A DNA stretch of 42,005 nucleotides from Planctomyces sp. GTDB lineage: Bacteria; Planctomycetota; Planctomycetia; Planctomycetales; Planctomycetaceae. The stretch's first letter is position 1. The number at the start of each line of letters is the position of its first letter. The stretch is taken from the NCBI GenBank assembly GCA_005778115.1, contig SXKJ01000059.1, forward strand, positions 1-42,005, given 5' to 3'. Positions 1 through 42,005 of the stretch are shown here, piece after piece. The translations under genes were made by a program, and so were the position numbers. The notes below the pieces were generated by a model, which saw only the letters and a list, made by a program, of their open reading frames with translations, searched no databases and was not told the origin of the DNA.

Positions 1-734
1 GCGTCGTTGCCAATCGTTACAAGTTGACTCGCACGGTGTTCGAGAATCACTTGCAAGCCATCGGCTCGCGTTCGTCGATTCGCTGTGCGACGGCTCAGCA
101 AGTCTTGTCCGGCGAGATGAGCCATGTTTGCCCATGCCTAATGACCTTCGATGACGGCGGAATCACCGCACTGACAGAGATTGCTCCGCGTCTCGAATCG
201 CTGCATTGGCGCGGTCACTTCTTCATCACGACCGATTGCATTGGCCGTCCAGGCTTCCTCTCCGCCGAACAGGTTCGGGAACTGCATCAGCGAGGCCATG
301 TCATCGGCACGCATTCCTGCTCGCACCCGTTGCGGATCGACGAGCTGAATGAGGTCGAATTGCTTCGCGAGTGGTCTGAGTCCGCTGCTGTGTTGGAGGA
401 CATCTTGGGGACGCCGATCTGGTGCGGATCGGTTCCGGGCGGTTTCTTTTCACGCCGAGTGGCAATCGCCGCGCGGCAAGCCGGGCTGAAGCTCCTCTTC
501 ACCAGCGAGCCAACGTGCCGTTGGACTCCGTTTGGCGATCTGCGCATCGCCGGTCGATTACCGATCGTGAACCACACGACCGCCTCGCACGCCGCCACAT
601 TGGCCGAAGGGGACCGCTGGACGATCTTCCGTCAGCAGTGTGTTTGGAACGGAAAGAAGTTCGCCAAGTCCATCGCTGGTGAGTTCTACCGAGACGCCTC
701 GGAATGGTTCTTCCGGAAGAAGCAGTTGGCTTGA
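1..734 (+). CDS. Polysaccharide deacetylase family protein, 5' end outside window
   Basis: The reading frame is open to the left edge of the window, so the gene is cut off; the TTG at 24 in the ORF track is not a convincing start because the residues before it (ending ANRYKL) look like normal coding sequence. The NodB-type metal site is visible: the aspartate motif MTFDDGG and, further on, the H-x3-H motif in GTHSCSHP, which bind the divalent metal in carbohydrate esterase family 4. Such enzymes remove N-acetyl groups from cell-wall or exported polysaccharides. The missing N-terminus prevents judging a signal peptide. No operon partner is visible downstream, where a gap of about 250 bases follows. 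The substrate cannot be told from sequence. Confidence 0.85.
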   Translation, partial: VVANRYKLTRTVFENHLQAIGSRSSIRCATAQQVLSGEMSHVCPCLMTFDDGGITALTEIAPRLESLHWRGHFFITTDCIGRPGFLSAEQVRELHQRGHVIGTHSCSHPLRIDELNEVELLREWSESAAVLEDILGTPIWCGSVPGGFFSRRVAIAARQAGLKLLFTSEPTCRWTPFGDLRIAGRLPIVNHTTASHAATLAEGDRWTIFRQQCVWNGKKFAKSIAGEFYRDASEWFFRKKQLA

Positions 735-856
735 GACTGCTTGCGAGGCCTTGGCCGAATCGGCACACTCCAACCACGGTACATGGGGATGGCATCCAGT
801 GTGTTTTGCGGTGACATTTCCAGTGATACCTCTAGGGATCATGGCTGAGACGATTG

Positions 857-916
857 CCGTACCGCGACCGTTAGGGAGCGGCCAACGCGGGCCGCTCCCT
901 AACGGTCGCGGTACGG
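857..916. repeat. Long perfect inverted repeat, family A copy 1
   Basis: Two 27-base arms are exact reverse complements (857-883 and 890-916) around a six-base loop. The outer arm begins CCGTACCGCGACCGTTAGGG. A second copy lies at 18673-18724, so this is a dispersed element rather than a local terminator; there is no T-run after the stem. It lies in a 257-base gap between two genes of the same direction. Confidence 0.9.
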
Positions 917-991
917 ATTTTCTCGGCCTCAAAAGACGCCTCACCGATGAACAAGCGACGGAGATAACGTCCCATTTAAGGAGAAGACATC

Positions 992-1585
992 ATGGTCAAA
1001 ACTGCTTCGACAATGTTATCGCTGGGAACTGCGGCTCCTGATTTCTCGCTGCCGAATGTCGATGGGCGAGTGGTCTCGCTGAAAGATTTCAAAGGCTCGA
1101 AGGGCTTGCTGGTCGCGTTTATCTGCAACCACTGCCCGTTCGTGGTTCACATCCGGCCGGAGTTCGCCAAGTTCGCTCGCGAGTATCAAGCCCAAGGCAT
1201 CTCGATCGTGGCGATCAACCCCAACGATGCGAAGGCGTACCCAGCCGACGCGCCCGACAAGATGAAAGCCGAAGCCGAATCGGCCGGTTATGCGTTTCCG
1301 TACTTGTTCGATGAAACGCAGTCGATCGCGAAAGCCTATCGCGCGGCCTGCACGCCGGACCTGTTCTTGTTCGACAGCAATCAACGGCTCGTCTATCGCG
1401 GGCAGTTCGACGACAGCCGTCCGACGAACGGAGTCCCCGTGAACGGCTCACATCTGCGAGCCGCCTGTGATGCCGTTCTGGCAGGACGAGCGATCGAAGA
1501 GGGCCAGCGGCCGAGCATCGGCTGCAATATCAAATGGCGGCCCGGCAACGAACCCAACTACTTCACCGGCCAGCCGTCGGAGTAG
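992..1585 (+). CDS. Thioredoxin-fold (AhpC/TSA-like, PRX_like1) protein
   Basis: A 197-residue protein with the thioredoxin fold. The redox motif CNHC sits at residues 45-48 within AFICNHCPF, and the cis-proline region reads ACTPDLFLFD, typical of the redoxin subgroup found widely in planctomycetes and cyanobacteria. There is no signal peptide, so a cytoplasmic thiol oxidoreductase or peroxidase role is likely; the substrate is not known. The ATG start is supported by AAGGAGA at a good distance just upstream. It stands alone: family A repeat upstream and a convergent mcsB downstream. Confidence 0.85.
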   Translation: MVKTASTMLSLGTAAPDFSLPNVDGRVVSLKDFKGSKGLLVAFICNHCPFVVHIRPEFAKFAREYQAQGISIVAINPNDAKAYPADAPDKMKAEAESAGYAFPYLFDETQSIAKAYRAACTPDLFLFDSNQRLVYRGQFDDSRPTNGVPVNGSHLRAACDAVLAGRAIEEGQRPSIGCNIKWRPGNEPNYFTGQPSE

Positions 1586-1600
1586 GGGGAAGGGGGAATT

Positions 1601-1660
1601 CGGAGGGCGGAAGTCGGAAAGAGGAGACCGTGTGTTCTTTCCGCCCTCCGCCTTCCGACT
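1601..1660. repeat. Imperfect inverted repeat between convergent genes
   Basis: GGAGGGCGGAAGTCGGAAAG on the left is mirrored by CTTTCCGCCCTCCG plus CCTTCCGACTT on the right; the left arm carries an extra AAGTCGG unit. It lies between the convergent redoxin and mcsB genes and may end transcription from both sides, but no T-tract follows. It has the look of the other planctomycete hairpin repeats here. Confidence 0.55.
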
Positions 1661-1665
1661 TCACC

Positions 1666-2733
1666 TCAGTTCTGCTCGTGCGGTCGCGTGCCTAGCCGTT
1701 GCCTTAGCAGAGTCGCGCGGGCAACGTTGCGTTCGGCGGATTCCAATTGACGTTGCCGCACCTTTTGCAGATGCGCCGGCTGCGTTGTGATGAGCAGTTC
1801 GTTGATCGTCGGAATCTCCAACTTGCCGATCAGGCCGAGGTTGATTCCCAGCCGCACGCTCGACAACAGATGCAGCGTCTCCTCGGATGTGATGGTCTGC
1901 GCGCTGCTCAAGATGCCGAACGCTCGCGAGATTTGATCGTGCAGCCCCTCGCGGTTGTCGTGCAGCAAGCTTTCGCGGGCGCGACGTTCGTACTTCAGGA
2001 TCGACGGGATGACCTCCTGCACCATCTGAATCAGCGATTCCTCGCTGTGGCCGAGCGTGACTTGGTTGGAGACTTGATAAAAGTCTCCCATCGCTTGGCT
2101 CCCTTCGCCGTACAGGCCGCGCACCGCCAGTCGCAGCCGCTGCAACGCCTGAAAGACTTTCTGGAGGTCTTTCGTCAGCACCAGTCCCGGCAGGTGCAGC
2201 ATCACGCTGACTCGTATTCCGGTGCCGACGTTCGTCGGACACGCGGTCAAATAGCCCAGGCGATCGTCGAACGCGAACGTCACTTCGCGGCTGAGCAGGT
2301 CGTCGATGCGATTGATCTCTTGCCAGCAATCGTCCAGCGCGAAGCCGCTGTGAATGACTTGCATCCGCAGATGATCTTCCTCGTTGATCATCAGGCTGAC
2401 GCTTTCCTCGTCGCTGACGGCAACGCCGCGCGGGCCGGCGGCTTCGGAGTGCTCGCGGCTGATGAGCTGCCGCTCGACCAGAAACTGCCGGTCCAGCGAG
2501 TTCATTTCGCTGACGGGCATGAATTCCAAGTGGTGCCGGAGCGGCAGCGCGGTGGCTCGGTCGCGGATCAGTCCGACGATCTCGGCCTTGGCGGCTTCAT
2601 CGGCTTTGCTGGGAAACGGAAAGTCGGCGAGGTTGCGAGCCAGCCGAATCCGGCTGGACATGACTATGTCCGACTCCGGCCCCGTGCCGCGCAACCATTC
2701 GCCACAGTGTTGAGCAAGTGCATCCAAATCCAC
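1666..2733 (-). CDS. mcsB: Protein arginine kinase McsB
   Basis: A 355-residue member of the phosphagen (guanidino) kinase family. McsB phosphorylates arginine residues on proteins; in Bacillus this marks them for ClpCP degradation. Visible motifs: nucleotide-contacting SSRIRLARN (26-34), the hallmark NEEDHLRMQ (about 117-125) and CPTNVGTGIR (165-174). The ORF track starts at 3042, but that extension runs back across the divergent sugar kinase gene; GTG at 2733 has AAGGAGA eight bases upstream and gives the normal family length. McsA, CtsR and ClpC, usual neighbours in Firmicutes, are absent here. It is transcribed divergently from the ROK kinase. Confidence 0.93.
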   Translation of the reverse strand: MDLDALAQHCGEWLRGTGPESDIVMSSRIRLARNLADFPFPSKADEAAKAEIVGLIRDRATALPLRHHLEFMPVSEMNSLDRQFLVERQLISREHSEAAGPRGVAVSDEESVSLMINEEDHLRMQVIHSGFALDDCWQEINRIDDLLSREVTFAFDDRLGYLTACPTNVGTGIRVSVMLHLPGLVLTKDLQKVFQALQRLRLAVRGLYGEGSQAMGDFYQVSNQVTLGHSEESLIQMVQEVIPSILKYERRARESLLHDNREGLHDQISRAFGILSSAQTITSEETLHLLSSVRLGINLGLIGKLEIPTINELLITTQPAHLQKVRQRQLESAERNVARATLLRQRLGTRPHEQN

Positions 2734-2878
2734 GATCGGTCTCCTTCCGTGAGTGACGCGCGGCAGAATACCGAATCCGTCTCCGGCCGACAGCCGATCG
2801 CTGAAGGCCGACCGCCGATTTCCCAAACTCGCGCGTCGATCGTACAGTCCACAAACGACTTTCCTCAGCGAGACGGCC

Positions 2879-3886
2879 ATGTTCCTCGGCATCGAAATCG
2901 GCGGCACGAAACTGCAATTGGGAGTCGGCACCGGAGATGGTTCGCCGCTGATCGCGCTGGAACGGCGAACCGTCGAACGCACGCGCGGAGCGGACGCGAT
3001 TCGCGAACAGATTCTCGAAGCCGGACGCCTGCTGTTCGACAAATATCCGATTCAACGGATCGGCTACGGCTTCGGCGGTCCCGTGAACTCGGCGACCGGC
3101 CGAGTCATCACCAGCCATCAAGTCGAGGGTTGGACCGACTTCCCGATCGTCGATTGGACGAGAGAAGCATTCGGAGTTCCGGTTCGATTGGGGAACGACT
3201 GCGACGTCGCCGCGCTGGCCGAAGCGACCTACGGCGCGGGACGCGGGCACCGCACCGTCTTCTACATCACTGTCGGCACCGGAATCGGCGGTGGATTGGT
3301 CATCGACGGGCACTCACAAGGAGCCGGGCGACTCGCCATCGCCGAGATTGGTCATTTACGCCCCGGCCCGCTGGCCGACGATCCGCACGCAACGGTCGAA
3401 TCGCTCGCTGCCGGCCCCGGCATCGAAGCAGCGGCGCGGGCGCTCGTCACCGGACACGCTCGGCATCCGCTAATTGCGGACGGTGGGTTCGCTCCCGTAG
3501 ACATCGACGTCGATTGGTCCGCCGCTGAGAACGACACCGACGACCTGCTTTGCCGATGTCTTGGCAATGTTGAGCAACTAACGGTCAAACAAATCGCGCA
3601 AGCCGCCGCACACGGAAATCAAATTGCGAAGGCCGCGCTGCATCAGGCTCACGTCGCGCTCGGCTGGGGGATCGCGCAGTTGGTGACGCTGCTCTCGCCA
3701 CATGTGGTCGTGATCGGCGGCGGGGTCTCGCTGATGGGCGAGGAGCTCTTCTTTGAGCCGCTGCGTCGGCAGGTTCGGCGTTTTGTTTTTCCGCCTCTGG
3801 CCGACTCGATTCGGCTGGTCCCCGCGGAGTTGGATGAAGAAGTTGTCGTCCACGGTGCGATTGCACTTGCGGCGAGAGAAGATTGA
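2879..3886 (+). CDS. ROK family sugar kinase
   Basis: A 335-residue kinase of the ROK family (glucokinase-like). The N-terminal phosphate motif GIEIGGTK and the GTGIGGGLVIDG loop are clear, followed by EIGHLRPGP. The usual ROK zinc cluster (CxCGxxGCxE) after that histidine is missing: the region reads HATVESLAAGPGIE without cysteines, so zinc is probably not bound. Likely phosphorylates glucose or another hexose with ATP in the cytoplasm. The ATG at 2879 was chosen over the upstream start at 2753 because homology begins with MFLGIEIGGTK. It is divergent from mcsB with 145 bases between them. Confidence 0.85.
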   Translation: MFLGIEIGGTKLQLGVGTGDGSPLIALERRTVERTRGADAIREQILEAGRLLFDKYPIQRIGYGFGGPVNSATGRVITSHQVEGWTDFPIVDWTREAFGVPVRLGNDCDVAALAEATYGAGRGHRTVFYITVGTGIGGGLVIDGHSQGAGRLAIAEIGHLRPGPLADDPHATVESLAAGPGIEAAARALVTGHARHPLIADGGFAPVDIDVDWSAAENDTDDLLCRCLGNVEQLTVKQIAQAAAHGNQIAKAALHQAHVALGWGIAQLVTLLSPHVVVIGGGVSLMGEELFFEPLRRQVRRFVFPPLADSIRLVPAELDEEVVVHGAIALAARED

Positions 3887-3947
3887 GTTTCCCTGCGGCG
3901 CGGCCTACCCTGCTCTCATCTTCGGACGATCTTTTTTGGGAAACCTT

Positions 3948-5944
3948 ATGTCGATTCGCGTGAAGTGTGACTCGTGTTCCAAGTCCTTTGCCGTCAGCGA
4001 TGAGAAGGCTGGAAAACGAGTGCGGTGTCCGGGATGCAAAGAGGTGCTCACCGTGCCGTCGGACGATCAAGAACTGGAACCAGAACCGGCTTCGCGACCA
4101 CGCAAAGCTTCCGGTCAGAAAAAGAAGAAGGCCGCGAAATCTCAGGCTCCGTGGTTGCTGATTGGAATCGGCGGCGGCGTGCTGGTTGTCGTGATCGTGG
4201 TCGGCTTCCTTCTGATGGGTGGGCCGGACAAACCAGCCGAGGTCGCTCAGCCAGCTCCACCCAACGGGGCAGCACCCGCGATGCCGAATGCCAACCCAGC
4301 GACTCCGCCGGCTCCCGGCACACCGACAGCGAATGCTCCCGCGACGCCGAGCACACCAGTGAGTGTCGCATGGGCGGCTAAGGCCGACCCGGTTCCTCAG
4401 CCGATTGAGTGGCCTGAAAGTTGGAAAGCGAAAGTGGACGTCTTCGGGAGTGCCTCCGAGGTTTTGTTTCCTACGTCGCTCAGTCCGTTCGTCATGGATC
4501 TCGAAGCGGGAGCCGAAGTGCGCGGTGGCCAGGTTTGGAATCTCACCACCGGCCAGAAGCTGCAAACCTTCAATGGCAAGACTGGGCCGCTAAGCGCGCC
4601 CGAAAGGCGGCTGAGTCCCGATGCCAAGTATCTGTTGGGCAAGGCCGTCGATAAGGAAAACAACACGAAGCTGGAAATCTGGTCGTTGGAGACCAGTCAG
4701 CTTGTGCGTCAGATCTCAGCCGATGACGCGGGCATGAACCTGGCGTTCGCCGATTTTCTTCCGGGCGATCGCCTCATCACGATCACGACTGGCAAACAGG
4801 GAGATAAGAATGCCCCGCATCGACTGCGCGTGTTCAACCTCAGCTCAGGCGAGCGACTGCAATCCCACGACGACAATTTGTTGGAACCTCGCAATGCTGT
4901 CTTTAGCCAGGTTGGCGATACCTCGCCAGTTACTCGCGAGCCGTGCGTGGTGAGCTGGTGGTCTACGACACGCAATCCGGTCAGCTTGTCGCCAAGAAGC
5001 TGATGAGCGGCAAGGGGACGGACTCGGTGGAAGCGGTGGGGTTTTCTCCGTCGGGGGACAAGATCGCGGTCGCGATGGGTGGGTACAACGTGTGCCGAAT
5101 CGCGGTGCTCGACGCCGCGACCGGCAACGAAGTGCAGGAGCATCGTTATCCCGCTAGCTTCAGGAATCTCGTGCCGGGCCTGCTCTACACGGGCCCAACG
5201 ATTGATTGGTTCCCCGACGCCAGCGGCTTGCTCTTGGGAGGCACCGTGGCCATTGATCTCGTCAGCGGGCGTCTGGTGTGGACGATGTTCACGGCACCCA
5301 ACGAGTACAACCTCGACAATACCAATCGCCGGATGCCAGTCCCCGGCGGATTCCTCATGATTACCGGCAAGCAGGGCAAGGCGAAATTCTCGCTGCTGCC
5401 GTTCGAGGCGAAGTTCTTGTCGCTGGCTCAATCGCTCTCGACGAACAACTCCCTCGATGCGCTCATCAAGCCCAGCCAAAAGGTGAGCCTCGATGTGAAA
5501 GTCGAAAAGCTCCTCTTCGGGACTCCTGAGGAAACGAAAAAGACTCTGGAAGGGACTTACCGCGAGATCCTCGAAGCCGCCGGCTTTGAGTTAGCGGACA
5601 ATCAACCGATCGTCTTCAAGGTCTCGTACAACGAGGTCGCGGAGGGCAAGTTCGATTCCTTCATGCGCGGCCCGATTGGCGGCGGTGCCACTTCTTCCGT
5701 CGTCGGGACGAAGGCTCTGCTCAACCTCGAATGGGCCACCAACCAGAACGAATCGCTCTGGAAGCACGCTTTTGGGTTTGCTCCCAGAACGATCAGTGTC
5801 AAAGGGGAATTCACCGCCGAGGCGGCTCGCAAAAGCATGTTCGAGCAACTCCAAAGTTTCACCTTCAGCCAACCGCTGCCGTATTATCTCTCAACCGACA
5901 AGCAGACGATGCTCCCCGCCTCAATTACGGTCGTGCGCGAATAG
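3948..5944 (+). pseudogene. Zinc-ribbon/WD40-like membrane protein, one-base frameshift
   Basis: Start ATG 3948 opens an MJ0042-like zinc ribbon (CDSC...CPGC, residues 9-27 roughly), a charged linker, one membrane segment (WLLIGIGGGVLVVVIVVGFL), an Ala/Pro-rich spacer, then WD40-type beta-propeller repeats. Frame 1 stops at 5003. The propeller continues in another frame (4943-5944, RGELVVYDTQSG). Restoring one base around 4920-4924 turns DTSPVTRE into DTLASYSRAVRGELVVYD and yields an unbroken 665-residue protein. The total span (1997 bases) is one short of a multiple of three, as expected. Either a sequencing deletion or true decay. The C-terminal third does not resemble a domain I know. A role as membrane-bound scaffold is inference only. 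Confidence 0.75.
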
Positions 5945-6059
5945 CGTCGCCAGTCATCGTCGAGACAGACACCAGTTTTGACAGCGGTGTTGCAGTCAAT
6001 TGCCGACAGGCATAAAACGATGCCGACGTTTCGTTACTGACTTCGGGGAATCTCGCCCT

Positions 6060-8483
6060 ATGAGTGTCGTTCGAACTGCTTTGATCGTCGTGGGACTGTC
6101 GCTGAGTGGATTTGCTCACTCGGCGGAGTTGCAGGTCAGCCCGTCCGTGATCGTGCTCGACCGGCCGGAAGGGGCGCAGCAAATCCTCGTGACGGAGGTC
6201 GAGGGGGAACGCCGTCGCGATGTGACTCGCGAAGCTCGCTACGAGATCGCGGCTCCGGCCATCGCCAGCATCACTGCCGACGGACTGCTGCGGCCCGCGA
6301 CGGAAGGGGCGACGCAACTCACCGTGAAGTTCGGCGACAAGACCCTCAACGTGCCGATCACCGTCTCCGGTTTACAGAAGCCGGTGCCAGTTTCGTTCAG
6401 TTATGAAGTCGTCCCGATCCTGACCAAAGGCCGCTGCAACGCCGGCGGCTGCCACGGAAAGGCGGAAGGCCAGAACGGATTCAAACTGAGCCTGTTCGGC
6501 TTCGACGCTGCCGCCGACCACGATGCGATTTTCAAAGAGGCCAAGGGGCGACGTCTCAATCTGACCAATCCCTCGGCCAGTCTTATGCTGCTGAAGGGGA
6601 CCGCCACGATGCCCCACGGAGGCGGGCGAAAGATCGAACCAGGCAGCCCCGCCGAACACCGCCTGCGCCGCTGGATCGCCGAAGGTGGTTCGTTCGTCGT
6701 CCCTCCGTCAGACGGAAAACCGATCGAACGGCAAATCGTCAGCATCGAAATCGAACCGGCCCAAGTCGTCATCGCCGCAAATGGTACGCAACAGATTCGA
6801 GTTACTGCGATTGACGATATTGGCGGCAAGCGATGTGCGACGGTCGAAGCCGATTACATCTCGAACGCGCCCCACATCGCCGACGTGAATACGCGTGGGT
6901 TGTTGCAGGCCAGCGATGTGCCCGGCGAGTCGGCCATCCTCGTCCGGTATCTCGGACATGTCGCCGTCTGCCGAGCTGTGATGCCTCGACCGGGCAGCAC
7001 ATTCGCTCGGCCTCCGGAAAACAACTTCATCGACAAGCATGTCTGGGACAAACTGACTCGGCTGGGCATTCCCCCCAGCGAACCGATCGACGATGCGACG
7101 TTCCTTCGGCGAGCGTTCCTCGATGTGATCGGCACGCTCCCCACGGCTGCCGAAGCCCGCGCATTCATCGCCGATGCGTCAGCCGACAAACGAGCAAAGC
7201 TCGTCGATGCTCTGTTGCAACGCCCGGAGTACGCCGAGTACTGGGCGATGAAATGGTCCGACTTGCTGAAGGCCGACACGCTGAAGATCACTCCGAAGGG
7301 AACGGTCGGATTGACTCGCTGGTTGCGAAAGCAATTCACCACGAACCGGCCCTACAACGAAATGGTCCATGAGATTCTCACGATCCAGGGACCAACGCAG
7401 AGCGAAAGTCCAGCCTCGTTCTTCAAATCGCTCGACTCACCGGAAGTCACCAGCCGAGCAATCAGTCAGTTGTTTCTCGGCGTGCGGATCGAGTGCGCTC
7501 AGTGTCATCACCATCCCAGCGAACGCTGGAGCCAGGACGACTATGCCGGCCTCGCCGGATTCTTCTCCGGCACAGTGGTCAAGAAATTGCCGGACGGCAC
7601 CGATGCGATCGTCGCGCGTGCGGGAACCGATCAAAAGCATCCGCGCACTGGCGAACTCGTCCCGGCTCGAGCGCTCGGTGCGACGACGGCCGACTTCACG
7701 AATGTTATCGACCGCCGAGTCGTACTCGCCAACTGGATGACCGCTCCCGACAACCCATTCGTCACAAAGGCGATCGCCAATCGCCTCTGGTCGCACTACT
7801 TCGGCCGTGGCCTTGTCGAGCCGATCGACGACAACCGCGCAACGAATCCCGCAACCAACGAACCGCTGCTCGCCGCGCTCGAAGCGCATCTCAAAGAAGT
7901 GAAGTACGACCTCAAGGCATTCACTCGCACGCTGTTGCTGTCGCGAGCCTATCAGCTCGGATCAGGAACCGATTTGAATCGCGATGACCGCCAGCACTTC
8001 TCACACGCTCGACCGAAGACGCTGCCGGCCGAGGTGCTGCTCGACGCAATCAGCCAAACAACCGGCGTTCCCGAAAAGTTCAACGGCTGGCCCGATGGAG
8101 TCCGCTCGATCCAAGTCTGGGACAACCGCATGCCGTCCTACTTCTTCCGCATCTTCGGCCGCCCCGTCCGAGCCACCGTCTGCGAATGTGAACGAAGCAA
8201 CGAGCCGAGCATCTCGCAGGCGCTGCACCTGCTGAACTCTCCCGAAGTCCACGCCAAGCTGACTCATCGCCACGGCCTGGCCCGCAAACTCAGTGCGACT
8301 CCCAAGTCCAACGACGAACTGGTCGATGAAATCTACCTGAGCACTCTCACCCGCTTCCCCACCGCTGAAGAAAAAGCTCTGATGGCCTCTGCCTTCGAGG
8401 CCGCCGGAGCGAACCGGCATCAAGCGGTTGAGGATGTGTTGTGGGCGGTGCTCAACACGAAGGAATTTCTCTACAATCACTAA
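6060..8483 (+). CDS. DUF1549/DUF1553 planctomycete cytochrome-like protein with Ig-like domains
   Basis: An 807-residue secreted protein. After a signal peptide (to about AHSA, residue 21) come a bacterial Ig-like region, a heme-type motif CNAGGCHG (about residue 125), a second Ig-like stretch, the DUF1549 (PSCyt2) domain starting near NFIDKHVWDKL (322), a second motif CAQCHHHP (about 479), and the DUF1553 (PSD1) domain from about 555 to the end. The family is strongly expanded in planctomycetes and normally pairs with a DUF1501 protein, as here. Its biochemical role is not established; a link to polysaccharide or sulfated sugar breakdown is often inferred. ATG 6060 was preferred to the upstream TTG because it begins the signal peptide. 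Confidence 0.9.
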   Translation: MSVVRTALIVVGLSLSGFAHSAELQVSPSVIVLDRPEGAQQILVTEVEGERRRDVTREARYEIAAPAIASITADGLLRPATEGATQLTVKFGDKTLNVPITVSGLQKPVPVSFSYEVVPILTKGRCNAGGCHGKAEGQNGFKLSLFGFDAAADHDAIFKEAKGRRLNLTNPSASLMLLKGTATMPHGGGRKIEPGSPAEHRLRRWIAEGGSFVVPPSDGKPIERQIVSIEIEPAQVVIAANGTQQIRVTAIDDIGGKRCATVEADYISNAPHIADVNTRGLLQASDVPGESAILVRYLGHVAVCRAVMPRPGSTFARPPENNFIDKHVWDKLTRLGIPPSEPIDDATFLRRAFLDVIGTLPTAAEARAFIADASADKRAKLVDALLQRPEYAEYWAMKWSDLLKADTLKITPKGTVGLTRWLRKQFTTNRPYNEMVHEILTIQGPTQSESPASFFKSLDSPEVTSRAISQLFLGVRIECAQCHHHPSERWSQDDYAGLAGFFSGTVVKKLPDGTDAIVARAGTDQKHPRTGELVPARALGATTADFTNVIDRRVVLANWMTAPDNPFVTKAIANRLWSHYFGRGLVEPIDDNRATNPATNEPLLAALEAHLKEVKYDLKAFTRTLLLSRAYQLGSGTDLNRDDRQHFSHARPKTLPAEVLLDAISQTTGVPEKFNGWPDGVRSIQVWDNRMPSYFFRIFGRPVRATVCECERSNEPSISQALHLLNSPEVHAKLTHRHGLARKLSATPKSNDELVDEIYLSTLTRFPTAEEKALMASAFEAAGANRHQAVEDVLWAVLNTKEFLYNH

Positions 8484-8537
8484 CGCCTTGGATTCAATGC
8501 GGTGATGACTTACCGCACTCCACAATCGGAGCCAACC

Positions 8538-9884
8538 ATGCTCAGCTTCCAATCGCCATCCGTCGGTCATCGATTCTGCGACGGCCTTACTCGCCGACAA
8601 ACCTTGCGGCTCGGAGCGACCGGCCTCTTCGGTGGGCTGACGCTACCTCGGCTTCTGCGAGCGGAGGAAGCCAACAAGTCCGAACGAGTTCGTGAGGCCA
8701 AGGCCAAGTCGTGCCTGTTCATTTTTTTGGAAGGTGGTCCTCCTCAACAGGACATGTGGGATCCAAAACCGGAGGCCCCAGCCGAGATTCGTGGGCCGTT
8801 CGAGCCGATCTCGACCGCGCTGCCGGGTGTGATCTTCACCGAGCACTGCAAGAACTGCGCGAAGATCGCCAACAAGTTCACCGTCGTGCGCAGCCACAGT
8901 CACGCGGATAACGGCCACGCGACCGGGTATCACTACGTCATGACCGGCCGACGCGCCGCGTTCGCCGATGGCGAGTATCCGATTCCGACGAACGAACTTT
9001 ATCCGTCGCTCGGTTCGATCGTGTCGCGAGAACTCGGCAGCAGCGGAACCGTGCCGCCGTATATCAACATGCCGCACCCGATGTCGGCCGGTGGGCCAGG
9101 CTTCTTCGGTGCCGAGTACGCACCGTTCGTGATCGAAGCAGATCCCAGCCAGCCGGACTTCGAGGTTCGCGACCTCGCCAAAATCGACGGCGTGTCGAGC
9201 CAACGCACGGCGCTGCGTCAAAAACTGCTCGCCGGACTCGAACAACGCCAACCGCGCACCGGCCGAGCGGCGGCGATGAGCACCTATTACCAAAAGGCTC
9301 GCGACCTCATCACGTCGCCGGAGGCTCGCAAGGCGTTCGACATTCAATCCGAGCCAGCCAACGTGCGTGAGTCGTACGGCATGTCTCAGATTGGACAATC
9401 CGCATTGCTGGGCCGCCGCTTGATCGAAGCGGGTTGTCGCTTCGTCGGCATCGACGGTCCCGGTTGGGATGTGCATTTCAACTGCTTCCCCAGCTTGGTG
9501 AATGACCTGATCCCGCCGGCCGACAAAGCGTTCGCCGCGCTGATCACCGACATGGAGCAACGCGGACTGCTCGACAGCACGCTGGTCGTGATGATGGGTG
9601 AGATGGGCCGCACTCCGCGCGTGAACGCCCAAGCTGGCCGAGACCATTGGTCGATGGCCCAGTGCATCCTCTTTGCCGGCGGCGGAGTGAAGCCCGGACA
9701 AATCATCGGCTCGACCGACAAGCAGGCCGCGTATCCGACCAGCGACCCGATCAGCGTTGCCGATCTGCTGCGCACGATCCACACGCTGCTGGGGATTGAC
9801 GCGGATCGAGAATACGACGACCCGCTGGGACGTCCCGTTCCGCTGGTCAGCGGCGGTAAAGTGATCCCGGGACTCATCGCCTAG
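8538..9884 (+). CDS. DUF1501 (sulfatase-fold) Tat-exported protein
   Basis: A 448-residue protein of the DUF1501 family, which has an alkaline-phosphatase/sulfatase-like fold. The N-terminus contains a twin-arginine signal (TRRQTLRLG then a hydrophobic stretch ending in RAEEA). The EGGPPQQDMWDPKP segment and GEMGRTPRVN are typical of the family. It follows the DUF1549/1553 gene by 54 bases in the same direction, the standard planctomycete pair, and the two probably act together outside the cytoplasmic membrane. The ATG at 8538 has GGAG seven bases upstream; the GTG/ATG at 8502-8505 would add an unlikely leader before the Tat signal. Confidence 0.9.
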   Translation: MLSFQSPSVGHRFCDGLTRRQTLRLGATGLFGGLTLPRLLRAEEANKSERVREAKAKSCLFIFLEGGPPQQDMWDPKPEAPAEIRGPFEPISTALPGVIFTEHCKNCAKIANKFTVVRSHSHADNGHATGYHYVMTGRRAAFADGEYPIPTNELYPSLGSIVSRELGSSGTVPPYINMPHPMSAGGPGFFGAEYAPFVIEADPSQPDFEVRDLAKIDGVSSQRTALRQKLLAGLEQRQPRTGRAAAMSTYYQKARDLITSPEARKAFDIQSEPANVRESYGMSQIGQSALLGRRLIEAGCRFVGIDGPGWDVHFNCFPSLVNDLIPPADKAFAALITDMEQRGLLDSTLVVMMGEMGRTPRVNAQAGRDHWSMAQCILFAGGGVKPGQIIGSTDKQAAYPTSDPISVADLLRTIHTLLGIDADREYDDPLGRPVPLVSGGKVIPGLIA

Positions 9885-9899
9885 AGGCAGTTTCAAAAC

Positions 9900-9966
9900 C
9901 AGCACGACGCGCGAGCGAGTGGTTGTCTTTTGCGGCATGTTGACCACTCGCTCGCGCGTCGTGCTG
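9900..9966. repeat. Perfect 24-base inverted repeat between convergent genes
   Basis: Arms 9900-9923 and 9943-9966 are exact reverse complements (CAGCACGACGCGCGAGCGAG is the start of the left arm) with a 19-base loop; an imperfect extension (GTTTCAAAA outside left, TTTTGAGAC outside right) lengthens the stem. It sits between the DUF1501 gene and the convergent GDSL hydrolase and could act as a two-way terminator: the outer A/T stretches give TTTT on the plus strand and AAAA before the left arm. Confidence 0.85.
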
Positions 9967-9995
9967 TATTTTGAGACCGCGTCGAGCGACGAACG

Positions 9996-10832
9996 TCACT
10001 TGGACGACTTCGGCCGTTCGCGAATCTGCTTGGCGAGAAACTTCGCAGTTACATCACCGATCACGTGATAACCGGCGAGATTCGGATGCCGGTCGGCAAA
10101 CCAACCCGGCAGGTCGCGAAAGTGGGCGTCGAGCCGATTATCCATCACGACGACCGAGCCTCCTTGAACGAACGGCTTGACCCACTCGCGATGCTGCTCC
10201 GGAATTCTGTCGAGCGAGTAGCGACGGTAGTTGAGCATGTTCTGCCCGTGAGCCAGTTCCGCTTGATACCGCGTGTAGACATCGAACAGCGGCAACTTCT
10301 CGTCTTCGGCCACTTGCTTGATCAGCCCGTTGATTCGCGCATCATTCTCCGGTGTGAGATAGGGGATGATCGTGGTGGGAAAAATCTTGACCTGAGGAAA
10401 ATCCTTACGCAGCCGAGCAATCAAGTCGCGGAAGTCCTGCGGAAAGTTTTTGGCGAAGTCCTCGCGTTTGCTGTTGTCGTTCAAACCGTAACGAACGAAG
10501 ACGTAGTCTATGCCCGGCAACTTGGCGATCTCGCGTTCGTAGCGTCCACCAGTCAGCAGGCCATGAATGAACTCTCCATCGCGTCCTTGATTGATGACGT
10601 TGGTCGGCGGCAAATCCTTCTCTGTCGCCAGCAGCAAACGAATCACGTCCTCCAAGTGCGGTCCCTCGCGATGCGTGATTCGGCAGACACTTCCAATCGT
10701 CGTGCTGTCGCCAAGCAACAGGATTTGCAGCTTCCCTTCATGCTCGGCCCGGGCGACTTCTGCCCCAGCCGAAAGCAGAACGACCACTCCCACTAATACG
10801 ACAAACATGTTGCGGGCAAGAAATTTCGGCAT
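9996..10832 (-). CDS. SGNH/GDSL-family secreted hydrolase
   Basis: A 278-residue protein with a signal peptide (MPKFLARNMFVVLVGVVVLL, cleavage after ARA). The catalytic blocks are visible: GDST with the nucleophile serine (block I), the asparagine in RYGLNDN (block III) and the Asp-His pair in DRHPNLAGY (block V). Such enzymes are esterases or deacetylases acting on lipids or acylated carbohydrates; the substrate cannot be told. The ATG at 10832 has CAGGAG upstream. The gene is convergent with the DUF1501 gene and divergent from the DUF1080 gene. Confidence 0.85.
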   Translation of the reverse strand: MPKFLARNMFVVLVGVVVLLSAGAEVARAEHEGKLQILLLGDSTTIGSVCRITHREGPHLEDVIRLLLATEKDLPPTNVINQGRDGEFIHGLLTGGRYEREIAKLPGIDYVFVRYGLNDNSKREDFAKNFPQDFRDLIARLRKDFPQVKIFPTTIIPYLTPENDARINGLIKQVAEDEKLPLFDVYTRYQAELAHGQNMLNYRRYSLDRIPEQHREWVKPFVQGGSVVVMDNRLDAHFRDLPGWFADRHPNLAGYHVIGDVTAKFLAKQIRERPKSSK

Positions 10833-11221
10833 GACGATGACTCCTGAGAACGTAAACAGAGAACGGCCGCCCTCGGCCGTCTTGATTCTTCGTCATCCAA
10901 TCATGTGCAACTCAGACGAGCAAGAGTGGCCACCCCCTGACAGGCTTGGTGAGGGTTGGCCTTCCGCGATGGAGTCGAGTTTTTCAGCCGTGGCTCGGCA
11001 TTGGTCAGGTTGCCAGAGGATCAAACTCTGTGTCGCGTGGGGTGGTCTCGGCCAGTGCTCAACACGTCGTGAAAAAGACTGTGCGTCCCCTTTCCGTACG
11101 GAATTTGAAACTTCAAAACGGACGTGCCGAGCCCGTGTCAGCCTTTTGCCTTTTTGATGCGCTGGACCCACAATGCCGCCCCGTTGATTCGATTCCAAAA
11201 CCCTCACAGGGAGCCTGCCTC
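10833..11221. other. 389-base intergenic region with repeat fragments, no gene
   Basis: This gap between divergent genes holds two repeat-like pieces: ACGGCCGCCCTCGGCCGTC at 10863-10881, which shares its core with the hairpin at 30672-30735, and a stem GGCCACCCCC...GGGTTGGCC at 10928-10961. The two overlapping ORFs listed here (10591-11157 plus, 10893-11207 minus) read through these repeats and lack recognisable domains. Promoters for both flanking genes must lie here, but I cannot place them. Confidence 0.5.
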
Positions 11222-12247
11222 ATGCGAGCATTCATTCGTCCTGCCGTTCTGTTTGGTTTTAGCGTTGTCGTCGCGTCTGCGTGGTGTGTTGCGGATCGTT
11301 CGCCGGTCGCGAGCGCCGCGGCCCCGAAGGGGATCGTCGCGATCACCGTCGAGGACGCGAAGAAGGATTCGGACTTCGCCATTCAAGGCGAGTATGAAGG
11401 GCAACTCGGCGGTCAGGACGATAAGAAAAAGTGGGGTTTGCAAGTGATCGCGCTGGGGAACGGGAAATTCCACGCGGTCGCTTACGCCGGTGGATTACCG
11501 GGAGCTGGTTGGGACAAGAACGAAAAACTCGAAGTCGATGGAAGCGTGCAGGACGGCGTCGCGACGTTCAATGGAGAGAAGGGATCGGCCACGATCAAGG
11601 ACGGAGTTGCCACCATCAAGCATCCGGATGGCAAGTCACTCGGCGAGATGAAGCGTGTCGACCGCAAGAGCCCGACGATTGGTAAGAAGGCACCGGAAGG
11701 GGCGGTCGTTCTGCTCGATGGGAAGTCGGGCGACGCTTTCACCGATCCCAAGAAGTTCGTGGATGGCCTGATGTCGCAAGGCATCACCAGCAAGCAGAAG
11801 TTTCAGGACTTCTCGTTGCACATGGAATTCTTGCTGTCGTACATGCCGGCCAGTCGCGGTCAGGGCCGAGCCAATTCCGGCTGTTACTTGCAGGGCCGCT
11901 ATGAGGTGCAGATCCTCGACAGCTTCGGCCTCTCTGGTGAGCACAATGAATGCGGTGGCATCTACACGATCAAGAAGCCCGACGTGAATATGTGCCTGCC
12001 GCCGCTCGTTTGGCAGACCTACGACGTCGAATACACCGCGGCTCGCTTCGATGCGGACGGCAAGAAGACCAGCAACGCCAAGCTGACGGTCTCACACAAC
12101 GGCGTACAAATTCACAAAGACGTCGAATTGCCGAAGGCCACGACCGCCGCGCCGGTCGCTGAGGGTGCCGAACCCGGCCCGATCTACATTCAAGATCACG
12201 GCAATCCAATTCGTTTTCGCAACATTTGGGTCGTTGAGAAGAAATAG
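11222..12247 (+). CDS. DUF1080 (3-keto-disaccharide hydrolase-like) secreted protein
   Basis: A 341-residue exported protein. After a signal peptide (to about residue 36, ending SAAA) comes an N-terminal domain of roughly 115 residues with GEYEGQLGG and GLPGAGWD, then the DUF1080 concanavalin-like domain from about residue 160 (LLDGKSGDAF) to the end (IRFRNIWVVEK). DUF1080 members hydrolyse 3-keto-disaccharides or act as carbohydrate-binding lectin-like modules, and are abundant in planctomycetes. ATG 11222 with GGGAG upstream was chosen; the ORF-track start at 10946 adds 92 residues with no signal peptide. It ends 17 bases before a hairpin shared with convergent glnD. Confidence 0.85.
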   Translation: MRAFIRPAVLFGFSVVVASAWCVADRSPVASAAAPKGIVAITVEDAKKDSDFAIQGEYEGQLGGQDDKKKWGLQVIALGNGKFHAVAYAGGLPGAGWDKNEKLEVDGSVQDGVATFNGEKGSATIKDGVATIKHPDGKSLGEMKRVDRKSPTIGKKAPEGAVVLLDGKSGDAFTDPKKFVDGLMSQGITSKQKFQDFSLHMEFLLSYMPASRGQGRANSGCYLQGRYEVQILDSFGLSGEHNECGGIYTIKKPDVNMCLPPLVWQTYDVEYTAARFDADGKKTSNAKLTVSHNGVQIHKDVELPKATTAAPVAEGAEPGPIYIQDHGNPIRFRNIWVVEKK

Positions 12248-12263
12248 TACGACCGTCCGCCGG

Positions 12264-12341
12264 CGCTCGTAGTGACCCCATTTATGGGGTCGCGGGCACT
12301 GCCGACCCGACCCGACCCGATAAATCGGGTCACTACGAGCG
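12264..12341. repeat. Compound inverted repeat (cruciform) between convergent genes
   Basis: Outer arms 12264-12278 and 12327-12341 match exactly (CGCTCGTAGTGACCC and its complement). Inside are two further small hairpins, GACCCCATTTATGGGGTC and GACCCGATAAATCGGGTC, and a GACCC tandem. It lies between the DUF1080 gene and glnD and probably separates the two transcripts, although it lacks a T-tract. Confidence 0.8.
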
Positions 12342-12345
12342 TTTG

Positions 12346-15042
12346 TTAGCTCACGAACCGCTTGTGCCCGGTGGCGTCGAATTCGGCCAGCGTGTTGCTG
12401 AGTTCGCGCTGGATCGACGCGAGCCGGCTGGCGTCGGTGATTTTCTTCCCCGCGCGATCGGTGACGTAGAAGGCATCCAGCACCTGGTCGAGATGCGTCG
12501 CGATCTTGGCCAGGTCAATCGACAGCTCCAACCGAAAAATCGCACGGCTGATCGTGTAGAGCAGACCCGGCCGGTCGTGCGCGAAGACGCAGACGATGTT
12601 GCAGCGATCCGAGGAATCGTTGTCGATCGTCACGCGGTTGGACAGATCGCTGATTCGAGGCTTGACCGTCCCCCAATCGAAGCGGCGTGAGCGATGAAAC
12701 ATCTCATCGACTTTGACTTCCTTGCGGAGCATGCGGGCGATCACTTGGCCGACTTCGTCCATCCGGTGCTTCGGCACCGGGCCGGCGAAGTCCGTGTCGC
12801 GGACATCAAAGACATCCACCACGATGCCCTCGGTCGTCGTACAAATCTGAGCGGACAGGATCTCCAGCCGCTGTGACGTTAGCGTGCCGGCGATGCGGTG
12901 GAAGCAGCCTTCGGAGTTCTGCCGATCGAGTACGATGCGGTACTCGACGGTATCGGTCCCGGCATCGTGATTCGCCGTGACCACGATTTGTCCCGGCTGC
13001 AAGCGGCGGATGATTTCCAAGTCGGACGCGATGCGATCGCGCGGCGTGCCGAGCAAATAGTGCGGCGGGAATTGCTTCAAATGCTGATCGAACCAGTGGG
13101 CGAGTTGTTGCCGCTCCTCGTCCGCCGCGCTTTTGGGAATCAACGTCCTCATGACATGCTCGCGGACTTTTACGAGCCGTTCCTCTTCCAGGAACTGCGC
13201 GTGCTTGCCGCTGAGAATCAGCATCGACCGGTCGTAAAGATCGGTGAGCAACCCCGCCTTCCAATCATTCCAGATTTCCGGGCCGACAGCGGAGATGTCC
13301 GCGACGGTCAACACAAAGAGCATCGTCAACCGCTCGGGGCTGCCGGCCAGGTGGCTGAATCTCGCCAGTTCACCGGGGTCAGCGATGTCGTGACGGAAGG
13401 CAATATCCGCCATGACCAGATGCTTGTGAACCAGAAACATCAGCATCTCGCGCTGCGTCTCTGGCAGACCGAAGCGGACGGCGATCTTCTCGGCGATGCC
13501 TCGTCCGACATCCGAATGGTCCTCGACTCCCCCCTTACCGATGTCGTGCAGCAACATCGCGAGGTGCAACACCGATTTGAGTTTGACCTCACGGTACGCG
13601 GCTCCGATCGGATTGTCGACTTTTTCAAACGATTCGATGATCGACATCGCTCGCAGCGTATGCTCATCGACGGTGTAGCTGTGATAGGCATTGAATTGCA
13701 GCAGGCAGCGGACACGAGCGAACTCTGGCAAGAGAATCTCCAGCACGCCGGTGTCGTGCATCGCCCGCAGTGTCGCCCCCAGACTTCCGCGCGGTTCGAG
13801 AATCGCCAGAAACAGCCGCGAGCATTCAGGATCGACGCTCCCGCCCAGCTTGGGGACCGCCTGGCGAATGCGTTCGAGCACTCGCGGCGCGATCGACACG
13901 TTCTGCCGCGCCGCCGTCAGAAACAGCCGCAGGACGTTGTGCAAATCAGAACACACCGCATCCAGTCGTCCCGGCGAGACGTCCAATCGTGAATGACCGA
14001 TCAAGAAATGCCCATCCTGTCGCCGCATCAACAGCCGATCGAGCAGCCAATCTTTCAGCGGCTGCCGGCGATGCTGAGCGATAAATCGCGTGACCACCGC
14101 CGAGATCAGGGACGTGTGCTGAAAGTATTGCTGCATGAAGCGTTCGACCGGAAGCTGCGCCGGAGTCGCTTCGATGCCACGCTTCTCGGCGATCCGCAGT
14201 TGCTCCTCGCGAGTCAGCCGATCCTGCGGCTTGCCGGCCGCGAAGTGCAGGTCCATCCGAATCTTCATCAGGAATTCCTGCGCGGAAATCAGATGCCGAG
14301 CATCCTCGCTCGTCAGCGCCCCGTTGAGTCGCAGCGAGTCAATACCGGGAGCTCCATACCAGGCGAAGCCGACCCAGCGCAGCAGATGCAGATCGCGCAG
14401 CCCGCCCCGCGAGCATTTGATATCCGGCTCAAGCTGCTGCACCGCTCCGCCATGCTTGAGCAACTCCGCTTCGCGGTTGGCGATGGCGGATTCAAAGAAG
14501 GCTCGCCGCCGACGTCGCACGACAGTCCGCTCGAACTTCCGCTTGAGCTTGGCGACCAAATCGGACGACCCCCACAGCGACTGCATTTCGAGCAACGACG
14601 TCGCGACAGTCGAATCCTCTAGAGCCATCGCGATGGCTTCCTGCGGCGTGCGGACGCTGCGACCAAGGTCCAACTGCGCGTCGTACAAACTGTGCTGGCA
14701 GCGATTCGAGACCTGCTTGAACTCTTCGCCAACCGACGGCTCGTACAAAAACATCAAGTCGATGTCGGAATACGGAGCCAACTCGCCCCGCCCCGTCCCC
14801 CCGACCGCAACCAGCGCCGAACGCCGAGCCAACTTCTCCGACACCTCCGGCGAAACGATCGACAAAGCTTCCAGCCATTGCTCGACAACAAACGCTCGAA
14901 AGCCATCCGACAACGCCGTGGCCGTCTGCGCGCCCCCCGCGCCATGCTCAAATTGTTTCCGGCCGCGCTCGCGAATTTCGGCGATGCGACTACGGAGAGA
15001 TTCCAGGTGGTTGGCGTTAATCGCGGGAGAGATCGTGGTCAT
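12346..15042 (-). CDS. glnD: PII uridylyltransferase / uridylyl-removing enzyme GlnD
   Basis: An 898-residue protein, the usual GlnD length. The nucleotidyltransferase motif GGTGRGELAPYSDID is at residues 81-95, followed by the linker, an HD domain (LLHDIGKGGVEDHSDVGR, near residue 490) for UMP removal, and two C-terminal ACT domains that sense glutamine (second one at CVFAHDRPGLLYTI). GlnD adds or removes UMP on the PII protein and so couples nitrogen status to glutamine synthetase control. No PII gene or glnA is nearby. The ATG at 15042 has no strong ribosome binding site, but homology starts close to it. Confidence 0.95.
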   Translation of the reverse strand: MTTISPAINANHLESLRSRIAEIRERGRKQFEHGAGGAQTATALSDGFRAFVVEQWLEALSIVSPEVSEKLARRSALVAVGGTGRGELAPYSDIDLMFLYEPSVGEEFKQVSNRCQHSLYDAQLDLGRSVRTPQEAIAMALEDSTVATSLLEMQSLWGSSDLVAKLKRKFERTVVRRRRRAFFESAIANREAELLKHGGAVQQLEPDIKCSRGGLRDLHLLRWVGFAWYGAPGIDSLRLNGALTSEDARHLISAQEFLMKIRMDLHFAAGKPQDRLTREEQLRIAEKRGIEATPAQLPVERFMQQYFQHTSLISAVVTRFIAQHRRQPLKDWLLDRLLMRRQDGHFLIGHSRLDVSPGRLDAVCSDLHNVLRLFLTAARQNVSIAPRVLERIRQAVPKLGGSVDPECSRLFLAILEPRGSLGATLRAMHDTGVLEILLPEFARVRCLLQFNAYHSYTVDEHTLRAMSIIESFEKVDNPIGAAYREVKLKSVLHLAMLLHDIGKGGVEDHSDVGRGIAEKIAVRFGLPETQREMLMFLVHKHLVMADIAFRHDIADPGELARFSHLAGSPERLTMLFVLTVADISAVGPEIWNDWKAGLLTDLYDRSMLILSGKHAQFLEEERLVKVREHVMRTLIPKSAADEERQQLAHWFDQHLKQFPPHYLLGTPRDRIASDLEIIRRLQPGQIVVTANHDAGTDTVEYRIVLDRQNSEGCFHRIAGTLTSQRLEILSAQICTTTEGIVVDVFDVRDTDFAGPVPKHRMDEVGQVIARMLRKEVKVDEMFHRSRRFDWGTVKPRISDLSNRVTIDNDSSDRCNIVCVFAHDRPGLLYTISRAIFRLELSIDLAKIATHLDQVLDAFYVTDRAGKKITDASRLASIQRELSNTLAEFDATGHKRFVS

Positions 15043-15072
15043 GCGGCGTCAGAAAATAGAAAGCGTCGGGTC

Positions 15073-15092
15073 CGTCCGTTTCAGAACGGACG
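15073..15092. repeat. Short hairpin upstream of glnD
   Basis: CGTCCGTTTCAGAACGGACG forms an eight-base stem with a four-base loop 30 bases upstream of the glnD start. It would lie in the glnD leader if transcription starts further out, but I see no riboswitch-like architecture. Could equally be a repeat fragment. Confidence 0.45.
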
Positions 15093-15152
15093 AACTATCG
15101 GCAGACGAACCAAAAATGTCGAACGAGTTTGGCGAGCGATCCGGGGTTATCT

Positions 15153-15231
15153 ACTTCGGAATTTCGGAATTGGCAGAGAGTGGTTATGAAGTAGGTCAGC
15201 TTTCCGTCGGCCGATTCCGAAATTCCGAAGT
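15153..15231. repeat. 22-base inverted repeat with one mismatch
   Basis: Arms 15153-15174 (ACTTCGGAATTTCGGAATTG...) and 15210-15231 match at 21 of 22 bases. Each arm itself contains a tandem TTCGGAAT. It is located between the divergent glnD and the first small Imm-like gene, so it is not a terminator by position. Confidence 0.8.
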
Positions 15232-15276
15232 GCCTGATCCGTTGTTGACACAATGTAAAATTCGGAGAAGCAGATC

Positions 15277-15537
15277 ATGACGAGATCAGAAGCCGAGACA
15301 ATCGCGATAGCTCATGTCCAATGCGACCGACCGCAATTGACACATGTCGTCAACGCGGCGCTTTTCACGGACGCGACTCTGGCCGAAATCCCCGATCGCA
15401 TCCGAAAGAAGTTTCCGTCACCGCCATTTTGGTCAGTGGCTTTGAATCTGGAAGAGCCGCCCGATGAGGTTAATTCCTTGCACTGCGTGTGCATCTTTGT
15501 TTCCGACACAACAGGCGAAGTCGTCAAAAAAACCTGA
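15277..15537 (+). CDS. Small hypothetical protein, possibly immunity-protein-like
   Basis: An 86-residue cytoplasmic protein with no signal peptide or membrane segment. GGAGAAG precedes the ATG by a suitable distance, which supports expression. The C-terminal half (FWSVALNLEE ... CIFVSDTTGEVVKKT) has the pattern of a beta-hairpin ending in D-x-x-TGEV that also occurs in the neighbouring gene and in Imm35/YrhB-like proteins, so the two may be distant relatives. It is followed at 95 bases by the second gene in the same direction. No toxin gene is visible upstream. Family assignment is tentative. Confidence 0.6.
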   Translation: MTRSEAETIAIAHVQCDRPQLTHVVNAALFTDATLAEIPDRIRKKFPSPPFWSVALNLEEPPDEVNSLHCVCIFVSDTTGEVVKKT

Positions 15538-15631
15538 GAAGATAGGGCAGCGCAAAGGTGTCAGGAGACGTTTCTGGGGAAATCGCCGGTAATTGGGATT
15601 CTGACGCCATTTCTCACTGGGAACTATCAAC

Positions 15632-15970
15632 ATGTTTTCCAAATTTGACGCAACCGAGGCAGTACGGGCAATTCTTCGGCAACTGCATCCGGATGCTTTG
15701 GGTGACGATGCGATTGAAGTCGTTGACGGTGCGACGATTGAATTCGAAACCGGATGGATGTTTTTCTACGATCGTAAACGTGCCTTAGAAACAAACGACA
15801 TGAATGACATGTTGTTTGGGAACGCACCATTGATTTTTGAAAAAGACACGGGGCGAGTCTTCGTGACCGGAACTGCTGAAGATCCTGATGCCTATGTCGA
15901 GCGCTTCTGTAAAACTGGCTCTCCCTTCGAAATGCCTATTGAGCCATCGTGGATCATTTCGCAGGAATGA
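15632..15970 (+). CDS. Imm35/YrhB-like small protein
   Basis: A 112-residue protein. The stretch FETGWMFFYDRKRALETND followed by GNAPLIFEKDTGRVFVTGTA matches the pattern I know from Imm35/YrhB proteins (aromatic strand, 'GNGP', D-x-TG, 'GTA'), which are immunity or chaperone-like proteins tied to polymorphic toxin loci. Here there is no toxin gene on either side: glnD lies before and an efflux permease after. It may be an orphan immunity gene or a general small chaperone. Base composition is lower in GC than the flanking genes, which would fit acquired DNA. Confidence 0.65.
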   Translation: MFSKFDATEAVRAILRQLHPDALGDDAIEVVDGATIEFETGWMFFYDRKRALETNDMNDMLFGNAPLIFEKDTGRVFVTGTAEDPDAYVERFCKTGSPFEMPIEPSWIISQE

Positions 15971-16022
15971 CGGAAAGCGGACGCAGCCTTTTTCGAGAAC
16001 CCGGGAAGTGATTGCCTCAGCG

Positions 16023-17261
16023 TCACTCATACCGCAGGGCTTCGATGGGATCGAGGCGGCTGGCTCGGCGGGCGGGGTAGTAGCCGAAGAAGACTCCGAC
16101 GGCGGCGGCGAAGATGAACGCTGCCACGGCGGCGATGATCGAGACTTCGTGCTTCCAGGGTGTGCCACTGGTGAATGCGTTGATCAGCGAGACGACTCCG
16201 ATGGACGCTCCGATGCCCAGCGAGAAGCCGATCACGCCGCCGATGCACGACAGCAAGACCGCTTCCACCAGGAACTGTCGCAAGATGTCGCCGGAGCTGG
16301 CTCCCACCGCCATGCGGATGCCGATCTCGCGAGTTCTCTCGGTGACGGAGACCAGCATGATGTTCATGATCCCGACACCGCCGACCAGTAGCGAAATGCC
16401 CGCGATCGCGGAGAGCATCAGCGTGAGCGTGCCGGTCACTACGCCGAAGATGTTGGCGATCTCGGTCGTGTTTTGGACGACGTAATCGCGAGGCTCGCCG
16501 GGTTGGATGCGGTGCCGCTCGGCCAGCAGTTGGTCGATTTCGTTTTGAGCTTCGGACATCAACAGCGTCGAACGGGCCGACGCCATGATCGCGTTGACGT
16601 TGTCGAATTCGGAACCGCTCAGCCGCTTGCGAACCGTCGTGTAGGGCATCAGAACGATGTTGTCCTGATCCTGGCCGACCATGTTGGCTCCCTTCTTTTC
16701 GAGCACGCCGATGACTCGGAACGGGATGTTCTTGATGCGGATGCTCTCGCCGATCGGATTAGTCGTTTGAAACAGTTTGGCGACCAGCGTGTATCCGATG
16801 ACGCAGACCTTGTTCGCGCTGGCGATGTCGCGTTGGGTGAAGAACTCACCTCGGCGGAGCGGCCAGTTGCGAACCAACAGATAATCGCTGCCGACTCCCT
16901 GCATGTCCTGCGGGCTGAAGTTGGAGTTTCCGTAGATGACCTTCGCAGAGGCTCCGACGATCGGGGATGTTGCGAGTATCGACGGACAATCCTCCGAGAT
17001 CCGGGCGGAATCGCGAGCGGTCAACGTGACGGTGGCCTGAGAAAGTCCCTCGCGCCGCCGGTTGCCCGGAAAGATCACGATCACATTCGTGCCAATTGCC
17101 TCGAACTGACCCTGCACGAGCGAGCTGGCACTCTGGCCGAGCGACACCATCGTCGTCACGGCCGCAATTCCGATCACAACGCCCAAGACGGTCAGACTCG
17201 CACGCATCTTGTTCTTCGCAAGAGCTCGCAATGCGACCCGGAGAGTGAGGAGCAAGCTCAT
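16023..17261 (-). CDS. MacB-like ABC transporter permease (FtsX family)
   Basis: A 412-residue inner-membrane permease. The first membrane helix (VLGVVIGIAAVTTMVSLG) is followed by a large periplasmic MacB-core domain (about 50-280) and three C-terminal helices, the last ending in GYYPARRASRLDPIEALRYE, the hallmark end of MacB/FtsX-type permeases. Unlike E. coli MacB there is no fused ATPase; the ATPase is encoded divergently at 18756. The start overlaps the adaptor's stop in an ATGA, so the two are translationally coupled. Likely exports a small molecule, peptide or lipoprotein across the envelope with the adaptor and TolC. Confidence 0.9.
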   Translation of the reverse strand: MSLLLTLRVALRALAKNKMRASLTVLGVVIGIAAVTTMVSLGQSASSLVQGQFEAIGTNVIVIFPGNRRREGLSQATVTLTARDSARISEDCPSILATSPIVGASAKVIYGNSNFSPQDMQGVGSDYLLVRNWPLRRGEFFTQRDIASANKVCVIGYTLVAKLFQTTNPIGESIRIKNIPFRVIGVLEKKGANMVGQDQDNIVLMPYTTVRKRLSGSEFDNVNAIMASARSTLLMSEAQNEIDQLLAERHRIQPGEPRDYVVQNTTEIANIFGVVTGTLTLMLSAIAGISLLVGGVGIMNIMLVSVTERTREIGIRMAVGASSGDILRQFLVEAVLLSCIGGVIGFSLGIGASIGVVSLINAFTSGTPWKHEVSIIAAVAAFIFAAAVGVFFGYYPARRASRLDPIEALRYE

Positions 17262-18544
17262 CGCGGCGGCCCCATCGGAAGGGCTTGCACGCCGGTAACG
17301 AGCATGTCTCCTTTTTGGAGATTGCCCGTGACCATCTCGGTGAATCGGCTGTCGCTGAGGCCGGTCGTGACCTCCACGGCTCGCAGAAGGTTGCCCTCCG
17401 CGACCCAGACATGTCGGCGGTGGCGATCTTTCCGAAGCTGCGCACGTTCTTGAGCGGACAGCAACTTCTCCGACTGCTGAGCCTCTTCCTGTTCGTCGTT
17501 GGGATTCGCCTGGGCCTGGCCTTCGAGAATAGAAATGTCTGCCGGCCGAACTTGCTTGGCATTGGGATAGAACCGCAACGCCGCGTTGGGAATCTTGATC
17601 ACGTCGTCGCGATGATCGACTTGAAACGAGAGGCTCGCGGTCATGCTGGGGAGCAAATCCAGATCAGGGTTCTCGGCCGAGACGACGACTGGATAGGTCA
17701 CGACGTTTTGAGTCGTCGTCGCCGCCAGCCGGATCTCCAGAATCGTGCCGTTGAACAATTTCTCCGGATACGCATCGACCGTGAACGTGGCCGGATACTT
17801 CTTCTGCTGAGCCAACTTGATCCAGCCGATGTCCGCCTCATCGACGGAGGCGTGGATGTGCATTTCTTTCCGCATGTCGGGAGCAACGATGAAGAGTTCC
17901 GGCGTTTGAAACTGAGCGGCCACCGTTTGTCCCGGATCAATTTTTCGTTCGATGACGATGCCATCCACGGGGGAGAGAATCTTGGTGTAGTTCAGATTCG
18001 CTTGCGAGTTCTCCAACGTGGCCTGGGCTTGAGCCACCGCGGTTTCGGCGACCTTGAGCTGCGCGTCCAACGACAACCGCGAGAACTTGAACTTGTCCAT
18101 TTCCGCCTGGGCGATGAAGGTCTCGTCTTCTGTTCGCAAGGCGATCGCTCGCTTCTCGTCGTTGATCGCCTGCTGCAACTGAGCTTTGACGCGAAACACG
18201 TCTGCTTCACGGCTCGCCAGCGAGGCTTCGTCGCGCGAAACGTTCGCCTGATAGAGAGTCGGATCGACCGTGGCCAGCAGGTCGCCGACCTTGATCTCTT
18301 GATTGAACCCGCAGAAGAGTTCTTTGATCGGCCCCGACACGAACGACCCAATGACGACTCGCAACTTCGGCTTGACGGTCCCGGTCGAGTTTACGACCGA
18401 GATGATGTCCCCCTGCTCGACCGTCGCGGTGCGCCAGAGGATTTTGTTGCGCTTGGCCCAGGATTCGGCCATCGGTTTGTAGGCGGCAGCGCCAATTCCG
18501 GCCAGAATCAGCAAGACAACAATCAGTTTGATAAGAAATCGCAT
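17258..18544 (-). CDS. MacA-like periplasmic adaptor (HlyD/MFP family)
   Basis: A 428-residue membrane-fusion protein: N-terminal membrane anchor (MRFLIKLIVVLLILAGIGAA), a lipoyl-like/barrel half motif (VNSTGTVKPKLRVVIGSFVSG), a long coiled-coil hairpin (about 85-190, rich in A, Q, E), the second lipoyl half (ILSPVDGIVIERKIDPGQTV), then beta-barrel and membrane-proximal domains. It links the inner-membrane permease to a TolC channel. The ORF track begins at 18586, but the second methionine at 18544 begins the anchor directly. An acidic/Gln-rich insert (ANPNDEQEEAQQSEK) in the C-terminal part is unusual. Confidence 0.9.
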   Translation of the reverse strand: MRFLIKLIVVLLILAGIGAAAYKPMAESWAKRNKILWRTATVEQGDIISVVNSTGTVKPKLRVVIGSFVSGPIKELFCGFNQEIKVGDLLATVDPTLYQANVSRDEASLASREADVFRVKAQLQQAINDEKRAIALRTEDETFIAQAEMDKFKFSRLSLDAQLKVAETAVAQAQATLENSQANLNYTKILSPVDGIVIERKIDPGQTVAAQFQTPELFIVAPDMRKEMHIHASVDEADIGWIKLAQQKKYPATFTVDAYPEKLFNGTILEIRLAATTTQNVVTYPVVVSAENPDLDLLPSMTASLSFQVDHRDDVIKIPNAALRFYPNAKQVRPADISILEGQAQANPNDEQEEAQQSEKLLSAQERAQLRKDRHRRHVWVAEGNLLRAVEVTTGLSDSRFTEMVTGNLQKGDMLVTGVQALPMGPPR

Positions 18545-18672
18545 GACGGGATCAACCCGGTTTTGTTGGGATAGCAGAAACCGCAAAGTTGCGGATCGGT
18601 AATTACCCAGCGGAATCGGTTTTCGTTTCGGACATCCGGTCGAAGGCGGCCAAGAGTGAGACCTCTCTCCGA

Positions 18673-18724
18673 ACCGCGACCGTTAGGGAGCGGTCAGCGT
18701 TGACCGCTCCCTAACGGTCGCGGT
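18673..18724. repeat. Long perfect inverted repeat, family A copy 2
   Basis: Arms 18673-18696 and 18701-18724 are exact reverse complements with a four-base loop. The outer part of the arm is the same as in the copy at 857-916, but the loop-proximal base pairs differ and do so in a paired way (see findings). It lies in the shared promoter region between the divergent adaptor and ATPase genes, 31 bases upstream of the ATPase start. Confidence 0.9.
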
Positions 18725-18755
18725 ACGGATTTCGGCGAACACGACGGGGATCGTA

Positions 18756-19484
18756 ATGGCTTTGATTGAAATTCGTGATGTGTGCAAGGTCTACGATTTG
18801 GGCGAGGTCAAAGTCGAGGCCCTGAAGAACGCGCATCTGACCGTCGAGAAGGGGGAGTACATCGCCCTGATCGGCCCCTCTGGTTCGGGCAAGAGCACGC
18901 TGATGAACACGCTGGGCTGTTTGGATCGCCCAACGAGCGGCAGCTACAAACTGGCCGGCGAGGAAGTGGCGACGATGTCGGGCAACGAGCGTGCTCGCAT
19001 TCGCAATCAGCGGATCGGCTTCGTCTTTCAGAATTTCAATTTGCTGGCGCGAACCTCCGCGATCGAGAACGTCGAGCTGCCGCTGCTGTACTCGCGAGGC
19101 ATCTCCTCTTCCGAACGGCATCGCCGCGCGATTGAGAAGCTCAAGCTGGTTGGGCTTGGCGAGCGGCTCGATCATCATCCGACGCAACTCTCTGGCGGAC
19201 AGCAACAGCGTGTCGCGATCGCGCGCGCTCTCGTTAACGAACCAGCAATCCTGATGGCGGACGAGCCGACCGGGAACCTCGATTCCAAAACCAGCCGCGA
19301 AGTCATCGCCTTGTTCCGCGAACTCAATGAGCAAGCGGGCATCACGGTCATCCTAGTGACGCACGATCAAAACGTGGCTCGCCACGCCAAACGAATCATC
19401 GTGCTGCGTGACGGCGGAGTCGTTTGCGACACCACCGACTTTCACCAAGCTACCCAAGCGCTTCAGGCGGAACTTCCAGAGTAA
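18756..19484 (+). CDS. ABC transporter ATPase, MacB/LolD type
   Basis: A 242-residue ATP-binding subunit. Walker A is GPSGSGKST (40-48), the signature is LSGGQQQR (about 149), Walker B is ILMADEPTGNLDSKT, and the switch histidine is in LVTHD. Sequence is of the LolD/MacB group that powers MacB-type permeases. It is separated from its probable permease and adaptor, which run the other way from a shared intergenic region, and is followed 185 bases later by the TolC gene. Cytoplasmic side of the inner membrane. Confidence 0.93.
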   Translation: MALIEIRDVCKVYDLGEVKVEALKNAHLTVEKGEYIALIGPSGSGKSTLMNTLGCLDRPTSGSYKLAGEEVATMSGNERARIRNQRIGFVFQNFNLLARTSAIENVELPLLYSRGISSSERHRRAIEKLKLVGLGERLDHHPTQLSGGQQQRVAIARALVNEPAILMADEPTGNLDSKTSREVIALFRELNEQAGITVILVTHDQNVARHAKRIIVLRDGGVVCDTTDFHQATQALQAELPE

Positions 19485-19669
19485 TCCGCAAGCAGCCCCC
19501 AATCGGCAGACGATGAACCATTGGAATTCTTTAACGCGGCGAAGCCGCAACTACGTAGCCGTCATCGCTCCGCGTGACGAGCCGATGCCAGAACAAGTTG
19601 CGATTCGGACAGACTCGCAGCCGCTGGGACACTTCTACGTAATATCGCTTTGTCAGTCTGGACTCCGGC

Positions 19670-21763
19670 ATGGTTCGCAAGTCGCTGATCCTTCTGCTGC
19701 CGGTCTGTCTTGCGCTTGCGGCAGATTCTGCGCAAGCACAGCGCGTGCTGCCGACGCTCTTTCCGGAACAGCGCTCGATCTCCGTTCGAGACCCTTCGCA
19801 GCTTCAGAGAACACCCATCCCGGAGTCGCCGCAGCCCTCGAAGGTTTCCGATCCGCAGCCGGACTTGCAGCCGTTCTATTTTTCGCTGGATGAAGCGATT
19901 CGCACCGCGCTGCAAAACACAGAGGTCGTGCGCGTGCTGGCCGGAGTCACGGCCACGGCCAGCGGTCGGACGATCTACGACCCAGCCGTCGCGAATAACG
20001 GCATTGACGAACAAAACGCACGGTTCGATCCGACGTTGGGAATCAAAAACAATTGGAACCGAGTGGAAACGCCGTCGGCGAGTCCTGATTCGCTTGACCC
20101 CATGCGATCACTGATCACTGGGTTGCGAAGAGACAACTTCAATTCCACCACGAACCTTTCCAAAGAAAATGCGTTGGGGGGAATCTGGGACTTGAACGTC
20201 ATCGTCGATCCGCTCCGCATGAATCCCGGATTGTTTCCTTTGAACCCGCAGACTCGATCATCAACCAGCATCGGCTACACGCAGCCGTTGTTGAAAGGGG
20301 GGCGGATCGGGGCCAACCTCGCACCGATTGTGTTGGCTCGCATCGAGACCGAACGGTCGTACTTTCAGTTCAAGGATTCCATGCAGGAGCAGGTTCGTGG
20401 AGTCATCGAAGCCTATTGGTCGCTGGTGGCAGCACGCACGGACGTGTGGGCTCGTCGACAGCAGGTTGACCAACTGACCGTCGCGGTGACGCGAATCAAA
20501 GCTCGCGTGGCGAAGGAACTCGACAATCGAGCGGACTTGGCTCAGGCTCAACTCACGCTCGCCAACTTTCGAGCCAATCTGGTCACGTCGGAAGCCAATG
20601 TGATTCAGCGCGAAGCCGCGCTGAGAAACATCGTGGGCTGGGTGCCGTCCGACGGAGTGCGACTGATCCCCAACTCGCCACCGAATACCGAACGCTTTCT
20701 TCCCGATTGGCCACTCATCAATGAACTCGCCGGGGAACGCCGGCCCGATGTGATTGAACTCAAGCTGATTCTGGAGGCCGACGAACAACAGTGGCAGATC
20801 GCTCGCAACAACGCACTGCCGCAAGTCGATGCCGTCGGTCTGTATCGCTGGAATGGTCTCGAGGGGAGGATGCCCAACGGTGCGTCGCTGTCGTCGAATT
20901 CCGGAGCGTTCACCGATTGGACGTTGGGAGTGAATTTCTCGGTGCCGCTGGGATTGCGTCAGTCGCGTGCCGCACTGCGTAGTCGCGAACTGCTCATCGC
21001 GCGCGATCGTGCCAACCTGCAACAAGGCCTGCACAATGCTGGCCATCAGCTTGCCACAAGCGTTCGCAGCCTCGACCAGTTCTACGAGCAGTACCTCGCC
21101 TTTCGAGACGCTCGGCAGGCGGCGCGAGTCAACTTGGATGCTCAACTTCTGAGATATCGCACGGGGCAGGCGATCCTGCTCAACGTCTTGCAGGCCCTGG
21201 TCGATTGGGGCAACTCCGTCTCCTCGGAAGCGAGCGCACTCACTCAATACAACACGCAACTCGCCACGCTGGAACGCCAGACCGGCACGATTCTCGAAAC
21301 GCACGGCATCGTCTTCTACGAAGAACGTTCAGGCTGGGTCGGCCCGTTGGGATACTTCGTCGAAGACGTTTGTTATCCGAAGGATCTGCGGCCGTCGCAG
21401 AACGCGGATCGATATCCAATCTCGGACAAGCCGTCCGAAGATGCTTTCGACCTGCAACCTCCGACCAATCTGCGTGAGCGTCTGCCGAACGTCCCCTATG
21501 ACGACATCAAATTGCAGCCACTCGAAGACTTGTTGCCACTGCTTCCCAAGAAAGACGATTCCAAGCCAGAGCCAAGTCCCAAGCGACCAAGTCCGATTCC
21601 ACCACCTCCCGATCCCCCCACGAACGACGCGAAGCTGCCGGCCACGAATCTCTCTGTCGGACAACAGGCCAAGTCTTGGTTCCGCCGCCGAAGTTCCCAC
21701 GCGCCGGCCAACCGTCCAACCGGTCGCCACGCCATTGCGAGCTCGTCCAACACCGAAAAGTGA
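19670..21763 (+). CDS. TolC-family outer membrane channel
   Basis: A 697-residue protein with a signal peptide (MVRKSLILLLPVCLALAADSAQAQ). Two outer-membrane efflux repeats follow: the first with FSLDEAIRTALQNTE at about 65-80 and long alpha-helical stretches (REAALRNIVGWVP), the second ending in the LRYRTGQAILLNVLQALVDW region. It is about 200 residues longer than E. coli TolC; the excess is an N-terminal spacer and a proline/lysine-rich tail (PEPSPKRPSPIPPPPDPP). It most likely forms the exit duct for the ATPase/permease/adaptor encoded next to it. Confidence 0.9.
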   Translation: MVRKSLILLLPVCLALAADSAQAQRVLPTLFPEQRSISVRDPSQLQRTPIPESPQPSKVSDPQPDLQPFYFSLDEAIRTALQNTEVVRVLAGVTATASGRTIYDPAVANNGIDEQNARFDPTLGIKNNWNRVETPSASPDSLDPMRSLITGLRRDNFNSTTNLSKENALGGIWDLNVIVDPLRMNPGLFPLNPQTRSSTSIGYTQPLLKGGRIGANLAPIVLARIETERSYFQFKDSMQEQVRGVIEAYWSLVAARTDVWARRQQVDQLTVAVTRIKARVAKELDNRADLAQAQLTLANFRANLVTSEANVIQREAALRNIVGWVPSDGVRLIPNSPPNTERFLPDWPLINELAGERRPDVIELKLILEADEQQWQIARNNALPQVDAVGLYRWNGLEGRMPNGASLSSNSGAFTDWTLGVNFSVPLGLRQSRAALRSRELLIARDRANLQQGLHNAGHQLATSVRSLDQFYEQYLAFRDARQAARVNLDAQLLRYRTGQAILLNVLQALVDWGNSVSSEASALTQYNTQLATLERQTGTILETHGIVFYEERSGWVGPLGYFVEDVCYPKDLRPSQNADRYPISDKPSEDAFDLQPPTNLRERLPNVPYDDIKLQPLEDLLPLLPKKDDSKPEPSPKRPSPIPPPPDPPTNDAKLPATNLSVGQQAKSWFRRRSSHAPANRPTGRHAIASSSNTEK

Positions 21764-21838
21764 AATCCCTTCGTCAAGGACGCAAGACGCACATTGTGTG
21801 CGAGCGCTGCGCAACGACAATGAGTTGGGGCAGAGCGC

Positions 21839-21903
21839 ATCAGCCGCAGGGCGCTAGCCCCGGTTGGGACGGCATTAACTGGGGCTAGCGTCCTGCGGCT
21901 GAT
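21839..21903. repeat. Inverted repeat, family B copy 1 (CAGCCGCAGGGCGCTAGCCC)
   Basis: Arms 21839-21865 and 21877-21903 match at 25 of 27 bases around an 11-base loop. A related copy sits at 27041-27105. It follows the TolC gene by 75 bases. The palindromic GCTAGC core is shared by both copies. Confidence 0.88.
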
Positions 21904-22051
21904 TGACTGACCCCAAGAATCAAGACGTGACACAGCACGCCCCGTCCTCGTTCCTGCTGGATTGGCGGAGGACCGGATTTGTCTTTCTGATTCGCACAGG
22001 TCACGATGTCTCCCCTCCTGTCATCTTCTTCTTTTGCGGAGAGCATTCATC

Positions 22052-23110
22052 ATGAGCGACACGACACGGCGTGACTTTTTGGAACGACTCGCGACCGGAA
22101 CTGGCATTGGCGTTGGCTTGGGGATCGCCGGCTGCTCGCAGCGAGATCAGCAAGCTCCCGTCAACGCAAGCAGCGCCGGCCAGCCTGGACGCAAACGCCT
22201 GCGAGCGGCGTTTTCCAACGCGGGATTGCAGAGCAGTTGGTGCGCGCTCGGCAAGACCACGGCCGAATTGTGGGGCCAATTGCTGGACATCGAGATTGAA
22301 TGGTTTGACGGTGAGTTCGATCCCGAAAAGCAACGCAACAAGATCGACGCGATCGTCCACAAGCCTTGGGACTTCTGCTGCTTCCAAGCGGTGCAGATTG
22401 ATTCGCTGGCGGCTCCAGTGAAGAAACTAAAACAGCGCGGTGTGCCAGTCATCTCGATGGACACGTTGCTGGTCGACATGGACAAGATGCGCGACACCGG
22501 CGTCTGGTGTGAAGTCACTCCCAACCATGTGGACATGGCGGAGAAGAGCGTCGGCTATCTGATGGAGAAGATCGGCGGCAAAGGAAAGGTGATTCACATC
22601 GGCGGGCTGAGTGCACACAGCGGAGCACAGGGACGCAAGCAAGGCTTTGAAAACATCGTCAAGAAGTTCTCCGACGTACAAGTCGTGGGGGGCGAGGTTC
22701 GCTGGTGCGATTGGAAAAAGGAGAAGGCTCGCAACACGTTCGAGTCGCTACTCGAACAAGAGAAGGAGCCGATTGCCGGCGCATTCTTTCACAGCGATGA
22801 CATGGCGCTCGCCTCCGCACCGGCCATCAAAGGGACGATTCACAAGGATATGAAGATCGTCGCGGTAGACGGTCAGAAGGAAGGACTTGAAGCGGTGCAG
22901 AGCGGTGTGTTGGCGGCAACAACGGTGAACCCCGTCTGCCGAATTCACCGCACCTCGTTGATCATCGGCCAGTTCATCGCACGGAACGGCGAGAAGGTCG
23001 AGACCGTGCCGATGGAAGTGATTACCCCGGGACCTCTGGTCTCCTTGGATCACCCCAACGATTTGGCCGCGATGTTCTATCTGGCCGACCCAACCCATTG
23101 CCTCGTGTGA
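22052..23110 (+). CDS. Tat/lipoprotein sugar-binding protein (type 1 periplasmic binding protein)
   Basis: A 352-residue RbsB-like substrate-binding protein. The N-terminus has a twin-arginine motif (TRRDFLERL) and a lipobox with cysteine 28 (GIAGC), so it should be a lipoprotein exported folded through Tat. Ligand-binding fold landmarks include AFFHSDDMALA and VAVDGQKEGLEAVQSGVLAATT, typical of ribose/xylose-binding proteins. No ABC permease or ATPase lies beside it, so it is an orphan: it may serve a transporter encoded elsewhere or act as a sensor component, perhaps for the adjacent Cache-kinase. ATG 22052 has GGAGAG upstream. Confidence 0.85.
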   Translation: MSDTTRRDFLERLATGTGIGVGLGIAGCSQRDQQAPVNASSAGQPGRKRLRAAFSNAGLQSSWCALGKTTAELWGQLLDIEIEWFDGEFDPEKQRNKIDAIVHKPWDFCCFQAVQIDSLAAPVKKLKQRGVPVISMDTLLVDMDKMRDTGVWCEVTPNHVDMAEKSVGYLMEKIGGKGKVIHIGGLSAHSGAQGRKQGFENIVKKFSDVQVVGGEVRWCDWKKEKARNTFESLLEQEKEPIAGAFFHSDDMALASAPAIKGTIHKDMKIVAVDGQKEGLEAVQSGVLAATTVNPVCRIHRTSLIIGQFIARNGEKVETVPMEVITPGPLVSLDHPNDLAAMFYLADPTHCLV

Positions 23111-23252
23111 AGTGCTACCTGAGTGAATCCATGTAGCCCGGCTTCTTTGGGGTCAGATAATTCTGGTTTGCCGAGCCGATTCCGCCACGAGGACGCCGGG
23201 GCCGTTAGTCAGTCGGATTCGATGTTTTCAATCAACTTTGAAAGGGCATCCG

Positions 23253-25415
23253 GTGACAGACCCACTGAAAACGACTCATGAGGTGATTACCAGCTTTTGG
23301 CGGCGGCATGTGTGGGCGCGGCCTTTGATGGTGTTGGCATTCCTAGCGGTGGTGGGCTGGCTGCTACGTATGAAGGTCGAATCCTCGTTGCAGGCGAATT
23401 TGACGTCTGTTCTACAGACGACTTTGCAGGCCGAAAAAGAAGCGGTACGGAATTGGGTGCGGATACAGCAGAACATCGCGGCCTCGGCGATGGCCGACGA
23501 GCAAATCAAAGCGACGATCGATTCGCTGCTGGCGGGTGCGAAGCCAGACGCTACCAGAGTGGAGTTGCTCAGCCTGCCACAGGCGGCCGACCTGCGCCGT
23601 GTTCTGAATCCGCTGGTCGCGACTCACAAGTACAACGGTTTTGTCGTTCTCGAAAAAAGCGGCCGCATCGTCGCATCGAATTACGACCAGTTGGTTGGCG
23701 TCCAGCTCACGGAGGCCGAGATGGGATTCATCCGCGAGCACGTCCTGGTTGAAGACCCGATGATGTTGCCCCCCATCAAGAGCAAGGCCGTGATGCCGGA
23801 TCGGGACGGGGTCGAGCGAGCGGGTGTGCCGGTGATGTATTCCACCGCTGCGATACGGAGTGAATCCCAGGAAGTCATCGCGACGTTGGGCCTGCGAATT
23901 CAGCCGGAAGTGGAATTCACCCGAATCTTAGAGATTGCTCGGATCGGTGGAACGGGAGAGACATTCGCCTTCGATCGCCGAGGCGTGATGCTGACGAACA
24001 GTCGCTTCGACAAGCAGCTTCGCCGAATTGGACTACTCAAGGACGACGAAGATTCGACGCTCAACATTTCCCTGCGAGATCCGGGCGTGAACATGACCGA
24101 AGATTTGCGGCCGAAACTGCCGCGTTCCGAGCAACCACTGACTCACATGGCGGCTGAGGCGAGTGAGAAACGCGACGGCGTGAGCATCGAGGGGCATCGG
24201 GACTACCGTGGCGTGCCGGTTGTCGCGGCGTGGGAATGGCTCGACGATGAGGGCTTCGGAATCGCGACAAAGGTGGATGTGAAGGAGGCCAATCAGACGC
24301 TGACCATCATAAGCCGGGCGTTTGGGGGGCTGTATGCGCTGCTGGCAATCGCATCGCTGGCAATGCTCGTGTCGATGGTGCGGGCGAACCGATTGGCTGC
24401 GCAGGCTCAACTCGACGCGTTGGAGCTTAAGCGGCTTGGCCAATACACGCTCGAAGAGAAACTGGGCGAAGGGGGCATGGGGGTCGTCTATCGAGCCAAG
24501 CATGCGATGTTGCTGCGGCCGACGGCCGTGAAGTTTCTCGACTCCTCCAAGGCCAACGAAAAGTCGATCGCGCGGTTTGAACGCGAAGTGCAGCTCACTG
24601 GGCAGCTCAATCATCCCAACACCATCGCGATCTACGACTACGGCCGCACCCCGGAAGGGGTCTTTTATTACGCGATGGAATACCTTGACGGCTTGGATTT
24701 GCAGACGCTTGTCGCTCGGCACGGTCCCCAACCGGAAGGTCGTGCCATTCACATCTTGAAGCAGGTCTGCGGTTCGTTGGCCGAGGCGCATTCGATTGGA
24801 CTGATTCATCGCGATGTGAAGCCGGCGAACATCTTGCTCAACGCGCGCGGAGGGATGTTCGACGTCGTCAAATTGCTCGACTTCGGCTTGGTCAAGTTGG
24901 TCGACAGTGCCAGTGAGTCGCAGGTCACGAAAGCCGGCGGAGTGGTTGGCACTCCCATGTATATGTCGCCGGAAGCCTACCAGTCCCCCAAAACCGTTGA
25001 CGCGCGCACCGACCTGTACGCCGTCGGAGCGGTCGGCTACTTCCTGCTGACCGGCGAACCGCCGTTCGTCGGCGAGACGATGCTCGACGTCCTGAAGCAT
25101 CAAATTCAGTCGATTCCCGAACCCCCTTCGAAACGACTGGGGCAACCGGTGTCTCAGGAATTCGAACAACTTCTGCTGCGCTGCCTGGCGAAAGCTCCCG
25201 CCGACCGACCGGCCACCGCGTACGACATCATTACCGAGCTGGATCGTATTCCCACAGCCAATTCTTGGACCGAGGCTGATGCGCGGTATTGGTGGCGTCG
25301 CTACGTCCCCAATCTCCCGTCCACCACACCTCCTGGTGCTGTTATCTCCGCACAACCGTCTTCGACAATCATCCTCGACCCAGCAAACGCAGCTTCCATC
25401 CTGCCACCCCGCTAA
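23253..25415 (+). CDS. Ser/Thr protein kinase with extracytoplasmic Cache sensor
   Basis: A 720-residue membrane kinase of the Hanks type. Order: cytoplasmic N-tail, helix 1 (about 23-43), a roughly 310-residue extracytoplasmic double-Cache-like sensor, helix 2 (about 357-378), kinase domain (393-655), and a C-terminal tail. Kinase motifs are intact: LGEGGMGVVYRA, AVKFLD, HRDVKPANILL, LLDFGLVK, GTPMYMSPEA. This arrangement is reversed from PknB, where the sensor is C-terminal. GTG 23253 is preferred over TTG 23238 because AAAGGG precedes it. A PP2C phosphatase lies two genes downstream and may reverse its action. Confidence 0.9.
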   Translation: MTDPLKTTHEVITSFWRRHVWARPLMVLAFLAVVGWLLRMKVESSLQANLTSVLQTTLQAEKEAVRNWVRIQQNIAASAMADEQIKATIDSLLAGAKPDATRVELLSLPQAADLRRVLNPLVATHKYNGFVVLEKSGRIVASNYDQLVGVQLTEAEMGFIREHVLVEDPMMLPPIKSKAVMPDRDGVERAGVPVMYSTAAIRSESQEVIATLGLRIQPEVEFTRILEIARIGGTGETFAFDRRGVMLTNSRFDKQLRRIGLLKDDEDSTLNISLRDPGVNMTEDLRPKLPRSEQPLTHMAAEASEKRDGVSIEGHRDYRGVPVVAAWEWLDDEGFGIATKVDVKEANQTLTIISRAFGGLYALLAIASLAMLVSMVRANRLAAQAQLDALELKRLGQYTLEEKLGEGGMGVVYRAKHAMLLRPTAVKFLDSSKANEKSIARFEREVQLTGQLNHPNTIAIYDYGRTPEGVFYYAMEYLDGLDLQTLVARHGPQPEGRAIHILKQVCGSLAEAHSIGLIHRDVKPANILLNARGGMFDVVKLLDFGLVKLVDSASESQVTKAGGVVGTPMYMSPEAYQSPKTVDARTDLYAVGAVGYFLLTGEPPFVGETMLDVLKHQIQSIPEPPSKRLGQPVSQEFEQLLLRCLAKAPADRPATAYDIITELDRIPTANSWTEADARYWWRRYVPNLPSTTPPGAVISAQPSSTIILDPANAASILPPR

Positions 25416-25442
25416 TACTTGCCTCTCTGACGCACAACGTCG

Positions 25443-25471
25443 AGTGGGTCGAGTCATCGAGACCCACCACA
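25443..25471. repeat. Repeat family C, copy 1 (half unit)
   Basis: GTGGGTCGAGTCATCGAGAC plus CCACC follows the kinase gene. The same sequence occurs at 41949-41975 as the left half of a larger inverted repeat. The second arm is absent here. Confidence 0.75.
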
Positions 25472-25571
25472 AATTTCCGCGTCACGCTCACAAGACGCTG
25501 GACCACTCTTGGAATACACACACTTTCGACTGGCGTTCGCCGAATTCACATCCTCTCTGGAGATCCCCACC

Positions 25572-27021
25572 ATGCCGCGCCGCATTCTGATTGCCGTTGT
25601 CCTGCTCGCGCTGTTCGCCCCTGTCAGTCGGTCGTTCGCTGCCGATGAAGTCTTGAAGTGCGTGCCAGCGGGAGCGAATGCTTTGATGGTGATTGATGTC
25701 GCGGCGTTGGAGGGAACTCCAATGGCTCAAACCCAAGGCTGGCAAAAGAAGCACGAAGCGGCGTTTGTCGAGCGGCCCATGATGCTGCCGCCGGAAGCGA
25801 GTCGGATCGTCGTGGCTTCGCAGTTGAATTTTGCCGGCGAACTGAACGTCGAATGGCAATTGGCCGTGATGAACCTGACCGAGCCGTTGTCGATGCGTTC
25901 GATCGCTCGGGCGGAAGGGGGCTACGTCGACAAGATTGGCGGAATCGATTGTGCGTGGACACCGAGTGACGCCTACTTCGTCGCGTTGGAAGCCAAACAG
26001 TTGGGAGTCATCTTTCCCGCGAATCGGCAATTCGTATCGCGCTGGGCCAAAGAGAGCACAGGAATGCTGTCGTCTGGCTATCTCTTGGTTGCGGACAAGC
26101 AAGTCGATCGGATGAATCAAATCGTGATGGCCATCGACTTGAAGGATGTGCCGCAGCCGCACCGTTTGCGAGAACGCTTGCAGGCGTCCCCCGCGCTGAA
26201 AACGTTGTCGGCCAAATTGGACCCGATCGAAAAGTTGGTCGCCGGAATCCAAGGTCTCACACTGCGGATCGCGGTCGCCCAGTCGGCTCGCGGGACGTTG
26301 CGAGTGGACTTCAGCGACAGCCCGCAGGTGCTCGGCACGCAGGCCAAAGCTCTGGTGCTGGAGACGCTCGATGGCTTTGGAGCCAAACTGCCGGGACTCG
26401 ATCAATGGACGGCAAAGACCGAGAGCAAGTCAATCGTCCTGGAAGGCCCACTCTCAACCGATGCGCTCCGCCGAGTCTTCAGCTTGTTGGAACTCCCTTC
26501 GACGAAGTTCAGCACGCTCAAAGACGAGATTCCCGACACGCCCAGTTCATCGTCGCCGTCTGAGGCATCGAAAGCGGCCGCATCGAAGACGTATTTCAAA
26601 TCGGTCTCCGTGTTGATCGAAGACCTCCGCAAGACGCTGGGCGACACACGCGATAACCACGCCGTGTGGATGGAGCGTTATGGCCGCAAAGTGGACGCGC
26701 TGCCGATCCTGAATGTCGACGACAACCTGCTGGCCTGGGGGGCGAGCGTCGGGTGAGACCTTCCGCACTATGGCTCTGGCCGAACGAAGCAGTGGCATCA
26801 AGTCGGGCGTCAGAAAGTCGAGCATCTACGGCAACTATCAATACAGCTATGACCAATACGGGTACACCTCCGCCCGCTCGAACGCCAGCGTCAAGGGGCA
26901 GATCGACACCGAAGAAAAGGCTCAAGCCAAAGCCGTGCGCTACAACAGTTGGAAAGAGATCGAAGACGCCACCGCCACGATTCGCAAAGACATGACGAAG
27001 CGCTATCAGACGGAGTTCTAA
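25572..27021 (+). pseudogene. Secreted hypothetical protein, one-base frameshift near 3' end
   Basis: From ATG 25572 the protein has a clear signal peptide (MPRRILIAVVLLALFAPVSR, cleavage after FAA) and a roughly 390-residue body without a domain I can name. Frame 1 ends at 26756 just after LLAWGASVG. In the next frame, GETFRTMALAERSSGIKSG continues seamlessly, with a Tyr/Gly-rich stretch (SIYGNYQYSYDQYGY) and a charged tail, ending at 27021. Removing one G, either in GGG at 26751-26753 or in the six-G run at 26737-26742, joins the two into a 482-residue protein. The span is one base over a multiple of three. It sits between a kinase and a phosphatase and could be a target or sensor partner; that is inference. 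Confidence 0.72.
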
Positions 27022-27040
27022 CGAATGTAACGCACATCGC

Positions 27041-27105
27041 ATGAGCCGTAGGGCACTAGCTCCGGTTCTCATCATACAAACCGAGGCTAGCGCCCGGCGG
27101 CTGAT
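27041..27105. repeat. Inverted repeat, family B copy 2
   Basis: Arms 27041-27067 and 27079-27105 match at 22 of 27 bases, a weaker stem than copy 1 at 21839. The GCTAG core and GAGCCG/GGCTGAT ends are shared. It is between the frameshifted secreted gene and the PP2C gene. Confidence 0.78.
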
Positions 27106-27159
27106 TCACGGGACAGAGCTTCGCAGGAGTCCCGCTCGAACCAACAGAGAGATCGCAGC

Positions 27160-28095
27160 ATGTCCGCCTTCTCCGATACCGCAACACTGAATCAAGCCGA
27201 AGCCGAATGGGACGCTTTGGCGGCGAAACACTTCGGCTCGGAGACAACCGCGGTCGACGTTAGCTTCGGAGCGTTGACGCATCCGGGAAAAGTGCGAACA
27301 AATAACGAGGATCATTATTCGGTCGTGCGTCGCTTCCGTTCGCGTGAAGTCTTGCTGACGAACATGCCTCCCAAAACGTATCCGCCGCGTGACGACGAAG
27401 CGTTTGCATTGGCCGTAGCTGACGGCGTGGGCGGTGCGGCCTTCGGAGAATTGGCCAGTTTGATCGCGCTCCGCTCGGGTTGGGAACTGACCGGCTCCGC
27501 ATTCAAGTGGCCGTTCAAAGTGAATGATTCCGAATCGCTGGAAGTGCAGGAGTCGATTCGCGTCTTCATCCGCATGATCCACCGCCGTCTGCAAGCGGAA
27601 TCTGGCCCGGACAGCCCGCTTCGCGGCATGGGGACAACACTGACCGGCGCATTGACCATCGGCATGGATGCCTTCATCGCGCACGTCGGCGATTCGCGCG
27701 CGTATGTGTTTCGACGCGGCCGACTGCATCGACTAACTCGCGACCACACATTGGCCGAGCAATTAGTCGCCGACGGCATCCTGCATTCCATCGACGAAGC
27801 CAGTTCCGGATTCCGTAGCACGTTGATCAACTGCCTGGGGGGCAGCTTTGAAGACGTCCAAGTCGATACCTGCCACGTACCGCTGCTAGACAACGACCAA
27901 CTCCTGCTCTGCACCGACGGCCTGACTGACATGGTTTCAGAAGCGGACATCGCTCGGATTCTCACGAGTACGCTACCGGTTCAGGAGGCATGCCAAGCAT
28001 TGATCGACACTGCGTTGGCCAACGGCGGCAGAGACAACGTGACTGTCGTGCTGGCTCAGTATCAATCAGCGAACAACGCTCGTTGCGGGTCGTAA
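27160..28095 (+). CDS. PP2C-family protein phosphatase
   Basis: A 311-residue cytoplasmic Ser/Thr phosphatase (PPM family). The metal-binding motifs are complete: RTNNED (about 46-51), VADGVGG, GMGTTLTGA, HVGDSRAY, CTDGLTD and GGRDNVTV near the end. It most likely removes phosphate from targets of Hanks-type kinases such as the one encoded 2 kb upstream. A 35-residue N-terminal extension before the catalytic core is not part of the family. ATG 27160 is the only sensible start. Confidence 0.93.
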   Translation: MSAFSDTATLNQAEAEWDALAAKHFGSETTAVDVSFGALTHPGKVRTNNEDHYSVVRRFRSREVLLTNMPPKTYPPRDDEAFALAVADGVGGAAFGELASLIALRSGWELTGSAFKWPFKVNDSESLEVQESIRVFIRMIHRRLQAESGPDSPLRGMGTTLTGALTIGMDAFIAHVGDSRAYVFRRGRLHRLTRDHTLAEQLVADGILHSIDEASSGFRSTLINCLGGSFEDVQVDTCHVPLLDNDQLLLCTDGLTDMVSEADIARILTSTLPVQEACQALIDTALANGGRDNVTVVLAQYQSANNARCGS

Positions 28096-28124
28096 TTGAG
28101 AGCGGTAGCATGGCCCAAGTGTCC

Positions 28125-28174
28125 GTAGTTCCGCCTTGAGGCGGCCTTCGCGTTCCGCCTGACGGCGGGACTAC
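28125..28174. repeat. Inverted repeat with GTAGTTCCGCC ends
   Basis: Arms 28125-28144 and 28155-28174 match at 17 of 20 bases. It lies between the PP2C gene and the Tat-targeted isomerase, immediately before the latter's CAGGAG ribosome binding site region, so transcripts of the isomerase from further upstream would carry the hairpin in their leader. Confidence 0.75.
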
Positions 28175-28193
28175 AAACTTCAGGAGACGCCCC

Positions 28194-29078
28194 ATGCCCG
28201 CATCTTTTCCACGTCGTGACTTCCTCAAATCCACTCTCGCCGCGTCGGCTGCGACCGCACTGCCGATGCAATTCGCTCTGGCCGATGAGGCGAAGAAGCC
28301 GAAGCTCCGCATTGCGGTCAAGTACGGCATGATCAAGCACGAAGGCTCGATTGAGGACAAGTTCAACCTCATCAAGCAGCTCGGCCTGCAAGGAGTCGAG
28401 GTGGACAGTCCTAGCGGGTTGAACAAGGAAGAGGCCAAGGCCGCCGCCAAGAAGACCGGAATCGTGATTCACGGCGTCATCGACAGCCGGCATTGGCAAG
28501 ACACGCTGTCGAGCTCCAACGCCGACGTCCGAGCCAAAGGGCTGGCCGCTCTGAATGGCGCGATCGAGGACGCGGCATTCTTCGGCTGCGACACGGTGCT
28601 GCTGGTCCCCGGCGTCGTGAAGGACGACGTCACCTTCGAGCAGTGCTACGAACGCTCGCAAGCCGAAATCAAAAAGGCGCTGCCGCTGGCCGAGAAGCAC
28701 AAAGTCAAAATCTGCATCGAGACCGTCTGGAACAATTTCATTACGAAGCCGGAGCACCTGATCTCGTTCGTGGACGATCTGAAAAGCCGGTGGGCCGGCG
28801 CGTACTTCGATTGCAGCAACATGCTCAAGTACGGCGTGTCCTCCGCCGAGTGGATTCGGAAGCTCGGCAAGCGTTTGGTGAAGTTCGACTTCAAAGGCTA
28901 CAGCCACAAAAACAGTTGGTGCAAAATCGGCGAGGGTGACGAAGACTGGCCAGAGGTTCTGAAAGCCCTCGGCGAAATCGGCTACGACGGCTGGGCCACC
29001 AGCGAAGTCGGCGGCGGCGGCGAGAAAGAATTGGCCGACATCACGGCGCGGATGAAGAAGGTGCTGGGGCTAACCTAG
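28194..29078 (+). CDS. Tat-exported sugar phosphate isomerase/epimerase-like TIM-barrel protein
   Basis: A 294-residue protein with a twin-arginine signal (FPRRDFLKSTLAASAATAL, cleavage near FALA) and an AP-endonuclease-2/xylose isomerase-like TIM barrel. Metal-site residues of the family fit E in CIETVWN, D in AYFDCSN and the SEVGGGG end. Such secreted isomerases are numerous in planctomycetes and are thought to act on carbohydrate derivatives, for example 3-keto sugars or inositols; the true substrate is unknown. CAGGAG precedes the ATG. The aminotransferase gene follows. Confidence 0.88.
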   Translation: MPASFPRRDFLKSTLAASAATALPMQFALADEAKKPKLRIAVKYGMIKHEGSIEDKFNLIKQLGLQGVEVDSPSGLNKEEAKAAAKKTGIVIHGVIDSRHWQDTLSSSNADVRAKGLAALNGAIEDAAFFGCDTVLLVPGVVKDDVTFEQCYERSQAEIKKALPLAEKHKVKICIETVWNNFITKPEHLISFVDDLKSRWAGAYFDCSNMLKYGVSSAEWIRKLGKRLVKFDFKGYSHKNSWCKIGEGDEDWPEVLKALGEIGYDGWATSEVGGGGEKELADITARMKKVLGLT

Positions 29079-29273
29079 CCAGAGAGCTTGGATTTGCGCA
29101 TCGATGTAGACTGCGAAGTGTCGACTTACAATGAAAAGTCTCGTCGCACTTTGTACGAGAGACTGAAGCCGTTCATCGGCGTGTTCGACGACATGCCTTC
29201 CGACATGTCCGTCAACCACAAACATGACCTCTACGGAACTCCAAAACGCAAATTTGATGCAACAGGACACCGA

Positions 29274-30671
29274 ATGACTCTGCCCATCCATTTCCCAAAC
29301 GAAACCCAATCCAACGCCGCTCGCCAAGCGGTCACTGAATACGAAGCGCTCTCACTGCGGACATTTACTCCCACCCAAGCGGTGCTTGCGAAGTCGGCGG
29401 GAGTATTCCATTGGACGCCGGAGAATCGGCGGTTGTACGACTACAGCTCCGGCGTGCTGGTTGCGAATTTGGGACACAATCCGAAACGCTGGCTCGGACG
29501 GTTGGCCGGTTACATGGGCTGGTCGGCCGAGATGCTCAAGCCGTCGAACGGATTTGATGACTATTATCCGGCTGTGCCGCTGACGGCGTACAACGCGGTC
29601 ACGGAAATCGAGACGCGCGCGACCGAACGGTTGGTCAAGAGCTTGCAAGCGTCACCTGGCGGTGGGCGGTTGCAGACGGTGATGTGGGCGGCGTCCGGCA
29701 GCGAGGCGGTGCAGAAAGCGCTGTGGGCCTGTCTGCATCGGGATGAATCGCGAGACATCATCCTTGCCACGCGTTACGGGTTTCACGGCAAGAAGGGACT
29801 CGCCGGTGCCGTTACCGGTTGTGAGACCGATCACGATCGCGACCCGCGAGTGAAGTTCATCAGCTTCCCGATGGCCGAGTGCGATGACGCGAGCAAATAT
29901 GGTGCGGCGTTCGATCCCGCGTCTTACGTCAACGAACTTGAAAAGATCTGGGCCGAGTACGGTAACCGGCTCAACTGCCTGATCACCGAGCCGTATCTGG
30001 GTGGTGGCGGCAGCTATCACCCACCGGTCGCGTACCTGCAACTGCTGCAACGCTTCTGCCGAGCACACGACATCGCGTTCATTCTCGACGAAGTGCAAGC
30101 AAACTTCGGCCGCTGCGGCCGGATGTTCGCTTTCGAGTCCTACGGCATCGAGCCGGACTTCGTGACGCTCGGCAAAGGTCTAGGAAATGGCGTTCCCGTC
30201 AGCGCGGCGGTCGGCCGAGCGGACCTCATCGCGAGCCTGAAATACGGCGAAGCCTCGGATACTTGGTCGGGCAATCCGCTCGGCTGCGCGGCGGTCCTCG
30301 CAACGCTCGATGAGTTCGAGGCCAACCCGATCCTCGAACATACACGATCGCTGACTGCGGAGTTCTTCACGGGACTCAATCGCCTGAAAGAAACCGGCCT
30401 GATCGCGAGAGTCCGCGGCGAACGTGAGGGGCTTGTTTACGGCATCGAATGCGTCCAGCGTGGATCGCTTTCCGCCAATGACGTCGCCATCCGCATCGTC
30501 GAAGCGTGCTATCTGGGCCTCGGCGACGACGGCATCCACCTGCTCGGTGCTCTCGCCGGCAAGGTGCTGCGAATCAGCCCGCCGCTGACCATCAGCCGCG
30601 CGGAGGCAAAGGCGTCGCTCGATCTGCTCTACGACATCTGTACGAAGCTGGCGGAAAGACTGCCGAAGTAA
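29274..30671 (+). CDS. Class III PLP-dependent aminotransferase
   Basis: A 465-residue fold-type I enzyme. Motifs: SGSEAVQKALW for phosphate binding, FILDEVQANFGRCG with the aspartate contacting the pyridine nitrogen, and TLGKGLGNG with the Schiff-base lysine near residue 300. It belongs with ornithine/GABA/diaminobutyrate-type aminotransferases; the precise substrate cannot be read. ATG 29274 with AGGA upstream starts close to where class III homology begins; the ORF-track TTG at 29088 adds 62 residues that do not look like the family. It is not obviously linked in function to the upstream isomerase. Confidence 0.85.
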   Translation: MTLPIHFPNETQSNAARQAVTEYEALSLRTFTPTQAVLAKSAGVFHWTPENRRLYDYSSGVLVANLGHNPKRWLGRLAGYMGWSAEMLKPSNGFDDYYPAVPLTAYNAVTEIETRATERLVKSLQASPGGGRLQTVMWAASGSEAVQKALWACLHRDESRDIILATRYGFHGKKGLAGAVTGCETDHDRDPRVKFISFPMAECDDASKYGAAFDPASYVNELEKIWAEYGNRLNCLITEPYLGGGGSYHPPVAYLQLLQRFCRAHDIAFILDEVQANFGRCGRMFAFESYGIEPDFVTLGKGLGNGVPVSAAVGRADLIASLKYGEASDTWSGNPLGCAAVLATLDEFEANPILEHTRSLTAEFFTGLNRLKETGLIARVRGEREGLVYGIECVQRGSLSANDVAIRIVEACYLGLGDDGIHLLGALAGKVLRISPPLTISRAEAKASLDLLYDICTKLAERLPK

Positions 30672-30735
30672 GATGGCCGCCCTCGACGTCGGTGTTAATT
30701 AACAAGAACCGCAGGACGGCCGAGGGCGGCCATCC
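30672..30735. repeat. Inverted repeat with GGCCGCCCTCG core, between convergent genes
   Basis: AGATGGCCGCCCTCGACGTC and the complement of GACGGCCGAGGGCGGCCATC form an imperfect stem around TTAATTAA. The core matches the single unit at 10863-10881. It separates the aminotransferase from the convergent RtcB-like gene and could terminate both. Confidence 0.7.
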
Positions 30736-30758
30736 TACGGCGCTTGGCGCGATCTCCT

Positions 30759-31610
30759 TCATCGCTTGTAGGCCAACATCGGTCGCAGTTCGCGGACGAT
30801 CGCTGTCAGGTCGCGTTGTGCTCGCAGGACGGCTTGAACGTCTTTGTAGGCCGACGGAGCCTCGTCGCGCAATTGATCGCAACGTTGATCGTCGAACCAG
30901 ACGCCGTGCATCTCGCGCAGCAGTTGCCGCTGCCCGATCTGCTGGCGAGCGACCGAGCGTGGCAACGCCCGTCCGGCTCCGTGTGAACTGGATGACAATG
31001 ACTCCGCACAGCCACGACCGCGCACCAAATAGCTGCGAGTTCCCATCGAGCCAGGAATCAAACCAGGCTTATTGAGCGATGCCGGTTGTGCTCCCTTACG
31101 ATGAACCCAATGCTCGCGACCGAAGTGCTGCTCGCGAATCAGATGATCGTGATCGGTCTCGACAAAGCTGGCCCAATCCAGCCGACAGCCCACCACTTCG
31201 AACAAGACCTCCTCGACGAACAACAACATCGCGCGGCGATTGGCACTCGCGTACCGTCTCGCCCACGCCATGTCGTGGAGGTAATCCTGCCCGGCGTCGC
31301 TGCTGGCTGACAGACACGCCAACCGTTGACGGCTGACTTGTCTGGCTCGATCGAGATGCCATTGCGAAATCGCTTGTCCGATCCCGCGTGAGCCGGAGTG
31401 GATCATCACCCACAACCGATCTTCGGCATCTCGTTGCAACTCCACGAAATGATTGCCGCGTCCCAACGTACCGAGTTGAACTCGGCCATCCCGCTCGGCC
31501 AGCTTCGTCAGCCGGTCGGTGCTGAGCCGTTGCAACGCGACTCGACAGTCGCTCGGCAACGGCTCGGCCAACCAACACGAAACATGATCCGGGAGTTTGC
31601 GATCACGCAT
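30759..31610 (-). pseudogene. RtcB-like RNA ligase gene lacking the N-terminal metal-binding segment
   Basis: A 283-residue RtcB-family protein with an internal loss. The C-terminal two thirds are well kept: LGTLGRGNHFVEL, IHSGSRGIG, DHDHLIREQHFG, SHGAGR and the AYKDVQAVL end, which carry four of the catalytic and metal histidines of E. coli RtcB (His168, 185, 281, 337). The N-terminus (WLAEPLPSDCRVALQRLS) resembles the start of the planctomycete subfamily, but the following block with PDVHLG and DIGCGM, supplying Asp75 and Cys78, is absent. The join is in frame. RtcB needs those residues for two-metal GTP-dependent ligation, so this product is probably inactive or has a new role. The start ATG overlaps the RbfA-like stop in ATGCGTGA. 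The 31664 start in the ORF track lies inside that gene. Confidence 0.8.
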
Positions 31611-32027
31611 CGCGCACCTCCTCTCCCGAATCCCCGTAGGTTGGGACTCCGTCCCGACCCGCATTGGTGGATTCGCTCGGCCCAGCGAGTTGAAACACCA
31701 ACTCCGGAATCCGACGGCGCGAGATCGACGCGGCCAACTCCGAACGCAACCACGGGGTTGCTCGGCGCAGCTTCTCGTCGATCACCGACCAATGGCTGAG
31801 AGCCTCCTCAGCCCACGATTGCACCGTCACCAGCAATCGCCCCGCGTGAGGCGCAGGCACGACGCTGATGACGCTCAAACCTTGCAAGTCCGCATCTCTG
31901 GCCTCGCCCGTGAGCACGGCTTCGAGCACATGCCACACTTGCTGACAGAGTTGTTCCGTTTTGCGATTCTGATCTCGATGCCGTGAATCCGCCGACCGGC
32001 CAACCGCCAGCCGTGGATCAACGCCAT
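31603..32027 (-). pseudogene. RbfA-like protein, frameshift close to start
   Basis: The body (RKTEQLCQQVWHVLEAV ... GLSVISVVPAP ... LLVTVQ ... RATPWLRSELAASISRRR IPELVFQL) has the pattern of the KH-like ribosome-binding factor A. Its frame has no usable start: upstream of residue KTEQLC it runs back to a TAG without ATG, GTG or TTG except an internal GTG at 31938 that would cut off conserved residues. An ATG at 32027 with GGAG seven bases before it is in another frame; one lost base shortly after it gives MA-VDPRLAVGRSADSRH and a 141-residue protein. The last 25 codons overlap a dispersed repeat unit. The stop is coupled to the rtcB-like start. Canonical rbfA would be near infB, so this would be a paralogue. 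Confidence 0.6.
31636..31659. repeat. Repeat unit inside the RbfA-like coding end
   Basis: GTAGGTTGGGACTCCGTCCC plus GACC matches the left arm of the intergenic hairpin at 39605-39669 (GTAGGTTGGGCACTCTTGCCCGACC) apart from the middle. Here it is read in the minus direction as GRDGVPTYG, after the conserved RbfA-like domain has ended. Confidence 0.65.
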
Positions 32028-32457
32028 CACCTTCTCCAAGTTGTTGACAGAACTCTTTCTAATTCGATTTGCGCGAGTTTGTTCGCGATTTCATGTGTGA
32101 ATTCCCAGTAAGATTTCAAAACGGATTTCGCGCACGGAAACGCAAGCGCAGGCCGGAATCCAAAGCGGAACCGACGCGCAGCCAGACACGTTTCACGCAC
32201 ACACACGTCAGGGTGAGCAACGCGTGTGGAATGGCCTGAAAACAACATCAACGGCACGGGGCGAGCGACAATCGGTTCGCAAAAGCGTCACCGAAAGTCA
32301 GCACGAATCACGGGCGCAATTATTCCCAAGCCCGGACAACACGATTAAAAGATTGGCGTGCCATGATTGATCTCCTCTCGCAAGAGCGAGGGATGATATC
32401 GGCACGTCTGCGAATTGCACTCAGATTTTCCCGAAGATTTCTCAGTGCTGTCAGACA
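32028..32457. other. 430-base region with a mini-ORF and no other clear gene
   Basis: Between the RbfA-like start and the toxin end, this stretch has lower coding likeness than elsewhere. It contains the strong-SD 14-codon ORF described separately and a 76-codon minus-strand ORF (32027-32257) without a ribosome binding site or recognisable domain. The ACACACACGT tract near 32195 and the lower GC are unlike the neighbours. Confidence 0.5.
32320..32364 (-). CDS. 14-residue mini-ORF with strong Shine-Dalgarno
   Basis: ATG at 32364 is preceded by GAGAGGAGATCAATC, with AGGAG seven bases from the start, one of the best ribosome binding sites in the window. The ORF reads MARQSFNRVVRAWE and stops with TAA. 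It is upstream of the RbfA-like/RtcB-like pair on the same strand. It could be a leader peptide, a basic small protein, or the beginning of a gene whose remainder has decayed: none of the other two frames downstream continues it in a convincing way. Confidence 0.4.
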   Translation of the reverse strand: MARQSFNRVVRAWE

Positions 32458-32719
32458 TCAGTCGCGATAGACATCGCGTCGGTGGCCGACTTTCACCAGT
32501 GTGATCACCAACGCTCGGTCATGAATCTCGTAGAGGATGCGGTAGTCACCTTGCCGGACGCGGTACTGTTCGTGACCGCTCAGCTTGATGCACCCACTGG
32601 GACGTGGATCACGTCACCAGAGATTGGATTTTGGCGACGACTCGTTGCCGATCCCTGCGCGGTAGTGATTCGATCTCTTTCGCGGCGGACGGCTTAATGA
32701 GCAGCTCATAGCTTGCCAC
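32458..32719 (-). pseudogene. RelE/ParE-type toxin, one-base frameshift
   Basis: GTG 32719 begins ASYELLIKPSAAKEIESLPR, the standard RelE N-terminus, but the frame stops at 32609 after KIQSLVT. Deleting one base at about 32608-32616 gives SLVTDPRPSGCIKLSGHEQY followed by RVRQGDYRILYEI and VKVGHRRDVYRD, an intact 86-residue RelE-family mRNA interferase fold. The start overlaps the antitoxin stop by 14 bases, the usual TA coupling. As written the toxin would be a 37-residue fragment and inactive. The ORF-track entry from 32818 starts inside the antitoxin. Confidence 0.82.
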
Positions 32720-32936
32720 GGCGTTTCCAGTCCTGCACCACATCCTGGAATGGCAAACTCGGCTCGCTGGCTCGCTCCTCGAAGGCAGCAAGATCGACAG
32801 CGTCTTCCGCGAGCGCACGACGCAGCGCCTCGTTCACGAGGCACGAAACACTTTGATCCAGCTTCGTCGCCTGGCGACGTACACGCTGATGCAGCTTTGG
32901 ATCCAAATAGACGGTGACTCGTTTAGTGGTCGACAT
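32706..32936 (-). CDS. Ribbon-helix-helix antitoxin
   Basis: A 76-residue protein: KRVTVYLDPKLHQRVRRQA is the beta-strand and first helix of a CopG/RelB-type ribbon-helix-helix DNA-binding domain, followed by SVSCLVNEALRRAL and an acidic toxin-binding tail ending in DWKRRGKL. It should dimerise, repress its own promoter and neutralise the RelE-like toxin encoded next. The ORF-track start at 33071 runs into ftsK; the ATG at 32936 is 32 bases outside the ftsK stop and fits the family. If the toxin is truly dead, this antitoxin persists alone. Confidence 0.85.
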   Translation of the reverse strand: MSTTKRVTVYLDPKLHQRVRRQATKLDQSVSCLVNEALRRALAEDAVDLAAFEERASEPSLPFQDVVQDWKRRGKL

Positions 32937-32967
32937 GATGCGATTGTGTGGCACTGAGTAACGCTCG

Positions 32968-35418
32968 TCAAACCGCTGCGTCCATCGGCACTCGCGAGGC
33001 TTTGATGGCTTCCCACTGTTCGAGGTTGTAGAGCACCTCGCGGGCTTGGCTGCCGTTGTAGTCGCCGACAATGCCGTCTTCGGCCATGTAGTCGATCAAC
33101 CGAGCCGCTCGGCCGTAGCCGATGCCAAGGTGACGTTGCAGCAACGAGACGCTGCCTCGGCCTTCGCGGATGATGATTTCGACGGCCGGTTCGTAGAGGT
33201 CGTCCTTCTCGCGAGGACTGCCGTCGCCAGCGCCGTCGCCGGACAGCAGGCTCTTCGCGGCGACTTGAGCGAGCTCGGCGCTGTACTGCGGGGCCTGATC
33301 GCCGAAGTGGTCGATGATGCGATTGACCTCGTTGTCGCTGACGTAGGTGCCTTGAGCGCGCAGGAGATTGCTCGTCCCCGGCACGAGGAACAGCATGTCG
33401 CCGTTGCCGAGCAACCGGTCGGCTCCGTTCTCGTCGAGCACCACGCGGCTGTCGGTGCGACTAGCGACTTGGAACGCGATGCGAGCGGGCAGGTTCGACT
33501 TGATGAGGCCGGTGATGACATCGACCGTCGGCTTCTGTGTGGCAAGGACCAGGTGGATTCCGACCGCTCGCGACTTCTGAGCGAGCCGGATGATGTGCCC
33601 TTCGACGTCCTTTCCGGAGGTCATCATCATGTCGGCCATCTCGTCGGCGATGATGACGATGTATGGCATCTGTTCGGGGATCGTGTCGGCCTCGGCGCAT
33701 TCGGCGGTCAGACCGCAGCGGCGCAAGACTTCGTCGCGAGTCATCGCGTTGTAGCTGTCGAGATGCCGCACTCCGATCCGAGCCAGCAGGTCGTAACGCT
33801 CTTCCATCTTCTCGACGGCCCAGGCCAGCACTGCTTCGGCCTTCTTCATGTCGGTGATGACCGGGTGCATCAAGTGCGGAATGCGCTTGTACGGCGACAG
33901 TTCGACCATCTTCGGGTCGATCATCAGCATCTTCACCTGGTCCGGGCTGCGAGTCATCAGGATCGACAGGATCAGCGCGTTGAGGCACACGCTCTTGCCC
34001 GTGCCGGTGCGGCCGGCGATCAAGAGGTGCGGCATCTTACAGAGGTCGATGATCATCGGCCGTCCGCTGACGTCTTTGCCGAGGAACAGCGGGATGCGCT
34101 TCTTCTCGATGTCGCCGGGGCAGGCTTCGATCAACTCGCGCAGGCGGACCATCACCTGCTTTTCGTTGGGGACTTCCACGCCGACGGTGTTCTTGCCAGG
34201 GATCGGCGCGACGACGCGAACGGCCGGCACGCGGAGCGCGATCGCGAGGTCGTTTTCCAACGCGACGACTTTGTTCAACCGCAGGCCGGCTTCTAAGGAG
34301 AGCTCGAATTGCGTGATGACCGGGCCGGTGTCGATCTCGTTGACCTTCACGTTGAGACCGAACTCGGTGAAGGTCTTCTCCAGCGTGACCGCCGCGATCT
34401 GTGCCTTCTTGGCCAGCTCTTCGTACGGGAACTCCACCGGATGTTCGAGCATGTCGAGGCTCGGCAGGATGTATTTCGATCCGTCCGCCTGCTGGCTTCC
34501 CTCTTCAAGCTGCGCGATGACTTGGTCCCGTTCCGACTTCACCGTCGCCGGCGGATTCACCTTGATCGGAAGCCGCTCGGCATCGCCCGTCGTGGAGCAC
34601 GTTTCCAACGTACCCGCCTCGGCGGACACTTCTGAGAGCGCCGCCGCAATCTCCGCATTCATCGAATCGAGCAAACCGACGGCACTGTCGGCAGCTTCCT
34701 CCGCGCTGGTCGGTTTGGCCGACTCCGCCAAGACCACTTCGAGGGAAGGTTGGAACCCCTCCTCACTCTCGCGAGCAGCCAGCGGAGCGTCGGGCTTCTT
34801 CTTCGCGACCTTCTCTTTGACCGGAGCGCTCGCCTGGCCAAACGCGATCCAGTTCACCAGCCACATTGGCGCGGCGATACAATCCAACGCCGCATCGACG
34901 AACAGCACGTCTCCCGCCAGCAACAACCCGGACGCCGCGCACGAGCCGATCAGAATCATCAACCCCGCCTTCGAGAACACGGGCAGCAACATCGCGACTC
35001 CCCACGCTCCAACGTATCCGCCGCTGCCGACAATCTGCCCGCCGCCAAGCCCCGGCATCATCAACTGCAAGCCGACGCACACGGCCAGCAGCAGCAGCGA
35101 CCAGCCGAACGCGACCGTGCCCCAGCCGAAGACCTCTCGTCGAGTAAACATGCGGATGTCGAACGCCAACAGCGAGAGCCAGACAAAGTACGCCCCCAGC
35201 CCCGTGACTGCTCGTAATCCGTAAGCGATGTAGGCTCCGAGGTTGCCGCCCCAATTATGAGCCGTCTCCCGCACCGGGTACGTCTGCGTTGCCGGAGGAT
35301 CGGCCGCATCCCAGCTCACCAGACACAGGCCGAGATACGCCACCGTACCCAGCAGCACGAGCGCCAGCACGTCGTCTCGCAGTCGCCGAAAGTCGAAGGT
35401 CTTTCCCATTGTGCTCAA
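32968..35418 (-). CDS. ftsK: DNA translocase FtsK/SpoIIIE
   Basis: An 816-residue protein with four N-terminal membrane helices (about 18-185), a charged linker, the alpha/beta translocase domains and the C-terminal winged-helix gamma domain (LLQRHLGIGYGRAARLIDYM) that reads KOPS-like polarity sites. Walker A is GRTGTGKS (about 465-472) and Walker B is VIIADEMADM. It pumps chromosome DNA through the division site or septum. Planctomycetes lack FtsZ in many lineages, so its divisome context is of interest. It lies alone on the minus strand; the MSTMGKT start could also be the second methionine. Confidence 0.93.
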   Translation of the reverse strand: MSTMGKTFDFRRLRDDVLALVLLGTVAYLGLCLVSWDAADPPATQTYPVRETAHNWGGNLGAYIAYGLRAVTGLGAYFVWLSLLAFDIRMFTRREVFGWGTVAFGWSLLLLAVCVGLQLMMPGLGGGQIVGSGGYVGAWGVAMLLPVFSKAGLMILIGSCAASGLLLAGDVLFVDAALDCIAAPMWLVNWIAFGQASAPVKEKVAKKKPDAPLAARESEEGFQPSLEVVLAESAKPTSAEEAADSAVGLLDSMNAEIAAALSEVSAEAGTLETCSTTGDAERLPIKVNPPATVKSERDQVIAQLEEGSQQADGSKYILPSLDMLEHPVEFPYEELAKKAQIAAVTLEKTFTEFGLNVKVNEIDTGPVITQFELSLEAGLRLNKVVALENDLAIALRVPAVRVVAPIPGKNTVGVEVPNEKQVMVRLRELIEACPGDIEKKRIPLFLGKDVSGRPMIIDLCKMPHLLIAGRTGTGKSVCLNALILSILMTRSPDQVKMLMIDPKMVELSPYKRIPHLMHPVITDMKKAEAVLAWAVEKMEERYDLLARIGVRHLDSYNAMTRDEVLRRCGLTAECAEADTIPEQMPYIVIIADEMADMMMTSGKDVEGHIIRLAQKSRAVGIHLVLATQKPTVDVITGLIKSNLPARIAFQVASRTDSRVVLDENGADRLLGNGDMLFLVPGTSNLLRAQGTYVSDNEVNRIIDHFGDQAPQYSAELAQVAAKSLLSGDGAGDGSPREKDDLYEPAVEIIIREGRGSVSLLQRHLGIGYGRAARLIDYMAEDGIVGDYNGSQAREVLYNLEQWEAIKASRVPMDAAV

Positions 35419-35790
35419 GGCTATCCGGCAAACTTCAGCAAGACCGGCAGCATCCGCTCAAGTCGTGAGGAAATGGCCTCAGTCAGCGCGACTCAACGCA
35501 TCGCAGGGATCGGAGCAATCCGCGAAAGACTTCCGGTCGTAGCAGTCGTGCCCAACGCTCAGGGCCGGCCGCGAAGCCGCGACGGCGACAACAGACGGGG
35601 CCGTCAGCCAGACATTTCGAGCAGACTTTTTGGCGAGTGGGGCGGCGTCAGCCCCCCGGTTCTGCGATCACCGTACTGGGGGGGCTGACGCCACCCCGCT
35701 CGCCTGTGTCGTTTCTGGCGGCGCGGGCTATAAACTCGGACGTCGCGTCACGCCTTGGAACTGCATCACTTCAACACCGCTGGCTCAACG
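35419..35790. other. 372-base gap between divergent ftsK and tilS
   Basis: Apart from the inverted repeat at 35632-35704 I see nothing recognisable. Promoters for ftsK and tilS should be here. The ORFs crossing it have no domain. Confidence 0.5.
35632..35704. repeat. Inverted repeat with GGCGTCAGCCCCCC arms
   Basis: GGCGAGTGGGGCGGCGTCAG onwards on the left pairs with CTGACGCCACCCCGCTCGCC on the right, 26-base arms with two mismatches around a loop that itself contains GATCACCG. It is in the divergent ftsK-tilS gap, so it is not a terminator of either gene. Confidence 0.85.
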
Positions 35791-36828
35791 ATGTCTCCCA
35801 CGTCAGAAGCATTGCCGATCTTTCTGACGAGCCTGCAATCGGGCCTGCGACGTTGCGAGGCGATCGGGAGGAGTCTGTTGGTGGCAGTCTCCGGCGGAGC
35901 AGACAGCGTTGCCCTGCTGCGGGGGTTGTTGCATCTTCAACCGGCAATGAACCTGACTCTGCGAGCGGCTCACCTGAATCATCAACTGCGCGGGTCAGAA
36001 GCCGACGCCGACGCCGCTTGGGTGCGGGGCCTCTGTGAGCGTTTCAACGTCCCCTGCGACATCGAAACCGTTCCGGTTCAAGCATTGGCCGAACAAACCC
36101 GACGCGGCCTTGAAGAGACCGCTCGCGACGTCCGCTATGACTTCTTGCGCTCGACAGCCGCACGGCATCGCTCCGACGTCGTCGCTACCGCGCACACCGC
36201 AGACGATCAGGCCGAGACCGTGCTGCATCACATCCTGCGCGGCACCGGACTGACCGGCCTGCGAGGCATGGAATGGTCGCGAACCCTGGACGACGCGGCC
36301 CCGCCAAATGCGACTCTGCATCTGATTCGCCCGATGCTGGCCACTTGGCGAACCGACATCGAACAGTACCTCGGCGAGCTCAGCCAAGACTTCCGGCAGG
36401 ACGAGACCAATCAGGACGTCTCGCTGACTCGTAATCGTCTGCGTCACGAACTGCTGCCGCATCTGGAGCGAGACTTCAATCCACGAGTCCGCGAACATCT
36501 CTGTCAGTTGGCAGAACAAGCCGCTGATCACGATGCAGTGCAGCGCATCGCCGCCGACTCGCTGTTGCAGTCCGCGTTGCTCGATCGGTCAGAAAACCTT
36601 GTGCGACTCCGCTGCGATGAGTTGTCGAAGTCCGCCCGCCCGCTCGTCCGTGAGGTTTTCGTCCGCCTGTGGCAACAGCAACAGTGGCTGCGACTCGCGA
36701 TGACCTATTCTCACTGGGACCGCCTGGCCGATCTGGTCCACTCGAATCCACCAGCTGCGATCCATCTCCCCGGAAAGATTCTCGCCAGCCGCCGAGCCAA
36801 CATGCTGGTGCTAGAACGCCAGAAATAA
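35791..36828 (+). CDS. tilS: tRNA(Ile)-lysidine synthetase TilS
   Basis: A 345-residue N-type ATP pyrophosphatase. The PP-loop SGGADS is at residues 34-39, with AAHLNHQLRG and TAHTADDQAETVL further on, the typical TilS adenylation motifs. TilS converts cytidine 34 of the AUA-reading tRNA-Ile to lysidine, changing both its codon and charging. The C-terminal substrate-binding part is present but short. ATG 35791 was chosen; the ORF-track TTG at 35755 has no support. tRNA-Leu lies downstream. Confidence 0.92.
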   Translation: MSPTSEALPIFLTSLQSGLRRCEAIGRSLLVAVSGGADSVALLRGLLHLQPAMNLTLRAAHLNHQLRGSEADADAAWVRGLCERFNVPCDIETVPVQALAEQTRRGLEETARDVRYDFLRSTAARHRSDVVATAHTADDQAETVLHHILRGTGLTGLRGMEWSRTLDDAAPPNATLHLIRPMLATWRTDIEQYLGELSQDFRQDETNQDVSLTRNRLRHELLPHLERDFNPRVREHLCQLAEQAADHDAVQRIAADSLLQSALLDRSENLVRLRCDELSKSARPLVREVFVRLWQQQQWLRLAMTYSHWDRLADLVHSNPPAAIHLPGKILASRRANMLVLERQK

Positions 36829-36889
36829 TCCCCTCAGCAGCGTGATGGCAGCGCTCGCAAACGACCGTTAGCATTCGCCTCGCTTTTCT

Positions 36890-36975
36890 GGCCGAATGGC
36901 GAAATAGGCAGACGCACAGGACTTAAAATCCTGGGTCCCGAAAGGGGCGTGCGGGTTCGATTCCCGCTTCGGCTA
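36890..36975 (+). tRNA. tRNA-Leu, anticodon UAA
   Basis: Cloverleaf read by eye: acceptor GGCCGAA pairs with TTCGGCT (one G-U), D-stem GCG/CGC, anticodon stem CAGGA/TCCTG with loop CTTAAAA giving anticodon TAA, a long type II variable arm (GGTCCCGAAAGGGGC region) and T-arm GCGGGTTCGATTCCCGC. Discriminator is A; CCA is not encoded, so it must be added. The large variable arm agrees with leucine identity. Confidence 0.95.
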
Positions 36976-37021
36976 TTGCGCAGAGTGCATCGTCTCAAAA
37001 CAAGCGGCAGAGGTTGGCAAA

Positions 37022-37765
37022 TCAAGGACCATCGTTGCCGAGTGCCGTCGATTTGAGGATCCGGCGTGTCAGATCGGTCAAGCGGATTTGCTGTCGGCCG
37101 TTCGCATCGAAGTTGCTTGGGGCGAGCCACGCTTGAAAGGTTTCCCGTAGAGCTGGCCACTCGGCGTCGATGGCGGCGTACCAGGCGGTGTCGCGGTTGC
37201 GGTTTTTGTAGACCGTTGCCTGCCGGAAAATTCCCTCAAACGACAGGCCCAATCGTTGAGCGGCGGCTCGCGAGGGTGCGTTGAGTGCGTCACATTTCCA
37301 TTCGTAGCGGCGGTAGCCCAACTCGAACGCGTGCTGCATCATTAAGAACATCGCTTCGGTCGCGGCGGGGCGGCGCTGCAAGCGCGGGGAATAGTGAATG
37401 TGCCCGACCTCGATAGAACCGCTGGCCGGTGCGATACGGAGATAGCTGGCAACCCCGGCTGGCTGACCATCGGCCAAGTCGATGATCGCGAAGAACAGCG
37501 GATCGTCACCAAGACAGGAATCAGTCATCCACTCGCGATAGCTGGCCAGAGTTGGAAACGGGCCATAGGCCATGTAGGTCCAACTGCGTCCATCTTTGTC
37601 GGCCGAATTCGCTGCGAACAATGCTGCGGCATGACGGTCGGGATCAAGCGGTTCCAGCCGGCAGAAATTTCCCCCCATTGGTTCGCGGGACGGAAGGGGC
37701 GGCGGCATCCAATTCACTAACGGGACACCGATCGGCTGGCCAAGTCCGTTGAGTAATAGGTCCAT
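37022..37765 (-). CDS. GNAT-family N-acetyltransferase (RimJ/RimL-like)
   Basis: A 247-residue acetyltransferase. An N-terminal segment of about 30 residues precedes RLEPLDPDRHAAALF. The acetyl-CoA-binding region fits RLQRRPAATEAMFLMMQ and the C-terminal CDALNAPSRAAAQRLGLSFEGIFR is the classic RimJ/RimL-type ending. Likely acetylates an amino group of a protein or small molecule; target unknown. It is five bases downstream of the sulfatase on the same strand, so it is probably in that operon. No signal peptide, thus cytoplasmic while its neighbour is exported. Confidence 0.88.
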   Translation of the reverse strand: MDLLLNGLGQPIGVPLVNWMPPPLPSREPMGGNFCRLEPLDPDRHAAALFAANSADKDGRSWTYMAYGPFPTLASYREWMTDSCLGDDPLFFAIIDLADGQPAGVASYLRIAPASGSIEVGHIHYSPRLQRRPAATEAMFLMMQHAFELGYRRYEWKCDALNAPSRAAAQRLGLSFEGIFRQATVYKNRNRDTAWYAAIDAEWPALRETFQAWLAPSNFDANGRQQIRLTDLTRRILKSTALGNDGP

Positions 37766-37770
37766 GTCGC

Positions 37771-39594
37771 TTACCTCTGAGGGATCAATCGAGCTTGCCG
37801 CAGATCCATGACGGCCACTCCCGGCTTCTTGATCGCTTTGATTCGGACTTCGTAACGGCCGGGTTGCTCAAGTGTGACTTCGCCAAGCATTCGCGGGACG
37901 AAGTTCTGGAAGCCGCCGGTTTCTTGAACGGTGTATGAGAGTGTTGGCAGTTCGACCGCTGATCCGACTGCTGCGAATTCAAATCGGACGTCACTGCCAC
38001 CGCTGCCGTTGCCGCAGCCGATGAGCGCTTCGAAATGGAATGTCCCGGGCTGCTTGACCGTGAATTCTATGCGAGCCCAGTCCTCAACGCGGACCCAGAA
38101 GCCGAGCGTGTTTTTATGCGGCATCGGCTCGTAGCGGAGCATCACGCCTCGAACATCAGCCGTGCGTGCCGGGAGCAGAATCTCACCGTTGCCGGCTTGT
38201 GGGTTTGGGGTGTAATCGGGATTCGGAGTCGGCAGGAGCGCGCCGACAGACTTCCGCCATGCCGCGAGCTTCTCAGATAACTCGCGAACGCGATCCGGTT
38301 CTTGCTCGGCGAGGTTGCGGGATTCGCTGACGTCTTTGGCGACGTGAAACAATTCGCGGCGGCCCTCTTCGTAGAACTCGATCAGCTTCCATTCGCCTGA
38401 TCGCACGGCAGCGCCGGGCTTGCCCCCTTGATTCGCGTAGTGCGGGTAGTGCCAGAACAAGGAGTCGCGTTTGATTGAGTCCGACTGCTTGAGCAGTGGG
38501 ATCAGGCTGACTCCGTCGAGGCCGGGAGTTTCTTTCTGTTCGATGCCGCAGACGTTGCGCAGTGTTGGCAGCAGGTCGATGCCGCAGACGGGGACGTCGC
38601 TCGTGCTGTTGGGCTTTACGTTGCCCGGCCACTTCACCAGCAACGGCGTACGAATGCCTCCTTCGTAGAGCCAGCCTTTCCCCTCGCGCAGCGGAGCGTT
38701 TGAGGTTGCGGGGGTGTTCGGTCCTTCGGTCGTCGCCAGTCCTCCGTTGTCCGAGGTGAAGAGCACGATCGTGTGATCCGAGAGCTTGAGTTCATCCAGC
38801 TTCGCCACGATTCGGCCGACCGACTCATCAAGGCTTTCGAGCATCGCGGCATAAATCGGATTGTTCTGCTGACCTTTGAATGTCTCAGCGGCTGGATACT
38901 TTTTGACGACGTCCTCTTTCGCCTTCAGTGGCGTGTGCGGCGTGAAGTGTGGCAGATACAGAAAGAACGGCCGCTCGCGATTCGCGGTAATGAATTTCTC
39001 AGCTTCGGTTGTCAGCCGGTCGGGGAGGTACTCGCCATCGGGTGCATCGCTCAGGCCGAGCATTGCCTTGCCGTTTGGTTTGCTGAAGGGAGCGAAATAA
39101 CTTTGTGGAGATCCGGCCGCGTCTCCCGCGATGTTTAGATCGAAGCCCTGCTTGGTCGGCTCGAAGCCTTCACCGCCGAGATGCCATTTGCCGATGCTCG
39201 CGCAGACATAACCGGCGGGCTTGAGCAGATCGGCGATGGTCATCTCTTCGAGTGGCAGATGATTTCGCAATGTCGGCCGATTGAGCTTTTGGTCCGGTCG
39301 ATCGGGCCGGCCGGGGAGCCAGTCGGTCAATTGAAATCGCTGCGGGTATTTTCCGGTCATGATCGCCGCTCGCGACGGCGAGCAGACTGGGCACGCCGAA
39401 TACGACTGCGTGAACCGCATCCCCTCGGCCGCGAGCTTGTCCAGATGCGGAGTCCGATGAAACTTGCTGCCGTAGCACCCCAGATCCATCGCACCCAGAT
39501 CGTCCGCGACGATCAGCACGACGTTGGGCGGTTGCTCGGCGGAAAAGGCGGAGGACGTGGCGAGCCAAAGGATCAAGGCGACGAATCGGTGCAT
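37771..39594 (-). CDS. Arylsulfatase family protein, exported
   Basis: A 607-residue sulfatase. After a signal peptide (MHRFVALILWLATSSAFSA) comes the metal-binding DD at 31-32 (IVADDLGAM) and the CSPSR motif starting at Cys71, the site converted to formylglycine by FGE/anaerobic SME. The catalytic domain runs to about residue 450. A further 130 residues (up to IPQR) resemble a beta-sandwich attached to some planctomycete sulfatases, perhaps binding carbohydrate. It cleaves sulfate esters from glycans outside the cell membrane; the exact glycan cannot be told. No maturation enzyme is in the window. Confidence 0.92.
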   Translation of the reverse strand: MHRFVALILWLATSSAFSAEQPPNVVLIVADDLGAMDLGCYGSKFHRTPHLDKLAAEGMRFTQSYSACPVCSPSRAAIMTGKYPQRFQLTDWLPGRPDRPDQKLNRPTLRNHLPLEEMTIADLLKPAGYVCASIGKWHLGGEGFEPTKQGFDLNIAGDAAGSPQSYFAPFSKPNGKAMLGLSDAPDGEYLPDRLTTEAEKFITANRERPFFLYLPHFTPHTPLKAKEDVVKKYPAAETFKGQQNNPIYAAMLESLDESVGRIVAKLDELKLSDHTIVLFTSDNGGLATTEGPNTPATSNAPLREGKGWLYEGGIRTPLLVKWPGNVKPNSTSDVPVCGIDLLPTLRNVCGIEQKETPGLDGVSLIPLLKQSDSIKRDSLFWHYPHYANQGGKPGAAVRSGEWKLIEFYEEGRRELFHVAKDVSESRNLAEQEPDRVRELSEKLAAWRKSVGALLPTPNPDYTPNPQAGNGEILLPARTADVRGVMLRYEPMPHKNTLGFWVRVEDWARIEFTVKQPGTFHFEALIGCGNGSGGSDVRFEFAAVGSAVELPTLSYTVQETGGFQNFVPRMLGEVTLEQPGRYEVRIKAIKKPGVAVMDLRQARLIPQR

Positions 39595-39604
39595 GAGTCA
39601 CTCC

Positions 39605-39669
39605 GTAGGTTGGGCACTCTTGCCCGACCTTTTTGAGCGCAAATGGACGGGCAAGAGTGCCCATCCTAC
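39605..39669. repeat. Inverted repeat with GTAGGTTGGGCACTCTTGCC arms
   Basis: Arms 39605-39629 and 39645-39669 match at 23 of 25 bases. It sits between the divergent sulfatase and lipA starts, so both transcripts could start inside or cross it. A related unit is coded inside the RbfA-like gene at 31636. Confidence 0.85.
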
Positions 39670-39714
39670 TCGCGAGCGTTGACACCGCCAGCACACCCGA
39701 CTTCCAATCCGTCC

Positions 39715-40623
39715 ATGATTGCTCTCGAAATCCTGCCTGCCGAACCAATATCCGTCCCTCCGGTCATCGCCAAGCGACGTTTGCCGAGTTGGCTCAAGCG
39801 TCCGATGCCGCAGCCTGGCATGGCCTATACCAGCAACGTCATCTCGGACCTGCGGCTGGAAACTGTTTGCGAGAGCGCGAAGTGCCCGAATCGCACTGAG
39901 TGTTGGTCGAAGCAGACGGCGACGTTCATGATCCTCGGCAATGTCTGCACGCGGCCGTGTGGGTTTTGCTCGGTGCCAAAAGGGAAGACCGAGACGCTGC
40001 AAGCGGATGAACCGGCTCGCGTGGCGGAAGCGGCCGAGCGGCTCGGTTTGAAATACGTCGTCATCACGTCGGTGACTCGCGACGACCTGCTCGACGGCGG
40101 GGCCGAGCACTTTTACGAATGCGTGCTCGCCGTGCGTGAACGAACCGGGGCGAAAGTCGAAGTGCTAACGCCAGACTTTCTCGGTCGCCGAGCGGCGATT
40201 TCTCGCGTGATCGAATCGCGGCCGGATGTGTTCAATCACAACACCGAGACCGTGCCGCGTCTCTATCACCGAGTGCGCCGCAATGCGGAGTATCAACGGA
40301 CGCTCGATCTGCTCAAGCAAGTCAAAGATGAGGCTCCCGACATGCCGACCAAGAGCGGCTTGATGCTGGGGCTCGGCGAGACACTCGACGAATTGCTCGA
40401 CGTGTTTGCCGACTTGCGGGCGGTTGGCTGCGACATGCTGACGCTGGGACAATACCTGCAACCGACTCCCGATCATTTGCCGGTCGAACGTTTCGTCCCT
40501 CCGGAAGAGTTCGATGAGATTGGTGTGTTGGCCAAGCGACTGGGCTTCGGAATGGTCGCCAGCGGACCGTTCGTGAGGTCGAGCTATCATGCCGGCGAGA
40601 TGGCGGCGGAGATCGTGGCATGA
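39715..40623 (+). CDS. lipA: Lipoyl synthase LipA
   Basis: A 302-residue radical-SAM enzyme that inserts two sulfurs into octanoyl chains on lipoyl domains. The auxiliary cluster motif CESAKCPNRTEC is at residue 52 onwards, the radical-SAM motif CTRPCGFC at 78-85, and the C-terminal cluster ligand serine in RSSYH is present. ATG 39715 gives the normal length; the ORF-track start at 39643 is inside the hairpin repeat. Its stop overlaps the start of the next gene in ATGA. LipB is not in the window. Confidence 0.95.
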   Translation: MIALEILPAEPISVPPVIAKRRLPSWLKRPMPQPGMAYTSNVISDLRLETVCESAKCPNRTECWSKQTATFMILGNVCTRPCGFCSVPKGKTETLQADEPARVAEAAERLGLKYVVITSVTRDDLLDGGAEHFYECVLAVRERTGAKVEVLTPDFLGRRAAISRVIESRPDVFNHNTETVPRLYHRVRRNAEYQRTLDLLKQVKDEAPDMPTKSGLMLGLGETLDELLDVFADLRAVGCDMLTLGQYLQPTPDHLPVERFVPPEEFDEIGVLAKRLGFGMVASGPFVRSSYHAGEMAAEIVA

Positions 40624-40871
40624 CGCCTGATTCATCGAACTGGCATCCGATCGCGCTTCCCGATCTCGGCGCGAACGACCAGCCGATCCGCGTCAGCACC
40701 TGGCTGACCCAGATCGGTGAAGAAGTGGTCGCCGGGGAAGCGATCGTCGAAGTGTTGCTCAAAGGGATCACGTTTGATGTCGCGGCTCCGGTGAGCGGAC
40801 AGTTGCGGCGGATCGACCGTTTCGAGAACGATGTGGTTGTGGCGGGCGACGTGTTGGGGTGGCTCGAATGA
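40620..40871 (+). CDS. Stand-alone lipoyl-like domain protein
   Basis: An 83-residue single-domain protein with the lipoyl/biotinyl fold: IALPDLGANDQPIRVSTWL, GEEVVAGEAIVEVLL, then the hairpin and APVSGQLRRI, VVVAGDVLGWLE. In true lipoyl domains the hairpin reads DKA with the modified lysine; here the matching region is LLKGITFDVAAP, so the only lysine (Lys48) is one position earlier than the canonical lysine, where glycine stands. It overlaps lipA by ATGA and holB by ATGA, so all three are translationally coupled. Whether it becomes lipoylated is open. Confidence 0.85.
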   Translation: MTPDSSNWHPIALPDLGANDQPIRVSTWLTQIGEEVVAGEAIVEVLLKGITFDVAAPVSGQLRRIDRFENDVVVAGDVLGWLE

Positions 40872-41932
40872 TTTGGGATTCAATTCGCGGACATGGCGAG
40901 CGAGTGGAGTGGTTTCGGCGGACGATTCGCCGAGGCCGGCTGTCACACGCTTACGTTTTCGCCGGGCCTGGCGGCATTGGCAAGCGGATGTTTGCGCGGA
41001 CGCTGGCGCAGTGCATGTTCTGTCAGCGGCACTCGAATGAAGAATTGCTGGCCTGTGGCGAGTGCTCTGGCTGCAAACAAATCGCTCGGCGATCACATCC
41101 AGATTTGCACGAAATTGGACGCGAGTCGGCGAAGTCGTCCTTGGTTAGAATCGACCAGATCTGCGGTGATTCGGATCATCGCGGAAAGGCTGGCCTTTGC
41201 TTTGATATGTCTCGATTACCGATGGTCGCTGATCGCAAGATTGCCATTATCGACTATGCGGAAGACATGAACGGATCTGCGGCCAATTCTTTTTTGAAGA
41301 CGCTCGAAGAGCCACAGGCTCGAGCATTGCTCATCCTCATTGCAAGTAACCCTGAAGAGCTACAGCCTACGATTCGGTCTCGTTGCCAAACAATTTGGTT
41401 TGAACCGTTGTCGTCACACGACATCGCCGAGTTGCTCGTACAGCAAGAGTTGGTTGTTGATCCGACCGAGGCCGCTGCGTTAGCCGAACTCAGCGGAGGT
41501 AGCTTGGAGGTCGCGACTCAACTCATCGATCCTGCGCTGCGCGAACTACGCGACACGCTGTACCAGCAGCTTGCTGGCGAGTTCGATTCGATCGTACTGG
41601 CTGAGAAGTTGAACTCAGGAATCGAAGCGATTGGTGGCGACGCGGGCACGCAACGGCGAAACGTTTTGTGGCTGATCCGTTTTGGTTTGGAATTCTTCCG
41701 CACCGCCACGCTGCACTTGTCGGATCGGCCGGAAGGGGCGGTGATTCCGGCGGCGGTGGCGTTTGCTCGGCGGTTTGATACCCGATCGCCGGAGGACTTC
41801 GAGTTTGTGATGAGCCTCTTCGAACGCATGGCCGAAACGGAGCATCACATTGAATCGAACGTCTCGGTCCCGCGTTGCGTGGAGGTGCTCTGCGAGGATC
41901 TGGGTCATAAGCTGCGACCGGCTCGGCGGTGA
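40868..41932 (+). CDS. holB: DNA polymerase III subunit delta prime (HolB-like)
   Basis: A 354-residue clamp-loader subunit of the AAA+ type. Phosphate loop GPGGIGKRM (33-41) has arginine in place of the Ser/Thr of an active Walker A; the zinc-binding cysteines (C49, C52, C63, C66, C69 region) and SRC sensor (RSRCQTIWFEP) are typical. It helps load the beta clamp in replication. The start overlaps the preceding lipoyl-like gene in ATGA. A C-terminal delta'-type region after about residue 210 is less conserved. Confidence 0.88.
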   Translation: MIWDSIRGHGERVEWFRRTIRRGRLSHAYVFAGPGGIGKRMFARTLAQCMFCQRHSNEELLACGECSGCKQIARRSHPDLHEIGRESAKSSLVRIDQICGDSDHRGKAGLCFDMSRLPMVADRKIAIIDYAEDMNGSAANSFLKTLEEPQARALLILIASNPEELQPTIRSRCQTIWFEPLSSHDIAELLVQQELVVDPTEAAALAELSGGSLEVATQLIDPALRELRDTLYQQLAGEFDSIVLAEKLNSGIEAIGGDAGTQRRNVLWLIRFGLEFFRTATLHLSDRPEGAVIPAAVAFARRFDTRSPEDFEFVMSLFERMAETEHHIESNVSVPRCVEVLCEDLGHKLRPARR

Positions 41933-41948
41933 TTGCTGACCCCGTGGG

Positions 41949-42005
41949 GTGGGTCGAGTCATCGAGACCCACCAGCACGCCGAAATCGTGGTGGGTCTCG
42001 ATGAC
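41949..42005. repeat. Repeat family C, copy 2, cut by window end
   Basis: GGTGGGTCGAGTCATCGAGA and CCCACCA form the left half; from 41989 the sequence TGGTGGGTCTCGATGAC is its reverse complement, and the window ends there. It lies after holB. Copy 1 is at 25443-25471. Confidence 0.82.

Follow-up and report, generated by a model that had tools for sequence, protein, structure and literature searches.

A tagless hairpin family in a planctomycete genome: inverted REP doublets probably moved by a class-3-like RAYT

REP/RAYT systems are known mainly from Proteobacteria, where the REPs carry GTAG tags. The elements considered here resemble the REPINs of Pseudomonas fluorescens SBW25, described together with their RAYTs by Bertels and Rainey (2011, PMC3116915), in having an inverted REP doublet as the replicative unit, a long hairpin, conserved arms around a variable spacer and a specific tyrosine transposase. 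Unlike the SBW25 elements, they have no GTAG tag, their RAYT probably belongs to another class and roughly ten of their copies lie inside genes; moreover, compensatory changes are reported to be common in SBW25 spacers, whereas matched changes in the planctomycete arms occur at chance level. Class 3 of the TnpA_Y1 transposases is rare, found mainly in Planctomycetes and Acidobacteria and accompanied by REP-like flanking structures that reach about 600 copies in Solibacter (Quentin et al. 2018, PMC6006769). Our family shares with this class the host phylum, the REP-like flanks and the high copy number, but its CCGCGA REP does not fit the published 5' foot CnGA and its internal loop is a symmetric GA/GA. 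That foot is present in the CCGGA and CCCGA REPs of sister RAYTs (L132-L134, L146, L151, L156 and L157); the published class was not split into such REP families. REPs of E. coli form a hairpin with a conserved 2x2 stem mismatch that is required for TnpA_REP activity (PMC8266576), and the small hairpin described below has a 2x2 stem mismatch as well, but with GA/GA in place of AA/GC and without a GTAG motif. Finally, Rickettsia palindromic elements and intragenic REPs have been found as in-frame insertions of 20-30 residues in unrelated proteins (PMC3733652); our palindromic repeats likewise sit in frame within unrelated proteins and, unlike the Rickettsia elements, have an identified linked transposase family. 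REPIN/RAYT systems as a kind are already known; the tagless REP architecture, the link to a class-3-like transposase and the in-frame insertions distinguish this family. The REP, which lacks a tag and has a hairpin architecture of its own, is here linked to a RAYT that probably belongs to a little-studied transposase class.

Two hairpins in the window and their family in the genome

The window, by which we mean the whole stretch of 42,005 nucleotides that was analysed, belongs to a genome of 7.43 Mb in 515 contigs and contains two copies of the element, with the following features.

857-883, plus strand: left REP arm of copy 1, CCGTACCGCGACCGTTAGGGAGCGGCC
884-889: loop of copy 1 (6 nt), short-loop type with a 10-nt spacer between the 18-nt cores
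890-916, minus strand: right REP arm of copy 1, reading CCGTACCGCGACCGTTAGGGAGCGGCC on this strand
824-960: likely extent of a longer unit around copy 1 (about 140-150 bp), from flanks compared by eye
18633-18748: 116-bp insertion holding copy 2, from empty-site comparison
18668-18696, plus strand: left arm of copy 2, with a derived C-to-T change at loop-proximal position 26
18701-18729, minus strand: right arm of copy 2, carrying the matching change

In copy 1 (857-916) the inverted repeat is perfect over 27 bp and encloses a 6-nt loop. Copy 2 (18668-18729) has 29-nt arms, a 4-nt loop and one mismatch, CCGAACC facing GGTACGG, which is uncompensated and corrects an earlier description. Next to the loop, copy 1 reads GGCC/GGCC and copy 2 GGTC/GACC, exactly as a previous sequence-only reading had reported for two hairpins with near-identical arms, and its statement that the host genes are unrelated also holds, since copy 1 neighbours polysaccharide deacetylase and AhpC/TSA genes and copy 2 HlyD and ABC transporter genes. 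Both copies fold far better than shuffled sequence, with minimum free energies on the plus strand of -64.4 kcal/mol (z -11.4) for copy 1 and -60.0 kcal/mol (z -9.8) for copy 2 and similar values on the minus strand. An Rfam search of the window returned nothing above the gathering threshold for the hairpins, a tRNA being the sole match. Arm matches within the window number just four, all of them arms of the two copies (0.44 expected).

Genome-wide, the arm has 240 matches at up to 3 mismatches, compared with 24 for the reversed pattern, so that the search proposed by the sequence-only reading revealed far more than two copies. In the 447 kb fetched around these matches we counted 85 inverted doublets, 84 of them distinct, of the arm CCGTACCGCGACCGTNAGGGAGCGGCC. 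With 84 doublets against only about 5 genuine solo arms, the REPs occur mainly as hairpin-forming inverted doublets, the organisation that defines REPINs. Most of the spacers that separate the 18-nt cores measure 10 or 18-24 nt, and their sequence varies; in some subfamilies 10-45 nt of outer sequence is common to the members, indicating that the copied unit can exceed the hairpin. By eye, the outer flanks of copy 1 are similar to the ones seen around other short-loop copies (ATACCYCACGCGGTCATCGGTGAGAGGATTG ... ATTTCGTCGGCCTCAAAA), albeit diverged and with approximate limits, and copy 1 seems to be a diverged representative of this longer short-loop unit.

A single arm can fold as a small hairpin, CCGC-GA-CC-GTNA-GG-GA-GCGG, in which a CCGC/GCGG stem of 4 bp leads through a GA/GA internal loop to a CC/GG stem of 2 bp that is capped by a GTNA loop. 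The same structure is the predicted DNA fold of the single arm, with an energy that is unexceptional for its composition (z -0.9). The REP has no GTAG/CGTC tag, its outer bases being CCGTA or CGAG. Since each arm can form a small REP hairpin and the arms are paired in inverted orientation, the doublet corresponds to a REPIN. We consider it very probable that the hairpin is a REPIN, a mobile element of some 60-150 bp that is non-autonomous and consists of two inverted REPs, probably moved by a class-3-like RAYT.

Insertion, turnover and a linked transposase

Copy 2 provides a clean insertion. In six genomes of the same genus (L287-L292) the HlyD/ABC intergenic region is without the element and CGTTTCGGA directly adjoins GATCGTAATG, while the insert is present in the source genome (116 bp in the window) and in the relative G004. 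Mobility, as expected of a REPIN, is thus evident from an insertion with its empty site. The insertion ends derive from this one locus, the one clean insertion, where no clear target-site duplication was found. Copy 1 has no usable empty site because its upstream gene differs in the relatives; the informative loci in that alignment were the plus-strand ones. Of the REPIN loci fetched from the relatives G010 and G002, no more than about a quarter match a REPIN-bearing locus in the source genome, so the positions of the REPINs turn over.

A candidate transposase gene lies on contig C136 at 730-1281, with doublets on either side at approximately 646-729 and 1287-1369. Its product matches the Y1 transposase family (PF01797, E 9e-8) with the HuH motif HVH, and the gene is frameshifted near its 5' end. 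The Y motif is YTLDEQ, homologues have YTLHEQ, YVVEKQ or YVINEQ, and the class 3 signature is Y..[AENY]EQ; we call the RAYT class-3-like, an assignment made from the Y motif and the host phylum. Searching with the C136 protein, we found homologues in 69 of 150 genomes of the family. In G073, G032, G135, G085, G093 and G024, homologous RAYTs are flanked on both sides by variants of the same REP, so that the link to a specific RAYT is seen in C136 and in six other genera. Other homologues adjoin different REPs of the same plan, for example CGAGCCGGAAGCGTCAGCGACGGG and AGCCCGACGCGTCAGCGAGGG, and those closest in sequence (G130, G079, G126, G066 and G106) carry other REP variants. When the plan was defined strictly (outer stem, GA with at most one extra base, 2-bp stem, GTNA, 2-bp stem, GA, outer stem), the fold adjoined 12 of 30 RAYTs, on both sides for 10, and was found nowhere else in the 30 RAYT loci and not once in shuffles. 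REP and RAYT co-segregate across several genera, the REP type clustering on the RAYT tree with 3 changes compared to 8.4 when shuffled. The roughly 84 doublets, the empty site shared by six relatives and the family of linked transposases support the earlier proposal of a copied mobile structural element in place of a gene-specific regulator.

The frameshifted C136 copy is the only cognate RAYT found in the source genome, for which reason the REPIN family is presumably now largely inactive in this strain. A close RAYT was not found in G002, G004 or G010, although these genomes are rich in the REPIN, possibly reflecting a lost transposase or incomplete assembly.

Taken as a mechanism, the single-stranded arm would fold into a short imperfect hairpin that is probably recognised by the class-3-like TnpA_Y1, a HuH single-strand tyrosine transposase. 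The RAYT would cut beside this hairpin and could transfer the excised strand to a new site with no duplication of the target. That the long hairpin is perfect would be a consequence of the same REP occurring twice in opposite orientation, and the agreement between its arms would come from copying of the whole doublet.

Changes between and within the arms

The paired change in copy 2 had been taken as a sign that the secondary structure is under selection. The change itself is real: at the copy-2 locus G004 has GCGGCC-AGCGCC-GGCCGC, i.e. GGCC/GGCC, and hence the T/A pair is derived in copy 2, whose right arm is the exact complement of the left with one more loop-ward base included. If the long hairpin were a selected RNA or DNA structure, paired stem changes would be compensatory, and the matched C-G to T-A change of copy 2 relative to its G004 orthologue is what one would expect, as is a matched change at arm position 13 of L062:3059 (contig C121) relative to two relatives. 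Divergence between orthologues is also lower in the arms (7.2%) than in the spacers (21.9%) or the flanks (11.6%), but this difference is partly ascertainment, because the copies were found by arm similarity. The counts do not favour such selection. With subtype position 16 and two copies from another subfamily set aside, 4 matched two-sided changes were present genome-wide compared to 2.6 in shuffles (255 of 1000 shuffles reach 4), next to 130 one-sided changes. At 15 orthologous loci we found 51 one-sided changes and four affecting both arms (2 matched, 2 unmatched), whereas about 2.2 double changes would be expected if the arms changed independently. Covariation of the stem across other copies, which the sequence-only reading had put forward as a check, is accordingly at chance level between the arms, and the long stem shows none beyond that due to copying as a unit. 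We consider a selected long hairpin improbable. An apparent excess of two-sided changes (16 versus 3.5) proved to be an artefact of the two copies from another subfamily. Concordance at subtype position 16, seen in 70 of 83 doublets, was likewise rejected as a sign of stem selection: at orthologous loci this position had changed on one side in every case seen, and its concordance therefore reflects copying as a unit. For the paired change in copy 2 the simplest explanation is chance or a template switch from one arm to the other during replication; such switching has been described as a hairpin mechanism (PMC8794818), and one occurrence would yield the change in one step. As this case warns, one change of compensatory appearance provides weak evidence for a selected RNA structure when the palindrome is perfect, and the many orthologous copies make this distinction testable.

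Covariation is found within the arm. The pair G8-C23 is replaced by A8-T23 in 9 arms where about 0.9 would be expected, namely 4 in the source genome, 3 in relatives and 2 in named contigs, with expectations of 0.5, 0.4 and 0.03, respectively (combined p 3.5e-8 over the three data sets, ignoring relatedness). These arms differ in subtype and spacer, and G-T intermediates at this pair are common. The within-arm covariation suggests that what is recognised is the small REP hairpin, and agrees with a RAYT that reads a short imperfect hairpin, as in E. coli TnpA_REP (PMC8266576); structure seems to be important after all, at the level of the small hairpin of the single arm. Apart from position 16, the most frequent one-sided core change is C-to-T at the CpG of position 23 (16 of 166 arms), which usually leaves a G-T pair in the small hairpin.

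Two other readings were weighed against a RAYT-moved REPIN. The stem is very stable on both strands and many copies lie in short intergenic gaps, as might be expected of a bidirectional transcription terminator or an mRNA-stabilising hairpin, but no consistent U/T tract follows the stem as in a Rho-independent terminator, about 12 copies lie between divergent genes and only 8 between convergent ones, several are in frame inside genes, and presence at orthologous loci is patchy, which together make this function highly unlikely. Just as improbable in our view is that the element is a MITE belonging to a DDE transposase, or some other mobile element, and has the RAYT as a neighbour by coincidence: some short-loop copies do have longer outer inverted repeats, but homologous RAYTs adjoin the same REP in six other genera, and the clean insertion at copy 2 lacks a clear target duplication.

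REPINs inside genes, distribution and other repeats

Greedy ORF calling placed 33 copies inside ORFs. Since many of these ORFs are spurious or have their start codon downstream of the repeat, we counted as intragenic only cases supported by Pfam, which leaves roughly ten REPIN copies in frame inside protein genes, among them the following.

L062:3059: aminotransferase
L070:2697, L095:2182, L103:2580 and L114:1481: PSCyt2/PSD1 proteins
L072:2636: polyketide-type protein
L090:2307: FAD oxidoreductase
L101:937: glycerate kinase
L107:2780: gene with a Pfam domain

Most in-frame REPINs read VPRP[S/L]GSG...PLP[N/D]GRGT. In the aminotransferase, whose insertion is retained in G010 and G002, residues 258-288 are encoded by the REPIN, and it is exactly there that the alignment with a solved structure is broken; the insert interrupts the core of the fold. 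Doublets with exact arms were present, among the matches listed, in named genomes from several classes of Planctomycetota, including Phycisphaerae, Isosphaera, Gemmataceae, Pirellulales and other Planctomycetota, as well as in MAGs labelled Acidobacteria, Sumerlaeota and Gammaproteobacteria, labels that can be wrong for MAGs; this taxonomic spread is a lower bound. We tentatively suggest, as a possibility that we rate somewhat below even, that class-3 RAYTs serve a separate, phylum-wide REP superfamily in which a GA-GA plus GTNA code replaces the GTAG tag and whose REPINs have repeatedly entered genes in the one preferred frame given above. If so, a mobile DNA hairpin would also be a recurrent source of protein insertions.

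The window holds further repeats. For the long inverted repeats at 9895-9971, 12264-12341 and 15153-15231, a few relatives exist in other parts of the genome or in G010. The repeat AGCCGCAGGGCGCTAGCCCCGG at 21839-21903, with 30 matches in the 447 kb and 0 for the reversed control, is probably another REP family. At 35632-35704 there is another REP-like inverted repeat (GGCGAGTGGGGCGGCGTCAGCCCCCC; 49 matches in the 447 kb, 0 in the reversed control), and a second RAYT, on contig C85 (L041), lies between similar arms. GTAG-type REP-like repeats are located at 39605-39669 and 41958-42005, and arms like those of the latter flank a different RAYT on contig C501 (L046). The source genome seems to contain several REP/RAYT systems at once.
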